NCBI RefSeq assembly: GCF_019710745.1
Contig: NZ_JAHKJW010000047.1
Span: forward strand, 1-64,000
Direction of reading: 5' to 3'
Origin: Streptomyces beigongshangae
GTDB taxonomy: Bacteria; Actinomycetota; Actinomycetes; Streptomycetales; Streptomycetaceae
Length of the DNA: 64,000 bases
Below are positions 1-64,000 of the stretch, in pieces. Every line of letters starts with the position of its first letter. The stretch's first letter is position 1. The notes beneath the pieces are model-generated. The model searched no databases, was not told the DNA's origin, and worked only from the letters and a program-made list of their open reading frames with translations. Position numbers and translations under genes: made by a program.

Positions 1-220
1 ACGCGGGCACAGCCCCTGAACTGCCCAGCACTCAGAACAAGCACCGTTGCAGTACTAACCTCGAAGTTTCGTGACGGTCCGCCGACGGAGTCGGTGGACC
101 GTTTCGCATTCTGTGAGTGGTCGTGGGCAGGCCAGTAGCCCGAGTGTCGCGTCGGGTGGGCGCCGGGTTCCACTCTCCGGGCTGCGATGGTGCTGCTCGC
201 AGGGACGGGGAAGCTGCTGT

Positions 221-1596
221 TCAGCCGGGGTTGGGGAGGAGAGCGAACCGGGCCAGGGCTGCGGTGATTTCTCGTGTCCAGGGCCAGTGGCTGGCGAAGC
301 GGAGAATGCGCTGGCGGCCGGTGGTGACGAGTTGTCCGGCCGCGGTGAACAGGCGGAGCCGCAGGCGGCGGGGCTCCCAGAGCCTGACCTTGCCGGTCAG
401 GGTGAGCATGGGCATCCAGGCCAGCAGGGCGAGTGCGATCTGGACGATCTCCAGCCAGATCCGGTTCTGGGCGGTGCGGTGCAGCGGCAGGTTGCGTAGG
501 CCGCTGGCCCGGGCGGCCCGGATGTGGTCCTCGGCCCTCGCCCTCAGCCGGTGACGGAGTTCGAGTTCGGCGATCGGCCTGCCGACGGTGTTTGTCGCGA
601 AGCACGTGAGACGCATGCCGTCCGTGTCCGTGAACCTCAACTGGGCTCCGGGATGCGGCCGTTCCTTGCGGACGATCAGCCGCATGCCCTGTGGCCAGCT
701 CTCCAGCACGTCACCGGTGAGCTCGGCGATCTAGGCTCCGTCCCTCACCTCGCAGTCCGTCTCGACGGCCGGGGTCCATGTCGGCTCAGGGATCTTCAGT
801 GCGTGCTGGTGGATCGCCTCGGTGATCGTCATTCCGACGGAATGCGGCAGCCATCGACCCCGCTGGGCGAGCCAGGAAACGAACTCGTGGGTGCCGCCTG
901 CGGAGTCGGTGCGGATCAGGGTCTGTCGTCCTCGCCGGTATTTCTTGGGGAGTTGGGCCAGGGTGAGGCGGGTGGCGGTGATGTGGTCGGCGGCAGTATT
1001 CGATCCCGCGTTCCCCGGCCGCAGCAGGGCCGCGACGGGTTCGCCGGTTCCGCCCGAGCCGTGGTCGAGGAAGGCTGTCAGCGGGTGATGGCCGTAGGTC
1101 TTCTTCCAGGTCGCGGCAGCGTCCTGCTCGTCGGAGCCGGCGATCACGAGGACGCCGTCGATATCGACTACGACCTGGCCGTCGGCGTCCGGGACGTTCT
1201 CGCCGGCCAGCGACTAGACGCGGCCCCGGACTTCGGACCGTGCGGCTCGGGTGGCCTGCAGGGCCTTCTCGCCGGAGGCGGCGAGGGTGTCGATCAGGCG
1301 GGAGACGGTCGGGTCGGAGGCGACCGGCCCGAAGACGGCCGGCTCACACCGCAGCATCGCGACGTCCGCGAGGCAGTCCCCGCCCAGTGCGACCGCCAGG
1401 GCGACATCCAGGAGCATCTTGCCGGGATCGTGGACAGCCCGCGGCTTCCGCCACGGAGCCAGAGCCTGGGATACGGCCTGGTCAAGACCGTCTTGCGGAC
1501 CGTTTCGACGAGCAGGACCGACCCGGCCTGGGAGACGATCTGGCGGCCGTCGTCCTGGACGCGGACGCGCGGGTATGACGAGATAGGCTCTCTCAC
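221..1596 (-). pseudogene. IS1380-family transposase, broken
   Basis: Minus-strand remains of a DDE transposase of the IS1380 family. Recognisable blocks, in order, are an N-terminal stretch, the block around FGPVASDPTVSRL, the region around VVVDIDGVLVIAG that carries the first catalytic Asp, the block LLRPGNAGSNTAADHI, and a C-terminal tail with HRLRARAEDHIRA. The product is split by a frameshift near 1420 and by in-frame TAG codons at 1214-1216 and 731-733. It cannot make a working enzyme unless these are sequencing errors. The family usually has about 450-470 residues and the summed pieces fit that length. It marks the left side as insertion-rich. Family assignment is by pattern recall and is fairly firm. 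Confidence 0.8.
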
Positions 1597-1598
1597 CT

Positions 1599-1671
1599 GG
1601 AAAGTGCTCTTTTCCTTGCAGCCAACAGGACCCTCAGCAAGTCCTATCGTTGCAGGTCAAGAGCACTTTCC
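1599..1671. repeat. Inverted repeat at IS1380 upstream end
   Basis: GGAAAGTGCTCTT (1599-1611) is repeated inverted as AAGAGCACTTTCC (1659-1671). The similarity extends inward: both arms, read outward, start TGCA. It lies just upstream of the broken IS1380 transposase, so it may be the element's outer end plus a subterminal copy, or a promoter-region hairpin. No matching copy was found at the left side of the pseudogene. Confidence 0.6.
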
Positions 1672-1805
1672 GTGTTTCTGATCAGCTCTTGGACAGCTCG
1701 CCTCGTGAAAGCGCGAGGCTAAGGCGGTCCCGTGCGCCGCTTGTACGCCCTCGTGGTCGAAGACCAGTGGCCTGCCGCTCCGGCTCGCCCCCCGTCATGG
1801 CCTGC

Positions 1806-2669
1806 TCAGGGGTTCCAGAAGACGGTGGTGAACACGCGCTCGAAGCGTCGGGCTGCGAGGTCCTCGCGCTGGATCACCCAGTGGACGGTCGCACCTTCCC
1901 GCTTTTCCACGTCCCTGCCGGCGTACCAGTCGGCGAGGAGCACCCAGTCGGCCACGTCGTCCGAGACGGGACCGTCCCAGCGGCTGGCGCCCACCGCCTG
2001 CGCCGCGACGGACGCCGCGACGTCGACCGGGTCGAACTCCACGATCTCCTCGTCCGCGTATCCTCCGATCTGCATCTGCGCCGAGGGCGCGATGAGGTCC
2101 TTGGTGTCCTCCCAGATCTCGACGAGTTCGGAGCAGTAGGGATGCCCGGGAAGGTATACGGCTTCCTCCTCACCGGGGGGAACGACGAACCGGTGGCGGG
2201 GGAGCGACACGTCGGTCCGTGCGCGGAGCGGCCCCTCCGGATAGCTCGCGAACACCCTGTCGTACTCGGCGATGTTCGCCGGGTTCCATGCGTACCGATC
2301 CCGTCGCGTGACGGCCGCGTCGGCTGGCACGTGGATCACGGCGCCCATGGAAGTGCACTCCCCGGTCTCGGGCAGGGCGAAGAACAGCAGCCGGCCGTCG
2401 GGCGGCAAGGGGAGGTCCGTCGCGCCGGCCGGCAGTGCGGCGAGGTCGACCGAGGCCACGAAGGGGTGTCCGGGGTCCGGGGTGTCGGCCGGAAGCATCA
2501 GAGCGCCGCCGAACCGTCCCACGACCGGTCCGGTGTCGTCGTCGGACAGTGCCAGGGTGGCACAGGGACGGGCCGTGGCCAGCCACCGCTCCACATCGTC
2601 GGCCGGCACGCCTTGGGCCTCGGCTTCTTCACGGAAAGGACGGAACCGGTCCCGTATCGCAGACGTCAT
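1806..2669 (-). CDS. DUF1963 (YwqG-like) protein
   Basis: A 287-residue cytoplasmic protein of the DUF1963/YwqG type. Features seen are an N-terminal FRPFREEAEAQG segment, a FGGALMLPADTPDPGHPFV segment typical of the family entry into the beta fold, LLFFALPE, and a C-terminal VHWVIQREDLAARRF. No catalytic function is established for the family. An upstream in-frame start at 2777 exists, but the ATG at 2669 (MTSAIRDRF) fits family length better and drops a composition-poor leader. It lies 160 bp downstream of the DUF6461 gene on the same strand. The two may be co-transcribed, though nothing in the sequence proves it. Confidence 0.8.
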   Translation of the reverse strand: MTSAIRDRFRPFREEAEAQGVPADDVERWLATARPCATLALSDDDTGPVVGRFGGALMLPADTPDPGHPFVASVDLAALPAGATDLPLPPDGRLLFFALPETGECTSMGAVIHVPADAAVTRRDRYAWNPANIAEYDRVFASYPEGPLRARTDVSLPRHRFVVPPGEEEAVYLPGHPYCSELVEIWEDTKDLIAPSAQMQIGGYADEEIVEFDPVDVAASVAAQAVGASRWDGPVSDDVADWVLLADWYAGRDVEKREGATVHWVIQREDLAARRFERVFTTVFWNP

Positions 2670-2829
2670 GGGCGCACCGTACCGAACGAAGCGGAGGGCG
2701 GGGACAGCGCATTTCCCTTGTGGCGCCCACCCGTTGGCGTTCGACGACACGGCGTCACGAGCAGACCCCGAAGGCACCCCCGGCGGTCGGGCGCTGCCGC
2801 TCGCCCGACCGACGTCACGGGCAGCACCG

Positions 2830-3477
2830 TCAGCCGAACGGCAGGACCACCAGCGGAACCTGACGCAGGGCGCTCAGGGTGAGCGGGAGGCCGGCCAGAG
2901 CGCAGACGGCACGCATGGTGATGGAGCTGTCGGCCTTGCCCGGCTCGAGGTATCCCTCCTCCACGGTGCCGGCGGCTTCGAATGCCGCGCGCAGTTCGGC
3001 GGGCATACGGGGAAGATCCTCCTCCAGGGCGAGACCGTCGACGTCGACCCATGCGACCTGCTTGCCATTGACGGCATAGGTGAGGCTGGCGTCCCCGTTG
3101 ATGCTGAACACGCTCGTGGCCGCCATCCGTCCATCGGCGGACAGTGCCTCCGCCGCGTCCTCGAAGGTGAACCCGGAGTCGTCGTAGACGAAGGTCCACT
3201 CGCCGACGCGTCCCGCCAACAGCGCCGCGGACGACCCCGGGTCCATACCGAGAGCCGCGCACGGCAGTGACGTCCACTCATCCGGCCTGCTGTCGGGCAG
3301 TTCGCAGGGCTGCATCAACCTCGTTTTGGCGCCGAGCCTTTCCAGCGCCTCCGCCGGTTCGATGCCGTGCACGACGTGCAGGACGTGGTTCGGGGCGTCG
3401 GAGGCCAGATCAGTGATCCATATTGGCGTTCCTTCGGGGTCGAGTGTGTGCGGCGGAAAGCCGGGCGTGGGCATCAT
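2830..3477 (-). CDS. DUF6461-like protein
   Basis: A 215-residue cytoplasmic protein. The pattern WITDLASDAPNHVLHVVHGI near the N-terminus, then GEWTFVYDDSGFTFEDAAEALS, and FSINGDASLTYAVNGKQV in the middle, resembles Streptomyces DUF6461 proteins of unknown function. A GGAAAGAGG ribosome-binding sequence precedes paired ATG codons at 3477 and 3474. A second likely member of the family is at 43475-44101. The hydrophobic C-terminus (LPLTLSALRQVPLVVLPFG) is not long enough for a clear membrane anchor. Function is unknown and the family call is moderate. Confidence 0.65.
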   Translation of the reverse strand: MMPTPGFPPHTLDPEGTPIWITDLASDAPNHVLHVVHGIEPAEALERLGAKTRLMQPCELPDSRPDEWTSLPCAALGMDPGSSAALLAGRVGEWTFVYDDSGFTFEDAAEALSADGRMAATSVFSINGDASLTYAVNGKQVAWVDVDGLALEEDLPRMPAELRAAFEAAGTVEEGYLEPGKADSSITMRAVCALAGLPLTLSALRQVPLVVLPFG

Positions 3478-4214
3478 GGACCTCTTTCCTCAGGGGCGCG
3501 TGTGGCCTTCCCGGCAGCGCTGCCGCAGGTGACGCCGGGAGGACCTGCGGCTGGCAACGCCCCGATCGGGGAATGACGACGGTTACCGTAGCCCCCGCCC
3601 CCCTCTCGCCACATCCCTCGACTGGACCTGTTGCACCGGTAATGCAGAACGACGAGATGCATCCAACGAGCACACGTGCTCGCCGTCCTGAGCGGCGAAC
3701 TCGGCGGCGGGGCACTGGGCCTTTCCCAACCTCAGTTGAGGCATGGTGAAGGGCGAGAACGGTCTTCACGATGTCGGTGATCCGGTTGGTACTGCAGCGG
3801 AGCTTTCGCAGGAGGCGCCAGCTTTTGAACATGACCATGGCCTCCTCGCCGATGCATCGGTTCTTGGCGTGGCTGCTGCGGCGGAGGCGTACTGGTCGGC
3901 AGCCCCGCCCGCGCGGAGACGACGGACAGGACGTGCCAGCCCGTCCATATTCCGGCCAGTAGGGGACCGGCGAGTCCGGCGGCTCCCCGTGCCATCGTCG
4001 CGAAAGGCAACTGCGCCAGCGCCTTGGCGGCGGCGCGAAGAGGCCACCCGGACCCGGCTGCACGTGCCCGGCCCCAAGGAACAGTTCCTGTCATGTCCGG
4101 GCGCCCCTTTATGGCTTTCATGGGCATGGCTGCGTCCAGTGCACAGGATCGGATCGCGGTCGCCGCCCGTGGGACGCGCCTGCCCTGCTGCTGGTGGTCG
4201 GCGGGGGCTGCGGC
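3478..4214 (-). pseudogene. Gene-poor stretch with transposase C-terminal scrap
   Basis: Only one recognisable piece was seen. Minus-strand bases about 3735-3872 encode EEAMVMFKSWRLLRKLRCS followed by NRITDIVKTVLALHHAS, the C-terminal end of a DDE transposase with no N-terminal part in reach. Next to it a minus-strand reading frame from 4094 (MTGTVPWGRA) encodes a short hydrophobic-looking stretch that then runs into the transposase scrap in another frame. It may be a small membrane protein cut by the insertion, but I cannot support it further. The remainder (3478-3730) shows no gene. Confidence 0.55.
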
Positions 4215-5918
4215 TCAGACTGCCCTGATGGGCCGGTAGGCCGGCTGCCACATGGCGGCCCGGATGCGCTCTTCGATGCGCTCGTCGATCTCCGTGCGGG
4301 CCACGCCGTCGTCCGCGGCGGCCCGGGCGACGGCGACCGCGACCGCGACGGACGTCTCGTGGAGCTGTGTGATCAGGGGCAGGATCGGCGCACCGGCGGC
4401 GGTGGCGTCGGTCTGCGCGGCGACGGCGTGCGCGGCCGCGGTGAGCATGGCGTCGGTGACACGGTCGGCTCCGGCGACCAGGGCACCCAGGCCGAGTCCG
4501 GGGAAGACCAGCGCGTTGTTGGCCTGCCCGATCTGGTAGGTGACGCCCTCGTGGTCGACCGGGCCGAACGGGCTGCCCGTGGCGATCAGGGCCCGGCCCC
4601 CGGACCAGGCCAGGAGGTCGGCGGGAACGGCCTCGGCCAGACGGGTGGGGTTGGACATGGGCAGGATGATCGGCCGGTCGGCGTGCGCGGCCATGGTGCG
4701 GACGATGTCCTCGGTGAAGGCGCCGCCCTGGCCGGAGGTGCCGATCAAGATGGTGGGCCGCACCCGTGAGACCACTTCGGCCAGCGGGATACCACCGAGG
4801 GTGTCGTCGTGCTGCCAGCCCTCGACGTCGGCCGAGGAGCGGGCGTAGCGCAGCTGGAAGTCGCGCGTGCCGCTCTGGCCCTCGGTGAGCAGCCCGTGCC
4901 GGTCCACCGCCCAGATCCGGGACGTGGCCTGCGCGGGATCCAGTCCGTCGGCGACGAGCGCGTCACGCAGCTGGTCGGCGACACCGACGCCCGCGGTCCC
5001 GGCGCCGAAGACGACGATGCGGTGCTCGCGCAGAGGCAGGCTGCTGGCGGCGACGCCCGCCAGGACAGCGGCCAGATTGACGGCGCCGGTGCCCTGGATG
5101 TCGTCGTTGAAGGTGAAGGCATTCTCCCGGTAGCGCTCCAGGATGCGGCGGGCATTGGCCGGGCCGAAGTCCTCCCAGTGCAGCAGGGCCTTGGGGAACA
5201 GCGCCGTTGCCGCGCTGACGAAGGCGTCGATGAAGCAGTCGTAGGTCTGCCGGTCGACACGCTTGTGGTGGGTGCCGAGGTAGAGGGGGTTGTCGAGGAG
5301 TTCCTCGCGGTTGGTGCCGGCGTCCAGCATCACCGCGAGGGTGCGGTGCGGGTCGACGCCCGCGGCCGCGGTGTAGACGGCCAGTTTGCCGACCGCGATG
5401 TCGATGCCGCCCACGCCCCAGTCGCCGATACCGAGAATGGCCTCGCCGTCGGTGGCGACGATGAGGTCCACATCGCCGGGACCCAGACCTGAGGCACGCA
5501 GGGAACGTTCGATGTCCTGGGGGGCATCAGCGCTCAGGTAGATGCCGCGGGGACGACGGTACTCAAAGCTGTAACGCTCGATCGCCGTGCCCACGGTGGG
5601 GGTATACACGATGGGCAGCATCTGCGCCAGGTGGTCCCCGAGCAGCCGGTAGAACAGGACCTCGTTGCGATCGTGCAGCGCACTCAGGTAGACGTTCTTG
5701 GCCAGGTCGGAGGGCTGCGCCCGGTACTGCTGATACGCCCGCTCCGCCTGTTGTTCCAGGGTGAGCACTTGCGCGGGGACCAGACCCACCAGATCCAGCT
5801 CACGCCGCTGCTCCTGCGTGAACGCGGTGCCGCGGTTGAGGCGGGGGTTGGTCAGGACAGCTCGCCCGCGGGCGGTGGTCTCAAGGACGGCTGCCGGCTG
5901 CTGATGCTGCTCGGACAT
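4215..5918 (-). CDS. NAD-dependent malic enzyme
   Basis: A 567-residue malate dehydrogenase (oxaloacetate-decarboxylating). It converts L-malate to pyruvate and CO2 with reduction of NAD(P), linking the TCA cycle to gluconeogenesis and precursor supply. The large-subunit architecture is complete. The malic N-terminal domain has catalytic Tyr105 in YTPTVG and Lys178 in DIAVGKLAVY. The metal ligands Glu249 and Asp250 lie in HWED and Asp273 in NDDIQGTG. The Rossmann motif is FGAGTAGVGVAD at 304-315. The length is that of the SfcA/MaeA class. It starts at ATG 5918 (MSEQHQQPAA). It is a single gene with no operon partner. Cofactor preference (NAD against NADP) cannot be settled by eye. Confidence 0.93.
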   Translation of the reverse strand: MSEQHQQPAAVLETTARGRAVLTNPRLNRGTAFTQEQRRELDLVGLVPAQVLTLEQQAERAYQQYRAQPSDLAKNVYLSALHDRNEVLFYRLLGDHLAQMLPIVYTPTVGTAIERYSFEYRRPRGIYLSADAPQDIERSLRASGLGPGDVDLIVATDGEAILGIGDWGVGGIDIAVGKLAVYTAAAGVDPHRTLAVMLDAGTNREELLDNPLYLGTHHKRVDRQTYDCFIDAFVSAATALFPKALLHWEDFGPANARRILERYRENAFTFNDDIQGTGAVNLAAVLAGVAASSLPLREHRIVVFGAGTAGVGVADQLRDALVADGLDPAQATSRIWAVDRHGLLTEGQSGTRDFQLRYARSSADVEGWQHDDTLGGIPLAEVVSRVRPTILIGTSGQGGAFTEDIVRTMAAHADRPIILPMSNPTRLAEAVPADLLAWSGGRALIATGSPFGPVDHEGVTYQIGQANNALVFPGLGLGALVAGADRVTDAMLTAAAHAVAAQTDATAAGAPILPLITQLHETSVAVAVAVARAAADDGVARTEIDERIEERIRAAMWQPAYRPIRAV

Positions 5919-6257
5919 GGCTCAACTCCAGGGTGACGCAGGTGAAACGGAAGGAATGTCAACCAGCTTGCGCCCCCACCTGCCCATGCGCCCAATGCCT
6001 GATTACACCCAAAATCATACTCTTGGTGCATGCATTATCAGGTGTGGAGACGTACCGGGCGGGGGTTGAGGGGACATCAAGCGCCGGGCACTGGATGCCC
6101 GCTCATCGAAGAGGCGGACCGTTGCCGTGAGCTCGGCGGGACGCCGGTGCGCCGTGCCGTCCGGGCGGCAACAGGGTCTCGGACGGCACGGCGCCGGGAC
6201 GCAGGACCTCGCAAGCGGCACGGTCGCCGGGGCGCAGCGGCACGGTCGCCGGGGCGC
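5919..6257. other. Intergenic region: terminator hairpin and 21-bp direct repeat
   Basis: No gene was seen. Downstream of the MFS stop (minus strand) a 21-bp sequence is repeated at 6215-6235 and 6237-6257, ending exactly at the MFS stop codon. Beyond it a 15-bp perfect inverted repeat (6149-6163 with 6180-6194, arm GCGCCGTGCCGTCCG) with a 16-nt loop is a good factor-independent-type terminator for the MFS transcript. The part next to 5918 should hold the malic-enzyme promoter, but I see no convincing -35/-10 pair. Confidence 0.6.
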
Positions 6258-7577
6258 TCAGCGCCGGCTGGCCGGGGCCGGGGTGGTGCCTGCGGTGGGA
6301 TCGGTGACGGTCTGCGGGTTCAGCGTTACCGCGGGCTGGAGGCCGGTTGCGGCGCTCTTGGTGCGGCGCAGGGCGGTGAGGCCGAACGGGATCGACAGCA
6401 GGGCGAGCGCGGCGACGGCGCTGACGTAACCGATCGCGGTGTCGCGCAGGCCCGCAGAGGGGATGAGGAGGCCGGCCGCGATGGCCGGAACACTGTTGGC
6501 CAGGTAGCAGACGACGTAGACGGCAGAGAACAGCTGGGCGCGCTTTTCGTGGGCGGCGGTCTGCGCCAGCATCCGGAAGGCGCCGAAGAAGGCGGTGCCG
6601 AAGCCGACTCCGGCGACGACGGTCGCGGCCAGGAGCAGAGCCGTGGACGGCATCAGGAGCGCCGGCAGGGTCATCAGGGCGCCGACGACCAGGGACACGG
6701 ACCCGAGCAGCATCATCGGCAGCGGGGCCATGGCGCGCAGCACGACACAGGCGAGGGCCGCAGCCCCGGGGAGCAGGGCCACCACGAGTCCGGCGACCAG
6801 GTGGTTGTCGGTGTGAAGGATGTTGACGGTCAGCGACGATCCGAGGGAGAAGTACAGGCCGCCGATCGCCCAGCTGGCGACGAAGGGCGGTACGGCGATC
6901 AGGAAGGCCTTGCGGTCGGCGTGCGGCACCGAGACCCGGGGCTGCAGGGAAGCGCGTGTGCCCGGACGCAGCGGTGAGGTCTCGGGCACCAGCAGCACCG
7001 CTGCCCCCAGCAACGTGGTGGCGGCCGTGAGCAGAGCGAAGATGACGATGTGAGGAGAGGGCGCGAACTGCGTGAACACGCCCCCGACCAGGGCGCCGAC
7101 GGCCATACCGCCTGCGGTGCCGGCGCTGTTGAGGAGCGCGCCGAGCTTGGAGCCCGGGTGCTGCAGATCGATCAGTCCTGCGCTGATGGCGCCGGTGGCG
7201 GCCCCGGTGGCAAGGCCCTGGAGGATCCGCCCGACGATGAGCTGGCCCACCCCTCCGGCGGTGAGCATGACGGCCATCGCCGCCGCTTCGCCGACGAGGG
7301 CGACGGCCAGAACCGGACGGCGGCCCAGATGGTCCGAGAGGCTTCCGACGACGAGCAGGGAGACCAGCAGCGCCAGCGCGTAGACGGCGAAAACCACGGT
7401 CAGGGCGGTGGCCGACAGACCCCAGCGCCGTGCGTACTCGGAGTACAGGGGGGAGGGTGCGCTACTGGCCGCCATGAAGGTGAGCTGGACGAGGCCCAGC
7501 AGCCAGAAGGCGGTTGCCCGCGACAGGCGCGGGGCACGGCCGCCGGCTACCGGATCAGGCCGAGGGACGGAGGACAT
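6258..7577 (-). CDS. MFS transporter, drug-exporter type
   Basis: A 439-residue integral membrane protein with about 12 hydrophobic segments. It is a major facilitator superfamily member of the proton-coupled efflux type. The loop between segments 2 and 3 carries the family signature GSLSDHLGRRPVL, and GRILQGLATGAATG follows in segment 5. The substrate is not predictable. ATG at 7577 (MSSVPRPD) is chosen over an upstream frame that begins at 7634 inside the shared promoter region. It is divergent from an ArsR-type repressor gene, with two similar operator-like repeats between them, which implies ligand-relieved repression of the exporter. Confidence 0.85.
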   Translation of the reverse strand: MSSVPRPDPVAGGRAPRLSRATAFWLLGLVQLTFMAASSAPSPLYSEYARRWGLSATALTVVFAVYALALLVSLLVVGSLSDHLGRRPVLAVALVGEAAAMAVMLTAGGVGQLIVGRILQGLATGAATGAISAGLIDLQHPGSKLGALLNSAGTAGGMAVGALVGGVFTQFAPSPHIVIFALLTAATTLLGAAVLLVPETSPLRPGTRASLQPRVSVPHADRKAFLIAVPPFVASWAIGGLYFSLGSSLTVNILHTDNHLVAGLVVALLPGAAALACVVLRAMAPLPMMLLGSVSLVVGALMTLPALLMPSTALLLAATVVAGVGFGTAFFGAFRMLAQTAAHEKRAQLFSAVYVVCYLANSVPAIAAGLLIPSAGLRDTAIGYVSAVAALALLSIPFGLTALRRTKSAATGLQPAVTLNPQTVTDPTAGTTPAPASRR

Positions 7578-7591
7578 GAGGACTCCAACGA

Positions 7592-7662
7592 GAGTTCTAA
7601 AAAACTCGAACAGTTGGAGCGTACGTCGCCACAATCGATAGTTCCAATTTTCTCAAACAGTT
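7592..7662. promoter_or_regulatory. Direct-repeat operator candidates between MFS and ArsR genes
   Basis: Two 24-bp copies, 7592-7615 and 7639-7662, are spaced 47 bp apart and agree at 17 of 24 positions. Both contain AGTTC, an A/T run and CTC(G/A)AACAGTT. They fill most of the 107-bp divergent intergenic region and are good candidates for binding sites of the adjacent ArsR-type regulator. A further CTCGAAC-like half-site precedes the regulator's ATG at 7676. Confidence 0.55.
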
Positions 7663-7684
7663 ATGGTTCCAGTATCCTCGAACC

Positions 7685-7996
7685 ATGAGTGCGAAGACGC
7701 GCGAGTTCACCCACCCGGAGACCGCCCGGCTGGAGATGACCGATGTCCTCTTCGCCCTGAGTGACCCCATCCGGCTGGAACTGGTGCGGCGCCTTGCGGC
7801 CGACGGCCCGCTCGAGGTGGCGGAGTGCCAGCCGCGCTCCGGCCCGATCCCGAAGTCGACGCTCTCGCACCACGTGAAGACCCTCCGTGAGGCCGGGGTC
7901 ATCCGCAACGAGCCCCAGGGGCGCAGACGTTCGCTCAGCCTGCGCCGCGAGGACCTGGAGTCCCGCTTTCCCGGGTTGCTGGACGCCGTCCTGTGA
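7685..7996 (+). CDS. ArsR-type winged-helix repressor
   Basis: A 103-residue DNA-binding protein. A winged helix-turn-helix covers most of it, with the entry LFALSDPIRLELVRRLA, the recognition helix around STLSHHVKTLREAGVI and a wing at PQGRRRSLSLRREDL. No CxC metal motif is visible, so an organic ligand or redox signal is more likely than metal sensing. It is divergently transcribed from the MFS exporter and probably represses both itself and the exporter through the repeats in the intergenic region. Starts at ATG 7685. Confidence 0.85.
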   Translation: MSAKTREFTHPETARLEMTDVLFALSDPIRLELVRRLAADGPLEVAECQPRSGPIPKSTLSHHVKTLREAGVIRNEPQGRRRSLSLRREDLESRFPGLLDAVL

Positions 7997-8049
7997 CCAT
8001 GGGGTGACGCCGCCGGCCGCGGGCTCCGCCGGCCCGGGCCGGTGCGAGG

Positions 8050-8502
8050 TCAGGCCGCACCTGAGGTGGACTGGACCTCGACCTCGTCGACGGTGAGGGC
8101 GCGCCCGTCGTGGGCGCGCATCTCCAGGGGCGCCACCGCCTTACGGTCCTTGGTGTCGACGAGTTGCAGCCGTTCCTCCTCCTCGTCGAACAGGTAGGCC
8201 TCGCCCCACTGCCGCAGTGCCACCAGGGCGACGCGGAGGGCCTTGCCCTTCTCCGTGAGCCGGTACTGGTGATACAGGCTTCCGTCGGAGGCGGGCTCGG
8301 TCACCAGGACGCCCGCCTCCACCAGCTTGCTCAGCCGGGCGCTGAGGATGTTGCGCGCGCAGCCCAGGCTGCGCTGGAAGTCGCTGAACCGGCTCACCCC
8401 GTTCAGGGCGTCGCGGACGATGAGCAGGGACCACCAGTCGCCCACCTCGCCGAGTGACCGGGCGACCGGACAGGTCGCCTCGCTGAGATCCGTCTTCCGC
8501 AT
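8050..8502 (-). CDS. HxlR-family transcriptional regulator
   Basis: A 150-residue regulator. The HxlR signature is clear: Cys11 in ATCPVARSLGEVGDWWSLLIV, then the winged-helix block FSDFQRSLGCARNILSARL and the wing YHQYRLTEKGKAL. The N-terminal Cys is often the redox or electrophile sensor in this family. A tail after residue 115 is longer than usual. It is divergent from a crotonase-family gene with palindromic TTTAAACC elements between the two. It probably controls that gene and perhaps the downstream hydrolase. Confidence 0.88.
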   Translation of the reverse strand: MRKTDLSEATCPVARSLGEVGDWWSLLIVRDALNGVSRFSDFQRSLGCARNILSARLSKLVEAGVLVTEPASDGSLYHQYRLTEKGKALRVALVALRQWGEAYLFDEEEERLQLVDTKDRKAVAPLEMRAHDGRALTVDEVEVQSTSGAA

Positions 8503-8528
8503 CGGTGTGTCCTCCCTCGTGCGTACGA

Positions 8529-8657
8529 GGTTTCAACTTTAAACCAATATGGCCGTAGGGCTCCGGATGGGCAGTCCTGCAGATCGCAGGTCTCACCAGC
8601 AGTGACTGTTCGGCACCCAGCGTTGCATCCAGTTGCATTTTTAAACCAGTCGGGTTC
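8529..8657. promoter_or_regulatory. Repeated TTTAAACCA elements in HxlR/crotonase divergent promoter
   Basis: TTTAAACCA occurs at 8538-8546 and 8640-8648. Each is part of an inverted repeat: GGTTT(7)AAACC at 8529-8545 next to the HxlR start, and AACC(5)GGTT at 8644-8656 next to the crotonase start. One site per promoter suits autoregulation plus target control by an HxlR dimer. The assignment to HxlR is inferred from position. Confidence 0.5.
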
Positions 8658-8706
8658 ATGATGGCGAAGGCGGCACCCACCCGGGGCCGCCGACGGAGGA
8701 ACTGAA

Positions 8707-9561
8707 ATGCCAGACGATGTCCTGCCGCAGACAGAAACCATCCGCACGCGTGCCGACGGCGGCGTTTTGTACGCGACGTTCGACGCCCCGCCTCTCAACC
8801 TGATCGGCCCGGAACTCGTCCGGGACCTGGTCCACCTCATCGGCCACCTCAACGGCTCCGCCCCGTTTCGCGCGGTGGTGTTCGACAGCGCCGACCCGGA
8901 CTTCTTCCTGCCGCACGTAGACCTGACGAAAGTCCCCGAATACACCGCCGAGGCCGCCAAGGCCGGCGGCCCCGGCGACGCCTCGCTCGGCATGCTCTAC
9001 CAGCGCCTGAGCCGCCTGCCGGTCGTCACCATCGGCAAACTGCGCGGGCGGGCCCGCGGGGCGGGCAGCGAATTCCTGCTCGCCTGCGACGTCCGCTTCG
9101 CCGCACGGGAGACCGCGATCCTGGGCCAGCCCGAAGTGGGCTTCGGAGCCCCGCCCGGCGCCGGCGCGGTGGAGCGCCTGGCCCGGCTGATGGGCACCGG
9201 CCGCGCCTTGGAGGCGCTTCTGGGCGCCGACGACTTCACCGCCGACCTCGCCGAGCGCTACGGCTGGATCAACCGGGCCGTGCCCGGCGCCGAACTTGAC
9301 GCCGTCGTTGACCGGTTCGCCCGTCGCGTGGCCGGCTTCCCCACAGACGCCGTCACCGCCACCAAGACGGCCGTCATCCGTGTCAACACGCCGTCCGACG
9401 ACGAGATCCGCGCCGCCGCCGTCGTCTTCCAGCACTTGGTCCGCGAAGGCGCAGTCGGCCCCCGCACCGCGTGGCTGTTGAAGAACGGCCTGCAGACGCG
9501 CAGCGAGACCGAACGGGAACTGGGCGAAGCGATGGCCACCATCACCCCCCACCACCCCTGA
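8707..9561 (+). CDS. Enoyl-CoA hydratase/isomerase-family protein
   Basis: A 284-residue crotonase-fold enzyme acting on an acyl-CoA or similar substrate in the cytoplasm. The two family acidic residues are present: Glu122 in GAGSEFLLACDV and Glu143 in GQPEVGFGAPPGAGAVERL. That keeps a hydratase-type reaction possible. The oxyanion-hole region around FFLPHVDL is somewhat divergent, so the exact reaction is open. ATG at 8707 is preceded by GGAGGAACTGAA. The gene is divergent from HxlR and 166 bp upstream of an alpha/beta hydrolase on the same strand. The three may form one small inducible catabolic or detoxification unit. Confidence 0.85.
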   Translation: MPDDVLPQTETIRTRADGGVLYATFDAPPLNLIGPELVRDLVHLIGHLNGSAPFRAVVFDSADPDFFLPHVDLTKVPEYTAEAAKAGGPGDASLGMLYQRLSRLPVVTIGKLRGRARGAGSEFLLACDVRFAARETAILGQPEVGFGAPPGAGAVERLARLMGTGRALEALLGADDFTADLAERYGWINRAVPGAELDAVVDRFARRVAGFPTDAVTATKTAVIRVNTPSDDEIRAAAVVFQHLVREGAVGPRTAWLLKNGLQTRSETERELGEAMATITPHHP

Positions 9562-9727
9562 TCAGCAGACTGCTTACCGCCCCTCCTGGCGACCGCCGAC
9601 ACGAAGCGCACCTTCGACGCCTCCGTGCCGCCCCCCTCGCAAGGATCCGGCAAGAGTCGCCCCTCCCCATGATCTGCAGTCGCCCAGCACAACGACGCCT
9701 GGCCGACTTCCTCGAAAGGTGTTCACG

Positions 9728-10642
9728 ATGACCGAGCGCATCGACGTACGCATCCCCCTTCCCGACGGCATCGAGCTGGCCGCCTGGCTGTTCCTTCCCG
9801 AGAACGCCGACGGGCCGCTGCCCGCCATCACCATGGCGCACGGCTTCGGCGGCACCCGCTACCACGGCATCGAACACATCGCCCGCCGCTTCAGCGAGGC
9901 CGGCTACGCCGTCCTGCTGCACGACCACCGCAACTTCGGCGACAGCGAAGGCACCCCCCGCCAGGACATCGACCCCTACCAGCAGATAGCGGACTGGCGA
10001 TGGGTGATCACCTACCTCGGCACCCGCGACGAGGTCGACGAACAGCGCATCGCCATCTGGGGATCCAGCTACGCCGGCGGCCACACCCTTGTCCTCGGCG
10101 CCACGGACCGCCGCATCAAGGCGGTCTACTCCCAGGTCCCCACGGTCAGCGGCTACGAGACCGGACTGCGCCGCGTACCCCCGCACGAGGTGCGCGCTCT
10201 GGACGAGCGGTTCAACCAGGACGAGCGCGACCAACTGGCCGGCAAGCCGCCCGTCTACGTGCCGTTCGTCGACGCCAACCCCGACCACCAGGCGGCCTAC
10301 CGCCAGCAGGGCGCCGTCGACTTCTACCTCAACTGGGCGCCGCAGGACAAGTGGACCAACGAGGTCACACTGCAGTCCAACCGCCGCGCCCGCGCCTACG
10401 AACCCGGCCAGTGGATCTCCCGCATCGCCCCCACCCCGCTGCTGATGCTCGTGGCCAAGGACGACGACGTCGCCCCCACCGACATCGCCCTCGACGGCTT
10501 CAACCGCGCCCGGGAACCGAAGAAGCTCGTCTTCATGGACGGCACCCACTTCTCCCCCTACGTCGAGCAGTTCGAGCTGTCCTCCTCAGTCGCGATCGAC
10601 TGGTTCGACACCCACCTCAAGCCCGCCGCGGACAAGCAGTAA
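9728..10642 (+). CDS. Alpha/beta hydrolase
   Basis: A 304-residue alpha/beta-hydrolase of the dienelactone-hydrolase/acetylxylan-esterase-like group. HGFGGTRYHG forms the oxyanion loop, the nucleophile elbow is WGSSYAGG (Ser114), a likely acid lies in AKDDDVAPTD, and the His lies in DGTHFSPY. The substrate is unknown. The ATG at 9728 follows GAAAGG (9714-9719) at good spacing. A second ATG at 9719 sits inside that ribosome-binding site and is less likely. No signal peptide is seen. It follows the crotonase gene and converges on the DNRLRE gene, with a strong terminator between. Confidence 0.85.
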   Translation: MTERIDVRIPLPDGIELAAWLFLPENADGPLPAITMAHGFGGTRYHGIEHIARRFSEAGYAVLLHDHRNFGDSEGTPRQDIDPYQQIADWRWVITYLGTRDEVDEQRIAIWGSSYAGGHTLVLGATDRRIKAVYSQVPTVSGYETGLRRVPPHEVRALDERFNQDERDQLAGKPPVYVPFVDANPDHQAAYRQQGAVDFYLNWAPQDKWTNEVTLQSNRRARAYEPGQWISRIAPTPLLMLVAKDDDVAPTDIALDGFNRAREPKKLVFMDGTHFSPYVEQFELSSSVAIDWFDTHLKPAADKQ

Positions 10643-10862
10643 GACCGGCCCGGCCTGACAGCGGACGGTGTTGTCACGTTGTTGGCTGTGTGACTGCCTG
10701 ACGCGTGTCGTGGTGTGGTGTGGTGGAGCCTGGTTCCGGGCTGTGTTCAGGCCGCGGTGGCGAGGCCGGCGAGTCCGGTGATGTGCTCCCAGATGGCGAA
10801 GCGTGGGGGCTTGGAGATGGCGGTGCCATCTGGCCTTCCGCGGTCACACCGGCGAGAGGGCT

Positions 10863-10906
10863 GCGATCTCCCGCTTCTCGGTAGGCAGGCGAGAAGCGGG
10901 AGACCG
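10863..10906. terminator. Bidirectional terminator hairpin
   Basis: TCTCCCGCTTCTCG (10867-10880) pairs perfectly with CGAGAAGCGGGAGA (10890-10903) across a 9-nt loop. GCG/CGC extends the stem on the outside after one mismatch. It lies between the convergent hydrolase (ends 10642) and DNRLRE gene (ends 10915), so it can end both transcripts. The DNA from 10643 to 10862 shows no gene. Confidence 0.8.
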
Positions 10907-10914
10907 CTGGCGTG

Positions 10915-13900
10915 TCAGCCGATGGCGATGCGGGTCTTCCAGTAGCTGGCGGGCGCGATGACCTCGGTGCCGGAGCCTGGGAGGACGGTTTTACCACCGG
11001 TGTAGAAGCGGACGGAGCCGTCGGAGCGTACGGTCCAGATGTCGGGAATGGCGTCTCCGTTGACGTCGGGTGTTCCGATGAGCTGGGGGATGCTGGTGCT
11101 GGACCAGCCGGCGGCGCCGTATTCGAGGTCGGCGCCTCCGGAGGAGGCGGCGCCGGATTTCAGCGAGTCCAGGTTGACGCCGCCGCCGCTTGCGGCGATT
11201 CCCTTGCGCAGCAGGAGGCGTGAGGAGACGTCGGTGCGGTAGATGAGGTCGGTGATGCCGTCGCCGCTGACGTCCTGGGCGGTGACTAGGTCGCGTTCGG
11301 TCCAGGTGGTGGCGGCGAGCCGTATGGCCTGGTCGATGGTTGCCCCGTGGTAGCCGATGAGGGCCCACAGTTCGTCGCCGATGGTGGCGAGGAAGTCGGT
11401 GCGCCCGTCGCCGGTGGCGTCGCCGGCGGAGATGATCTGGGTGAGGCTGGCGGGGCTGGGGGCGCCGTCGGGCAGCAGGATCTCGCGGCGTTTGTCGATG
11501 TTGACGGCGCCGTAGCCGTCCCCGGGGTAGACCCAGAGTTTGCCCTCGACACGCACGATGAGGTCTTGGAGGCCGTCGCCGCCGTAGATGTCGCCGTTGT
11601 GGGTGATCAGTGCGCCCTTGAAGTGCCCGGAGGGTGCGGCGACGAACGGTGGCAGATCGTCTCCGTTGGGGTCCTTGTTCGGGTTGGTGCGGTAGGCGCC
11701 GGACATGGAGTAGTCCAGGTCGCCGGATCCCTTGGCGAGATTGTCTGCGGTTGCCTGGGAGGGGTACAGGGAGAGGTTGCCGGCCTCGGTGACGGCCATC
11801 AGGTCGGCGAGTTTGTCGCCGGTGAAGTCCCCGGGGGCGTCGGCCTGGTCGCGGGGGGTGACGTAGAAGAAGTACTTCGTGGGCTGGGAGACGTTGCCCG
11901 CGCTGTCTACGGTCCTGACGTAGAGCACGTTGGGTCCGGCGGTGGGCGGTTTGGCGCCGGTGATGGTGGCGCTGGTGGTGGTGGGCGTTCCGGACGTGCG
12001 GTTCAGGGTGCCGGTGTAGGAGGCGGAGTTGAAGCCGTACTCGTAGCGCACGACATCGGTGTTGAGGGCGCGCACGGTGAAGGAGCCTGCGGTGCCGAAC
12101 TTCAGGGTGCTCCAGTTGGCGTCCTCGGCGTCGTTGCCGAAGCCGTTCTCGCTGCCGTCGGCGTTGGGGAAGTTGGTGGAGGAGACTTTGGGCGATTTGG
12201 GCGCGACGGTGTCCAGGACGAAGCGGCACGGTGTCTTGGCCGGGGTGTAGCCGGAGGTGGAGTTGGCGTCGTCGACGGCTCGCACCCGCCAGGAGTAGAC
12301 GGTGGCGTTGGTGAGCTTGCTGGTGGAGAAGTTGTCCGTTTTGCGCAGGGCGGTGTCCTTGTCGCCGCCCACGGAGACCTTTCCGGTGGACTTCAGCAGA
12401 TCGCCGGTGGTGTCCCACTTGCCCTTGGCCCACAGGTCGAAGTCGAGGTAGTCGAGGTTCTTGTCCTTGTCGGACGCGCGGGCGGTGAAGGTCAGATCAC
12501 CCGATCCCATACGCACGTACGGCTCGGTGGTGGTGCATTTGCCCTCGGGGCCGAGATCGAGCGACTTGGAGTCGACGGTCGGCTTGCGGTTGTAGATGAG
12601 CGTCAGGACGGGCCGGTCGTCCCCGTTGGCACGGAACTTCTTCCACGCGTACTGCGAGTGCTCGTCGCGGGCCCGCATTCCGAACGTGATCATGTCTTTG
12701 CCCTGGTCGGCCCGCTTCTGCGCGGCCTTCTTCACGTCGAAGTCCTCGTAGGCGTCGCGGCAGCCGGACTTGTAGCCGTGCGCGAAGCTCTTGGTCGCGA
12801 ACTTGTTGCCGTCGTGCAGCTTGGGGGCGTTCTTCCAGTTGGTGTGCGAGTTGATCTCGCCGGTGAGGTGCACGCTCATGGAGCGGGCACTGCACGACCA
12901 GGAGTACGTCTCGAGCACTTTCAGCTTCGCGCTGGTGATCTTCGTGCCCTTGAGGTCCTTGTCGAATTCGATGTTGAAGTAGGAGCGGGAGGTGCCCCAG
13001 GTGTCGGACTCGAAGCCGACACGGGCCTCGTGGGTGCCGCCCTTGTTGAAGCCCTTGCCGTTGTAGAAGGTGGCGTTGGGGTGGCGGCTGTAGGCGGTGG
13101 TCCAGTCCTGGGCGTGCTTTTTCACCGACGGGTCGATGAACACCGGATAGGTGGTGGCCGAGTCGGTGAGGAAGTCCTGGGCGGGGGTGATGAGCCAGTT
13201 CGTCCCGGACAGGTCGGTCTCGACGAGCTCGCCGCGCGAGTCGGGGGAGGGGCCGTCGAGCCCGGCCAGACCGAGGGTGGCCGAGGAGCCGGTTGGCGAG
13301 GGCGAAGGCGTCGGTTCGACCGGCGCGGTGGGCAGCGGTGACTCCTCCACGGTGGGCTCGGGGCCGTCGGTAGCCGCTGGCAGTGTCTCCGGGCTGGCGT
13401 CGGCCTGCTCGTCCGTCTCGATGAGTTCCTCGGTGGGGCTCGGAGTATCGCTGGGGGTGTCAGTGGCCGGGTCGGTGGGGCCGGGGCTCTCCGAGGTGGT
13501 CGGCTGGGCGGTGGCGCCGACGGTTCCATCGGTGACCGCCGGGGCGCCACTGCTGTCCCACATCAGCGGGGTGGGCGACATCGCCACCTCGTTGCCGTAG
13601 GCACTCTCGGCCACGACGATGCCCGAGACCGGGTCGAGCCGGAAGGTCAGGTCCTCGGAAGTGATGCCATACGACAGCTGCTTGGCCCGCGGATCAGCGG
13701 CGGCCTGCCGGTTCTTTAGCACTACCAACTGGCCGAAGCCTTCGTCGTCGGCGGTCAGGACCAGATCGGCGCCCGGAAAGATTTCCGGGTACAACGCCCT
13801 CGAACCATCGATGATCGGCGCGGGCACGGGGCCCGGCCAGGTGAGCTGGATGTCGTAGCCATCGACGGTCAACGTGACCAGCGGAGTTGCGGTCTCGGCT

Positions 13901-14406
13901 GTACCAGCACTCTTGAAATCCTTGACCAGGGAGACGCGGTGAGTGGCGCCACGGGATGAACGCTTTTGACCGTCACGTGTCTTGGAACCGGCCGAGAACA
14001 CCATGCGTACATTGGTGGCCCGAGGCTCGAAGCCTGCCTTGGTGCGGTGAAGGGTGTAGTCGATGTCCTTCCATTCATTGCCCACTTTGGTTCGAACCGG
14101 GGTGGAGTAAAGCTTCTTGGCGAGGAGACCGTCGGCGCGGGCCCAGGTGGTTGAGCGCGCCGTGCGCAGGGCGGTGACTTCGACGGACTTACCCGTCCTG
14201 GCTGCCTGCACGGCAGCTGCCGTCTCGCTGATCGGTTTCGTCTTCTGATCACCGTTCGTCGTGCCGCGCGTGCTTGCATCGTCCAGGCCCAGACCCACGA
14301 ACGCGATACCGGTGGCGGCGAGTGCAGCCGCCAGGACCGCAGCGGTAGTGCGGCTCCCGGGTGCGCGGTGCCAGCCGCGTCTTGTGCCCGTCTGGGTGCG
14401 CGTCAT
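10915..14406 (-). CDS. Secreted DNRLRE/FG-GAP protein, RHS partner (module A)
   Basis: An 1163-residue exported protein with an N-terminal hydrophobic signal at about 20-42 (AAVLAAALAATGIAFVGLGL). Next is a beta-rich region of about 50-290 that closely resembles the same region of the 59575-63345 protein. Then comes a Pro/Ser/Thr/Glu-rich linker at about 295-385 and a DNRLRE-type block with YPVFIDPSV and ETYSWSCSARSMSVHL. Fibronectin-like segments follow. The last 260 residues hold FG-GAP/VCBS-type calcium-binding repeats, for example DATGDGRTDF, DVSGDGITDL and DVNGDAIPDI. The gene is divergent from the module A RHS gene across 484 bp. Such proteins regularly neighbour RHS toxins in Streptomyces. 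A surface or carrier role is inferred, not shown. Confidence 0.82.
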   Translation of the reverse strand: MTRTQTGTRRGWHRAPGSRTTAAVLAAALAATGIAFVGLGLDDASTRGTTNGDQKTKPISETAAAVQAARTGKSVEVTALRTARSTTWARADGLLAKKLYSTPVRTKVGNEWKDIDYTLHRTKAGFEPRATNVRMVFSAGSKTRDGQKRSSRGATHRVSLVKDFKSAGTAETATPLVTLTVDGYDIQLTWPGPVPAPIIDGSRALYPEIFPGADLVLTADDEGFGQLVVLKNRQAAADPRAKQLSYGITSEDLTFRLDPVSGIVVAESAYGNEVAMSPTPLMWDSSGAPAVTDGTVGATAQPTTSESPGPTDPATDTPSDTPSPTEELIETDEQADASPETLPAATDGPEPTVEESPLPTAPVEPTPSPSPTGSSATLGLAGLDGPSPDSRGELVETDLSGTNWLITPAQDFLTDSATTYPVFIDPSVKKHAQDWTTAYSRHPNATFYNGKGFNKGGTHEARVGFESDTWGTSRSYFNIEFDKDLKGTKITSAKLKVLETYSWSCSARSMSVHLTGEINSHTNWKNAPKLHDGNKFATKSFAHGYKSGCRDAYEDFDVKKAAQKRADQGKDMITFGMRARDEHSQYAWKKFRANGDDRPVLTLIYNRKPTVDSKSLDLGPEGKCTTTEPYVRMGSGDLTFTARASDKDKNLDYLDFDLWAKGKWDTTGDLLKSTGKVSVGGDKDTALRKTDNFSTSKLTNATVYSWRVRAVDDANSTSGYTPAKTPCRFVLDTVAPKSPKVSSTNFPNADGSENGFGNDAEDANWSTLKFGTAGSFTVRALNTDVVRYEYGFNSASYTGTLNRTSGTPTTTSATITGAKPPTAGPNVLYVRTVDSAGNVSQPTKYFFYVTPRDQADAPGDFTGDKLADLMAVTEAGNLSLYPSQATADNLAKGSGDLDYSMSGAYRTNPNKDPNGDDLPPFVAAPSGHFKGALITHNGDIYGGDGLQDLIVRVEGKLWVYPGDGYGAVNIDKRREILLPDGAPSPASLTQIISAGDATGDGRTDFLATIGDELWALIGYHGATIDQAIRLAATTWTERDLVTAQDVSGDGITDLIYRTDVSSRLLLRKGIAASGGGVNLDSLKSGAASSGGADLEYGAAGWSSTSIPQLIGTPDVNGDAIPDIWTVRSDGSVRFYTGGKTVLPGSGTEVIAPASYWKTRIAIG

Positions 14407-14890
14407 CCGGCGAGTCCCCTATCTCCCCTTGGAACCGGCACATGACAGAGCGCTGCCGGGCTCGCCGATGATGACCTATGAGCACGCTGTCGTCACCCTT
14501 CGAAGATGCAGAGGCGAGGTGAGTCGATCGGCCGCATCTGCCGTACTCACAAGTGAGTAGCCACGCAGACGACCGCCTGGACATGGATCTATCACGGCTA
14601 CAAAACGCCACAAGACTGTCCGTAATACCCGTACGCGCGAGCTTATTTGTCATGGTAATTGATAAATTACGCGTTCAATGTCGCAAAATCTCAAAGGGAC
14701 GACTATCGACGCAAAGCAGGCAACCTCGTTGCTACTGACCGTTGCGTAACGTTACATGCAGTGATGATGATCACATCGGCTGAGTTGATCTAGCGCAAGT
14801 TCACGAGGGCGTCACAGAATCTGCGCATCTGATACGCCTTACGCGTGGTCCGAACCTGGTCCCGCTCCTAGTGGTCCGGGGGACCCCACC
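14407..14890. promoter_or_regulatory. Divergent promoter region of toxin module A
   Basis: A 484-bp gene-free region between two giant divergent genes, notably AT-rich for this DNA around 14600-14780. Two symmetric elements stand out: GTAATT(gata)AATTAC at 14655-14670 and the perfect palindrome GTAACGTTAC at 14746-14755. Either could be an operator coordinating the RHS protein and its partner. No convincing -35/-10 pair is assigned. The RHS GTG at 14891 is preceded by GGGGGA at suitable spacing. Confidence 0.5.
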
Positions 14891-17800
14891 GTGTTCGGTC
14901 GCCTTTCGCCTGCCCGGCGCCGCCGCGTGCGTCGCATGCGTACAGCTGTCGTCCCTGCCCTGGGAGCCGCTCTGCTGGTAGGTCTCTTGCCTACCCAGTC
15001 ACTGGCGCTGCCGCCCGACCCGGCCGCCGCTGAGCAGGGCCGCGAGACACTCGACCTTGAGACACTCGGCCAGGACAAGCCGATCTCTGGTGAGGCCTTT
15101 GAGCGGGACCTGGAGACCCTGAAGGTCGACGTCCCTGAGGACCTGGAACAGGCACCCGCCGGCACGGCGACGCCCCCACTGGCTGCGACCAGGACGGTCA
15201 GCTTTGGATCGACGGCAAGCGCGACGCAGGCCGCGACGGCATCTGGCATGGGCAGCGCTGCCCGGCAGGTCGACCTGACCCCAGTCGGTGACCTACCCGT
15301 CAGCCTTGGACAGGCTCCCGATCAGGCCGCTCCCACCGGCACCTGGCAGGTTTCCGTCGCTGCCCGCACTGAGCCGGTCTCGCAAGGTGTCGATGGCGCT
15401 GTCGTGACCGTTCAGGCTCCGGCGGCCGGTTCTGTGCCGGTCTCGGTTCAACTCGACTACGCCAAGTTCAAGAATCTTTACGGCGCCGACTGGGCCTCGC
15501 GCCTGCGCTTCGTCCAGTTCCCCGAGTGCTACCTCACCACGCCGGACGAGGAGGGGTGCCAGGCGTACGAAGAGCTGGAGACTGTCAACGACACGAAGTC
15601 CCAGTCGATCACCGCCACGGTCGACACGGCAGCGGACGGAACGATCACTCCGGCTGCAGCTGCGGCGACGGGTGCACCGGCGGCGTCCGCCGCTCAAGCG
15701 TCCTACCAGGTTTCAGCGAAGCCAGTGGCAGCCGCGGGTGACACTGCGGTCATCGGCGCCGTCGACTCCGGTGGCGGCGCGGGCGGTTCGTTCAAGGCCA
15801 CACCCTTGGCGTCCAACGGTAAGTGGGCGGCTGGCGGTTCAGCGGGCGCGTTCAGTTGGTCGTATCCGCTGACGGTCCCTGCGGCTCCCGCCGGACCGTC
15901 CCCCAATATCACCTTCGGCTACAACTCCCAGACGGTCGACGGACGCACGGCAGTCTCCTCTCCGCAAGCTTCCTGGATCGGCGAGGGCTGGAACTTCGAT
16001 CCCGGCCATATCGAGCGCCGCTACCGCGCTTGTCAGGACGACCGTAAGGCGCTGAATTCCGGCACGCCCAATAACACGGCCAAGGCGGACAAGACGTCCG
16101 ACCTGTGCTGGGCGTCCTACAACGCGGTGATGTCGCTGGGAGGCGCGACCACGGAACTGGTCCGCGATGCCGTTTCCGGCAGCAACCCGGAGACCGACAC
16201 CGAGATCTACAGACCCCAGCAGGACGACGGCAGCCGTATCGAGCGGCGTACCGGCGGCAGCAACGGTGACAACAACGGTGAGTACTGGATCGTCACGACC
16301 AAGGACGGCACCAAGTACTACTTCGGCCTTAACCAGGTCGGCGGCGGCCACACCGACACCAATTCCGTCTCCACGGTGCCCGTCTTCGGTAACCATCCCG
16401 GTGAGCCCTGCCACGCCAGCGTCTTCGCCGACTCGCGCTGCGGCGCGGGCAAGAAGCAGGCCTGGCGCTGGGGTCTGGACAAGGTCGTCGACGTGCACGG
16501 CAACGCGATGGTCGTCTCCTGGAAGCAGGAGAGCAACCACTACGCGGTGAAGGAGAAGTTCAAGTCTCCCGAGCAGTACGACCGCTATGCCTACCCGACG
16601 ACCATTGAGTACGGCATGCGCTCGGATCTGACCAAGCCGTCCGCGACGGTCGACTTCGGCGTCAAGCAGCGCTGCCTGAAGTCGGAGACGGCCTGCGATG
16701 CGGCGAACTTCGCCAAGACCGACGACCCGGGTGCCTACCGTCCCTGGTGGGACACGCCCGGCAACCTCAACTGCAAGTCGACGTCGAAGCTGTGCCCGGC
16801 CTTCCCGTCCTTTTGGACACAGATGCGCCTGGACACCGTGACGACGAAAGCCGCCCGCGCCGGCCAGAGCGGCCTGGGTAAGGTCGACACCTACACGCTC
16901 CACCAGTCCTTTCCCGAGGACTGGTACGACACCTCTCCCGGTCTGTGGCTGAACTCGATCACCCGCCGCGGCTTCGCACCCGGTGACACCACCGGCACCC
17001 TGCAGCACAAGGACGGGGTCAGCTTCGCCGAGTACTCGGTCGGCGCGACCTCACCCCTGCGGACCCGCCTCAAGGACCGCCAACTGCCGAACCTGGTCTC
17101 CAGCGGCCCGAGCGACCAGCGCCCCGGCTTCACCCGGCCCCGCATCGGCACCGTCGCCACCGAATACGGCGCCGACATCGAGGTCGAATACAAGGGCGGC
17201 TGCGCGAGTGAACCTGCCGAGGACAAGGGCAAGAACAACGGCACCTGCTACCCGATCCGCTGGTCTCCCGACGGCGACGAGAAGACGCCGGCGAAGGCGT
17301 GGTTCAACAAGTACGTCGTCGACTCGGTGACCGAGACCGACAAGGTCACCTCCCGCGGCAAGCCGGTCTACACGACGTACGACTACACGGACCCCGCGTG
17401 GACCAAGTCGGATGACGAGTTCACCCGCCAGGCCCTGCGCACGTACAGCGACTGGCGCGGCTACCGCAAGGTCGCAGTCACCAAGGGCAGTAAGTCCTCC
17501 TCTCAGCAAGGCGATCCGCAGTCCCAGTCCTACTCCGAAACCCGCTACTTCCTCGGCACAGGCGGTGAGGTCAAGGACTCCACGAACACCTACACGCTGC
17601 TCGCGGACGACGCTCCCCAGTACGCGGGGACAGCAGCGGAGAGCATCACCTATCTGAACTCCGACAAGCGGGTGCAGAAGCGCACTCTGAACTACCCCTG
17701 GTCCAAGCAGACCGCCTCCCGGGCAAGGGAAGCTGAGAACGGCACCGGCCTGGACCCGCTGCTCGCCCACCGCAGCGGCATCAAGCGCACGGACGAGATC

Positions 17801-20800
17801 CAGACGGTCGACAACAGCTGGCGAGCCGTCCGTACACTGACGACGTTCGAAGACACCTACGGACTGCCCATCCAGAGCGAAACAGCGGTGGTCAAACCGA
17901 GCGGCAGCAGCGAAATCCTGTCCGACCAGAGCTGCACCAAGACCTCGTACGTGCACAACACGTCGGCGTGGCTGATCGGACTGCCGAAGGAACAGCGCAG
18001 CACGGGGACGCCGTGTACGGGCTACGACGAGGCAAATCCGGCCACCAAACTCGTATCCGCGGTGCGCAACAGTTACGACGGCCTGGCCTACGGCGCGACC
18101 CCGACGAAAGGCCTCCTCACCGGTAGCGCAGGCGCTGACGGCGCCGGGACCTCGTACACGGCCGAGACGAAGAGCACCTACGATCCACTGGGCCGTATCC
18201 GCACCGTCACCAAGCCTGGCGCGGGCATGACAGAGACGCAGTACACCCCTGCCGACTCGGGCGGGCCGGTGACCTCGGTGAAGGTCATCAACGCCAAGAG
18301 CCATGCCGTCACCACGACCTTCGACCCCGGACGTGGCCTGGCGCTGACGGTCACCGACGCGAATGGACGCGTCACCCGCAACGAGTACGACGCCCTCGGG
18401 CGCATGGTGAAGGGCTGGTCACCCTCCCGCTCCTCGGACAGCAAGTCCCCGGATGTCGAGATCAACTACCAGGCAGCCATCGCCACCCCCGAGCAGACGC
18501 GCCCCGCCGCCGTCACGACCAGCACCCTCAAGGACGACGGCTCCTACAGCCGTCAGGTGACGGTCTACGACGGTCTCATGCGACAGGTCCAGTCCCAATC
18601 CGAGGCTCATGGGCCCGGCCGGATCATCACCGACATCACCTACAACGACCACGGGCTGCCCGACGAACAGACAGGCGCCTACCTCGCCAAGGGCGAACCT
18701 GCCACCGAACTGTTCGCTCCCCGCTCGAAGTCGCTGATTCCCAGCTGGGTCAAACTGCGCTACGACGGCCTGGAGCGCCAGGTCCGCCAGTCGACATATC
18801 ACGACGGCGACTACGTGTACGCGACGTACATCACGCACAGCGACACCAGCACATACGTGAACCCGGCCGGCTCAACCATTCCCCGGACCCGGACCTACAC
18901 CGACGCGCTCGGCCGCGTCACCTCCATCCGGCACTACAGCAACGACGACTCAGGCTCGGACAGCGGGCGCGTGACCGCCTACGAGTACGACGCCCGCGGC
19001 TACCGCACCAAGGTCACCGACCCGGCGAACAACGCCTGGACGTACACCTACGACGCCCGCGGCCGTATGACGTCCACCACCGACCCCGACGTGGGTAAAA
19101 CGGATACCGGCTACGACGACGCCGACCGGCCCAACAAGGTCACGGACGCCAAGTCCCGCACGACCTACACCGAATACGACGAACTCAGCAGGATCAAGTA
19201 CATCCGCGCAGGCTCCGCGACCGCCACGCCCGCCAAGTCGTTCACCTACGACACACTGCCCGGTGCGCTCGGTCAGCCCGTCGCCGCCACCCGGCACACC
19301 ACCAACGGCGACTACACCAACCGCGTCACCAGCTATGACACCGAATACCGGCCCACCGGCAGCGAGACGGTCATCCCGTCCAGCACGATGACCACCGGCC
19401 TGGCTGGCACCTACGCCTACGCCTACACCTACACCCCCACCGGCAAACCGCTGTCGACCACGCTGCCCCCCGTCGGCGGACTGGCGAAGGAGAAGGTCGT
19501 CACCCGCTACAACAGCGACGGCCTCGCCGAATCGACCTCCGGCCAGGACTGGTACGCCTCCGATGTGACCTACTCGCCCTACGGCGAAGCCCTGCGCACG
19601 GTCTCCGGCTCCCAGCCCAACCGGGTCTGGACGACGAACTTCGTCGACCCCCACACCGGCCGCCTCCAGCGCACGGTCGCAGATCGCGAAACCGCCAGCC
19701 CACACCGCATCACCGACAGCTACTACTCCTACGACGTCTCCGGCACCATCACCTCCAACGCCCGCAAACTGACCGAGGCCTCGGGCACGACGTGGGACAA
19801 CCAGTGCTACACGTACGACGTCATGGGCGAACTCGTCAACGCCTGGACGTCCAGTGTTGCGCCGGGCGGAAATGGCACAGGCTGCACGTCATCTGTCGGA
19901 ACGACCTGGGGATACCGCACCGACTTCGCCGCCTCCTCCGGACCAGTGACGGACGCACCGGATGCGGCGAGCGACGTGTCGAGCCCGGACGCATCATTGA
20001 CGGCGACCCTGACCGCAGCCGCCCCGGGCACGGGCACCGTGGCCAGCGGCGCCACGGCCTACCGCCAGTCGTTCACCTTCGACTGGCTCGGCAACCGGGC
20101 CGCCATGACCGAACACAACCCGGCCGACGCCACGAAGAATGTCAGCTACACCTACGGCTACGGCACCCCGCAGCCGCACACCATGAAGTGGATCAGCTCC
20201 ACCCCCTCCGGCAAGGACAGCAGCTACACCTACGACGCCGCGGGAAACACCGAAGGCCGAGACCTCCCCGACGCCACCCAGAACCTGACCTGGACATCTG
20301 AGAACAAACTCGACACCATCACCGACGACGGCAAGAAGACGACGTACGTCTACGACGCTGATGGCAGTCGCCTCTTGGAGAACTCACCCTCGGGCTCCAC
20401 CCTCTACCTGGGCGAGACCGAAGTGACCACCAACGCTTCCGGAACCATCACCCGCGCCTCCCGCACCTACACCCAATCCGGCGCCCCGGCCGTCACCCGC
20501 ACCACGACCAACAGCGCCACAACAGGCCACACCCTCACCGCGCTGCTCACCGACCACCTCGGCACGGCCAACACCACGGTCGAACTCACAGCCAGCCAGC
20601 CTGTCGTCCGTCGCGCTTTCAAGCCCTACGGCGAAATCCGCGGCACCAAGCCGACGGCGTGGCCCAACAAGCGCAGCTACCTCGGCGTCGGCATCGACGA
20701 CGAAGCCACCGGGCTGACCCACATCGGAGCCCGCGAGTACGACCAGAGCTCAGGCCGCTTCCTCTCAGCCGACCCGATCATCGATGTCGCCGACCCGCTG

Positions 20801-22135
20801 CAGATGAACGGGTACGCATACGCCAACAACAGCCCGGTGAGCAAGAGCGACCCGACCGGTCTGAAGGTGGCCTGCGGCGCCGGATTCGACACACCATGCG
20901 CAAAGGATGACCACAACGGCGACGGAGTCCTCGATAAGACTTCGTACGGCTCCAACACCGCAACCAGCTCGGGAAACGATTCGAGCACTGGAACGACATG
21001 GGTGAACAGCCAGACACCCAAGACGAACAACATCGACGACCTGCTGCGCCACTTCACCATGAGCAGCCCGAACGGTGACTCACCAGACACGGATTATTGG
21101 ATCACCCCCGTTCACGAAAACAGCGGTGACAGCAACGCATGCTTTGGCAGGGAGGCATGCCGTCAGGCCCTGAAATATCTGCTCAAACACAATGACGCAG
21201 CGAAAGCCAAACGCATCGCCGCCAATTACTGCGTCGAAAACTTCAACAAGTGTGTGGCGGACGCCAAAGGGTTCGAACGTGCCAAGCTGATCGAGGACTT
21301 CGTCGGAACTCTTGTCGCCGGTGGGAAAGCAGGAAGCAAGGCGGCGAAGTCAGCAAGAGCGATCGGCTGCAAATGCTTCCTCGCTGGTACCGACGTTCTA
21401 ATGGCCGACGATACTACCTCGAACATCGAGGACATCGAACTTGGTGACGAGGTCCAGGCGACCGACCCTGAAACCGGTGAGTCTGGCCCCAGGAAAGTGA
21501 CCCGCCTCATCGTCACCAAGAGCGACAAGCAGTTCAATGAACTGTCCATCGCCACCGGCAACGGCATCGACAAAATCACGGCCACGCGTGAGCACCCTTT
21601 TTGGTCATCCTCCGAGCACAACTGGATCGAGGCCGGCGCCCTCACCGCAGGCATGACCCTGCTCACCGATGAAGGTGACACCGTCATCGTCACCGGCAAC
21701 CGATCCTTCACCAGGCACGCCCGCACATACAACCTCACGGTCGCAGACCTGCACACGTACTATGTGCTGGCGGGAGCCACTCCGGTCCTCGTGCACAACA
21801 GCAACTGTCTTGGCGATCCGAATGCCAGAGGTGGGATCTATACACTCCGTGACGTGGACGGAAATGTTGTCAGAACTGGGCGAACGAACAATTTGCAGCG
21901 GCGAGAACGTGAGCACGCCCGAGGGGAAGACACCGCCGACTACAGCTTCCAAGTTGAATACCGAACCGACGTCTACCGAGAGCGGCGCGGTTTGGAGCAA
22001 ATCGTATGGATTCAGAACGGGCGTCCTACGTTGCCCAGTGTGAGAAGGACATCCGGAGTTAGTGTAAAAAATCGGAACTACAACAATTATATGGATGCCG
22101 CTGGCAAATTCTTTGCCAAATGGTATCCAGGGTGA
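14891..22135 (+). CDS. RHS polymorphic toxin with Hint domain and GIY-YIG nuclease tip
   Basis: A 2414-residue secreted RHS protein. It has a signal peptide with an Arg-rich n-region at 1-40, an SpvB-like N-terminal region, and many YD repeats (YDALGRM, YEYDARGYRTKVTDP, YDDADRP) from about 1080 to 1900. The RHS core motif GRFLSADPI lies at about 1953. A Hint autoprotease starts at CKCFLAGTDVLM with probable nucleophile Cys2162, holds TREHPFW and ends VHN at 2301-2303. The released tip, 2304-2414, has the GIY-YIG plan: GGIYTL (2314-2319), RTG (2328-2330), Arg2337, His2342 and Glu2369, plus KNRNYNN near the end. It is therefore a probable DNA-cleaving toxin. An Imm26-like gene follows 11 bp later. 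The start is GTG with GGGGGA upstream. Confidence 0.88.
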   Translation: MFGRLSPARRRRVRRMRTAVVPALGAALLVGLLPTQSLALPPDPAAAEQGRETLDLETLGQDKPISGEAFERDLETLKVDVPEDLEQAPAGTATPPLAATRTVSFGSTASATQAATASGMGSAARQVDLTPVGDLPVSLGQAPDQAAPTGTWQVSVAARTEPVSQGVDGAVVTVQAPAAGSVPVSVQLDYAKFKNLYGADWASRLRFVQFPECYLTTPDEEGCQAYEELETVNDTKSQSITATVDTAADGTITPAAAAATGAPAASAAQASYQVSAKPVAAAGDTAVIGAVDSGGGAGGSFKATPLASNGKWAAGGSAGAFSWSYPLTVPAAPAGPSPNITFGYNSQTVDGRTAVSSPQASWIGEGWNFDPGHIERRYRACQDDRKALNSGTPNNTAKADKTSDLCWASYNAVMSLGGATTELVRDAVSGSNPETDTEIYRPQQDDGSRIERRTGGSNGDNNGEYWIVTTKDGTKYYFGLNQVGGGHTDTNSVSTVPVFGNHPGEPCHASVFADSRCGAGKKQAWRWGLDKVVDVHGNAMVVSWKQESNHYAVKEKFKSPEQYDRYAYPTTIEYGMRSDLTKPSATVDFGVKQRCLKSETACDAANFAKTDDPGAYRPWWDTPGNLNCKSTSKLCPAFPSFWTQMRLDTVTTKAARAGQSGLGKVDTYTLHQSFPEDWYDTSPGLWLNSITRRGFAPGDTTGTLQHKDGVSFAEYSVGATSPLRTRLKDRQLPNLVSSGPSDQRPGFTRPRIGTVATEYGADIEVEYKGGCASEPAEDKGKNNGTCYPIRWSPDGDEKTPAKAWFNKYVVDSVTETDKVTSRGKPVYTTYDYTDPAWTKSDDEFTRQALRTYSDWRGYRKVAVTKGSKSSSQQGDPQSQSYSETRYFLGTGGEVKDSTNTYTLLADDAPQYAGTAAESITYLNSDKRVQKRTLNYPWSKQTASRAREAENGTGLDPLLAHRSGIKRTDEIQTVDNSWRAVRTLTTFEDTYGLPIQSETAVVKPSGSSEILSDQSCTKTSYVHNTSAWLIGLPKEQRSTGTPCTGYDEANPATKLVSAVRNSYDGLAYGATPTKGLLTGSAGADGAGTSYTAETKSTYDPLGRIRTVTKPGAGMTETQYTPADSGGPVTSVKVINAKSHAVTTTFDPGRGLALTVTDANGRVTRNEYDALGRMVKGWSPSRSSDSKSPDVEINYQAAIATPEQTRPAAVTTSTLKDDGSYSRQVTVYDGLMRQVQSQSEAHGPGRIITDITYNDHGLPDEQTGAYLAKGEPATELFAPRSKSLIPSWVKLRYDGLERQVRQSTYHDGDYVYATYITHSDTSTYVNPAGSTIPRTRTYTDALGRVTSIRHYSNDDSGSDSGRVTAYEYDARGYRTKVTDPANNAWTYTYDARGRMTSTTDPDVGKTDTGYDDADRPNKVTDAKSRTTYTEYDELSRIKYIRAGSATATPAKSFTYDTLPGALGQPVAATRHTTNGDYTNRVTSYDTEYRPTGSETVIPSSTMTTGLAGTYAYAYTYTPTGKPLSTTLPPVGGLAKEKVVTRYNSDGLAESTSGQDWYASDVTYSPYGEALRTVSGSQPNRVWTTNFVDPHTGRLQRTVADRETASPHRITDSYYSYDVSGTITSNARKLTEASGTTWDNQCYTYDVMGELVNAWTSSVAPGGNGTGCTSSVGTTWGYRTDFAASSGPVTDAPDAASDVSSPDASLTATLTAAAPGTGTVASGATAYRQSFTFDWLGNRAAMTEHNPADATKNVSYTYGYGTPQPHTMKWISSTPSGKDSSYTYDAAGNTEGRDLPDATQNLTWTSENKLDTITDDGKKTTYVYDADGSRLLENSPSGSTLYLGETEVTTNASGTITRASRTYTQSGAPAVTRTTTNSATTGHTLTALLTDHLGTANTTVELTASQPVVRRAFKPYGEIRGTKPTAWPNKRSYLGVGIDDEATGLTHIGAREYDQSSGRFLSADPIIDVADPLQMNGYAYANNSPVSKSDPTGLKVACGAGFDTPCAKDDHNGDGVLDKTSYGSNTATSSGNDSSTGTTWVNSQTPKTNNIDDLLRHFTMSSPNGDSPDTDYWITPVHENSGDSNACFGREACRQALKYLLKHNDAAKAKRIAANYCVENFNKCVADAKGFERAKLIEDFVGTLVAGGKAGSKAAKSARAIGCKCFLAGTDVLMADDTTSNIEDIELGDEVQATDPETGESGPRKVTRLIVTKSDKQFNELSIATGNGIDKITATREHPFWSSSEHNWIEAGALTAGMTLLTDEGDTVIVTGNRSFTRHARTYNLTVADLHTYYVLAGATPVLVHNSNCLGDPNARGGIYTLRDVDGNVVRTGRTNNLQRREREHARGEDTADYSFQVEYRTDVYRERRGLEQIVWIQNGRPTLPSVRRTSGVSVKNRNYNNYMDAAGKFFAKWYPG

Positions 22136-22146
22136 GGTGGTTAAGT

Positions 22147-22593
22147 ATGACCCGAAAGTTGCCATACTCCCCGGGTAATATCTTCGCAGTGCCTCTTCGT
22201 GATCACGGATACGCGTTGGGTGTGGCGGCCAGGGCGGACGGTAAGGGTATCGTTCTCGGTTATTTCTTTGGCCCGCGCTTGGAAACACCTGAATTCCCGC
22301 CGCAAGGTTTTCTTAAGCCGAATAGCGCGATCAAAGTTTGTAGGTTCGGTGACCTCGGGCTTATTCGTGGGAAGTGGCCGATCATAGGGAGGATTGAATC
22401 GTGGAACCCTGCCCTATGGGGCGTTCCTGACTTCTGCAGAAATGAGGAAATCCGTGTCGTTTACGACGACGCTTCGCTCACCATGTCCCGCGAAGAGCGG
22501 CTGGAACCGGAGGAGTGCCGACTTCTTCCGCAGGACGGCCTTGAAGGGGCGGGCTTCGTAGAGATTAAGCTCACTCGCCTCCTTGGGGCGTGA
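22147..22593 (+). CDS. Imm26-like immunity protein
   Basis: A 148-residue cytoplasmic protein beginning 11 bp after the RHS-toxin stop. GGTGAGG at 22131-22137 overlaps that stop and serves as its ribosome-binding site, so the two are translationally linked. The N-terminal YSPGNIFAVPLRDHGYALGV followed by GIVLGYFFGPR matches the Imm26 pattern (a G-[DN]-x-F-x-[VI]-P-L entry and a GYFFGP strand). The expected role is binding and blocking the GIY-YIG nuclease tip in the producer. ATG 22147 is preferred to an upstream in-frame start at 22120 that lies inside the toxin gene. The pairing is inferred from position and family. Confidence 0.75.
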   Translation: MTRKLPYSPGNIFAVPLRDHGYALGVAARADGKGIVLGYFFGPRLETPEFPPQGFLKPNSAIKVCRFGDLGLIRGKWPIIGRIESWNPALWGVPDFCRNEEIRVVYDDASLTMSREERLEPEECRLLPQDGLEGAGFVEIKLTRLLGA

Positions 22594-22762
22594 CGCCGCC
22601 GTCAGGACTGCGTGATCGGAGAAATTTTCGGACTCCGCCCTTCGTAACCACCCCGAACGGGACTGTAACAACGGCTAACACAAAGAGGTGGATCGGTCCT
22701 GGCTGCCGTGACTGGCGCGGGTGTTGAGCGTTCGGTCTGGTGTGGGGACGTAGTCATGGATC

Positions 22763-23403
22763 GTGTCGGATGAGTTGCGGGACCGCCTGGAGCCGCTGCT
22801 GCCGCAGCGTGAGCGCAGGTTCCGGTATCCCGGCCGCAAGGCATTGCCGGACCGGGAAGTGCTGTGAGGGATCCTGTCTGTGCTGCACACCAGGATCCAG
22901 TGGGAGTACCTGCCGCAGGAGTTGGGGTTCGGCTCGGGCAGGACGTGCTGGCGTCGTCTGCAAGAATAGAACGAGGCCGGTGTGTGGCAGCGGCTGCACG
23001 AGGTCCTGCTGGCGGAGTTGAACGCGGCATCGCGGTTGGACTGGTCCCGGTGTGTGGTCGATTCCTCCCACGTCAGGGCGTTAAAAGGGGGATCCATGCG
23101 GGCCCCTCGCCGGTCGACCGGGGCCGGGCCGGCTCGAAGCACCATCTGATCACCGACGGGCAGGGCACCCCGCTCGCAGTCCTGCTGGCCGGCGGCAACC
23201 GCAACGACGTCACGCAGCTGCTTACGCTGCTCGACGCGATCCCACCGGTCCGTGGCCGGGTCGGCCCCGCAGCAAGCCGGACTCCCTGTTCGCCGACCGC
23301 GGCTACGACCACGACATCTACCGCCACCAGGTCCGCGCCCGCGGCATCGTCCCCGCGATCGCTCGCCGCGGCACCCTGCACGGCACCGGACTGGGCACCC
23401 ACC
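22763..23403 (+). pseudogene. IS5-family transposase fragment (plus strand)
   Basis: Broken IS5-type transposase. It starts at GTG 22763 with SDELRDRLEPLLPQRERRF and continues through YPGRKALPDREVL. It is interrupted by TGA at 22865-22867 and by a TAG after WRRLQE. It goes on through VVDSSHVRALKGG and SKHHLITDGQGTPLAV, then shifts frame near 23265 into SLFADRGYDHDIYRHQVRARG. It stops being IS5-like after HGTGLGT at about 23400, where an oppositely oriented IS5 transposase begins. At least two nonsense codons and one frameshift make it inactive. DNA from 22594 to 22762 shows no gene and probably includes the element's end. Confidence 0.8.
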
Positions 23404-23729
23404 GGCGGGGCAGTGGCTGGAACCCGCGGACATCCTCGTTACGGCGGACGATGTCGAGGACGAGCCCGAGGTGCTGGCTGGTCCAGTCGGTGAGGTGGCC
23501 AGTGTAGCCGCCGTCGGCCCAGACCCGCGCCAGCCGCCGCAAGCGGTCAGCCGCCGCAAGCGGCCGGCCGCCGCTGGCGAAGGGACCGGGCGCCGTCCCG
23601 GTCGGTCACGGACGCCGGTGTGACCAGCACGGCCAGGAGAAGTCCGAGCGTATCCACCACTAGGTGTCGCTTGCGGCCGTTGATCTAATGGGCGAGAGCT
23701 GAGCTCGTTGAAACACCTCCTCGATGCCG

Positions 23730-24005
23730 ATCGCCGGCGTCAGCACGACGTCCTCCGTTGATCCGGGCCTTGAGCCCCAAAAAAGACCGACGTGTGCTGG
23801 CGCTCGCGGTCGACATCGAGAGCGATCCCTTGATCACCGATGATGATCGTGGTCCAAGCCCCCTGCGGGGACTACCTCTTACGTGCTCGGGAGCTACCAG
23901 CTCCGATCAAGACCGAGGACCCCGCAGGTCGCTGGGGTCATGAACGGCTAATCGGATGTCGGGCCATCGAGCCCTTCCATTAGAGAGACGCATGCCCTGC
24001 ACGGC
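23730..24005 (+). ncRNA. IS110 bridge RNA with matching target and donor guides
   Basis: Target loop: a 10-bp stem 23737-23746/23794-23803 encloses CCGTTGATC (23755-23763), identical to the left target flank plus the core C. An inner hairpin GGGC(5)GCCC follows (23765-23777). AAAAAAG (23779-23785) then matches 5 of 7 bases of the right target complement. Donor loop: stem 23935-23942/23991-23997 with one bulge encloses ATCGGATGTC (23951-23960), identical to the element's right end plus core C. It is followed by hairpin GGGC(6)GCCC (23961-23974) and CCATTAG (23977-23983), the exact complement of the core plus left end CTAATGG. Between the loops is a 9-bp long-range stem 23862-23870/23920-23928. 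The exact RNA ends are not known. Confidence 0.82.
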
Positions 24006-24040
24006 TGTGACCAGCCATAACACAGGTTCGATGAGAAAGC

Positions 24041-25284
24041 GTGAGGCGAGTGAAGGCGTTCTGCGGCATCGACTGGGCCAGTGACCATCACGACATAGCC
24101 GTCGTCGACGAAACGGGTTCGCTGCTGGCTCGTGCTCGCATCGATGACTCCGCGGAAGGGCTCGCCCAGCTGCTTCAGATGCTCGCCGAACACGGCGATA
24201 GTCCGCAGGGCCCCATCCCGGTGGCCATCGAGACCTCCCGCGGACTTCTGGTCGCCTGCCTTCGGGCAACCGGCCGCCCCGTCTACGCCATCAACCCGAT
24301 GGCCGCCGCCCGATACCGGGACCGTCACACGGTCTCCCGGAAGAAGTCCGACCACCTGGACGCCATGGTGCTGGTGAACATTCTCCGCACTGACGCCGCC
24401 GCGCACCGCATGCTTCCCGCCGACTCGGAGGTGGCCCAGGCCGTCGCGGTCCTTGCCCGTGCCCAGCAGGACGCCGTCTGGGACCGCACCCAGGCCGGCA
24501 ACAAGCTGACATCCCACCTGCGCGAGTACTTCCCCACCTACCTGGCCGCCGTCGGGCACCGCCGCGAGGGCATCTATCACCCCATAGCCCGGGCTCTCCT
24601 GGCCGCGGCGCCCACTCCGCGCCAGGCGGCCAAGCTGACCCGGCCGCAGCTGCGGGCCGTGCTGAAGAAGGCCGGCCGCAAGAACGCCATCGACAGGGAG
24701 GTCGAGCGTCTGCACAGCGCGCATCGCAGATGCGTCATCTTCCCTTAGTCGAGGAGGCCATGGGGCGCCAGTCACTCGCGCTGCTTCGGCAGTTGGAAGC
24801 CGCGTGCACGAGCGCTGATGATCTTGCCGAGGCTGCGGTGGAAGCGTTCGGGGCACATGCTGATGCCGAGATCATCACTAGTTTCCCAGGGCTAGGTCCG
24901 CTCAGCGGAGCTCGGGTTCTGGCCGAGATTGGCGACGACAGGACTCGGTTCGCCGACGCCAGAGGGCTGAAGGCGTACGCGGGTTCCGCCCCGGTCACCC
25001 GGGCCTCCGGCAAGACCGTGTCCGTGGCGGCCCGCAGGGTGAAGAACCAGCGGCTGGCCGGCGTCGGCTATATGTGGGCCTTCTCAGCGATGGCCCATTC
25101 AGACGGAGCACGGGCTCACTACGACCGCCGACGCGAGGCCGGAGACCGGCACACGGCCGCTCAGAGGAACCTCTTCAACCGGATGATCGGCTGCCTCCAC
25201 CACTGTCTAACCCACCGGGTCCCGCTCAGCGAGGCCGTAGCCTTCCCGACCTCGCGAGAACCCCGTCTTGCCCTTGCCGCTTGA
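24041..25284 (+). pseudogene. IS110-family transposase (recombinase), frameshifted
   Basis: An N-terminal DEDD RuvC-like domain is encoded at 24041-24748. Asp11 lies in FCGIDWASDHHD, Glu64 in VAIETSRG, and Asp104/Asp107 in KKSDHLDA. A C-terminal Transposase_20 domain is encoded at 24730-25284, with FPGLGPLSGARVLAEIGD and the likely serine in YAGSAPVTRASGK. The two halves lie in different frames. A one-base indel between about 24700 and 24735 separates VERLHSAH from LPLVEEAMG. I see no slippery site, so this looks like loss of function or a sequencing error rather than programmed frameshifting. The start is GTG 24041, with a second GTG at 24050. Confidence 0.85.
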
Positions 25285-25523
25285 CGTGTTCTTCGCATCG
25301 GATGTCTTCTTGCCCGCGTCGAAGCCCCGGGAGCCGAAGGTGACGGTGGCGTCCGCTTTCACCGACTGCGAGTCCATGACCTCCGCGCTCGGCGCGGCGC
25401 TGCGGCCTTCACCGGCGCGGACGGCTTCCCTCAGCCGGTCGTGCAGCTCGGTGACCAGTCCCGTGTCCCGCCAGCGGGCGAAGAAGGCATAGACGCGCGG
25501 CCTATCAGTTACGTGGAATCACG

Positions 25524-25554
25524 CGCCGCAGGATGCGTCTCGTATCCTGCGGCG
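25524..25554. repeat. 11-bp inverted repeat upstream of recombinase operon
   Basis: CGCCGCAGGAT (25524-25534) and ATCCTGCGGCG (25544-25554) form a perfect 11-bp stem with a 9-nt loop, 20 bp upstream of the recombinase start. It lies just inside the point (about 25503) where IS5 homology ends. It could be an element-end binding site for the recombinases or an operator. Confidence 0.5.
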
Positions 25555-25574
25555 TCTCCATGAGCTGAGGAGGC

Positions 25575-26645
25575 GTGTTGGGCAGCGCGGTGGTGCTGGA
25601 GGAGAAGTGGCCGGTCCTGGGCCGGCATAAGAGGGCGGCCGAGTGGCTGCGGGTGTGGACGGACCTCGGGCGGGCTCCGCGGACGATCGACGCGTACGCG
25701 CGGGGTCTGGCCGAGTACCTGCTGATCTGCGAGCGGGACGACGTCGATCCGATGACGGCGGGTCGGCTGCACGTGGCCGCGTTCGTGAAGGACCTGTCCA
25801 CGCGGCCGAGCCGCCGCGGTGCGAACGTGGTCGCGCTGGACTCCGGGGCGGGTCTGGCGAACGCGACCTTGCAGCAGCGATTGGTGCCGGTCCGCCTGTT
25901 CTACGACTACCTGATTGAGGAAGGGCGGCGGGAGTCGAACCCGGTCGGCCGCGGCCGCTACACGCCGGGACGGAAGTTCGGCAGCCACGAGCGCGGCCTG
26001 GTGCCGCGCCTGGTGAAGCTGCCGTGGATACCCAGCAAACAGCAGTGGCTCGACCTGCTGGACGTCGTGCGCGAGGAGCCGGCCCGCAATCGGGTGATGC
26101 TTGCCTTGGCCTACGACGCCGCTCTGCGACGCGAGGAACTGTGCTCGCTGCGGACCGACGATGTCGATCCAGCTCACCGGACGCTTCGGGTCAGGGCGCA
26201 GACGACGAAGACCCGCCGCGAGCGCGTGGTGCCGTACTCCGCGCCGACGGGCGTGCTGCTGTCCGGCTACCTCGTGCACAGAGCGACGATCAGTCGGGCT
26301 CGCGGCCCGCTGTTCCTGTCGGAGTCGCGCCGCAACCACGGTCAGCCGCTGAGTCTGTGGACCTGGTCGAAGGTGGTCCGCCGCGTCGCCCTGGCCACCG
26401 ATCTGCCGCGCTTCTCGACCCACACCACCCGCCACCTCTGCCTGACTGACCTGGCCAGGATGGGCTGGGAACTGCACGCCATCGCGACCTTCGCCGGGCA
26501 CCGCCACACCGAGTCGACCATGACCTACATCCACCTGTCCGGACGGGACCTCGCGGAGAAGCTGAACCGCGGCATGCAGCAGATCCACTCCTGGCGCATC
26601 GCCATGCTCACCCGCGCCGGCCATCCGGGCGGGGTGGAGCGTTGA
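25575..26645 (+). CDS. Tyrosine recombinase, Tn554 TnpA-like
   Basis: A 356-residue site-specific recombinase. The N-terminal SAM-like core-binding domain is at about 20-130 and the catalytic domain at about 155-330. All active-site residues are visible: Arg185 in ALRREEL, His283 and Arg286 in STHTTRH, His309 in GHRH, and Tyr318 in TYIHL. A Lys in the beta-hairpin (about 212) is plausible. It overlaps the next recombinase gene by 4 bp (TTGA), the arrangement of Tn554-type tnpA-tnpB. Recombinase-in-trio (RIT) elements are the alternative. GAGGAGG lies directly upstream, so GTG 25575 or the adjacent TTG 25578 may start it. The reading frame is intact. Confidence 0.82.
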   Translation: MLGSAVVLEEKWPVLGRHKRAAEWLRVWTDLGRAPRTIDAYARGLAEYLLICERDDVDPMTAGRLHVAAFVKDLSTRPSRRGANVVALDSGAGLANATLQQRLVPVRLFYDYLIEEGRRESNPVGRGRYTPGRKFGSHERGLVPRLVKLPWIPSKQQWLDLLDVVREEPARNRVMLALAYDAALRREELCSLRTDDVDPAHRTLRVRAQTTKTRRERVVPYSAPTGVLLSGYLVHRATISRARGPLFLSESRRNHGQPLSLWTWSKVVRRVALATDLPRFSTHTTRHLCLTDLARMGWELHAIATFAGHRHTESTMTYIHLSGRDLAEKLNRGMQQIHSWRIAMLTRAGHPGGVER

Positions 26646-28047
26646 CGGCGACGACTCCGGCGACGTCCGCGGACGCCGCGGACTGGATATGGCCGCTCGA
26701 CCCCGCCCGCTACGACCGGCGAGCCCTGCTGACCCACGCCGAGTCGAAGGTGCTCGGCGCCCTGGGAATCGAGCAGGTCAGACGCCGGGGACTGACGCCG
26801 GCGACGGCCCCGAAGCGGCTGGTCGAGCCGCTGGCCCACGCCCGGGACTGCCTCCGCTGGGCGCCGGGCACCGGCCACCAGCGACGGTTCGCCCGCGACG
26901 CGGTCGGCCTTGTCCTGGTCCGCTGCGGTGAACTCGGCCGTAGCTACTGGGGTTGGTCCGACCAGGACTGGGCCGACCTGATCGACCGGTCCGGGGCCGA
27001 CTTCCGACGTCGGTGGGGCGGTCAGATCGGCCCGAACGCCCGCCCGTTCGTGATCGCCTACGCTTATCTCCTCGGCGGCTTCACCGCGTTCGAGCAGGTC
27101 GGACGCTTCCAGCGGCGCACTCTCGCCCGCCGGGTCTTCGGCGAGAGCGCGGTCGACGCCGCGGTCGGAAAGGTCCTCGCGGTCCTCGGCGACTGGGGCT
27201 ACCAGCACCGTCCCAGCCGGCTCACCTCGGCGGTCTGCCAGATCCTGCTGCTCAACCGCAGCCCTCGGCTGGAGGAACTGTCCACTCCGGCCCTGGACGC
27301 GGTCCGCGCGTCGGCAGCCATGCAGGAGAGTGAGTGGGCCAGCGACCTGCACGGGATACACCGCGCCGTTGCCGCTCTCGGCCACGCCGATCCGCCGCCG
27401 CGTCCCCGGCACGGCCCCGGGCCCACGGCGATCGAGGGCACAGCGGGCAGCTGGGCCCACTGGGTCGAGCGCTGGCACGCGACCTCGACGCTGACGCCGG
27501 GCGTCCGCAGCAGCTACCGCAGCGTCCTCGCGAAGATTGGACGCTGGCTGGCCGCCGAATACCCAGAGGTCACCGGGCCGGAGCTCTGGACCCGCCAGAC
27601 CTGCGCGTCCTGGGTCGCCGCGGTCGACCGCATGACGGTCGGCGAGTACTCCCAGTAGACGGCGGGCATGCGGTCGCAGGGCCGCATCGGCAAGCCGCTC
27701 ACCGCGCAGGCGAAGTCCGGCTACCTGAAAGTGCCCCGCGCGTTCTTCCGCGACCTCCACGAATGGGAGTGGATCCCGCAACGGTTCAACCCTGCCCACG
27801 CGCTGAGGACGCCCCGCAGCGTCCAGGCCCTCATGGGCCCCGACCCGCGTGTGATCGCGGACGACGTCTGGGCCAAGCTGTTGTGGGCCGGGCTGAACGT
27901 CGAGTCCGGCGACCTGCCGACCACGGACGGCCGCACCTACCCGGCCGAGCTGATTCGGGCCATCACGCTGACCTGGCTGTTCGCTGGACAACGCAGTGAC
28001 GAAATCGCCAGGCTCCGGGTTGGCTGCATCCGCTGGCAGCACGACGG
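26642..28047 (+). pseudogene. Tyrosine recombinase, Tn554 TnpB-like, stopped and truncated
   Basis: It starts TTG 26642 inside the stop of the preceding recombinase. A reading frame of 338 codons ends at TAG 27656-27658 after GEYSQ and continues in the same frame as AGMRSQGRIGKPLTAQAKSGYLKV and on to LFAGQRSDEIARLRVG, the first catalytic Arg of the domain. It is then cut near 28047, before the His-x-x-Arg and Tyr motifs. About 468 residues remain, whereas Tn554 TnpB has 630. So it has one nonsense mutation plus loss of the catalytic end. The element's third gene, if there was one, is gone. Confidence 0.78.
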
Positions 28048-28049
28048 CC

Positions 28050-28187
28050 TGGCAACACCAGGGTGTGACCTGGGTTTTTCTCTCGCTGCATGAGAGTGGG
28101 GATGACGAAGACGTTCTTCGAGCGGTACGCGACCAGGTCCGCGTCGATCTCGCCTTGGCCGATCAAGCAGAAGGGACAGCCACTCAC
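28050..28187 (-). pseudogene. HIT-family protein, N-terminal fragment
   Basis: From GTG 28187 the frame encodes SGCPFCLIGQGEIDADLVAY, then FVIPTLMQREKNPGHTLVLP. This is the start of a HIT (histidine triad) nucleotide-binding protein, with the CxxC-like N-terminus and NPGHTLV strand. It is cut before the His-x-His-x-His motif at the point where the truncated recombinase frame ends. Either the mobile element inserted here or a deletion joined the two. The fragment cannot be functional. Confidence 0.72.
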
Positions 28188-28215
28188 TAGGAAACCTTCC
28201 GCCCTCGCCACGTTC

Positions 28216-28488
28216 TCAGTCGCCGGACGAGTACTTCCGCTGGAGGCTGTCTGCGTAATCGATCCGCTTCCGGACCTGTTCGGGCGTTTCCACTTGCCTT
28301 CTCTGCTCACGTTGCCGCTCGGTGAGGGGAGGGCCTGCTGAGGGTGTGTTCCCATCGCGGTCCGTCACTGTGAACTGACCGCCATGCCCTTCGCCTTCGT
28401 TCACGTCGTTCTGCGCAGTTGAGAGGGTGGAAGCACACACAAGCCCAACCCCCGAGAACACGCCGATGAGCACAGTCCTTCGGTGCAT
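28216..28488 (-). CDS. Small secreted protein
   Basis: A 90-residue protein with a signal peptide (MHRRTVLIGVFSGVGLVCAS, cleavage likely near residue 25, after TLSTAQ) followed by a short hydrophilic, highly charged tail (LTERQREQRRQVETPEQVRK). ATG 28488 has GAGGTGG upstream. A Cys at 18 could suggest a lipobox-like site, but the context is weak. No family was recognised. It sits between the HIT fragment and the IS256 element. Confidence 0.55.
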   Translation of the reverse strand: MHRRTVLIGVFSGVGLVCASTLSTAQNDVNEGEGHGGQFTVTDRDGNTPSAGPPLTERQREQRRQVETPEQVRKRIDYADSLQRKYSSGD

Positions 28489-28624
28489 GGCCACCTCAGT
28501 CCAGCTGGCTACGTGTGAGTCAGAAGAGTACTTCCTCTCAAGGGCCTGCCGACCGCAAAGAACAAGACCTTCAGCGACTGAGTAATGCTCAAGACCTGTG
28601 GATCGGCCTCGGGTTGGACGCGAA

Positions 28625-28701
28625 GGGCGTACCTTCCCGGGTGATCGATTGACTGGAATCGAGTAGGCCGACGTTGGCCCGTCGGCTGGGAAGGTACGCC
28701 C
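28625..28701. promoter_or_regulatory. Inverted repeat abutting the transposase start
   Basis: GGGCGTACCTTCCC (28625-28638) and GGGAAGGTACGCCC (28688-28701) are perfect 14-bp inverted repeats. The second ends one base before the transposase ATG (28702) and so contains its ribosome-binding site. An mRNA hairpin would mask translation initiation when transcription reads in from outside, a known way to limit transposase expression. It could also be a repressor site. Confidence 0.65.
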
Positions 28702-29955
28702 ATGCTCACGGTAGTCACCGAGGACGGCTCGACACGAAGCGGGTCCCTGATCGACGAGATCGTCCGGGAGGGCGCCAGGCGGATGCTGGCCGCCGCATTG
28801 GAGGCCGAAGTTGACGCCTACATAGCCGAGTTGGCCGACGAGAAGGACGAGCGCGGGCGGCGGCTCGTGGTCCGCAACGGACACCACCAGCCCCGGAACG
28901 TGACCACCGCGGCCGGGACGGCCGAGGTCAAAGCTCCACGCGTGAACGACAAGCGCATCGACGAGGAGACGGGCGAGCGCAAGCGGTTCTCCTCGGCGAT
29001 CCTGCCGCCCTGGGCAAGGAAGTCCCCGAAGATCAGCGAGGTGTTGCCGCTGCTCTACCTGCACGGCCTGTCCAGCGGCGACTTCGTGCCCGCGCTCGAG
29101 CAGTTCCTAGGCTCCTCCGCCGGCCTTTCCCCGGCCACCGTGACCCGGCTGACCACCCAGTGGCAGGCCGACCACAAGGCGTTCGGCGAGCGCGACCTGT
29201 CCGCCACGGACTACGTCTACGTCTGGGCCGACGGCATCCACCTGCGCATACGCCTGGAGGAGGCCAAGGCCGCAGTCCTGGTTGTGAGGGGCGTGCGCGC
29301 GGACGGCACCAAGGAACTGATCGCCATGGCCGACGGCTACCGGGAATCCGCGGAGTCCTGGGCGAGCCTGCTGCGGGATGCCGCCCGCCGGGGCATGCGC
29401 GCTCCCGTCCTCGCCGTCGGCGACGGCGCCCTCGGCCTCTGGAATGCGCTTCACGAGGTCTTCCCCGAAACCCGACACCAAAGGTATTGGGTTCACAAGA
29501 CGGCCAACGTCCTCGACAGCCTGCCCAAGTCGGCCCAGCCCGCGGCGAAGAAGGCCATCCAGGACATCTGCAACGCCGAGGACAAGGAGCACGCGGCCAG
29601 GGCTGTCAAGGCGTTCGAGAAACAGTACAAGGCGAAGTTCCCCAAGGCCGTCAAGAAGATCACAGATGATGAGGCCGAGCTGCTGGCCTTCTACGACTTC
29701 CCCGCCGAGCACTGGATCCATCTGCGGACCACGAACCCGATCGAGTCGACCTTCGCGACCGTGCGGCTGCGGACGAAGGTCACCAAGGGAGCCGGCTCCC
29801 GCGCGGCCGCCCTGGCGATGGTGTTCAAACTCGTCGAGTCCGCCCAGGCCCGATGGCGAGCCGTCAACGCACCCCACCTCGTCGCCCTGGTGAGGGCCGG
29901 AGCCCGCTTCGAACGCGGCGAGCCCCTCGAACGCCCCGAGACCCTCGCGGCATAA
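28702..29955 (+). CDS. IS256-family transposase, intact
   Basis: A 417-residue DDE transposase of the IS256/MULE-like group. Catalytic residues are Asp177 in VWADGIHLRIR, Asp241 in AVGDGALGLW and Glu348 in NPIESTFATVRLRT. The C/D(2)H-type insertion region with RYWVHKTANVLDSLPKS is present. The N-terminal DNA-binding part starts SLIDEIVREGARRMLAAALE. Length and motifs are full, so it is probably active. ATG 28702 immediately follows the inverted repeat. A 107-codon passenger follows 12 bp downstream. Confidence 0.92.
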   Translation: MLTVVTEDGSTRSGSLIDEIVREGARRMLAAALEAEVDAYIAELADEKDERGRRLVVRNGHHQPRNVTTAAGTAEVKAPRVNDKRIDEETGERKRFSSAILPPWARKSPKISEVLPLLYLHGLSSGDFVPALEQFLGSSAGLSPATVTRLTTQWQADHKAFGERDLSATDYVYVWADGIHLRIRLEEAKAAVLVVRGVRADGTKELIAMADGYRESAESWASLLRDAARRGMRAPVLAVGDGALGLWNALHEVFPETRHQRYWVHKTANVLDSLPKSAQPAAKKAIQDICNAEDKEHAARAVKAFEKQYKAKFPKAVKKITDDEAELLAFYDFPAEHWIHLRTTNPIESTFATVRLRTKVTKGAGSRAAALAMVFKLVESAQARWRAVNAPHLVALVRAGARFERGEPLERPETLAA

Positions 29956-29967
29956 GGTCAGCCCACC

Positions 29968-30291
29968 ATGACCGACTACGACACCTACGGCACCACCACA
30001 CACACCGCGAGTGAACTGGTCCGCCTCATCACCGGCCACCTCGATGTGGTCTTCACCGAGCGCGACAGTGACTACCGGGGCGTCTACCACCTCGCCCAGG
30101 GCACCTTCGGACGCATCGAGATCCAGCCGAACGCCATCCCCGGCGATGACGGCCAGGACGACCTCTACACCCCGGAACACCCGGCGGTCCGGGTCCTCCT
30201 GCTCACCGACACCCCGGCCCCAGAGCCCACCCTGCACACCCGCCTGGGCACCATCCCAGGTCTCGTGCACCTGAGCCGCGAATCATGGTGA
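29968..30291 (+). CDS. Passenger protein of the IS256 element, unknown
   Basis: A 107-residue acidic protein (MTDYDTYGTTTHTASELVRL and on) with FTERDSDYRGVYHLAQGTFG in the middle. It starts 12 bp after the transposase stop and ends just inside the right terminal repeat, so it moves with the element. No family or catalytic motif was recognised. It may be an accessory or regulatory factor of transposition, or a neutral cargo gene. Confidence 0.6.
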   Translation: MTDYDTYGTTTHTASELVRLITGHLDVVFTERDSDYRGVYHLAQGTFGRIEIQPNAIPGDDGQDDLYTPEHPAVRVLLLTDTPAPEPTLHTRLGTIPGLVHLSRESW

Positions 30292-30331
30292 GCCGCTGCT
30301 GACCCACAACTCTTGACAATTACTCCAGAGT

Positions 30332-30368
30332 AGGCCCGTACCCCGACGCATCGTCGGGGTACGGGCCT
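30332..30368. terminator. Strong terminator hairpin
   Basis: A perfect 17-bp stem: AGGCCCGTACCCCGACG (30332-30348) with CGTCGGGGTACGGGCCT (30352-30368) and a CAT loop. It lies just outside the IS256 element and between convergent genes. It probably terminates the downstream minus-strand secreted-protein genes and any read-out from the element. Confidence 0.82.
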
Positions 30369-30387
30369 GTGCCGGTTGATCACGGTG

Positions 30388-30615
30388 TCAGAGCATTCCG
30401 GTGGCCGTCACATCCTCCTTGCCAACAGCGGCCTCAAGAAGCGCGACGGCGTCGGCCTCGTACTGGTCGCAGTAGGCAAGGTGGTCGCTGACGTTGAACG
30501 GGGCGCCCTTCGCGGTGAGTGTGAACCCGGCCAGGACCGTGTCCGCTGGCCCTCCAGGGGGCGGTGAGGTGGTCGACGTCGCGGTCGGTGTGGCGGGTGG
30601 CTCTGTCAACGCCAA
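30388..30615 (-). CDS. Hypothetical 75-residue protein
   Basis: It opens with TTG 30615, one base after the stop of the peptidoglycan-binding gene, and ends just before the strong terminator. The product is a Thr/Pro-rich N-terminus (EPPATPTATSTTSPPPGG) followed by a compact stretch, TLTAKGAPFNVSDHLAYCDQ. No family was recognised. Codon use is plausible, but the start is uncertain and it may be a leftover of a longer gene. Confidence 0.35.
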   Translation of the reverse strand: MALTEPPATPTATSTTSPPPGGPADTVLAGFTLTAKGAPFNVSDHLAYCDQYEADAVALLEAAVGKEDVTATGML

Positions 30616-30616
30616 T

Positions 30617-31099
30617 TCAATTGCGTATGCAGCGGCCAGTGAACCTTCCGTTTTCGTAGTACTCCGGCCAGCGCATGGCGTAACTCGAGTTCGGCCCGAA
30701 GACGCCGTCGGCGGTGACCCCGGCCCTCCTCTGCGCCGCGCGCAGGGCCCGCTTGGTCGCGGGGCCGAAGCTCATGTCCACGCTGATCCTCGCCCCGTAG
30801 CAGCGGACCAGCCCGGCTTGTAGCGCCGTCACACCCAGAGTCCGATGGCCCTGCCTGAGCACGCAACTGCGGCCGCTGGACCCGTAGCCTGGCAGGGTCA
30901 TGTGCCCATCGCTTGTGCGCTGTTGAATGCCGTACTCGCAGATGGGCAGGCGCGCTGCGGCCGCTTCTGTCCGGGCCGTCTGTGCGGGCCGAGCGGTGGC
31001 TGCGGCAGCGTGGTCGGCGGCCGCCGTGGGCGGGACGAGAAGTCCTGCCCCGAGAGCCACAGCAGCCGCAGATAGTGGAATTCGGGTGTTCAACTGCAC
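30617..31099 (-). CDS. Secreted peptidoglycan-binding-domain protein
   Basis: A 160-residue exported protein. The signal peptide is MQLNTRIPLSAAAVALGAGL with an Ala-rich cleavage region ending at about 29 (PPTAAAD). The C-terminal half is a PG_binding_1-like fold: VTALQAGLVRCYGARISVD, FGPATKRALRAAQRR and GVTADGVFGPNS. GTG 31099 is chosen because GGAGGA lies 8 bases upstream and the resulting N-terminus is a clean signal peptide. The longer frame back to 31207 adds 36 residues without that feature. It probably binds the cell wall. Four Cys in the mature part may form disulfides. Confidence 0.75.
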   Translation of the reverse strand: MQLNTRIPLSAAAVALGAGLLVPPTAAADHAAAATARPAQTARTEAAAARLPICEYGIQQRTSDGHMTLPGYGSSGRSCVLRQGHRTLGVTALQAGLVRCYGARISVDMSFGPATKRALRAAQRRAGVTADGVFGPNSSYAMRWPEYYENGRFTGRCIRN

Positions 31100-31265
31100 G
31101 ATTGGTGTCCTCCAGTGATTGGAGCCGCTGTCCGTCCGTGACTGCACGGACAACCGGCAGTCGTCCTGGTAAAGGCACGACGCTGGCAGCGGCGCATTCC
31201 CGTTCAAGTTCGGTGACCGGCCGCACGACGGCCGGACTCATCAGGCCGCTCTCGCCAGGCGGCTT

Positions 31266-31649
31266 TCACCAGCAGGTGCCGCCGTTGGAGGTGGACTTCC
31301 CCCAGTCGAAGTTGTCGAGGGACATCCAGCCGTACGTCTGTGTATTCGCGATGCGCGCGTACACCCACCAGTTGCCGCTGGAGTTCTGCACCCAGCAGTG
31401 GAAGTACAGCTTGGTGCCCTTCTCGACGCGGGTGACGTTGTCGCAGTACGAGTACCACATGTTCTTGAGGTTGTAGGTGCCTGCCATGATCCCGTGCCCC
31501 GTGTCGACATTGCGGCCCGACTGGGTGTTGCACACTGCCGCCGATGCCGAGTTCGGGGCTGCGGTCGCGGTCGAGGCGGACACTCCGCCGAGTCCGGTGA
31601 CGAGGGCAAGGGCCGTCATGGTGACGGCGAGCTTCCTCTGAATCTGCAT
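31266..31649 (-). CDS. Secreted SH3-like small protein
   Basis: A 127-residue exported protein. The signal peptide is at 1-31 (LAVTMTALALVTGLGGVSAS, then TATAAP). The mature part has the pattern of a bacterial SH3-like domain: GTYNLKNMWYSYCDNVTRV, KLYFHCWVQNSSGNWWVYAR, then YGWMSLDNF. Three Cys in the mature region suggest disulfides. AGAGAGGAACGAC precedes ATG 31649. Such domains bind cell-wall or protein ligands. No catalytic domain is attached. It is the first of a run of minus-strand secreted genes ending at the 30332 hairpin. Confidence 0.75.
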   Translation of the reverse strand: MQIQRKLAVTMTALALVTGLGGVSASTATAAPNSASAAVCNTQSGRNVDTGHGIMAGTYNLKNMWYSYCDNVTRVEKGTKLYFHCWVQNSSGNWWVYARIANTQTYGWMSLDNFDWGKSTSNGGTCW

Positions 31650-32116
31650 GTCGTTCCTCTCTGATCTGCGGTGTTTGGCGGTTGGCGCCGTGTGTCCCCG
31701 GGCTGTGTGAACCGGGGCGGTTCAATCACCTGTTTTTCCGTCAAGGCGGCTATTGGGGGCGTCCTGGATCGAGTTCACCGCGTTTGGGGTTGTTGCACAG
31801 CCGTGTCCCGGGCGTGAAACAAAGCAGGTCGGGTCGTAGGACGTCACCTGACGAGGCTGCGCGCAGGTGGCGGTGCGATCAGTTCGAGCGCGAGCGCACA
31901 TTCTCTTCCTGGTCAGATCCTTCATCCGTGGTGCTGATGCGTGGATAGCGCTGCGCTGCAGATGCTTAGAACGTACGGTCCGCCGCGTACGACCCGCGTC
32001 CCACGCGGGGTTGAACTCTTGTGCGGACCAGCGCGGTAGCCACGCGGTTCCTACAACTTCCGTGGTACCGCGAGAGTTTGACGCCCATCCACCGGAACCG
32101 GCTTTACGCTGCTGCA
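31650..32116. other. Gene-free divergent intergenic region
   Basis: 467 bp between the divergent SH3-like gene and histidine kinase gene. No gene was seen. It must hold both promoters, but I cannot point to convincing elements. Apparent reading frames here have no coding character. Confidence 0.5.
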
Positions 32117-33268
32117 ATGCGGATCCGCCCCCTCGCCGTCGACACACTGCTGGCGGCGGCGCTCACCAGTGTGGCCGTACTGCTGGGACCGGAAGCCGCG
32201 CGCCAGGGCCAGAACCCACTCGACAAGACCGCCTACACGCTGGTGGTCCTGGTCCACCTGCCGCTCGTGGCTCGCATCCGGGCCCCTGTCGTGGTCTGCT
32301 GCCTCGTGCACGCGACATGGCTGGTGTACATCACCGCCGGCTACTGGCCCGTGGTGTGCAGCTTCGGCCCCATGCTCGCCGTCTACACCGTCGCCTCCCT
32401 GCGAGCCCTCCGAGTCTCCATCCCCTGCGCCGCGCTGATGGGCGGGGTCTGGATCTATGCGGGCGCGGTAACCCACACCGACTCATGGCCGTCCGTCGTC
32501 GGGCAGGCCGTGGTTTACCCGGCGGTGCTGTGGCGGTTCGGCGTCGTCGCCCGCCGAACGACCGAGCTGACGCGGCAGTTACGGCGCGAACAAGCCGAGA
32601 GGGCCCAGCGCGAGGTGGCCGAGGAACGCGGCCGCATCGCCCGCGAACTGCACGACGTGGTCGCCCATCACATGTCCGTGATCTCCGTGCAGACCGGTCT
32701 CGCCCGGTTCGTCTTCGACACCGACCGCCAGACCGCGCGTACCGCACTTGACACCATCGGTGCCACCGGCAAGGAGGCTCTCGAAGAGCTGCGCCGCATG
32801 CTCATGGTGCTGCGCGCCGCCGACGATGGCGCCCCGGGCGGGCCGATGCCAGGCCTGGCCCGTATCGAGGAGATGGCCGAACGCCTCCGATCCGGCGGGC
32901 TCCCGGTCGTCCTGAGTGTCGAGGGCACTCCGCGCCCGCTCGCCCCCGGCATCGAACTGTGTGCCTATCGCGTGGTGCAGGAAGCACTCACCAACGTCCT
33001 GAAACACGCGCCCGGCGCGAGCGCGGAGGTACGGCTGAGGTATGACTCGCATCACGTGACTGTTTCGGTCACGGACGACGGAGTGGGGGTGATTCCGGAC
33101 AGAGTACGAACTGATGGCGGGCATGGCTTGCTGGGCATGCGTGAGCGGGCCAAGCTCTACGGCGGGCAGATCAGCATCGGCCCGCAGGAGCAAGGGGGCT
33201 TCGCCGTGCGGCTGGCCCTACCGACCTCCGCGCGGGCCGCAGGGCGGGGGGATGACGCCACCACATGA
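32117..33268 (+). CDS. Sensor histidine kinase (HisKA_3 type)
   Basis: A 383-residue membrane kinase. Four to five hydrophobic segments fill residues 8-145 with almost no extracellular loop, so it senses within or near the membrane. The dimerisation/phosphoacceptor helix is ERGRIARELHDVVAHHMSVI (His179). The HATPase domain has DDGVGVIPDR and GGHGLLGMRERAKLYGG. ATG 32117 (MRIRPLAVD) is preferred to 32021, because the extra residues are not membrane-like. It overlaps the response-regulator start by ATGA, so translation is coupled. The signal is unknown. Confidence 0.87.
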   Translation: MRIRPLAVDTLLAAALTSVAVLLGPEAARQGQNPLDKTAYTLVVLVHLPLVARIRAPVVVCCLVHATWLVYITAGYWPVVCSFGPMLAVYTVASLRALRVSIPCAALMGGVWIYAGAVTHTDSWPSVVGQAVVYPAVLWRFGVVARRTTELTRQLRREQAERAQREVAEERGRIARELHDVVAHHMSVISVQTGLARFVFDTDRQTARTALDTIGATGKEALEELRRMLMVLRAADDGAPGGPMPGLARIEEMAERLRSGGLPVVLSVEGTPRPLAPGIELCAYRVVQEALTNVLKHAPGASAEVRLRYDSHHVTVSVTDDGVGVIPDRVRTDGGHGLLGMRERAKLYGGQISIGPQEQGGFAVRLALPTSARAAGRGDDATT

Positions 33269-33922
33269 CCACCGTGCTTGTCGCCGACGACCAGTTCCCC
33301 ATTCGCGCTGGACTGGTCGGGCTGCTGCGCGCCGCACCCGGCATCGAGGTGGTCGGCGAGGCGAGCGACGGCACGGAGGCCGTGGCGCTCGCCTCCGAGA
33401 CCGCTCCTGAGGTGATCCTGATGGACATCCGGATGCCCGGTATGAACGGCATCGACGCCACCGAACGCATCCTCGCCCAGGCCGCCGACCCCCCCGCCCC
33501 GCATCCCGGTGCTGACCACCCTCGACCTCGACGAGTACGTGTACGGGGCGCTGCGCGCCGGAGCATCCGGGTTCCTGCTCAAGGACTCCGGACCCGAACG
33601 GCTGCTCGCCGCGGTCGCCGCGGTCGCCGGTGGCGACGCGCTCTTCGCGCCCAGCGTCACCCGCCGCCTGGTCGAGGCGTACGCCCGCCAGACCGCCAGC
33701 GAACAGCCCGCGGACCTGGATGCATTGACCTCCCGTGAGCTGGAGGTGCTGAAACTGATCGCCCGCGGTCTGTCCAACCTTGAGATCGCCGACCGCCTCT
33801 ACATCAGCGAGGCGACCGTCAAGACCCACCTCAACCGCACGATGACCAAGCTGGACCTGGACAGCAGAGCACAAGCGGTAGTGGTGGCGTACGAATCGGG
33901 CCTCGTGGCCCCGGGGAGATAA
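33265..33922 (+). pseudogene. LuxR-type response regulator, frameshifted in a C7 tract
   Basis: The receiver domain is normal through VILMDIRMPGM (phosphoacceptor Asp54) and LAQAADPP. The frame then changes at a run of seven C at 33489-33495. The rest, PVLTTLDLDEYVYGALRAGA to the LuxR-type HTH (LTSRELEVLKLIARGLSNLE, then ATVKTHLNRTMTKL), lies in another frame. Removing one C restores a single 218-codon protein. So this is a sequencing error, a fixed mutation or a phase-variable tract. Everything else looks healthy, including the ATGA coupling to the kinase. Confidence 0.82.
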
Positions 33923-34070
33923 AGGCCGCGCTCTGGCGGCTCCATATGGGTGTGGAAGTTCCGTTCGGCCCTACTGCGGCCACACGGACCAGTAACAGCA
34001 CACGTCAAGCCGTGGCTGGGGCTGGGGAAGGTATTAGCTTGACTCTGTGGGGGTCTTGGTGTCGGCGGAG

Positions 34071-34640
34071 TCAACTGCCGAAGGTGCGCCAGGACTTGGG
34101 GCGAGGGATCTCGCGTTGGTCGAGGTAGTTCTGGAAGGCAGTCGGCCGGCGGGGCGTGGAGGCTTCCTCGGCCGGTGTCAGTCCGCTGAGGCGCTCGATG
34201 TTGACGGCGATGGCCGTCAGGACGTGCTGGATGTGGGCCTTTCCCTGTCCTCGGTAGCGGCAGCGTCGCATGCCGTGTCCATGGGCGAACTCGTTGACCG
34301 TGCCCTCCACTCCGGAGCGGACCGCATAGCGGGCCTTCCAGTCAGGCGTCTGCTGCTCGGCGCGGACGCGGAGCTGCAGCTCGTGGAGCTCGCGTGGAGG
34401 GAAGCCCACGGTGCGGACGTTGTCGGCCGTGCTGGTGCACTGGGCGCGTGCCGGGCAGGGACGGCATTGGCTCTTGGCGAACCTGGCCACGATCAGTGGG
34501 GCCGCGGTGGGCGAGGAGGTCGGGTAGGGGCCGTGCCAGCCCGCGCTGACCTGCCCCTGCGGGCAGGTGACGGGCCGGGGCCGCGGCTGGTTCCGCCGGC
34601 GGCCCTGACGACACCCTCCGCATCCGGTGCGACCACGAGC
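34071..34640 (-). pseudogene. IS1182-type transposase C-terminal fragment
   Basis: The minus-strand frame reads VTCPQGQVSAGWHGPYP, then VARFAKSQCRPCPARAQC, YAVRSGVEGTVNEFAHGHGM and RRCRYRGQGKAHIQHVLTAI. This is the Cys-rich loop plus the catalytic Glu end (GVEGT) of an IS1182-family DDE transposase. No N-terminal part was found upstream, where an unrelated gene begins at 34672. It is a remnant only. Confidence 0.72.
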
Positions 34641-34671
34641 TCGGGTGCGGAGGGCCGCATCCGCAGCAGGA

Positions 34672-35355
34672 CTACGCGGGTACCGGCGCCGGGGGCAGCG
34701 AGGCGAGCGGGGAGCGCCGGCCTTTCTCCACCGCGCGCAGCTGCTCCCAGTCGACCTCGGGGTGGGCGGGGACGATCGCGTCGACGGACGCCGTGGTGTA
34801 GAGCGCGACGTCGACGGCTCCGGCCCTGCTGGTGTCGAAGCGGACCTCGATCGACTGCGGGGAGCGGACCCATCCGAGTCGGACCATGTGGCCGAAGTCG
34901 GCGCGGCGAACCCGAAGGCGGGCGGCGGCCTGCTCGGGTCCGAGCGGGGTGTCGGCGGCGACCAGGTCCGCCAGGTCCTCGCGGCGGCAGACCTCCGCGA
35001 CCTGGTCGGGGTGGTGCAGCGTCCCGTCCGGGTTCGCGCTCAGGTCGGCCAGGAGGCCGCGGTCGACGAACCGGCGCACCACGAAGGCGGTGAGGTTCGC
35101 CTTCTCGCCGATCACGTTCGGGGTGCCGAGCGCGTCGGCGATCCGGTCGGCCGCCGCGCCGCCGGAGATGGGCGGAGAGGGCATCGCGGCCCGGATGGCG
35201 TCGGCATCCAGAGCCTCCACGGCGGCCCGGGACCACTGGCAGGACGACGCGTCCGGGGCCGGGATCAGGCCGGTGTGCCGGGCCCACCGGAAGGCGGCTG
35301 CGGGCACCTTCAACCGCTTGGCGGCCTGTCCCGCGTCGTACTCGGTTCGTCGCAT
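34672..35355 (-). CDS. Helix-turn-helix hypothetical protein
   Basis: A 227-residue soluble protein, conserved-looking but of unknown role. The N-terminus MRRTEYDAGQAAKRLKVPAA resembles a MerR/AlpA-type DNA-binding helix pair. A similar module seems repeated at about 138-160 (LGPEQAAARLRVRRADFGHM). Between them is a possible small domain with NVIGEKANLTAFVVRRFVD. Related proteins occur near integrated elements in Streptomyces. ATG 35355 is followed by coherent coding sequence. It is divergent from the 35606 gene. Function, probably DNA binding, is inferred only. Confidence 0.6.
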   Translation of the reverse strand: MRRTEYDAGQAAKRLKVPAAAFRWARHTGLIPAPDASSCQWSRAAVEALDADAIRAAMPSPPISGGAAADRIADALGTPNVIGEKANLTAFVVRRFVDRGLLADLSANPDGTLHHPDQVAEVCRREDLADLVAADTPLGPEQAAARLRVRRADFGHMVRLGWVRSPQSIEVRFDTSRAGAVDVALYTTASVDAIVPAHPEVDWEQLRAVEKGRRSPLASLPPAPVPA

Positions 35356-35605
35356 GAGATCACCTCTCGCTCATTCGCCGGAATCAGCGGACATAACATG
35401 ACAGAACACATGAAAAGCTGTCAAGACCCCTTGAAAACAGGCAAGTTGGACACGCACCGCTAGGACTGCGCCCGCGTACACGAAGGAAAATCACCCGCCC
35501 GGATGGCAGGGCGACGGCCCGCCCGTCCGCGGTATTGACCGGGCGTGCAGGGCGCGGGACGGTCGTCACGCAACTCCGCGCAACCGGCTCGCTTCGGAGG
35601 GGATC

Positions 35606-35860
35606 ATGGCGTTACTTTTCTTCGGCACGGACCCGAACTCGGGCGGAGGGAACTGCCCGGCGGTGTGGGTGGACACCGACACCGCCCAGGGCCCGGAACT
35701 GGTTCTGCAGGGCAAGTTCGCCGACGCGGCGACCCGGGCCACCTGCCGTCAGGACAGTCCGCCCGCAGACGACGAGGGGATCGTCCGGATCCCGCTCAGC
35801 ATGGTGGAGCAGATCAGGAGGGCGTGCGATGCCGCAGAGGCCGCCGGCACCCAGCTTTGA
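35606..35860 (+). CDS. Small hypothetical protein next to DUF6879 gene
   Basis: An 84-residue acidic protein (MALLFFGTDPNSGGGNCPAV and on) with a perfect GGAGGGG ribosome-binding site. The start of the next gene lies 31 bp inside its 3' end, so the two are translationally coupled. In Streptomyces such small partners precede DUF6879 and XRE/DUF5753 genes, the same plan as whiJ-type loci. No catalytic motif was seen. The role is presumed to be as a small partner of the downstream regulator. Confidence 0.65.
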   Translation: MALLFFGTDPNSGGGNCPAVWVDTDTAQGPELVLQGKFADAATRATCRQDSPPADDEGIVRIPLSMVEQIRRACDAAEAAGTQL

Positions 35861-36356
35861 GGACCTGCTCAACTCCGCCCAGGCCCACGCCCTGCACCTG
35901 GAGCTCCGCGACGTCTACGCCGTGGGGGAGGAGCGCGAGGTCTACGACGCCTTCCTGCGCGATGGGAGCGTGCCCGCGGACGACTCGGACTACTGGAGCG
36001 GATGGCTGCCCCTGGTGAAGCGGACCGTCGCCCGCGGGGTGAAGGTCCGCCGGGCCCGGATCGTCTCCGAGCCCGTCACCGACTACATCCGCTTCGAGCA
36101 CGCCATTACCGATGCGAACCTCCGCGCCGGCGAACAGGTCCGCTGGCTGCCCCGCCGCCGCGCCTCCACTCTCGCCCTGCCGGGCAACGACTTCTGGCTC
36201 ATCGACGACCGCATCGTGCGGTGGAATCTGTTCTCCGGTGACGGCCAGGCCCTCGAGCCCGACCACACCGACGACCCGCAGGCCATCAAGCTGTGCGTGG
36301 AGGCGTTCCGTACGGTGTGGGACCTGGCCACCGAGCACGCCGACTACCGCATCTGA
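35829..36356 (+). CDS. DUF6879-family protein
   Basis: A 175-residue cytoplasmic protein. The signature runs FEDLLNSAQAHALHLELRDV (N-terminus), WLPLVKRTVARGVKVRRARI, then PVTDYIRFEHAITDANLRAG, LPGNDFWLIDD and RWNLFSGDG. It matches DUF6879 proteins that sit beside XRE/DUF5753 regulators. ATG 35829 is used. The longer frame from 35535 runs through the upstream gene in another frame. It forms part of a three-gene unit with the genes on either side. Molecular function is unknown. Confidence 0.78.
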   Translation: MPQRPPAPSFEDLLNSAQAHALHLELRDVYAVGEEREVYDAFLRDGSVPADDSDYWSGWLPLVKRTVARGVKVRRARIVSEPVTDYIRFEHAITDANLRAGEQVRWLPRRRASTLALPGNDFWLIDDRIVRWNLFSGDGQALEPDHTDDPQAIKLCVEAFRTVWDLATEHADYRI

Positions 36357-36386
36357 CCGACGCGCAACCCAAGGGCCACGCACCTC

Positions 36387-37238
36387 ATGACGACCGCCTC
36401 CCCCTCGTCCAGCGCTCAGGCGGCCCGCGAGGCGCTCGCCGTCCGGCTCACGCACCTGCGCAAGGACGCTGGCCTCACAGGGAAGGAACTCTCCGCCCGG
36501 TGCGGCTGGCACCCCGCGAAGACCACCCGCATCCAAAAAGGTGCAGCCGCGCCCTCGGACGCGGACATCCGGATCTGGTGTGCGGCGTGCGGCGCGGACG
36601 ATCAGGCCGACGACCTCATCGCCACCGCCCGCGCGGTCGACTCGATGTACATGGAGTGGCGCCGCCTGCACCGCAACGGCATGCGACAGGTCCAGGAGGA
36701 CTGGCTCGCCCTCCATGAGCAGACCCGCCACTGCCGGGTCTACCTGTCCAATGTGCCGCCCGGCTTCCTCCAGACGCCGGCGTTCGCCACCGCCCTCATG
36801 CAGCAGATCACCCGCTTCCAGGGCACCCCGGACGATGTCGCCGAAGCGGTCGCGGCCCGGGTCGCCCGCTCCCGTTTCCTCTACGAGGGCGGCCACCGCT
36901 ACGTCGTCCTGATGGAAGAGTCCGTCCTGCGCTTCCGCACCGCCGACCCCGAGGCGATGCGCGGGCAGCTGCGCCATCTCCTGGCGGTGATGCCGCTCGC
37001 CTCGGTCTCGCTGGGGATCATCCCGTTCACCGCGCAGCGCACCGTGTGGCCGCTGGAGGCGTTCTACGTCCACGACGACACCATGGCCGTGGTGGAGACG
37101 CTGACGGCGGAGATCAAGGTGACGCAGCCGCGCGAGCTCGCCGACTACGCCAAGGCGTTCGCCGGCCTCGCGGAGATGGCCGTCTACGGCGACGCCGCCC
37201 GCGCCCTCATCCGGGCGGCGATCGACGCCCTGGAGTGA
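36387..37238 (+). CDS. XRE-family regulator with DUF5753
   Basis: A 283-residue regulator. The N-terminal helix-turn-helix is at about 18-75 (LTHLRKDAGLTGKELSARCG, then ATTxIQKG-like KTTRIQKGAAAPS). The DUF5753 ligand/partner domain is at about 95-275 (QTRHCRVYLSNVPPGFLQTP, then FAVLMEESVLRF-like YVVLMEESVLRFRT). This is the WhiJ/AbaA-type architecture of Streptomyces, used in developmental and antibiotic control together with small acidic partners and DUF6879 proteins. It starts at ATG 36387, 30 bp after the DUF6879 gene. Confidence 0.88.
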   Translation: MTTASPSSSAQAAREALAVRLTHLRKDAGLTGKELSARCGWHPAKTTRIQKGAAAPSDADIRIWCAACGADDQADDLIATARAVDSMYMEWRRLHRNGMRQVQEDWLALHEQTRHCRVYLSNVPPGFLQTPAFATALMQQITRFQGTPDDVAEAVAARVARSRFLYEGGHRYVVLMEESVLRFRTADPEAMRGQLRHLLAVMPLASVSLGIIPFTAQRTVWPLEAFYVHDDTMAVVETLTAEIKVTQPRELADYAKAFAGLAEMAVYGDAARALIRAAIDALE

Positions 37239-37334
37239 AGTTCCGCAATTCTCCGCAACTTCGTTGAGGGCGCGGACCACAGGCGCGTAGCGTCGACGGC
37301 ACCGACGGACCACCAGCCGGAAAGGCGGGGCCCC

Positions 37335-37517
37335 CTGCGCGCATACACCGACTCCACCGCCCCGGCCTCGGAGGGCCGCGGCCTCCAGTCACCCGCCCAC
37401 GGCGTCCCCTCCCCGGCCCTGCTGGCCCGCCCGGACCGCGGCTTCGCCCGGTTCCTCGGCCAGCAGACCCAGGACCAGGACGACGGGACGGACGGCAGCG
37501 AGAACCCCCAGCGGTGA
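37335..37517 (+). CDS. Small protein upstream of DUF6415-like gene
   Basis: A 60-codon frame starting at CTG 37335 (no ATG/GTG/TTG in reach) encodes RAYTDSTAPASEGRGLQSP, then ARPDRGFARFLGQQTQDQ. Its TGA overlaps the GTG of the next gene as GTGA, which argues for translation. GGAAAGGCGGGG lies upstream. Similar tiny ORFs precede related genes in Streptomyces. The start codon is uncertain. Confidence 0.4.
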   Translation: MRAYTDSTAPASEGRGLQSPAHGVPSPALLARPDRGFARFLGQQTQDQDDGTDGSENPQR

Positions 37518-37957
37518 CCGCCGGCCACCCGCACACGACGCTCCCGGCAGCGAGGCCCGCCATGCACACCAGCCCCCACACGGTCCTGCACGACCCCGAC
37601 GGCCTGATCGAAGCCGGGCTCCCGCTGGACCGCGAACCCTACGAGTGCCTCGTCAAAGCCGTACTCGCCTGGACCGGCGAAGACACGCTCACGACCCGGG
37701 ACTTGGAGCAGATCGTCCTTCAGCTGACCGGTCACGCCCGCGCGCTCGCCGCCGACGTCCGCCGCCGCGCCGACCGGCTGCCCAAGGACAGCGGACCCAA
37801 GGCGCTCGCCGACCTCATCCTCAAAGAGGCGGAAGGCCGGCTGTCCGCGACGATGGAGGGCACCGTGCACTGTGTCCAGAACCGCGCCCGCCTGGTCCGC
37901 GCCCTCTACGAACGCCTGGACCGCCTCGAGGCCGCGCCCGCTGCCGGGACCGTCTGA
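37514..37957 (+). CDS. DUF6415-like protein
   Basis: A 147-residue soluble, mostly helical protein. The core LPLDREPYECLVKAVLAWTG, then LTTRDLEQIVLQLTGHARAL and LYERLDRLEAA fits DUF6415 proteins of unknown function that occur in Streptomyces near regulators. It starts GTG 37514, overlapping the preceding small gene by 4 bp. ATG 37562 is an alternative start. The family call is tentative. Confidence 0.5.
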   Translation: MTAGHPHTTLPAARPAMHTSPHTVLHDPDGLIEAGLPLDREPYECLVKAVLAWTGEDTLTTRDLEQIVLQLTGHARALAADVRRRADRLPKDSGPKALADLILKEAEGRLSATMEGTVHCVQNRARLVRALYERLDRLEAAPAAGTV

Positions 37958-38047
37958 ACTGCCGCGCACCCGGGAGCGACCACGGACCCCGGGCGCGCGG
38001 CGCAACCACGATCCCTTCGGGTCCGGGGTCCGGCGCGGCCGCGGAAG

Positions 38048-38065
38048 GGTACAAGTACAAGTACC
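38048..38065. promoter_or_regulatory. GTAC-repeat operator candidate
   Basis: GGTACAAGTACAAGTACC contains three GTAC units with 3-bp spacing, bounded by GGTAC/GTACC symmetry. It ends 3 bp before the ATG at 38069, so the transcript of that gene may be nearly leaderless and repressed by a protein binding here. GTAC-rich operators of GntR/Kor-type regulators in Streptomyces elements are a possible analogue, by recall only. Confidence 0.5.
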
Positions 38066-38068
38066 TCT

Positions 38069-38466
38069 ATGGCGCGGGAGCGGATCCGGTGGCCGGCCGT
38101 TGCGGAGCGGGCCCGGCAGATCGTGGAGGGCTACGAGGGCGGTGTGACGCTGCGACAGGTCATGTACCGGCTGGTTTCCGACTGCTCACCTACGACCAGG
38201 TGATCCGCGAGTACGAGTTGTCCGCAACCGAGGGCAAGCGCGGCGATCCCCGGTGGTCGGCCCTCGCCCGCCGTCATGGCTTCGACATCGGCCACCCCGT
38301 CCAGTGGGAAGTCGAAGCGCTGGATCCGGCGGAACTCCAGCGCCTGGTCCTCGCCGCCGTTGACCCGTACGTCGACCGCGACGTCCTCGCCGAACAGATG
38401 GCACGCGAGGAACAGCAACGCTGCGCCTTGGAGGAGTTCATCGGTCGGCTGGGGCGCGGCAGGTAG
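38069..38466 (+). pseudogene. Phage/ICE-type TOPRIM-like gene with internal deletion
   Basis: The N-terminus MARERIRWPAVAERARQIVE, then GGVTLRQVMYRLVS, is the start of a Topo VI subunit A-like protein common in actinobacterial integrated elements. After residue 37 the frame is lost. From about 38185 another frame gives the matching C-terminus: DQVIREYELSATEGKRGDPR, HPVQWEVEALDPAEL and RDVLAEQMAREEQQRCALEE. The catalytic middle is missing, so an internal deletion has fused both ends. The family assignment comes from the recognisable end motifs. Confidence 0.6.
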
Positions 38467-38615
38467 AGCGGGCGAGAGACCGTCTTAGCTCAAAGGGCTG
38501 TGGTCCCGGACTGCGCAGTTGCGGCTTGCCGGTACCTGGGCGGGTCAGACGCGGCCCCGAGGAGGTTTACCGAGAACGGGCCGCACCGCAGGAGGGCTGT
38601 CGATACCGTGCCCAG

Positions 38616-38957
38616 GTGATTGACTCTTCCGGGTTCATTAAGCAGCAGGTGGCCTCGCGTCTGCACCGGTCGGACGGCTCGACGCAGACGACCCGGGCTC
38701 CGGCGGTGTGGACCCTGGCGCACCGCGGCTACTCCGGCAGCGGACGGCTGGACGTGTGGGTCTACGCAACCAAGCGGGACGCCCTGCGTGAAGGCGCCTT
38801 CTTGGCGATCGCCTGCGGTCTGGACGGCGAGAAAGACCAGGCCCGCCGCGACTTCGAGGCGGGCCGGTACCAGAAGGTCATGGACTGCTACGAGAAGACC
38901 TACCCCGAGACGCATCTGCTGCGAGTCCAGGCGGCGTTCCTGCAGTCTCTCGGCTGA
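38616..38957 (+). CDS. Hypothetical protein
   Basis: A 113-residue soluble protein (VIDSSGFIKQQVASRLHRSD and on) with WVYATKRDALREGAFLAIAC in the middle and a helical C-terminus, FEAGRYQKVMDCYEKTYPET. GTG 38616 is preferred. GGAGGG lies upstream at 38591-38596, though with long spacing. An in-frame ATG at 38526 would add 30 residues of poor quality. No family name recognised. Coding bias is good. Confidence 0.55.
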   Translation: MIDSSGFIKQQVASRLHRSDGSTQTTRAPAVWTLAHRGYSGSGRLDVWVYATKRDALREGAFLAIACGLDGEKDQARRDFEAGRYQKVMDCYEKTYPETHLLRVQAAFLQSLG

Positions 38958-39000
38958 GAGCGGCTTCCCGGCCGTGCGGCGCCGCGGCTACCGTCGCAGG

Positions 39001-39530
39001 ATGACCGCGAGCGAGCCGCACGAGCAACGGCTGACGGAGTTCCTCGCCAGCGAGGCGCACGGGCTGACCGCGACGGTGGTGGGGGGCCGCGTGGCCCCGC
39101 CGGTCGTGCTGCTCGCCCGCGCACACCGGGCCTTTGCCGTCGCCGGGCTTGTCAGCACCGTCCTGGTCGACCACGCTTCCCCGGCGCGCGAAGCCACGGC
39201 CTTGGCGTCGTCCTCGCCGACGAGGCATGTGCTGTCCTCGATCCCGTCGTCGGTCCGGAGCTGATCGCCGCCTACCGCGCCGACCTACGCCGCGGCGAAG
39301 CTGGTCGGCTTGCCCAGCTCGCCGAACTCGATTTCACCTTCCACGCCCGGATCGACGAGCCGGTGATTGACGACGCGATGGTGACGTTGGCCGCCGCGCT
39401 GTGTGACGTTCTGGACAGTGTGGTGGCCAACGAACGGGCGCTGCCGGGGCAGCGGAGCGCCGCCCGCGTCGTTGCTGGCCAGTCCCATGAGCTGTGGGCG
39501 CAGTACGGGGGAGACGCTGGCGGCTGGTAG
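39001..39530 (+). pseudogene. Hypothetical protein gene with a frameshift
   Basis: ATG 39001 opens TASEPHEQRLTEFLASEAHG, then VVLLARAHRAFAVAGLVSTV. The frame fails near 39200 after HASPAREAT. Another frame continues with GVVLADEACAVLDPVVGPEL, LDFTFHARIDEPVIDDAMV and ends GDAGGW at 39530. The joined product would be about 175 residues. One indel explains it, as either decay or a sequencing error. No family was recognised. Confidence 0.5.
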
Positions 39531-39559
39531 CGCGAGACCGTCCCTTCGGTGGCTTCGAC

Positions 39560-40129
39560 ATGCTGTCGCCGGCTGCCGGTAGCGTGACCGTCGTGATGGT
39601 GGGCACCGAAGAAACCCGGCTGGTCGTGTTGCGGGGCAACAGTGCGTCGGGGAAGTCGTCCGTCGCAGCCGGCATCCGTGACCGCTTCGGCCGCGGACTG
39701 GCTGTTGTCGGCCAGGACAACCTGCGCCGGATCGTCCTGCGTGAGCGGGACCGGCCGGGTGCCGCGAACATCGGCCTGATCGACCTGACCGCCCGCTACG
39801 CTCTGGATGCCGGCTACCACGTGATCGTCGAAGGCATCCTCTACGCCGACCACTACGGCAACATGCTCACCAAGCTGCGCACCGATCATCGCGGCCCGAC
39901 CCACAGCTACTATCTGCACGTGCCGTTCGAGCAGAGCCTCGCCCGGCACGCCACCAAACCGATCGCGAGCGAGGTCAGCGAGCCGCAGCTGCGGGAGTGG
40001 TACCGGGAGCTCGATCTCCTGCCCGGCGCCGCCGAGACCGTCATCGGCGCCGACAGCACCTTGAAGGAGACTGTCGACCACATCATGCTCGACTCCGGCC
40101 TCGCTGGCCTTCCCGCACTCGACCGTTGA
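39560..40129 (+). CDS. P-loop kinase (AAA_33/zeta-like)
   Basis: A 189-residue nucleotide-binding protein. The Walker A motif is RGNSASGKSS near residue 27. A downstream QDNLRRIVLRERD and the segment VIVEGILYADHYGNML follow the small-molecule kinase pattern. HVPFEQSLARHATKPIASEV is a lid-like region. Substrate unknown: it could phosphorylate a nucleoside, sugar or antibiotic. ATG 39560 is used. ATG 39596 (MVGTEETR) and a longer frame from 39494 are also possible. It lies 29 bp after the frameshifted gene. Confidence 0.72.
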   Translation: MLSPAAGSVTVVMVGTEETRLVVLRGNSASGKSSVAAGIRDRFGRGLAVVGQDNLRRIVLRERDRPGAANIGLIDLTARYALDAGYHVIVEGILYADHYGNMLTKLRTDHRGPTHSYYLHVPFEQSLARHATKPIASEVSEPQLREWYRELDLLPGAAETVIGADSTLKETVDHIMLDSGLAGLPALDR

Positions 40130-40178
40130 GCGCCCCTGCCCGGTACGGACTGTCACAGACGTGCGGCATCATCGGCAG

Positions 40179-40742
40179 ATGGCCGCCACACCAGCCCCGC
40201 CTCCGGGGATGACGCCGCAAGAGCTCGAGGATCAGGAACAGATCCTGAAGCTGATCAACAGCGAACTCGCGGCGCGTCTGGCGCGGCAGGCGGAGTCAGG
40301 CGCGAAGGTAGACACCAAGGCGATCTTCCTGGTGGGGTTCGCCGCCACAGCCGCTCAGTTCCTGGCCTCCCGGAACTTCGAGCCGTTCACCGGCGCCGCA
40401 GCCTACGCGGTCGCCATCGGCTTCGGCATCGCGGTCTTCAACCTTGCCGCATACGAGGACCTCAAGCCTCGCGAAACCCTGGGCACCTACGCACGCTCGA
40501 CAAAGGGCGCAACCCTGGGGGCCCTCGCTGGAACGAGGGTGGGCTTCTTCGAGAAGAACGACATCCTGCACCGACGGAAGACGAAACGCTGGACGGTCAC
40601 GCTGACCGCTGTCGCCGCCGGGATCTTCCTCTCGACTGTCAGTCTCGTGCTGCACACTGACGGCCATGACAAACGCACAGAACCAGGGGAACCCGCCCCC
40701 ACCTCCTCCGCCTCCTCCTCCGTCCCCGCCCAGCCTCACTGA
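40179..40742 (+). CDS. Small membrane protein with two to three TM helices
   Basis: A 187-residue protein. The N-terminal amphipathic helix is LEDQEQILKLINSELAARLA. Membrane segments lie at about 47-62 (KAIFLVGFAATAAQFLA), about 70-88 and about 135-155 (LTAVAAGIFLSTVSLVLHT), with a charged loop between. The VDTKAIFLVGF entry and paired-helix layout weakly resemble the SLATT/PycTM-type membrane effector domains of bacterial defence. I would not call it that without a profile search. The C-terminus is Ser/Pro-rich and overlaps a proline-rich ORF in another frame. Confidence 0.55.
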   Translation: MAATPAPPPGMTPQELEDQEQILKLINSELAARLARQAESGAKVDTKAIFLVGFAATAAQFLASRNFEPFTGAAAYAVAIGFGIAVFNLAAYEDLKPRETLGTYARSTKGATLGALAGTRVGFFEKNDILHRRKTKRWTVTLTAVAAGIFLSTVSLVLHTDGHDKRTEPGEPAPTSSASSSVPAQPH

Positions 40743-40845
40743 CTTCCTCGCCAACCCGGCCCTCGTAGGCACGGAGAAGAGGAACGAGGACAAGCCCGCG
40801 CGTAACAGAGCTGTCACCAGGGGACAGACCAGGGAGCGGCGCTGA
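40666..40845 (+). CDS. Overlapping proline-rich small ORF
   Basis: A 59-codon frame from ATG 40666 overlaps the 3' end of the membrane-protein gene by 77 bp. The product is MTNAQNQGN followed by nine Pro and then SPPSLTDFLANPALVGTEK and a basic tail. It ends 47 bp before a terminator hairpin. The overlap and distinct, ordered composition make it plausible. There is no homology support. Confidence 0.3.
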   Translation: MTNAQNQGNPPPPPPPPPPSPPSLTDFLANPALVGTEKRNEDKPARNRAVTRGQTRERR

Positions 40846-40892
40846 CCCGCACTGCCAGAAAGCGGCCCTCACCCGCCTGGTGAGGACAACAC

Positions 40893-40923
40893 GAGACCCC
40901 GGGCATCTGCGGCCCGGGGTCTC
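40893..40923. terminator. Terminator hairpin
   Basis: GAGACCCCGGGC (40893-40904) pairs perfectly with GCCCGGGGTCTC (40912-40923) across a 7-nt loop. It follows the membrane-protein gene and its overlapping ORF. The rest of the gap to 41143 shows no complete gene. A minus-strand scrap near 41087-41135 (HHILLAIASQITLNGI) may be the tail of a lost gene. Confidence 0.75.
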
Positions 40924-41143
40924 TCTGTGCTCTGGGGTGTCCGACTGGTTCGACGACCAGCTGGCGGGAGCGTCACGCCCGCTCTACGTACAGCTCCTGC
41001 AGCGCGTTCTCCTGGCCCTGGGCAAGCCCGACGACGGGCGGCGAGCTCAGTTTCGGAAATGCGTGGTAACGGTTCGGTGATCCCGTTTAGCGTGATCTGG
41101 CTGGCGATCGCCAGCAGTATGTGGTGAACACACTGGAATTCCG

Positions 41144-42466
41144 ATGGCCCTGCCCGCACGGCTCACTGCCGCCCTGGGGCGACACCCCGACGACCTCACC
41201 GAAGACGATCTGCAGCGTGCGGTCGACAGCCAGATTCCCGAGAGCGTCGACCTGGACTGGAAGAAGGACTTCTACCAGGGCACCGACGCGGGCAAGAAGG
41301 AACTCGCCAAGGACGTGTCCGCCATGGCTAACACCGCCGGCGGCATGGTGGTGATCGGCGTCCACGACGGTAATCAGGACCACGCCCACCACCTGGACCC
41401 CGCCGATCCGGTGCCCGGCCGTGGTGAGGAGTGGATTCGCTCCGTACTCGCGAACTGGATCCAGCCCGTCGTCCCCAACGTGGGCGTCCGGGGCGTGAAG
41501 TCCGCGACCAAGGAGGGCAAGATCTACTGGGTGCTCACCGTGCCCCCGAGCCCTCAGGCCCCGCACGCGGTCGCGGCACCGGGCAACGACTACAACTTCC
41601 GCGTCCACGTCCGGCACGGCACCACGACCCGCACGCTCGCCGAATCCGAGATCGCCCAGCGCTACCGTGACCGCTTCCAGGCCGCTTCCGACGACATCGA
41701 TCGCCTGCACCAGGTATCAGACGCGGGCTTCGGCTATCTGTCGGGCTACTTGAACAGCACGGCGCATGGCAGTAGCCCTCCCGCGACGTACTACCCGGGA
41801 TGGGTCAGCCTGACTGCGGTTCCAGCCGTCCGCGGCACCTATCCACTGACCAACCAGACGGATCGCAACGTGGCGTTCGACCGCTTCGCCAAGCTCGCCA
41901 GCGAAGGAGTGACCACCAACGCGCAGCCGGAACGCCCCGTGCTGGTCGGCCGCCGCCAAGTTCGCTTCGAGGGCATTCCCTCAGGTCAGCTCCACCAGGA
42001 CGGCAGTTTCTACGCCGCGCTGACCCTGCACATCCAGGGTGACCAGTTCGATGCCGACGGCCCCAAGCGACTGTCCCAGCGCGCACTCGAACTCGACTTA
42101 GTCACTCTGGTACAGGCTGCCGCAGCCTGGGCGGCGGAGACCGGAGCGGCAGATGATCTGATGTTTTCCGCCATACTCCACCGCTTCGATGGCAAGGAAG
42201 GGCCCGTGCGCCTGGTCGTGTCGGAGAGCGCCTTTCAACACGGCCCCCTGATGCCGCTTCCAGCAACTCCAGCGCAGACCACAGCTGATCTCGACGCCAT
42301 CGTCACCGACAAGCGAGAAGCCGTTGTCGTGGCCTGCGCCCTCGTCTCCGACCTGCTGGCCGACATGGGAGCGCACCAGCCTCATGTTCTGACTCCCGAA
42401 GGCGACATCCTGATCGACCGGCTCAGCACTGATTTCCGTCAGTCGCTCACAGGCTGGGACGTGTAG
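41144..42466 (+). CDS. AlbA_2 (Schlafen-type) DNA-binding-domain protein
   Basis: A 440-residue protein. The N-terminal AlbA_2/Slfn domain is at about 33-180: ESVDLDWKKDFYQGTDAGKK, KELAKDVSAMANTAGGMVVI and VIGVHDGN, then VPPSPQAPHAV and NFRVHVRHGTTTRTLAESEI. The E-x-K-x-[DF] and ANTxGG motifs are kept. The C-terminal 240 residues are a domain I do not recognise, mostly beta with long helices. Such proteins occur as regulators and in phage-defence or mobile contexts. Biochemical activity is unknown. Its start at ATG 41144 has no clear ribosome-binding site. Confidence 0.78.
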   Translation: MALPARLTAALGRHPDDLTEDDLQRAVDSQIPESVDLDWKKDFYQGTDAGKKELAKDVSAMANTAGGMVVIGVHDGNQDHAHHLDPADPVPGRGEEWIRSVLANWIQPVVPNVGVRGVKSATKEGKIYWVLTVPPSPQAPHAVAAPGNDYNFRVHVRHGTTTRTLAESEIAQRYRDRFQAASDDIDRLHQVSDAGFGYLSGYLNSTAHGSSPPATYYPGWVSLTAVPAVRGTYPLTNQTDRNVAFDRFAKLASEGVTTNAQPERPVLVGRRQVRFEGIPSGQLHQDGSFYAALTLHIQGDQFDADGPKRLSQRALELDLVTLVQAAAAWAAETGAADDLMFSAILHRFDGKEGPVRLVVSESAFQHGPLMPLPATPAQTTADLDAIVTDKREAVVVACALVSDLLADMGAHQPHVLTPEGDILIDRLSTDFRQSLTGWDV

Positions 42467-42563
42467 AAGCGGCCGTCTTCGGCCAGCCGACAGCACGAGA
42501 CCCGAGCCACGGATCAGTAGCTTCAGCCGAATGTGGCAGGCAGGGGGTCCATCCGAGCGCCCT

Positions 42564-43178
42564 TCAGCGCACGACGGCCAGTTTGCCTGCAGACGGAGGA
42601 GGCGAGTGCATGAGCCAGGCGACGGCAACTTGCTTCGGGGTCGGGACCCATCCGAGAGCGCTGGCATGGTCTCGGGCGTAGTCCGCCACCGCCTCCCGCA
42701 GTTGGGGATTCACCGGTGCGGAGACGATGGTCATGTCCTCGCGGGGAAACTGGTGCTCGGGTTTGGGCGGGAAGAAGTCGCCAGTCAGAAAGCAGAGGTA
42801 GCCGTCTTCGATCCTCTCCTGCCACGGGCTGCCATTGATCCTGTTGAACAACGCCTGCGACATGTACAGCGACACACCTGTCTTTGACGCTGCACTCTGG
42901 CCGCCGGTCGCATCGGCAACTGACGTACTGGCCCCCGACGGAGTACAAGGAGGCCTCAGTCTCGGCTTTGGCTCCGAAGCAGTCGCTGGCTCCGGGTGCC
43001 CGGAGCCGGATACGGCGCTTTGCCACAGAGCGTGAAAGCGGTCGAGCTCCTGCTCGGGAGTAGTCCCTCGGGCGCGGCTGCCGAGAGTTTCCACCAGGGC
43101 GTCGACCACCTCCCAACGCGGCAACCGACCGCTGGTGAACGCGTCATGCAGCCGACTGCGAGAGATCCCTCCCTCCAA
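42564..43178 (-). CDS. HTH-containing hypothetical protein, start uncertain
   Basis: A 204-codon frame from TTG 43178. Coding-like sequence continues upstream in the same frame to about 43370 (NGHQLTNRPLKDLIDALHEL, then HLRAGRPTLSDLARALEGGI) but contains no ATG, GTG or TTG. So the true start may be CTG or an indel may hide it. The extended N-terminus with SRSRLHDAFTSGRLPRWEVV is a Streptomyces XRE-like HTH. The C-terminal half (YMSQALFNRINGSPWQERIE, then ALGWVPTPKQVAVAWLMHS) is an unknown small domain, possibly effector-binding. It is divergent from the DUF6461-like gene. Confidence 0.55.
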   Translation of the reverse strand: MEGGISRSRLHDAFTSGRLPRWEVVDALVETLGSRARGTTPEQELDRFHALWQSAVSGSGHPEPATASEPKPRLRPPCTPSGASTSVADATGGQSAASKTGVSLYMSQALFNRINGSPWQERIEDGYLCFLTGDFFPPKPEHQFPREDMTIVSAPVNPQLREAVADYARDHASALGWVPTPKQVAVAWLMHSPPPSAGKLAVVR

Positions 43179-43474
43179 GGCCCTGGCCAGGTCGGACAGC
43201 GTAGGGCGCCCTGCTCTGAGATGAAGTTCGTGTAGGGCATCAATGAGGTCTTTCAGAGGGCGGTTCGTGAGTTGATGTCCATTCCCGGCTGAGGCTGGGA
43301 CAGGCTGCTGTCGCTGAGCGCTTCGCTTGGCCAGCTGAGCGCCGTCAACGGCGGCTCCAGCGCTTCCCGGTCGACAGCTTGATCAACTTGGCGCTACACG
43401 ATGAGATCGCCTTGTCGGTGGTGCTGCATAGTGTGCAACCCGAGGATCAATGGCTATGGGTGAGAGGCGAAGGC

Positions 43475-44101
43475 ATGCGCGACGGGATTCGGTGGCTGGT
43501 CGATCTGGAGCACTGGATGTCCAGCGTGGTGTTCGCACGCGGGATATCCGCGCAGGAACTGGCGGTGCGCATGGGAGGTGACCGGGACGGCGCCACCGAA
43601 CCGATCACCGACGCCGAAGCGTGGGACCTCGGCCAGTGGTACCGACCCAGCGAGGACGGCGATGGTGTCGTACGGGTCGGAGAGCATGAAGGCTGGTCCT
43701 TCGCTCTGGAGTACGGGGACTCGACCGGCGGGGACCGTCTGGCAGAGATCTCCCGAGAAGGGGTCGAAGCCGTCCACTACGTGCCGATGCAAGAGCACCC
43801 GCCGGCCACAGTCTTCTACGCTCGGGACGGCGTGGACCTGTGCGGCTTTGGGCTGGGCGAGGAAGTGTGGCGCTGGGGTCGGGAGCCTGACCTGCTGCTT
43901 CCCGAGCTCGTTAGCGGGTACGTGCTGCAGCCCGACGGGAAAACGCTCATCGCCCCCGAAGGCGAGCACTACACGGATACCTACCGGCGCACCCTCGGCG
44001 TCATCGAGCAAAGGTTCGACCTCTCGCTCTCCCCGGCCTACCTGAAGGAAGCCCGCCTGCCGGCGTATGCAGTTCGCGGCACCCCGGACATGCACATCTG
44101 A
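43475..44101 (+). CDS. DUF6461-like protein (second copy in window)
   Basis: A 208-residue protein. DGIRWLVDLEHWMSSVVFAR and GISAQELAVRMGG form the usual family N-terminus. VVRVGEHEGWSFALEYGDS, then AVHYVPMQEHPPATVFYARD and PEYTDTYRRTLGV-like sequence follow. ATG 43475 is chosen because family members begin close to the RW motif and GAGAGGCGAAGG lies just upstream. The frame is open back to 43379. Function is unknown. It is related in plan, not closely in sequence, to the 2830-3477 protein. Confidence 0.62.
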   Translation: MRDGIRWLVDLEHWMSSVVFARGISAQELAVRMGGDRDGATEPITDAEAWDLGQWYRPSEDGDGVVRVGEHEGWSFALEYGDSTGGDRLAEISREGVEAVHYVPMQEHPPATVFYARDGVDLCGFGLGEEVWRWGREPDLLLPELVSGYVLQPDGKTLIAPEGEHYTDTYRRTLGVIEQRFDLSLSPAYLKEARLPAYAVRGTPDMHI

Positions 44102-44149
44102 GCGATCACGGCGGTCACCAACCCATGTGTCACTCGTCAGCTGAAGCGC

Positions 44150-44575
44150 TCAGTCACAACTGCTGGTCGCGGTGGGCTGCTGCTTCCTGGTGAAGCTGCC
44201 GACGACGACTTCGGTGAGGACACCAAGCTTGACCAGGCGTTTCAGCTTGGCACGGGTGCCCTCGATGTTCTTCGGCAGCAGTTCGTGATCGAGGACTTCA
44301 CAGACGTCTCGGGCCCGCAGCGGGCCGGTGGTCTCGTTGAAGACACCGAGGATGCGGGGGTAGTCCGGGTGCTCGGGCAGGTCCGGCGGGGCGGCCGGGA
44401 GCCGGTCGGCGAGGGCGGTGACGGTCTTCCGCGTGATCGCGAGGTGTTCGAGGTGGGTCTCCGCCTCCCGAAGCCGGCCGTTCAGCTCTCCGATCTGGGT
44501 GCGGAGGTCCTCGGCCAGGGCCCGGGTGGCGTCCTCTTGGAGGCCGAGCGCGTCAAGGAGGGGCTCGATGTTCAC
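44150..44575 (-). CDS. IS5-coupled passenger protein
   Basis: A 141-residue protein whose GTG start overlaps the transposase stop as GTGA, so it is translated with the transposase. The N-terminal coiled coil is DALGLQEDATRALAEDLRTQ, then LNGRLREAETHLEHLAITRK. The C-terminal winged-helix-like part is YPRILGVFNETTGPLRARDV, then GTRAKLKRLVKLGVLTEV. The layout suggests a dimeric DNA-binding accessory or regulatory factor of the element. No named family. Confidence 0.62.
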   Translation of the reverse strand: MNIEPLLDALGLQEDATRALAEDLRTQIGELNGRLREAETHLEHLAITRKTVTALADRLPAAPPDLPEHPDYPRILGVFNETTGPLRARDVCEVLDHELLPKNIEGTRAKLKRLVKLGVLTEVVVGSFTRKQQPTATSSCD

Positions 44576-45420
44576 GCTGCCACCGCCAGCGGTCCGCGCC
44601 AGGTGGGGGTGTTCGCGCCGGTGAGCCGTCGGGCCATGACCTGGGTCATCGCCCAGTAGACGCGGGAAGCGGACGAGGCCGGGCGGTGCTCGTAGTCGCG
44701 GACCAGGCGTCGGTGCAGTATGAGGATTCCGTAGGTCTGCTCAACCCTCCACCGCTTCGGCTGTGGAATGAACCCCGTCTCCTGCGGGTTGCGTTCGACG
44801 ATCTCCACGTCGATGCCGAGCGCGGTGCCGTGGGCGACCACGGCTGTCTTGAAGCCCTGGTCAACGAGGGCTTTGCGGACGGTGCCGCCGGTGTGCTCGG
44901 CGACCTGGTCCAGCAGGGCGATGCCGGCTGCGTTGTCGTGGGTGTTCGCGGCCAGGACGATGACGGCGATGACCAGGCCCAGTACGTCCACGGCCAGTCC
45001 CCGTTTGCGGCCCGGCACCTTCTTCGCCGGGTCCCGGCCGGTCGTGGAGGCGGGGACCCCGGCGGCCGCGCGGACACTCTGGGTGTCCAGTACCACCAAG
45101 GTCGGGTCCTCTAATCGGCGGGCTCGTTCACGGACCTGGCAGCGCAGGAGCTCGTGAATGACCTGGTCGGTGCCGTCGTCCCTCCAGACGGCGAAGTAAT
45201 AGTACGTCGCGCTCTTGGGCGGAAGATCGTGCGGGAGGTAGGCCCACTGGCAGCCCGTCCGGCCCTGGTAGAGGATCGCGTTGATGATCTCCCGCATCTC
45301 GTAGGCGCCCTGGTGGCCGCTGACCGAGCGGTGCCGGTCCTTCCACGCGGCGATCGCTGGCTCGATCAACGACCACTGCTCGTCCGATACGTCGCTCGGG
45401 TACGGCTTGCGTTCACTCAC
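44572..45420 (-). CDS. IS5-family transposase, intact
   Basis: A 282-residue DDE transposase. The N-terminal DUF4096-like segment has SDEQWSLIEPAIAAWKDRHR and EMREIINAILYQGRTGCQWA. Catalytic residues are Asp112 in VVLDTQSVRAAAG, Asp187 in ALVDQGFK and Glu227 in RWRVEQTYGIL. The reading frame is full length. ATG 45420. It overlaps a passenger gene downstream. The upstream element end may be the AGAGGTCGTTTTCATC repeat at 45526. No matching end was found left of 44150. Confidence 0.9.
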   Translation of the reverse strand: MSERKPYPSDVSDEQWSLIEPAIAAWKDRHRSVSGHQGAYEMREIINAILYQGRTGCQWAYLPHDLPPKSATYYYFAVWRDDGTDQVIHELLRCQVRERARRLEDPTLVVLDTQSVRAAAGVPASTTGRDPAKKVPGRKRGLAVDVLGLVIAVIVLAANTHDNAAGIALLDQVAEHTGGTVRKALVDQGFKTAVVAHGTALGIDVEIVERNPQETGFIPQPKRWRVEQTYGILILHRRLVRDYEHRPASSASRVYWAMTQVMARRLTGANTPTWRGPLAVAA

Positions 45421-45525
45421 ATCACCACACCAGCAGACGAGCGGCTGAGGACCGGCGAATTCCGCCCCGCACCCACACCATCAGGCGACGGCAAAGCCGC
45501 CCGAAACCTCACGAAACGCCCTCTG

Positions 45526-45793
45526 AGAGGTCGTTTTCATCTACGAAGCCCGTTTCATCCCAACAGGTCGCAGTGTCGAGACGTGACTATTGGGGCGATG
45601 GCTTCTCTAGAACTCAGAGTGACTGAGGCGGTGCTTCAAATTTCCGTTTCATCTGAGCAAGTTCCGTCTCATCCCAAATATTGCCTGCATGGGCGATCCG
45701 CCCCGTAGTTGCCCCCGCCGGTCCGGCACTCAGGAAGCGCAAGTATTCCAATGAGGCAGTTGTGGCGGTGCAAAATAGATGAAAACGACCTCT
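45526..45793. repeat. 268-bp MITE-like element with 18-bp inverted repeats
   Basis: AGAGGTCGTTTTCATCTA (45526-45543) is repeated inverted without mismatch at 45776-45793. Inside are further copies of the terminal motif: CGTTTCATC at 45551-45559 and 45645-45653, and CGTCTCATC at 45665-45673. These look like subterminal transposase-binding sites. No gene lies inside. The 405-bp gap 45421-45825 contains nothing else. It is a likely non-autonomous derivative, or a truncated second copy, of the neighbouring IS5 element. Confidence 0.65.
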
Positions 45794-45825
45794 GAGGACA
45801 GGTGCGTCTCGCGTCGGTCGTGTTC

Positions 45826-46713
45826 CTAACCGGCTTCTGGCGTGCCGAAGGAGAACTTGTATCCGGTGAAGTCGGCGAGGTGGACGTATCCGATGCGCTG
45901 GTAGAGGGCGTTGCTGGTGGGGTTGTCCGGGTCCGTGAACAGGACGACGTCCGCCGCGCCTGCGGCCAGTGCGGCCCTGCTCACCTCGACCGTCACGGCG
46001 CCCGCGTAGCCGTGGCCCCGGAGGTGAGCTGGGGTGTAGACGGGGTCCACCCGGACCATGCCGCCGACGATCGAGGTCGCGGCCGCCATGGAGACGGGAG
46101 TGCCGTCCGGGCTCTCCCAGAATGTGAAGTGTCTGTCGCCGAAGCGCGAATCGGCCCAGGAACCGGCGTCGATCAAGTCGATGGAAGGCTGCTCCCCAAC
46201 AACGACGCAGAACTCACGACACCAGCGGACGACTTGTTCGTGGTCCTTTTCACCCGTGACGCGACCCCGGCCCTCTGGGCATGGCTGCGGTGGGGTGAGC
46301 GGGCCGAGACGGTAAAGATGCGTCCGCCAGAAAGGGGCTGGCGCTGCGCCCGTATGCCGTTGCCATGCATCCGCGAAGGCGGTGGCGGTGTCGTGGTCCG
46401 CGAGGACACCGGAGGGGGAGTGGCCGAGGCCGGCCAGGTGAGCCGCGAGGGTGCCAGCCTGCTCGGCAGAGAGGGGAGTAACCCACAGGTATCCGCGCGG
46501 CGTGCGATAGAAGATGGCGCAGACTTCGCCTCCCGCCTCCAGTCGCCCGAAGACGGTGGCTTCGACACCATGCGCGCCAGCCCCGCGTGTTCGCAGTTTC
46601 TCGATGTCCATCAACGGCGTGTTGTGCAGGGCGGGCCGCGAGCGCAGGAAGTCTCCGGCTCGGGCGAGGAAGTCGTCGACGTCTTCGGTGAGTTGCCAGT
46701 CATCCGGGAGCAT
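45826..46713 (-). CDS. GNAT-family N-acetyltransferase
   Basis: A 295-residue acetyltransferase. The C-terminal GNAT domain spans about 165-290, with FTFWESPDGTPVSMAAATSI, the acetyl-CoA-binding motif A HLRGHGYAGAVTVEVSRAAL and the final SNALYQRIGYVHLAD. The N-terminal 150 residues are a second, degenerate GNAT-like half, as in tandem or MshD-like forms. The acceptor is unknown: it could be an antibiotic, amino acid or protein. ATG 46713. It is a single gene bordered by mobile DNA on both sides. Confidence 0.87.
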   Translation of the reverse strand: MLPDDWQLTEDVDDFLARAGDFLRSRPALHNTPLMDIEKLRTRGAGAHGVEATVFGRLEAGGEVCAIFYRTPRGYLWVTPLSAEQAGTLAAHLAGLGHSPSGVLADHDTATAFADAWQRHTGAAPAPFWRTHLYRLGPLTPPQPCPEGRGRVTGEKDHEQVVRWCREFCVVVGEQPSIDLIDAGSWADSRFGDRHFTFWESPDGTPVSMAAATSIVGGMVRVDPVYTPAHLRGHGYAGAVTVEVSRAALAAGAADVVLFTDPDNPTSNALYQRIGYVHLADFTGYKFSFGTPEAG

Positions 46714-46821
46714 GGTTCATGATCCCGGATGTACTCGACTCAGGGGAGCACTTTGCTCAGAGGTGCATCGTCGCCACGACTGATGCAACGCCTATCAGCC
46801 ACGTGACGTAGCTGCTCCTGA

Positions 46822-47214
46822 TCAGGCACGAGTTTTCCTCGTCCACTGGCTGGTCCGCGGGCTTTTTCGGGTCAGACGTCGGGTCATCACGGTGATGAGT
46901 GCCCAGTTCAGGTGTGCTTCGGAGTGCTGGGGCAGCCGTTCGTAGTCGCGTGCGTTGCGGCGGGCGTTCATGCACCAGCCGATCGTCCGCTCGACCTTCC
47001 AACGGCGGGGCAGGACGACGAAGCCCTTGGCGCCCTCGGGCCTGGAAACGATGCGCAGGGTGAGCCAGAGGCGTTCGCGGGCCCAGTCCACGAGTTCGCC
47101 GGCGTAGCCGCGGTCGGCCCAGACCTGGGTGATCTGCGGCTGGGTGAGACGCAGGCGCCAGAAGACGTCGCGGGCGGTCGCCCTGTGGACAGCGGCCAGA
47201 GATTTCGCCCTGCT
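46822..47214 (-). pseudogene. IS5-family transposase C-terminal fragment
   Basis: Minus-strand remnant: FWRLRLTQPQITQVWADRGY, AGELVDWARERLWLTLRIVS, then LPRRWKVERTIGWCMNARRN (catalytic Glu in KVERT) and HLNWALITVMTRRLTRK. The N-terminal half is absent upstream of about 47214. It is similar in type to the fragment at 23404-23684. Confidence 0.78.
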
Positions 47215-48701
47215 CCACGGACCAGGGCGTATCGGGCTGCAAGGGCCAAACCCAGCCCCCTTGTCCAGCACGGTCGGTCCGGCCACGGGCCCGGCCATGG
47301 CCCCTTGTCCACCTCTGCTACCGCCCGGCCCACCGCTGCATTTCCCCTTGTCCACGCCCGCTACCGACCGCGGTCAGACTGCGGCCAAGGGGGTCGTCTG
47401 CACGCTGCTTTTTCGAAACGACCGCCCCGGCCGGGGCGGCGAAGGAGGCGAGACGATGACGACCACCGAGACGACCACCAGGGCGAGCACCGGTCCGGGG
47501 GCGGGGCCGCGGCACTGCTCGGGCCGGCCACACCGGAAGGCCGGCCCGCGGCGGACAAGCCGAAGGGACCTCCCCGGGTGCCCCCTTCGAAAGGCCCTGG
47601 AGAACCCCCTTTGGCGCCCGGCACCCTGGGCCGGGGGAAAACCCCTTGTCAGGGCTGCAATCGGCGCGAAAACCGCGCCGTCACAACCCTCTTACCTACT
47701 CCTGATGTCCGTAGTGGAGGAGATCATCGGGTTCCGGGAGGGGCGGCCGGACGCCCTCCCGGGCCGGGCGCGGCCAGCGGCAGCAGCCGCGTCAGTTGGC
47801 CGGCGGCCAGCCGCGAGCGATGAGGGAGCAGAGCTGATGGCGGGGAAGCGGATCACCAACCCGGCGGAACCGGACGGCTCTACAGCGGAACACCCCCGCG
47901 TCGGCGGGGAGGACGCGCCTTCCTTCACGGTGTGGGTGACGGTCTCCGGAACACCCCCCGGCTTCGATCGATGCTCATCTCGGTCGGTCTTGCCCTCGCG
48001 GGCCGATTCGGCGCTCGTATAACGGGCGTCAGAGGAATGGGGGTCCGATGTCTTTCCCGATGCGCAGGCGAGCGCAGCTCGCCGGCCTGGTCCACGGGGC
48101 GCGTACAGCTGCGGAAACACGCAAGATCGACGCCCTGTTCCCAGAGCGTCGATCTTGTGCGGTTTACGCGGCAACGTATACCCGCTTGGTTCCTGATCGC
48201 ATGGGTGGAGCCCGCAACTCTCAGGAGCAGTCGGACGAATCCGATGCAGAGAGCTTCTCGCGAAGCCGCAAACGTCCGCTGAACCCTTGTTCCTGACGCC
48301 GTCTCACTACTGACAGGCGCCTTTGCAGAGCGCGTAACGACAGGCCAGAGCCGCAAATAGCTCTGCAGCGGTCTGGCGCCAGCGCAGCGACGACCAGCGT
48401 CACCACAGTCTGACTGGGATAACACCGCATCTATCTCCTGACAGGTCTGACCCTACGAGAACCCCGCAACGCCTATCACCAGATCACGGTCACGATTGCT
48501 CTCCAAGGCGATTGATGCTGAAGCTCCGAGCTGTGGACATCAGCGCATCAACAGTTGCGAAGGGCTCGCCTGGTACGAGGGAACGGTGCCACGATGCAGA
48601 TCCCCATCTCGGTGTCGGCAAACACCAGTTGGGCGGCAGACCTGGAGCCCGCAACACGTCAGCGCGCCCTGAGCGCGGACGTTGAACTCAGGAGGTAGAA
48701 C
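47215..48701. other. Long gene-poor region with short repeats
   Basis: No gene is firmly supported. CCCCTTGTCCA is repeated at 47257, 47301 and 47344 (43-44 bp spacing). An 18-bp palindrome CCGCCCCGGCCGGGGCGG lies at 47422-47439. It is followed by AGGAGG and ATG 47456, opening a 188-codon frame to 48022 (MTTTETTTRAST and on) whose product is low-complexity and unrecognised. CAAGATCGACGC (48122-48133) and GCGTCGATCTTG (48146-48157) form a perfect 12-bp stem, possibly a terminator. From 48303 to 48701 nothing was seen. This looks like decayed accessory DNA. Confidence 0.4.
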
Positions 48702-48965
48702 ATGCCCCGTACGTCTCCCGCGGTGGGGTGCGTCATCCACGACGCACCCCATGCCAGGCTCGCGACACCCGATGCTGTGGTCATCGTCGTCATCACGGTA
48801 CTCGCCTGCGTAATGACAGACAGCGGCCTGGACCTGTTGCCGACCCTGGCGGTACTGGGCGGTGCCGGCCTGGTCTCGGCGACCACACTGCTGGCCTTGC
48901 GAGGTGCAGGACAGCGGCTGGGGAGCCTGCTCGTGCGTGTAGCACACGCAATCCCGGCGCCGTAG
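48702..48965 (+). CDS. Small membrane protein
   Basis: An 87-residue protein with a strong AGGAGG site 7 bases before ATG 48702. It has two hydrophobic stretches, AVVIVVITVLACVMT (about 25-39) and LLPTLAVLGGAGLVSATTLLAL (about 45-66), and a basic C-terminus. It ends 11 bp before the SARP-type regulator start, so the two are probably one transcript. No family recognised. It may anchor or modulate the regulator, which is speculation. Confidence 0.55.
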   Translation: MPRTSPAVGCVIHDAPHARLATPDAVVIVVITVLACVMTDSGLDLLPTLAVLGGAGLVSATTLLALRGAGQRLGSLLVRVAHAIPAP

Positions 48966-48976
48966 GCGCACTGGCC

Positions 48977-51541
48977 GTGGGGCGCAGGGAAAAGCCGATA
49001 ACCACGCCCAATAGGGCGCTGGAGAAGTTGGCCCGCTGGCTGCGCGCTCAGCGCGCGAGCACAGGCTGGTCATATGCCCAACTGGCGGACCGGGCCGGAT
49101 GCCACGCCACGACACTCCAGCGTGCAGCCTCAGGACACGATGTGCCCAGCGCCCGTGCCGTCCAGGCATATGCACGCGCCTGTGGTACTTCAGTCGAAAC
49201 AGCGATGGATCTATGGAGGCAGGCTCGCAGAGGCGAGCATTACGGGGGCGGCTCCGCTCGTTCGGCGCCGAGTCCGATGTACATCGACGGAATCGACAAG
49301 TTCAAGGCCGGCTTGCAAGAGCTCTACGCGCGAGCTGGTCGTCCGACAGTGCGCGACATGGAGCAACGTGCGGGGGAGTGGGGGAGACTGCCGCACAGCA
49401 CCGCTCACCGCATCGTGCAGGGTCAGACGGTGCCACGCGACGAGCAGCAACTGATCGGGTTCCTGGTCGCCTGCGGGGTCACCGAACCCGAGCATCGCCT
49501 ATGGATTGATACGTGGAGACGCATTCTTAGGCGTGCTCCACGCAAGGCGATCCCGCCAATCCGGCGGACAGCAACGGACGGTGTACTGCGGGTGCCGGAG
49601 TGGCGGCGTCCCGAGGAGTCGGTGGCCCACCGCGCGATCCTGCCAATCCGACGGGCAGCGATGGACGGTGTACCGGGAGTGCCGGAGCAGCGGAGTCCCG
49701 AGGGATCGGCGGCCCTGCGCTTCAGCGTGCTCGGCCCGGTGCGCGCCTGGCGCGGAGCGGAGGCGCTGCTCATGGGATCCCCGCAGCAGCGCGCCCTGCT
49801 GGCCGTCCTCCTGCTGCGCGAGGGGCGCACGGCCACGGCGGGCGAGCTGATCGACGCCCTGTGGGGCGACGAGCCGCCCTCGCAGGCCCTGGCGGCGGTG
49901 CGTACGTACGCCTCGCGGCTGCGCAAGGTCCTCTCCCCCGGCGTCCTGGTCAGCGAGTCGGGCGGGTACGCGATCCGGCTCTCCGACGCCTCCGGTCCGG
50001 GCGGCGCGGGCGGCACCCTGGACCTGGCGGTGGCCCAGGAGCTGGCGGCCGACGCGGAGAAGGCGAAGGCGGCGGGCGACCTGTGCCATGCGCGCGCCCT
50101 GCTGAACAAGGCGCTGAACCTGTGGGACGGGGAGGTGCTGGCGAGCGTCCCGGGCCCGTACGCGGAGACCCAGCGCGCCCGGCTGGACGAATGGCGGCTC
50201 CAGCTCACCGAGACCCGTCTGGACATGGACCTCGAACAGGGCTGCCACGCGGAGGCGGTCTCCGAGCTCACCGCGCTCACCGCGGCCCACCCCCTGCGGG
50301 AGCGGCTGCGCGAGCTGCTGATGCTGGCGCTGTACCGCTCGGGCCGCCAGGCCGAGGCCCTGGCCGTGTACGCGGACACCCGGCGGCTGCTGGCCGACGA
50401 GCTGGGCGTGGACCCGCGCCCCGGCCTCCAGGAACTCCAGCAGCGCATCCTCCAGGTCGACCCCGGTCTCGCGGAACCCTCGGCCCCGCTGGCCCCCAAA
50501 CCCCAGACGCTACCTATGCGACCAGCCCAACTCCCAGCAACAATCCCTGATTTCACTGGACGCGAGCCTTTCGTAGCGAAGCTCGGTGACGTCCTGGCTA
50601 CGGCTGATTGCCGGGTGATGGCGGTCTCCCTGCTCACCGGCATCGGCGGCGTGGGCAAGACCACGCTCGCGGTGCATATGGCACACGCGGCCCGCGCCCA
50701 CTTTCCCGATGGCCAGCTCTACGTCGACCTTCAGGGAGCAGACGACCAAGCGGCGAAGCCGGAAGCGGTCCTGGGCGCCTTCCTGCGCGCCTTGGGCACC
50801 GCGGACTCGGCCATCCCGGACACCCTGGAGGAGCGGGCGGCGCTGTACCGCTCGGTGCTGGACGGCCGCCGGGTGCTGGTGCTCCTCGACAACGCGCGGG
50901 ACGCGGCCCAGGTGCGGCCGCTGCTGCCCGGCACCGAGGGGTGCGCCGCGCTGGTGACCTCGCGGGTGCGGATGGTCGACCTGGCCGGCGCCCATCTGGT
51001 CGACCTGGACGTGATGTCGCCGGAGGAGGCCCTCCAGCTCTTCGCGAAGATCGTCGGCGAGGAGCGGGTGGAGCCGGAGCGAGAGGCTGCCCTTAATGTC
51101 GTCGAAGCATGCGGCTTCCTGCCCCTGGCGATTCGCATTGCAGCCTCCCGCCTTGCCGTCCGGCGTACCTGGACCGTGGCGGTCTTGGCCGCCAAGCTCG
51201 CTGATGAACGAAATCGGCTGGATGAGCTCCGGGCTGGAGACCTGGCCGTGCGGGCGACGCTCGACTTGAGCTATCGCCAACTCAAGGCAGAACAAGCCCG
51301 CACCTTCCGCATACTTGGTGCCCACGCCAGCCCATTTATCTCGCTGCATTTGGCACGCAGTATGCTCGATTGCAGTACTGATAAAGCGGAAAACCTTCTT
51401 GAAGATCTAGTGGACACTGGACTGCTCACTCCGCTGGACCCCGGACGTTACCGACTGCACGACTTTGCTTGGCTCTATGCCAGAACGGCGGTCTCGAGCA
51501 GACCTGGCGACCATGCCATGGATGAGAGAAATGATGTATAG
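48977..51541 (+). CDS. HTH-SARP-NB-ARC transcriptional regulator (AfsR type)
   Basis: An 854-residue cytoplasmic regulator. An N-terminal XRE-like HTH is at about 12-75 (LARWLRAQRASTGWSYAQLA). A second HTH-like module is at about 100-165 (FKAGLQELYARAGRPTVRDM). A duplicated linker follows, then the OmpR-type DNA-binding domain from about 247 (LRFSVLGPVRAWRG) and the BTAD domain to about 500. The NB-ARC ATPase has Walker A GIGGVGKTT (about 555-563), VLVLLDNARD and GFLPLAIRIAAS. It ends soon after LHDFAWLYAR with no TPR repeats, so it is shorter than AfsR. It probably activates a secondary-metabolite or local target. It starts GTG 48977. Confidence 0.85.
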   Translation: MGRREKPITTPNRALEKLARWLRAQRASTGWSYAQLADRAGCHATTLQRAASGHDVPSARAVQAYARACGTSVETAMDLWRQARRGEHYGGGSARSAPSPMYIDGIDKFKAGLQELYARAGRPTVRDMEQRAGEWGRLPHSTAHRIVQGQTVPRDEQQLIGFLVACGVTEPEHRLWIDTWRRILRRAPRKAIPPIRRTATDGVLRVPEWRRPEESVAHRAILPIRRAAMDGVPGVPEQRSPEGSAALRFSVLGPVRAWRGAEALLMGSPQQRALLAVLLLREGRTATAGELIDALWGDEPPSQALAAVRTYASRLRKVLSPGVLVSESGGYAIRLSDASGPGGAGGTLDLAVAQELAADAEKAKAAGDLCHARALLNKALNLWDGEVLASVPGPYAETQRARLDEWRLQLTETRLDMDLEQGCHAEAVSELTALTAAHPLRERLRELLMLALYRSGRQAEALAVYADTRRLLADELGVDPRPGLQELQQRILQVDPGLAEPSAPLAPKPQTLPMRPAQLPATIPDFTGREPFVAKLGDVLATADCRVMAVSLLTGIGGVGKTTLAVHMAHAARAHFPDGQLYVDLQGADDQAAKPEAVLGAFLRALGTADSAIPDTLEERAALYRSVLDGRRVLVLLDNARDAAQVRPLLPGTEGCAALVTSRVRMVDLAGAHLVDLDVMSPEEALQLFAKIVGEERVEPEREAALNVVEACGFLPLAIRIAASRLAVRRTWTVAVLAAKLADERNRLDELRAGDLAVRATLDLSYRQLKAEQARTFRILGAHASPFISLHLARSMLDCSTDKAENLLEDLVDTGLLTPLDPGRYRLHDFAWLYARTAVSSRPGDHAMDERNDV
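49547..49720 (+). repeat. 87-bp tandem duplication inside the SARP gene
   Basis: Two adjacent 87-bp units, 49547-49633 and 49634-49720, each encode 29 residues (AIPPIRRTATDGVLRVPEWR and on, then AILPIRRAAMDGVPGVPEQR and on). They join the N-terminal HTH modules to the SARP DNA-binding domain. The frame is kept. The divergence between copies shows it is not a recent artefact. Confidence 0.8.
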
Positions 51542-52022
51542 GTGCGCCAATCGTGGAGCGGCATGGCGGTGTTACTGAGGCGTTGTTTCACTTGGTGAGG
51601 CGGCGGTGGTTGATGAGGCTGGTGGCGATGGCAGTGGAGACCGGGAAGTACTTGGGTTTGCGTTTGTAGCGTCGGTGGAATCGATGGTGGCCACGAACAT
51701 GATGGCCGTCAGATGTTCAGGATCCCAGCCCGCCGACGCCCCGCCCCTGCGGGCGCACCACCGTCTCCCGCACCACCCGCCGAAACAAATCCTGCAAGTG
51801 ATCCGAGACCAGATGCTCAGCAAGGTTCGTTACATCAACACAACACCCCGCCCCGCCAAAGCCTACCCATCGCGCCGCTCGGCGATATTCCTGTCGACCG
51901 CAGCAGGGCCCGAGCATGGTTTGCTCGGGCCCCGTCTTGGTATCGGATCCGCTGACATATCGGAACGCGCGAACTATGGGAGATGCGTCACGGCGCGGAT
52001 CTCGCTTTTCAGTGCTTGTTGC
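51542..52022. other. Gene-free region with transposase-like scrap and hairpin
   Basis: Minus-strand bases about 51596-51680 encode RYKRKPKYFPVSTAIATSLI plus NHRRLTK and a stop, which looks like the C-terminal tail of an otherwise lost transposase (family not named). GGGCCCGAGCA (51906-51916) with TGCTCGGGCCC (51922-51932) is a perfect 11-bp stem with a 5-nt loop, a likely terminator for the minus-strand immunity-type gene at 52023-52388. Nothing else was seen. Confidence 0.5.
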
Positions 52023-52388
52023 TCACGCTCCAAGATAAGCGTGTCGTTCACTTCCTGGAATCTCATGCAGTTTCCCGTCGCGGATCTGCCACTCAGTCAA
52101 TCCGTCGACTTCGTGTGTCACCAGAAACAGGCCCTCCACTCGAGATTCCTCCTCATCTCCTGTCGGCAACGCGGCCATCTCGGTGAGCTGGTCACGCAAC
52201 CAAGGCACGTTCGTCACTTGTAGATCACCACCGTAGAAAGCGTATGACGTCCAGTTGAACGGTTGAGATGGAAAACCCCATCCGCCGGAATATGCGTTGC
52301 CAGAGTGCTTGGCAATGATGCTCTTCAGGAGCTCCAACTGCCCCGAGTCGCATTCGAGCCACCCTCGAATTGACACGTACACAGCCAT
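52023..52388 (-). CDS. Possible additional immunity protein
   Basis: A 121-residue cytoplasmic protein: MAVYVSIRGWLECDSGQLEL, GNAYSGGWGFPSQPFNWTSY, AFYGGDLQ and LFLVTHEVDGLTEWQIRDGK. The pattern is that of widespread small actinobacterial proteins found near polymorphic-toxin genes, but no function is established. It lies downstream of the module B toxin and immunity genes, on the same strand, separated from them by a strong terminator (52440-52474), so it is its own unit. AAAGGATAAG precedes ATG 52388. It may be an orphan immunity gene. Confidence 0.55.
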   Translation of the reverse strand: MAVYVSIRGWLECDSGQLELLKSIIAKHSGNAYSGGWGFPSQPFNWTSYAFYGGDLQVTNVPWLRDQLTEMAALPTGDEEESRVEGLFLVTHEVDGLTEWQIRDGKLHEIPGSERHAYLGA

Positions 52389-52439
52389 GATTTCTTATCC
52401 TTTCTGCTGCTAGCCTGCCCGCACCCAGATGCAGAACAC

Positions 52440-52474
52440 TTGATGGCCCACCGATGTATTCGGTGGGCCATCAA
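52440..52474. terminator. Terminator after module B toxin-immunity genes
   Basis: A perfect 15-bp stem, TTGATGGCCCACCGA (52440-52454) with TCGGTGGGCCATCAA (52460-52474), and a 5-nt loop. It sits 27 bp beyond the stop of the 52501 gene on the minus strand, and ends the RHS-immunity transcript before the 52388 gene. Confidence 0.85.
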
Positions 52475-52500
52475 GAAAGTTCGAGGCTAAAAGTTTTTCG

Positions 52501-52887
52501 TTACCGAGTCATGAGTCGGTGCGCGAAGATCGCCGAATTTACCACGGATTCCCACAAAGGTGAACTCATGTATTCTGCGTCTTCTTTTTCTTCGCCCTCG
52601 TGTGCCAGGAGAGTGTTAATGGAGGTAGCCAATGCCTCCATCACCGTCACCTCATCATGGCATTTTAGTATCGTGCCAACCTGAGAGGCTGGGTCTTCCA
52701 GCACCAGGGTGTCATCGAAGAGGATGTGTAGATTCATTGCGAAGTCGTCGTAATAACCCTCTTTCGGGAAAATTCGATCAACCCAGACTCGTTTCTGATA
52801 ATCTCTGTCCGCGAGGGCGCCAATCGCAGAAATGACACTTCTACGCATTTCGGGAAGCGTCACGTCGCTCAATTTGGGGAGTTCCAT
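52501..52887 (-). CDS. SCO4402-type immunity protein for the module B toxin
   Basis: A 128-residue acidic protein: MELPKLSDVTLPEMRRSVIS, ALADRDYQKRVWVDRIFPKE, GYYDDFAMNLHILFDDTLVL, then VTVMEALATSINTLLAHEGE. It resembles the SCO4402-type Streptomyces family by recall. Its start overlaps the 3' end of the RHS gene (stop 52869-52871). ATG 52887 fits the family start, while ATG 52896 and TTG 52905 are alternatives. The overlap means toxin and immunity are translationally coupled. The expected role is binding the RHS C-terminal toxin. Confidence 0.72.
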   Translation of the reverse strand: MELPKLSDVTLPEMRRSVISAIGALADRDYQKRVWVDRIFPKEGYYDDFAMNLHILFDDTLVLEDPASQVGTILKCHDEVTVMEALATSINTLLAHEGEEKEDAEYMSSPLWESVVNSAIFAHRLMTR

Positions 52888-55800
52888 GACTTCCATTTCA
52901 TCCAATCGCGGAGCGGGATGTGGGCGTCGTAGGCGTTCGATTTAATATCCCCCGCCAAAGGATTTCCGTCCCGTCCGATTATTTTTCCGCCGGAGTTGAT
53001 GACGACGTGATCAACCTGCTGATACTCCTGAGAGTTGTTCAGATTTCCCTTGTCGATTCGAACTCCATTTCCCTTTCCGTCGTTCCAGCGCCATCCTATT
53101 CCTTTCTTCGTGGCCTTCCCGTCCCCGAAGGATCCAGGAAACTTTTCGCTGGCCGACTTTGGTATCCAAGATGGTGCCCCGCTGCCAGCGGAACTACCAC
53201 TAGCTTGTCCCTCAACTTCCCGCAGAGCCTTGCTCAGCCCTTTATTGATCCGTCCGATGCCGTCTGCGGCGCCGTAGGCGCCCATGCCCGCCAGTGCTAC
53301 GCCGCCTGCTGCGGCCGGCGCGCCAAGGACACAGCCGACGCCCGTGAGACATACCAGTGATCCGCCGATGGCAATTTCGCCGCCGAGGTTCATCAGGGCG
53401 ATGCTGCCGGCCGTTTCGGCGGCGCCCCACCAGGTCTCTGGTTGCGAGAAGATCGCGGAACCGTAGTTGACGACTGTGTCCACGGCGTTCGGGATCCAGT
53501 CCCATCCGAAGCCGCCGCTGTCCTTCTTGGTGGTACCGGTGCTGTCTGTGTGGGAGGTACCGCAGTTGCTGTTGCAGGGATGGTACGGAAGGGGCTTGGA
53601 GTGGTCGACGGCCTCGTTGGGGCGTCCGTTTCCGGGTGTTCCGTCGGGGCGGTCCGGGCAGGCTTCTCCTGATCCGCCCGCTCCGCCGCACGCGAGACCC
53701 ATGCCGCTTGGGTCGGACTCGGTCACGGGGCTTTGAGCGCCGTAACTGTAGCCGTTCAGGGTCTGGTGCCTGTCGAGTTCCAGGAGCGGGTCGACGCTGA
53801 TGAACTGTCCCACGGCGGGGTCGTATTCACGGGCCCCGATATGGGTCAGTCCTGTCGATTCGTCCGCGGGCTTGCCTAGGAACGCCTTGTCGTCCGGCCA
53901 GGTGGTCGCCTTCGTGCCGCGCGTGCCGCCGAAGGGCGTGCTGTAGCGCTTGGTGATGGCGTACGTGGCCGCGTCCAGGGCGATGCTCGATGTGCCGTGG
54001 TGGTCGGCGGCCAGGAAGCTGAGCTTCGTGCCCGAGACTCCGGAGGTCGCTGTTCGGACTGCGATGGTCTGGCCGTTGGCGCTGTAGTACCTCGTGCCCG
54101 ACAGGGTCTTCGTGGTCCCCTTGGTGGTGAGCCGGACCTCTGTGCCGCCCAGGTAGAGGACCGTGTCGCCGTCCCCCTTGGCCCTGCGGATCAGGAGTTC
54201 GCCGCTCGCGTCGTAGAGGTAGTTTGTCTCCTTCGCGCTCTCGGTGAGCTTGCTCAGGTCTCCCTCAGGGTTCCAGGCCAGTGTCTGCTGGCTCGCTGCG
54301 CCGGGGCGGGAGGTCGTGTTGCCGGTGCTGTCGTAGGCGTACGTGGCGGCCTGGGCGCCCGTCGTTTTGTCCAGGGTGTGGGGCTTGGTGTCGGTGGTGC
54401 CGTCGTAGGTGTAGCTGGTGGTCTTGTCGCCCGAGGACGCGTGCTGCGTCTCCGTCTTGCGCTGACCGCCGGCGGTGTATGTGTACGACGTCCAGTACGG
54501 GGCCGCTCCATCGATGTTGGAGGTGCTGCGACCTGACGTCGCGCAGTCCGCCGTCTTCGGGGTCCATGCCTCGGTCATGCGGCGGTAGCCGTCGTAGGCG
54601 AAGCACTGGTTGTCCGTCTTCGCGGTGCCGCCTTGGGTGGTGGCGTCGAAGATCGACGTGACGTTGCCCGCGTCGTCCTGGGCGAACTTCAGTTCCTGCG
54701 GCATGTAGCCGTGCACGTCGTCGGTGACGTAGGAGCGGGTCAGGCGGCGTGTACCGGTCTCGTAGTCCCAGTTGAGGTAGGCCTTCTTCGCCGAGCTGGT
54801 GCCGTCCGTTGCGAGGGTGAGCTGGCGCAGGTCGCCCTGCGGGGAGAACGCCGCGCCCTGCAGGTAGCCGCTCGTGCCCTTGGAGGTGAGCTGGCCGCCC
54901 GTCGCGTTGTAGGTGTAGGAGACCGTTTCAGCGGCCAGGCCGCCCACCGCGGGTGCGCTGGCCTGGCTGACCGTGCCGTCCAGGTTGTACCCGGTGCTAA
55001 AGGACAAGGTCTTCGGCACGGAGCCGCCGGCGACCAGCGGTTCGGTCTCAGGCAGGAGCAGCTGGCTGGCGCTCACCCGGTACAGCGGGTCGTACGCCGT
55101 AACCTTCTGGGTATACGCCTTTCCGGCCATGCCGCCGTCGTAACGGACCGCGGTGTCCTGCTGTCCCTTCCTGAGGGTGTCGAACGTCCAGGCCGCGAGC
55201 TTGTTGGCGTCCGTCTTCGACGCCTGCCACATGCCTGTCCTGCGGCCCAGGTCGTCGTACTCGTAGAGCAGCTTCTTGGCCGCGTCGTCGTTCGGGGTGG
55301 TGCTGACGACCTGGTCCAGGTCGTTGTACTCCGTGACGCTCCCGCCCTTGTCCGGGTCCGTCACGGTGACCTGACGGCCGAACAAATCGTACGAGTAGGA
55401 CCACTTGGTCTTGTCGGGACCGGTGATCGTCTCCTGCTGTCCGGCAGGGGTGTAGGTGTAGCCGGTCGTCGTGTAGTCGGTGCCGGTCGGGGTCGGGCCG
55501 GCGTACTCGCGGCGCTCTGTTGTCTGTCCCAGGGCGTTGGTGACCGTCGTGGTGGCCTGGCCGCCGGCCGGTGCTGTGGTGGAGACCGAGTCACCCGTGT
55601 AGGCGGTGTTGATCGTCCAGCGGGTGACGCCGTGAACCTTCGTCACCGTCTTGGACGCGCGGTCGGCACCGTCGTACGTCGTGTCCGTCTGGAGTGGGGC
55701 CTGACCGCCGTCCGTCTGCACCGGGGTGCCGGAGGGAGTTGACGTGTTGTCCCAGATGTCCGACTGCTGACTTACCGCCAGGCCTCGGTCGTCGTACAGC

Positions 55801-58800
55801 GTCAGCGACACGAGCCGGCCACCGGCCGGACTGGGCGTCTGCGTCTGGCGTGAGCGCAGCAGGGAGTCGTAGAACTCGTAGCCGGTGTTGTAGCCGGAGC
55901 CGTCACCCTTGAGCGTCCCGGTGGAGACCCAGGACATGGCCGTGTTGGTGACCTTGTAGTCGTAGACGTAGTTCGGCGTCTTGCTCAGGGCCTTGGAGCG
56001 GTTGGGCAGCCAGACCTTGATCACCCTGCCGAGGCTGTCGTACTCGGACTCGGTGACGTTGTTGTTGGCGTCGGTGGTCTTCAGGACCGCGCCGGTGGCG
56101 AAGTCCGATGCCGTAACCGTCTTGTGCGTCTTGATGTTGGTGATCGTCGTCGAGGTCAGCGGACCGGTGGCCACCGGATCGTAGACGGTGTTGGCCACCA
56201 CCGCGCCGTTGGCGTCCTTGACGACGAGGACGCGTCCGAGCGTGTCGTAGGTCGTCGTGGCGGTCTTCTGCCAGAGGGCTGCGTCATCGCTGCCGTAGGA
56301 TTTGGCCCGACCGGTCCACGTCACGTCACCCTTGGTCGGCTTCTGCGAGGCCGACCACGTGGTGGCCGTGGTGTCGTCGTAGACGGTGGCGGTGTCGGAG
56401 ACGACGTCACCGGACCGCTTGGAGTCCGCAGGAAGGTCCAGCGCGGAGTCCGCCGTCGCGCAGGTCTTGGCCACGGTGCGCGTGCGGGACACCAGGGAGT
56501 TGATGCCGCTTTCGGCATTGCGGGCGTACCAGGTGCGGGTGCACTTCTCGTCGCCTGAGACGGCGTCATCGCCCTGGTCTTCGACCTTTTCGGCCATGCC
56601 GTAGTCGTCGTAGGTGGTCTTCACCGTGCGCACCCGGTCGTACGGCGTCGCCTTGCTGGTGATGTTGGTACGGGTGTGCGTGGCGTCGGTGCGCACGAAG
56701 TACGCCTCGGTGTCCGCGTACGACTTGTGCTGGGTCGCCGTCCGCTTCGACCAGGGGTCGTTGACGGTGCCGGTGACCTCGGTGTCCCCGTTGTAGCTGG
56801 CCGTCTCGCGGGTGAAGCCCGTGTACTGGTCAAAGTCGGTGACCTCATTGGCCTTGATCCCGGAGACCTTCACGCTCTTGCGCGCGTCCGGGTCCGGGGT
56901 CTTGCCGTCGGAACCAAGGACACGGTCACCGTTCATACCGCGCAGATAGACGGTGACGGTCTTGCTCTGGGTGCGGCCGGAGACACCGGTGAGATGGGTG
57001 ACCTTGCCGTAACCGCGCCAGATGGACCAGGTGCGCTCCTTGGCGGGCGTCATCGGGTCCTCGTTGTAGCGCCAGGCACCGCCGTCCGAGGAGTACTGGT
57101 AGGTGTGCTGCACCGCCTCCGAACCGCCGAAGGGGTCCGTCGTCGACACCGACGTGACCGGGTACTTCTGGAACCAGTCAAGGATCGGGGTCTTTTGACC
57201 GTTGGGCGACCAGTACACGGGATAACAGCGCTTGGTGTTCTGATCGAGCTTGGGCTTCGTGCCGCCGGCCGTGCACTCGGAGGGCGCGTAATTGACGATC
57301 GTCTGCGCGCCCGTCTCGGAGACGACCGTCTTGATGCGGGGTTTGTCGAGCGGCAGGATGTCATCGGCGGTGCCGTCCACCCGGTTGGACATCATCACAT
57401 GGTCGAACTTGACCGGGTCCAGCGCCAGATCGGTGCCGCGCTTACCCGTGTGCTTGATCTCGTCCAGCCACAGCGACTGGTCGGTTGAATCACCCGTGTC
57501 GCCCGGATCCAGGTAGAGGTGCTTGAGCGCCCAGGCATCCACACTGTCGTAGTCGGGCGTCGTGGCCTTCGCGTTCCACGCGTAGGTAGTGACGGTGGTC
57601 AGCCGCTTGCGTGTGAAGAACGTCGGCCCGACGTTGCCGGTGCACTTGTCGCCGTCCTTGCAGAGCGCGTCGAACGGCACGTCCGGCCAGTTGTCCCGAG
57701 TGTCCTTAGTCAGCGAGTCACAACCGGTGCCGGAGGCCAGGCAGCGCTCGGAATAGTTGAAGACCACCTTGTTAGAGACCACCGGCGAGCCGGAGAACAG
57801 TTCACCGGCCCGCTGCCCGTAGCGGATCTCTTCCAGGTAGCCGCCGCGCACGTAGTCGGTGCCCGTGTTGTCGTCGCCGAGCTTGTCGTAGTTGTTGTGC
57901 TCCGCGGTGTACCAGTACGACGTGGCGTTGCCGTGGGTGTCCTCGACGTAGTCGAGGTTCCAGCGCCAGGCCTGCTTCTTGGCGCGGCCGGAGAAGGAGG
58001 TGCCGTCGGAGTAGCCGGGCTCGTCCTCGTCGTCGCCGAAGACCGGCACGGTCCATACCGACTGGGTGCGGTCGTCCGTACCCGCGCCGTCGAGCTTGTT
58101 CAGCCCGAAGACATACTTGGTGCCGTCACCGGTGACGACGGTCCAGTGCTCTCCGTCGTCGTCGCCGTTTTCCGCGCCCGTGGAGCGGGTGACGGTGGAG
58201 GCGTCGTCGTTCTTCAGCCGCCATGTGCCGCTGGTGTCGTCCTTGACCAGCTCGCTCGCCTTGCCGTTGAGTACGAGTGAGGCGTTGTCGTACTTCCAGC
58301 ACAGGTCGTACTTCTCGTCCTGGCCGTCGTCGTCGCAGGAACCGTACTTGCGCTCGATGAACGACGAGGTCAGGTCGAAGCCCTCGCCGACCTGGCTGCC
58401 CTGGTTGTTCGAGTTCGCTGTGCGCCCGTCCACGGCACCCGAGTCGTAGGAAAGTTCCAGAGATGGCTTTGACCCGGCCGCTGCGGGTGGCACTCGCAGC
58501 GGGTACGACCAGGTGAACGAGCCGGACGAGCCGCCCGCTTCCCAGGTCGAGGAGGCGGACAGCGGCGTGGCCTTGTAGTCGCCGGAGCCTGATTTCGCGG
58601 CCGCCGCCAGTGCCAGCGTCATCGGCGCACCGCTGGAGGACAGATCCAGCGCTACCGACAGCTGATTTTTCTGCCGGTTGTTGGTGGAGTCGAGGCTGTC
58701 GGCTGTACGGCACTTCGCCGCGGCCGGATCGGCTGGCGCGCAGTGGGGCAGCCGGCTCAGTGCAAGCCGTCCCGCCCAGTCACCACCGTACGCAGAGGCG

Positions 58801-59342
58801 AAGGCCGAATAATCGATGCCCAGCTGAGTCCTGCCGCCGCCCTTAGCGCCGGTGACCTTAAGGACCACGCCCTTCACGCCGAGCTTCGCTGCCGTCTTCT
58901 GGTCCATTACCTGGACGGTGACGGTCTCGGCGGCTTTGCCGTTGAGCGGCGCGGCAACCGTGAGCGGCAGCGAGCCGGGTGCCGCCTTGGCGGCACCCTT
59001 GCCCGGGATGGTCAGCGAAGCCTTCCCCGGTTTTGGCCAGCTGACCTTCTGCTGCTGATCTTTACGTGCGCGTGCGGCCGCGGTGCGGTCGGCCTCCGCC
59101 GCCTGTGCCATCACGGCGGCGGCCTTCTTGTTTGTTTTCGCCGTGAACGGTGAGACCTTGGTGGCTTTCGGCGCCTTGAAGTCCGGTCTGCCCAGCGGAT
59201 CGGTGTCCGCGGCGAATGCGACGGGTGTCAGCAGGCCCGGCAGCATGGCTATGCCCACGCCGAGGGCGACGTGCCGCATCCAGCGGCCGTTGCCGGTTTC
59301 CGGTCTGCTTCTGGGCAGCCGGTACTTCCCCAAGGGGTTCAT
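52869..59342 (-). CDS. RHS polymorphic toxin, type-24-like tip (module B)
   Basis: A 2157-residue secreted RHS protein. The signal peptide is at about 20-44 (WMRHVALGVGIAMLPGLLTP, then VAFAAD). An SpvB-like N-terminal region follows, then many YD repeats (YDSLGRVI, YDLFGRQVTVTDP, YDDLGRR) at about 1050-1830. The core motif VGQFISVDPLLELD lies at about 1842. A hydrophobic Gly/Ala-rich pre-toxin segment is at about 1975-2030. The tip at about 2048-2157 has GIGWRWNDGKGNGVRIDKG, QEYQQVDHVVINSGGKIIGR and HIPLRDWMKWKSW, matching the polymorphic toxin type 24 pattern by recall. There is no Hint domain, unlike module A. An overlapping immunity gene follows. Confidence 0.85.
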   Translation of the reverse strand: MNPLGKYRLPRSRPETGNGRWMRHVALGVGIAMLPGLLTPVAFAADTDPLGRPDFKAPKATKVSPFTAKTNKKAAAVMAQAAEADRTAAARARKDQQQKVSWPKPGKASLTIPGKGAAKAAPGSLPLTVAAPLNGKAAETVTVQVMDQKTAAKLGVKGVVLKVTGAKGGGRTQLGIDYSAFASAYGGDWAGRLALSRLPHCAPADPAAAKCRTADSLDSTNNRQKNQLSVALDLSSSGAPMTLALAAAAKSGSGDYKATPLSASSTWEAGGSSGSFTWSYPLRVPPAAAGSKPSLELSYDSGAVDGRTANSNNQGSQVGEGFDLTSSFIERKYGSCDDDGQDEKYDLCWKYDNASLVLNGKASELVKDDTSGTWRLKNDDASTVTRSTGAENGDDDGEHWTVVTGDGTKYVFGLNKLDGAGTDDRTQSVWTVPVFGDDEDEPGYSDGTSFSGRAKKQAWRWNLDYVEDTHGNATSYWYTAEHNNYDKLGDDNTGTDYVRGGYLEEIRYGQRAGELFSGSPVVSNKVVFNYSERCLASGTGCDSLTKDTRDNWPDVPFDALCKDGDKCTGNVGPTFFTRKRLTTVTTYAWNAKATTPDYDSVDAWALKHLYLDPGDTGDSTDQSLWLDEIKHTGKRGTDLALDPVKFDHVMMSNRVDGTADDILPLDKPRIKTVVSETGAQTIVNYAPSECTAGGTKPKLDQNTKRCYPVYWSPNGQKTPILDWFQKYPVTSVSTTDPFGGSEAVQHTYQYSSDGGAWRYNEDPMTPAKERTWSIWRGYGKVTHLTGVSGRTQSKTVTVYLRGMNGDRVLGSDGKTPDPDARKSVKVSGIKANEVTDFDQYTGFTRETASYNGDTEVTGTVNDPWSKRTATQHKSYADTEAYFVRTDATHTRTNITSKATPYDRVRTVKTTYDDYGMAEKVEDQGDDAVSGDEKCTRTWYARNAESGINSLVSRTRTVAKTCATADSALDLPADSKRSGDVVSDTATVYDDTTATTWSASQKPTKGDVTWTGRAKSYGSDDAALWQKTATTTYDTLGRVLVVKDANGAVVANTVYDPVATGPLTSTTITNIKTHKTVTASDFATGAVLKTTDANNNVTESEYDSLGRVIKVWLPNRSKALSKTPNYVYDYKVTNTAMSWVSTGTLKGDGSGYNTGYEFYDSLLRSRQTQTPSPAGGRLVSLTLYDDRGLAVSQQSDIWDNTSTPSGTPVQTDGGQAPLQTDTTYDGADRASKTVTKVHGVTRWTINTAYTGDSVSTTAPAGGQATTTVTNALGQTTERREYAGPTPTGTDYTTTGYTYTPAGQQETITGPDKTKWSYSYDLFGRQVTVTDPDKGGSVTEYNDLDQVVSTTPNDDAAKKLLYEYDDLGRRTGMWQASKTDANKLAAWTFDTLRKGQQDTAVRYDGGMAGKAYTQKVTAYDPLYRVSASQLLLPETEPLVAGGSVPKTLSFSTGYNLDGTVSQASAPAVGGLAAETVSYTYNATGGQLTSKGTSGYLQGAAFSPQGDLRQLTLATDGTSSAKKAYLNWDYETGTRRLTRSYVTDDVHGYMPQELKFAQDDAGNVTSIFDATTQGGTAKTDNQCFAYDGYRRMTEAWTPKTADCATSGRSTSNIDGAAPYWTSYTYTAGGQRKTETQHASSGDKTTSYTYDGTTDTKPHTLDKTTGAQAATYAYDSTGNTTSRPGAASQQTLAWNPEGDLSKLTESAKETNYLYDASGELLIRRAKGDGDTVLYLGGTEVRLTTKGTTKTLSGTRYYSANGQTIAVRTATSGVSGTKLSFLAADHHGTSSIALDAATYAITKRYSTPFGGTRGTKATTWPDDKAFLGKPADESTGLTHIGAREYDPAVGQFISVDPLLELDRHQTLNGYSYGAQSPVTESDPSGMGLACGGAGGSGEACPDRPDGTPGNGRPNEAVDHSKPLPYHPCNSNCGTSHTDSTGTTKKDSGGFGWDWIPNAVDTVVNYGSAIFSQPETWWGAAETAGSIALMNLGGEIAIGGSLVCLTGVGCVLGAPAAAGGVALAGMGAYGAADGIGRINKGLSKALREVEGQASGSSAGSGAPSWIPKSASEKFPGSFGDGKATKKGIGWRWNDGKGNGVRIDKGNLNNSQEYQQVDHVVINSGGKIIGRDGNPLAGDIKSNAYDAHIPLRDWMKWKSWNSPN

Positions 59343-59495
59343 GGACCTGTTCTTTCTGCGGTCGGCCGAAGAAGGCCGCTCGCTCTGTGTTCCCCTCTGT
59401 CGGGGGACGGGGCGGTAGGGGAGCAGATACGTGGGGGAGGAGAAGGGAAAGGACGCTTCGCGGCGTGGTGCGTACGCGCGGTGGACTGGGATGCG

Positions 59496-59539
59496 GCGGT
59501 GTCTGGTCCGGACCCAAATGGGGCCGGACCAGACACCGC
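59496..59539. terminator. Hairpin between LamG gene and RHS gene
   Basis: A perfect 16-bp stem, GCGGTGTCTGGTCCGG (59496-59511) with CCGGACCAGACACCGC (59524-59539), and a 12-nt loop. It lies 36 bp after the LamG/DNRLRE stop and about 150 bp before the RHS start. It therefore separates or attenuates transcription between the two giants of module B. Confidence 0.82.
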
Positions 59540-59574
59540 ATCAGCCGTACATCAGCGGCCGCCGCAGGAGAACA

Positions 59575-62500
59575 TCAGCGGGTGCCGCCGCCGATGACCT
59601 GTGAGGAGATCTGGTCCGCGCTCATCGCGCCGGTCCACACCCGCAGGTCCTCCAGGGCGCCGGGCAGGTGGTGTTCGGTGGTACCGCCCTTGCTGCCACG
59701 GCCCGCGGTGACGGTACCGATGCCCTGCTGGGCGGTGGAGAAGCCGGACGCACCCTCGGAGGGCTGGTCGAACTCGCTGACGAACAGGTGAAGCTGCCCG
59801 TAGCGGGTCTCGGTCTTCGAGGAGTCCGCCGGATCGGTCCACTGCCACGCCTGCTGGGCGTCGAAGACCCCGGTGACCTGCACCCAGGTATCGGTCTCGG
59901 CGGCATCACCACCGGGTACCACGGCGCTCTGCGTCACCTTGCCGTCAGCGCCGACAGCGCTGCGGGTGAACTTCCACTGGTACACGCCGACGGCCTCCTT
60001 GACTACCCACAACGCCCACGAGGACTCACCGGCCGACGCCTGCTGCCCGACCACCTGCGCCTGGTAGCCCACCGGCTTGGCCTCAAGCTTCACGGAGTCC
60101 AGCTGGACCCGGGCGGAGACGGTGAACGAACCGCTCTCATCGACGACCGGGCCGGCCGCCGAGACATAGCCGGCCTGGCCGTCCAGGACGAGCGCGTTGT
60201 TCTCCGCGTCCAGGACGGCCCCCGCCGCCGACAGCTTCAGATTCGGCGCCGGATAGGGCGTGAGTTCTTTGACCTCGGTGCCGGCAGAGCCCGCGGCATC
60301 CCAGTGCGCCACCAGCTCATTGGCCGCGACGCCGTTCTCCATCAGCTGCGCCTGCTCGGCGATCTCGTCGCCGGTCAGCGCACGCTGCCACACGGCGCTC
60401 TCGTCCAGGCGGCCGCGGAAGTACTCACCGTAGAGTCCGCCGACCAGCGAGCGGCCGAACTGCAGACCGCCGGAGGACACCCATGGGGTGTACGTACTCG
60501 ACAGTGAGCTGAGCACCGCAGGGCTGCCCTGCGGCCGGCCGTTGACGAATAGCTGAATGGTGTCGTTCGTCTTGTCGGCGTCACCCTTGGTGTCGAACAC
60601 ACCGGCCAGATGCGTCCACACCTTGAGCGGGGGACCCGCGGTGTCGGAGACCGAGCGCAGGTACACCGCGCCGTCCTTGACATCGGTGGCCGTCCGGTTG
60701 AACACCCACTTCTTGTACGACGCCGAGTAATACAGCGTGAACGCCGAACCGTTCGTACCCGGAGCCGCCATCGCCACGTGTGTCTCGGACGCGTCGGTCA
60801 GATACGCCCAGGCCGAGACCGTAAACGAGTCCTTGGTGTTCACCGCGGCCGATGCGGTCGCCGCGTACTGCTGCTGGGCCGGGTCGGTACTGTCCAGCCA
60901 CAGTGAGGAGTCCGCATCCCCGCGACGGGCCAGCGACGACCAGCCCGCACTGCCGTAGAGCGTGGCATCGTGCCGGGTGCCCTCCGTCGCGCTGTCCTTG
61001 GCCACCGTCACACCCGAACCAGACGCCCCGTCATCGAAACGCCAGACGCCGGCGGCTCCGGCCGCGGGAGCGACCTTGAAACTGAACTCGGTCGGCGTGC
61101 CCCACCGGTTGCGCACGTCCTTGGCCTCCACCGACAGGACCTGCGTGCCGGACAGGGAAGGTGTCACACTCACCGAGGCCGTCGACCCGCTGGCTGTCCT
61201 GGTCTCCTTCGCCGAGGAGGTGAGCAGCCGCCACCGGTAGCCGGTGATGTCGGTGTCGGCCGCGTTCGGCTTGAAGGTGAACGCGCCGGGGACACCCGGA
61301 CCGCCCTTGCCTTCGCACAACGCGGCAACGCACTCGGTGTACGGGGAACCCGGCGTGATCCTCGGAGCCTTGGGCGCCGTCGAATCGATCTTGAAATAGC
61401 ACCAGGAGGAGTACGAGGAGAACAGATTGCCCTCCTTGCCCCCGTAGGACCAGTGCGACTGGGTACGCGACTTGAGCCGGTACAGGCCGCCGTCCGCCCG
61501 GTTGGAAGTGCGCCTCTTCTCCAGGGTGCCGTCCGGGCTCCAGCCGGAGCCCGGACTGTAGCCCGACCACACCTCGTGCCAGGCGGCGTCGTCACCGCGC
61601 TCGACGATGAACTCCGCCTGCAGGGATCCCTCCTCGTCGCCCGCGTTGTGCTCGACCTTGGTCTGCACCCGGGCCTGCACCATCGGATCGATCCGCGTGA
61701 CGGTGAGCGGGTCCGACGAGGACGTCTTGCAGTACGCGGTCGTGCCGTCGCCGGGGATGATGCCGACATCGGTGGGAACACCCGGTTTGTAGGCGTAGTT
61801 GACCTCCAGTTCGGCGTTGTCGTCGAACCGCTTCCAGGCCTCGGGGTCGCCCTCGTCCTTCGCCCGCAGCATGAAGGTCAGCCGGGAGATCTTCCCGTCG
61901 GCGAATTTCCGCACCGTGGAGGCCAGGTTCTCGTCGGTCTCCTCCGGGTTGTCGTTGAACTCCACCCACTGGTCAGGCTGTTCCGGAGAGCAGTTGTCAC
62001 CGCGCCCGGCGGACACGTAGCGGTCGCCCATCTGGTCCAGCTGGGTAGGACCGGGCCAGCGGGTGCCCTCGGAGATGTTGTTCGTGCGCTCCAGGTCGAC
62101 CCAGTGCGGACTGCAGGAGAACGACCAGGTCTCATACGCGCGGAACGTCGCATCGAGAATGTGCTTACCGGACAGTTTCGACGGCGAGAACTCGAAGTAC
62201 ATGCGGTTGGTGTAGTTGCTGCCGCAGTAGTAAGGGCCGGAGAAACTGCACCGGCCTACCCCGTATTCACCGTTGAACTGCCAGAACCTGTCGCCGTCCG
62301 AGGACAGCACTGTCCGCTCGGACACCCCCAGCCCCACGGACGGGTCGATCCGTACGGGATAGACCGTGTCCTTGCCGCGCAGCAGCCCAAGGTCGGGCTC
62401 GACGGAGATGGTCTGCTCATCGACGCGTACCGGCATCACCGCGCTGGCATCGCCGGCGCGGGGCTGGGTGCCCTCCTCGACCGGATCCGGCCGCTCGCCC

Positions 62501-63345
62501 GGAGCAGCTTGCGCGAAGGCGGCCGTACGGGCGGCCCCGGTCCTGGCGGCCGGTTCATCGACCTGGCTCGCGGAGTCCCACATCTGTCCGGCGGGACCCT
62601 TGAAAACGGTGTTGCCGTCCTTGTCGACGGCCCGCAGACCACCGCCCGCACCCGGCACCACCTGCAGGCCCTTTGCCGACGCGGAGAGCTTGACCTGCTC
62701 CAGCGCCGGATCCGCGGCCGCCTCGGCGGACTTGACGACGAGTACCTCGCGGTAGCCCTCGGCCGTAGCGGTGAGCTCCAGGTCGACACCTGCCAGGACA
62801 TCCGGGTACACGGCCTTGGCGCCGTCCAGGCGCGGCTCGGGCAACGACCCCGGCCAGCCGAGCCGCAGCGAACCCTGCTCATTGCCCAGATAAATCATCT
62901 CGCTGCCGTCGCCGCCACCCGAGAAGGAGACATCGACGACTGCGGACTTGGGCCCCACGGTCCCGTCCGGACGCTGCTCAAGGGTCGGATCGACCGTCTG
63001 CCAGCTTCCGTCCTTCCCCTTGACGCGCTGTGGCACCGCGGACTGCGTAAAGCTGAACGTCCCGTCCGGATTGGCCAAGGTCGTCGAGTACTCGGTGCGC
63101 TCCTCGGTGACCTCCACCTGCTCGCCAGTGGCCACGGCTCGGGCTGTCGCGCTGCGGTGAGTCGTCTCACCGTCCGCTGCGGACCGAGGCGCCGCCTGGG
63201 CCGCCGAAGCCGGGGCCGTGAACGTCGGCAGCGACGCGAGCATCGCCAGAGAGGTTATTCCGGTTGTAAAACCGAGGAGCCCCCGAGACCGTCTTCGTGG
63301 TGTTGCCCCCGACGCAACGTACCAGCGTATTCGCACTTCCCCCAC
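59575..63345 (-). CDS. Secreted DNRLRE/LamG protein, RHS partner (module B)
   Basis: A 1256-residue exported protein. The signal peptide is at about 20-50 (LLGFTTGITSLAMLASLPTF, then PASAAQ). The N-terminal region of about 70-260 (VEVTEERTEYSTTLANPDGT, then WQTVDPTLEQRPDG and LRLGWPGSLPEP) parallels the module A partner. A DNRLRE-type block at about 320-520 holds YPVRIDPSVGLGVSERTVLS. Ig-like segments follow, then two LamG/concanavalin-like domains at about 760-975 (GVWRFDDGASGSG, then VSAWAYLTDASETHVAM) and about 1000-1250. LamG folds bind glycans or proteins, so a surface or adhesion role is inferred. It starts GTG 63345, or GTG 63336. Confidence 0.83.
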   Translation of the reverse strand: MGEVRIRWYVASGATPRRRSRGLLGFTTGITSLAMLASLPTFTAPASAAQAAPRSAADGETTHRSATARAVATGEQVEVTEERTEYSTTLANPDGTFSFTQSAVPQRVKGKDGSWQTVDPTLEQRPDGTVGPKSAVVDVSFSGGGDGSEMIYLGNEQGSLRLGWPGSLPEPRLDGAKAVYPDVLAGVDLELTATAEGYREVLVVKSAEAAADPALEQVKLSASAKGLQVVPGAGGGLRAVDKDGNTVFKGPAGQMWDSASQVDEPAARTGAARTAAFAQAAPGERPDPVEEGTQPRAGDASAVMPVRVDEQTISVEPDLGLLRGKDTVYPVRIDPSVGLGVSERTVLSSDGDRFWQFNGEYGVGRCSFSGPYYCGSNYTNRMYFEFSPSKLSGKHILDATFRAYETWSFSCSPHWVDLERTNNISEGTRWPGPTQLDQMGDRYVSAGRGDNCSPEQPDQWVEFNDNPEETDENLASTVRKFADGKISRLTFMLRAKDEGDPEAWKRFDDNAELEVNYAYKPGVPTDVGIIPGDGTTAYCKTSSSDPLTVTRIDPMVQARVQTKVEHNAGDEEGSLQAEFIVERGDDAAWHEVWSGYSPGSGWSPDGTLEKRRTSNRADGGLYRLKSRTQSHWSYGGKEGNLFSSYSSWCYFKIDSTAPKAPRITPGSPYTECVAALCEGKGGPGVPGAFTFKPNAADTDITGYRWRLLTSSAKETRTASGSTASVSVTPSLSGTQVLSVEAKDVRNRWGTPTEFSFKVAPAAGAAGVWRFDDGASGSGVTVAKDSATEGTRHDATLYGSAGWSSLARRGDADSSLWLDSTDPAQQQYAATASAAVNTKDSFTVSAWAYLTDASETHVAMAAPGTNGSAFTLYYSASYKKWVFNRTATDVKDGAVYLRSVSDTAGPPLKVWTHLAGVFDTKGDADKTNDTIQLFVNGRPQGSPAVLSSLSSTYTPWVSSGGLQFGRSLVGGLYGEYFRGRLDESAVWQRALTGDEIAEQAQLMENGVAANELVAHWDAAGSAGTEVKELTPYPAPNLKLSAAGAVLDAENNALVLDGQAGYVSAAGPVVDESGSFTVSARVQLDSVKLEAKPVGYQAQVVGQQASAGESSWALWVVKEAVGVYQWKFTRSAVGADGKVTQSAVVPGGDAAETDTWVQVTGVFDAQQAWQWTDPADSSKTETRYGQLHLFVSEFDQPSEGASGFSTAQQGIGTVTAGRGSKGGTTEHHLPGALEDLRVWTGAMSADQISSQVIGGGTR

Positions 63346-64000
63346 CCTAACTTCACGCGATCTTCAGATGTGCCGGAACAGTACATAGAGTTCCGGTTCA
63401 TCGGTCAAGCGTGAGGTCAAGAGCTGTACGAACGCCACGCTACGGCTTGCCGCCTGAGGGCGACTCACCCCTTGGGGAGGTGAAGCTCCAGGGAGTGGCA
63501 AGGCTGCACCACTCCCATGAGCGCTGCGTTACTGCCCAGTTCAAGTTGCGGCCAAACCCGCCCTGCACGCCGCCGGGCGGTAGGGCTGTTTGTGATGGGA
63601 AGGCCAACCGGCGACAGGCGAAAGCCTCACCTGTACTACTCCTCAATCTTGTGGCTGAAAACCACCATCGGATTACCACTCTTTCAAGATCAGCACCCGA
63701 ACGAGCTCAAGGTAAGTTGCAAGCATGAATAAGGGGACAGCGTGATTTGCACTCCGGTCCGCAGCAGTCGGCCCAAGCCTCGCGCCCGCACGGCACGGTG
63801 GTGTACGACGCCGAAGCGGTAGTTGCACGAGAGCGTGACCGTTTGAGCCCGCACTCGCGAAAACCTGCTGCAGCACGTCCGCAACCGGCAGACGCCGGTC
63901 GCAACGCACCGCGCGGAAACACGGCCGCGCAGAGCGCGCCTACGATCCCGATCGTGCTGCTCGTCCCGCGCCTGGTGCCTGCCGTACGCGGACCAGATCT
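63346..64000. other. Upstream region of module B and window end
   Basis: No gene is supported. On the minus strand TTGACC (63403-63408) followed by TACTGT (63378-63383), 19 bp apart, is a possible promoter for the LamG gene. The 15-bp-spaced TATGTA is an alternative. Reading frames at 63670-63920 on the minus strand have coding-like codon positions (RLPVADVLQQVFASAGSN) but no recognisable family and may belong to a decayed gene. Confidence 0.35.

What the first reader, a model, noticed from the sequence alone, without database searches (positions are those of the whole stretch)
21367..22593. Hint-released GIY-YIG nuclease toxin with an Imm26-like partner
The last 111 residues of the RHS protein carry GGIYTL, RTG, Arg2337, His2342 and Glu2369 in GIY-YIG order, directly behind a Hint domain ending VHN. 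The next gene starts 11 bp later and looks like Imm26. GIY-YIG (URI-fold) tips and Imm26 are known polymorphic-toxin families. This particular pairing on a Hint-bearing Streptomyces RHS protein deserves testing.
Basis: partly seen in the sequence, partly recalled or inferred. Interest (0 to 1): 0.75.

Follow-up and report, generated by a model that had tools for sequence, protein, structure and literature searches.

The report
Streptomyces GIY-YIG toxin with Imm26 immunity
A very large Streptomyces protein, probably secreted, ends in a probable DNA-cutting toxin that a self-cleaving domain may release, and the next gene makes the likely protective partner; this is a new example of a known kind of bacterial weapon, with good evidence that toxin and protector belong and travel together.

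Summary
Residues 2304-2414 of the RHS protein match Pfam GIY-YIG exactly at its curated cut-off, behind a PT-HINT domain with its expected cleavage residues. The next gene, 11 nt on, is Imm26 (47.9 bits, cut-off 23.3). Two corrections: the catalytic arginine is Arg2338, not 2337, and the YIG tyrosine is an arginine (RTG), as in all five members of this subtype that hold the position, window included. New evidence for the pairing: of 23 Imm26 places in samples of the genus and class, 14 follow a GIY-YIG or GIY-YIG-like tip, 2 follow a stub of this very tip, 7 are orphans; I recognised no other toxin type. Tip and Imm26 divergence correlate (r 0.87-0.95). Against Streptomyces canus, tip and Imm26 are younger than Hint and RHS, with the break near the Hint end, so they moved as one cassette. 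A Methylosinus pair was split by an IS6 inversion. Tox-URI1 with Imm26, RHS and HINT was tabulated in 2012: a new member of a known kind. Two tips of the same subtype have other neighbours. The tip model is weak and the Imm26 model failed; toxicity, cleavage and substrate are untested.

The parts
14891..22135 (+). RHS/YD-repeat protein, 2414 aa, with a signal-peptide-like N-terminus (by eye), RHS core, Hint and tip
   Evidence: ORF; RHS_repeat, SpvB; YD_repeat_2x and Rhs_assc_core
20621..20863 (+). RHS-associated core, residues 1911-1991
   Evidence: TIGR03696 59 bits, cut-off 32.5; 66 bits
21374..21799 (+). Hint domain, Cys2162 to Asn2303 (CFLAGT, TREHPFW, YNLTV, VHN)
   Evidence: PT-HINT 74.4 bits; intein_Cterm 18.7 bits, cut-off 15.6; motif places
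21800..22135 (+). GIY-YIG (Tox-URI1-like) toxin tip, residues 2304-2414: Tyr2317, Arg2328-Thr-Gly2330, Arg2338, His2342, Glu2369
   Evidence: Pfam GIY-YIG at cut-off; profile to I-TevI; invariant columns in 10 tips
22134..22140 (+). Shine-Dalgarno-like GAGGTGG overlapping the toxin stop codon
   Evidence: sequence, by eye
22147..22593 (+). Imm26 family immunity protein, 148 aa
   Evidence: PF15428 47.9 bits, cut-off 23.3
21745..22593 (+). block shared recently with Streptomyces canus: end of Hint, tip and Imm26; left edge uncertain between 21745 and 21844
   Evidence: third-codon-position change point; dS by module; identity falls again after the Imm26 stop

Best explanation
This is a polymorphic toxin of the secreted RHS type. 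Shown: an RHS protein with a Hint domain carries a C-terminal GIY-YIG tip, followed by an Imm26 gene; tip and Imm26 share a recent history that differs from the backbone. Inferred: the protein is exported through a signal peptide and the RHS part forms a shell around the tip; the Hint domain cuts behind Asn2303 and frees the 111-residue tip; after contact the tip enters a neighbouring bacterium and cuts its DNA with a metal-dependent GIY-YIG site. Imm26, probably translated in step with the toxin, binds the tip in the producer and its kin. Tip and Imm26 form one cassette that is swapped between RHS backbones near the conserved end of the Hint domain.
For: Profile matches for Hint, GIY-YIG and Imm26; the tip profile finds I-TevI and, weakly, UvrC. 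Tyr14, Gly27, Arg35, His39 and Glu66 of the tip are the only invariant columns among 10 tips. 23 Imm26 places in two samples (11 in 392 genomes of the genus; 12 further in 394 of the class): 14 with a GIY-YIG or GIY-YIG-like tip in front, 2 with a 3' stub of this tip, 7 without a toxin directly upstream. Mantel correlation of tip and Imm26 divergence 0.95 (15 pairs) and 0.87 (11 dereplicated), p 5e-5 and 1e-4. Window against S. canus: dS 0.27 tip (95% bootstrap 0.15-0.43), 0.33 Imm26 (0.23-0.47), 0.99 Hint (0.67-1.51), 0.70 RHS (0.62-0.76); dN/dS of the tip 0.135. Change point reached by 0 of 2000 permutations. Methylosinus pair split by two inverted IS6 copies with an exact 8-nt inverted target repeat. 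Literature: an Imm26 protein (TipC) binds and neutralises a Mg-dependent DNase (PMC10833071, passages); an Rhs GIY-YIG effector (TkeA) is a DNase neutralised by its downstream protein (PMC12302616, passages).
Against: The GIY-YIG match only equals the Pfam cut-off and falls below it in the whole protein. The YIG tyrosine is Arg. The tip model is weak and the Imm26 model failed. Two tips of the same subtype are followed by other genes: DUF4259 in L066, a protein without a Pfam match in L042. Papers link Imm26 also with other toxins: Tox-HNH is named in PMC10833071 and a DUF6769 protein in PMC11669294. Of the 14 tips, four (L016, L017, L019, L025) rest on motif order: the two that were scanned gave no GIY-YIG hit and profile comparison gave probability 5% (E 0.0073). 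L033, L036 and L035 had no GIY-YIG hit either; L035 lies 444 nt from its Imm26, and the Imm26 of L036 is under the Imm26 cut-off (21.6 of 23.3 bits). In the Mantel set L033 and L036 have similar tips (distance 0.58) but very different Imm26 (0.88).
Confidence: 0.83

Rival explanations
1. The tip has the GIY-YIG fold, but the Tyr-to-Arg change at the YIG position makes it a nuclease of another substrate (RNA, tRNA or structured DNA) with altered chemistry.
For: Arg is present in all five members of this subtype that hold the position: window, S. canus, Methylosinus, L042, G559. The 2012 table gives KxG at this place for Tox-URI2.
Against: The GIY tyrosine, Arg and His match I-TevI; the Imm26-linked toxin TepC and the Rhs-GIY-YIG toxin TkeA cut DNA.
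Confidence: 0.2
2. The tip is a decayed or inactive nuclease kept as a passenger, and only Imm26 is under selection.
For: GIY-YIG score only at cut-off; orphan Imm26 genes are common: 7 of 23 without toxin and 2 with only a stub.
Against: dN/dS of the tip against S. canus is 0.135, lower than that of Hint (0.26), RHS (0.26) and Imm26 (0.22); catalytic columns are invariant.
Confidence: 0.06
3. The neighbouring Imm26 protein is not the partner of this tip; adjacency is chance or Imm26 protects broadly.
For: Tips of this subtype also occur with DUF4259 or another gene; papers link Imm26 with other toxins too.
Against: 14 of 23 Imm26 places have a GIY-YIG or GIY-YIG-like tip, and tip and Imm26 distances correlate; tip and Imm26 have similar dS and moved together.
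Confidence: 0.05
4. The Hint domain does not release the tip; it is a structural or inactive remnant and the tip acts while attached or is freed by the RHS shell or another protease.
For: Some tips in the sample follow RHS sequence with no Hint motif in the stretch that I printed (L016, L018, L020, by eye). No cleavage was tested.
Against: Cys2162, TREH, and HN-Ser at the end are all present; PT-HINT 74.4 bits.
Confidence: 0.2

Closest known systems
Tox-URI1 polymorphic toxins with Imm26 (Zhang et al. 2012, PMC3482391)
   Same: URI/GIY-YIG tip on RHS proteins with HINT; Imm26 listed as one partner; Y, R and RxxE of the listed motif present (RGLE, 2366-2369); Actinobacteria listed for both families
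   Different: YxG is RTG here; the listed N has no invariant counterpart; the Imm26 row marks Tox-URI1 partners only for Bacteroidetes and gamma-proteobacteria
TepC/TipC of Yersinia pseudotuberculosis (PMC10833071)
   Same: Imm26 immunity protein encoded directly behind a nuclease toxin
   Different: T6SS effector; the paper found no predictable domain in TepC; not compared here by sequence
TkeA/TkiA of Yersinia pseudotuberculosis (PMC12302616)
   Same: Rhs protein with GIY-YIG DNase and a downstream immunity protein
   Different: T6SS delivery; the family of TkiA was not named in the passages that I saw; not compared here by sequence
WapA/WapI of Bacillus subtilis (recalled, no call)
   Same: secreted Gram-positive YD-repeat protein with exchangeable C-terminal nuclease and downstream immunity gene
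   Different: WapA tips that I recall are tRNases and no Hint domain is used

Membership tests
GIY-YIG / Tox-URI1 nuclease | profile match above the curated cut-off | tested here: inconclusive
   22.6 bits against a cut-off of 22.6 for the tip alone; 17.2 bits in the whole protein
GIY-YIG / Tox-URI1 nuclease | GIY tyrosine, catalytic Arg, His and Glu | tested here: met
   Tyr2317, Arg2338, His2342, Glu2369 invariant in 10 tips; Tyr, Arg and His align with I-TevI Tyr6, Arg27, His31
GIY-YIG / Tox-URI1 nuclease | YIG tyrosine (YxG) | tested here: not met
   RTG here; R[TS]G in 5 of 5 subtype members that hold the place. YxG in the 7 other tips; Tox-URI2 has KxG. I therefore call it a GIY-YIG, Tox-URI1-like tip and not a strict Tox-URI1
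GIY-YIG / Tox-URI1 nuclease | GIY-YIG fold | tested here: inconclusive
   beta-beta-alpha-beta-alpha-alpha order; best PDB hit UvrC GIY-YIG domain, E 0.017, prob 0.95, TM 0.32, in a model of pLDDT 52
Imm26 (PF15428) | profile match above the curated cut-off | tested here: met
   47.9 bits, cut-off 23.3, positions 2-102 of 107
Imm26 (PF15428) | neutralises an adjacent toxin | not testable with these tools
   adjacency and shared history only
PT-HINT | profile match and Cys/His/Asn residues of self-cleavage | tested here: met
   74.4 bits, cut-off 27.7; Cys2162, TREH, His2302-Asn2303
PT-HINT | cleavage behind Asn2303 | not testable with these tools
   none
RHS polymorphic toxin | YD repeats, RHS core, exchangeable C-terminal tip, immunity gene behind it | tested here: met
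   tip and backbone have different ages

The most novel reading that the evidence does not exclude
A distinct subclass of GIY-YIG toxins, marked by ARGG-x-Y and R[TS]G in place of YxG, uses an arginine at the second-tyrosine place for altered chemistry or substrate. It travels with its immunity gene as a cartridge that plugs in near the conserved end of the Hint domain, across Streptomyces, other actinobacteria and an alphaproteobacterium, and changes its immunity partner (Imm26, DUF4259, an unnamed protein) while the tip stays recognisable.
Probability: 0.22. Interest if true: 0.55.

Novelty: new member of a known kind. Interest (0 to 1): 0.38.

Why it matters
It gives a well-bounded, testable toxin and immunity pair from Streptomyces. 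It shows at the DNA level that the unit of exchange here is tip plus immunity, with the break at or near the Hint cleavage site. It also points to a GIY-YIG subclass with Arg instead of the second Tyr, which would test how strict that active site is.

Tried and rejected
PADLOC gave no hit for tip or immunity protein. The PDB by single sequence gave nothing for the tip and only chance-level hits for Imm26; an Imm26 profile gave only weak PrgH hits (E 0.088 and worse), which I do not use. The tip profile also gave a chance-level ribosomal hit (8cgn, E 0.041), ranked above UvrC. AlphaFold for Imm26 had two sequences and failed. Imm26 in viral contigs: no relative. The tip in 293 genomes of the order: only the window. 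L005 (36% identity in one of 392 genomes) was not pursued. Profile comparison of the YVTYTKT tips with the other tips was inconclusive (probability 5%, E 0.0073). Mistakes mended: one search read minus-strand loci in the wrong orientation (redone); misread L027, whose contig ends early (mended: it carries the end of a window-type tip); the RHS figure came from a wrongly bounded stretch of L038 and was redone (0.697 became 0.696; the other modules are unchanged). L039 and L018 are the same stretch; only L018 is counted. The Mantel set left out L027/L045 (tip incomplete), L042 and L066 (no Imm26), the two stub loci and the orphans; it kept L040 with its tip cut at the IS6. Its test does not correct for shared ancestry of the genomes.
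Full report
What is there. A single ORF, 14891-22135, codes for an RHS/YD-repeat protein of 2414 aa. Its N-terminus looks like a signal peptide (by eye; no predictor was run). Its C-terminal part has three modules: an RHS core (residues 1911-1991), a Hint domain (Cys2162 to Asn2303; PT-HINT 74.4 bits against a cut-off of 27.7) and a tip (2304-2414). The Hint motifs CFLAGT, REHPFW, YNLTV and VHNS begin at residues 2162, 2233, 2280 and 2301. The gene behind starts 11 nt after the tip stop, with GAGGTGG overlapping that stop (by eye).

The tip. Scanned alone it reaches 22.6 bits for Pfam GIY-YIG, exactly the cut-off; within the whole protein it stays at 17.2 bits. A profile of ten tips finds the catalytic domain of I-TevI (1mk0, E 1.9e-4; 1ln0, E 0.016) and weakly UvrC (1yd6, E 0.13), with one chance-level ribosomal hit between them. 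The alignment places Tyr2317 on I-TevI Tyr6, Arg2328 on Tyr17, Gly2330 on Gly19, Arg2338 on Arg27 and His2342 on His31 (numbers counted from the alignment). Five columns are invariant in all ten tips: Tyr2317, Gly2330, Arg2338, His2342, Glu2369. The model of the tip (three sequences, mean pLDDT 52, 21 residues at 70-90) has beta-beta-alpha-beta-alpha-alpha order, and the eight best PDB matches are UvrC GIY-YIG domains (best E 0.017, prob 0.95, TM 0.32). No match had E below 0.001 there or among viral models, so this is support and not proof.

The Arg subtype. The window has RTG where YIG is expected. S. canus (RTG), Methylosinus (RSG), a contig of the viral collection (L042, RTG) and an actinobacterium (G559, RTG) agree: five of five that hold the place. 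A sixth member (L045, contig edge) lacks this part. G559 was found with a profile that already contained RTG, so it is not fully independent. The other seven tips have YxG. The 2012 table gives YxG for Tox-URI1 and KxG for Tox-URI2, so a basic residue here has a parallel.

The immunity gene and the pairing. The 148-aa protein is Imm26 (47.9 bits). I asked how Imm26 is placed elsewhere. Of 392 genomes of the genus 11 have it; of 394 genomes of the class 12 have it, at 13 places, one of them (L036) under the family cut-off; the window is in both samples. That makes 23 distinct places. In front of them I found: tips with a GIY-YIG hit, at or over the cut-off in window, L018, L020, L028 and under it in L026, L029; tips without a hit that align with these (L033, L036); tips with the order Y, YxG, R, H, RxxEQ only (L016, L017, L019, L025; no GIY-YIG hit for the two that were scanned, L016 and L025); the end of a window-type tip at a contig edge (L027/L045); a weak candidate 444 nt away behind a Hint domain (L035). 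These are 14. Two places carry only a 3' stub of this very tip (L022 and L024). Seven show no toxin directly upstream (L021, L023, L030, L031, L032, L034, L037); L037 has an RHS fragment there. In none did I recognise another toxin type, though I did not scan every upstream gene against Pfam. Outside these samples, a Paenarthrobacter plasmid has an Imm26 gene beside an IS110 transposase with no toxin in the listed genes (that gene table is incomplete).

Tip and Imm26 distances correlate: r 0.95 for 15 pairs (13 of the 14 above plus S. canus and Methylosinus), 0.87 for 11 dereplicated pairs, 0.88 for 10 without L035; p 5e-5, 1e-4 and 2e-4. One pair goes against it: L033 and L036 have similar tips (distance 0.58) and very different Imm26 (0.88). 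The test does not correct for relatedness of the genomes.

The pairing is not exclusive. Searching the subtype profile in the class sample gave three tips in 394 genomes (12 candidates scored per genome, so misses are possible): the window and G473 with Imm26, and G559 with a DUF4259 gene (76.7 bits) behind a tip that follows a Hint end. L042 is followed by a 105-aa ORF without a Pfam match.

Cassette history. Streptomyces canus DSM 40017 (L038, the better of two relatives that genome contigs gave) has the same arrangement: tip 91.9% and Imm26 85.8% identical in protein, RHS 74.3% and Hint 66.9%. dS is 0.27 for the tip (95% bootstrap 0.15-0.43) and 0.33 for Imm26 (0.23-0.47) but 0.70 for RHS (0.62-0.76) and 0.99 for Hint (0.67-1.51). 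Within Hint the first 124 residues have dS 1.18 and the last 18 only 0.36. Third-codon identity jumps from 0.48 to 0.81 at 21748, reached by 0 of 2000 permutations (Hint to Imm26); the range within 2 lnL is 21745-21844 (Hint and tip only) and contains the Hint/tip border at 21799/21800. Identity falls again behind the Imm26 stop. So the tip with its immunity gene was exchanged as one piece, and the break lies at or near the conserved Hint end. The tip is under purifying selection (dN/dS 0.135).

An independent case. On a plasmid of Methylosinus trichosporium OB3b (an alphaproteobacterium; both plasmid records that match the tip are of this strain) a tip 62% identical over the part that remains (66% in the tblastn stretch) is interrupted by an IS6 element. 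About 9 kb away the second, inverted IS6 copy (804 nt, 100% complementary) is followed by a short stretch resembling the tip's end (by eye) and directly by an Imm26 gene (40.5% identical). The 8 nt beside the two copies on the toxin side are exact reverse complements. This is the mark of an intramolecular insertion with inversion, so toxin and Imm26 were most likely contiguous there too.

Orphans. In G196 the Imm26 copy is full length and keeps dN/dS 0.12-0.15 against its relatives although only the toxin's tail is left; in G109 the Imm26 frame ends early. Orphan immunity genes fit the polymorphic-toxin picture.

Literature. Zhang et al. 2012 (PMC3482391, passages) list Tox-URI1 with Imm14, Imm26, Imm44 and Imm51, with HINT and RHS, in Actinobacteria among others; their Imm26 row marks Tox-URI1 partners for Bacteroidetes and gamma-proteobacteria. 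TipC (Imm26) binds and neutralises the Mg-dependent DNase TepC; that paper names Tox-URI1 or Tox-HNH as usual partners of Imm26 (PMC10833071, passages). A Salmonella Imm26 gene lies with a DUF6769 gene (PMC11669294, passages). TkeA is an Rhs GIY-YIG DNase neutralised by TkiA (PMC12302616, passages). Salmonella GIY-YIG Rhs candidates are listed with a CdiI-type partner (PMC10469887, passages). Passages of PMC13340143 and PMC7073777 were also seen. Searches of the held library for Imm26 with GIY-YIG (2 papers), Imm26 (10), GIY-YIG with immunity protein, RHS and toxin (8, of which 7 listed) and three of Streptomyces, polymorphic toxin, Rhs, GIY-YIG (28, of which 15 listed) listed no paper whose title or start of abstract describes this Streptomyces pair; I saw passages of seven papers only, so this is not proof that it is unpublished.

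Verdict. The finding is real and rightly interpreted. It is a new member of a known kind. Additions made here are the matching subtypes, the cassette border, the split and orphan copies, and the Arg subtype. Release by Hint, toxicity, substrate and immunity remain inferences.

Noticed in passing
window 52869-59342 (-): A second RHS protein (2157 aa from ATG) with another C-terminal tip (its last 103 residues gave no Pfam hit); the gene behind it (52504-52899) matches DUF7945 (73 bits) and another small gene follows (52026-52388, no hit)..
   Followed up: partly
window 22740-23620 (+): Transposase-like remnant with a DDE_Tnp_1 match (31 bits, cut-off 23, in 22864-23490) just behind the Imm26 gene; it looks broken into short frames (by eye)..
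   Followed up: partly
L016, L017, L019, L025: A tip family YVTYTKTN..VY[ST]GR[TS], GIY-YIG-like by motif order only; L016 and L025 were scanned and gave no hit better than E 0.18. The four were found through Imm26, so their link with it is by construction..
   Followed up: partly
L066:1801-2229 (+): DUF4259 gene directly behind a GIY-YIG tip of the same Arg subtype, so DUF4259 may be an immunity family for these tips..
   Followed up: partly
L042:1402-3576 (+): A contig of the viral collection codes for a 725-aa frame with an RTG-type GIY-YIG domain followed by a 105-aa frame without a Pfam match..
   Followed up: no
G000 (own genome): Eight RHS-core matches but one PT-HINT and one Imm26 match, both at this locus..
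   Followed up: no
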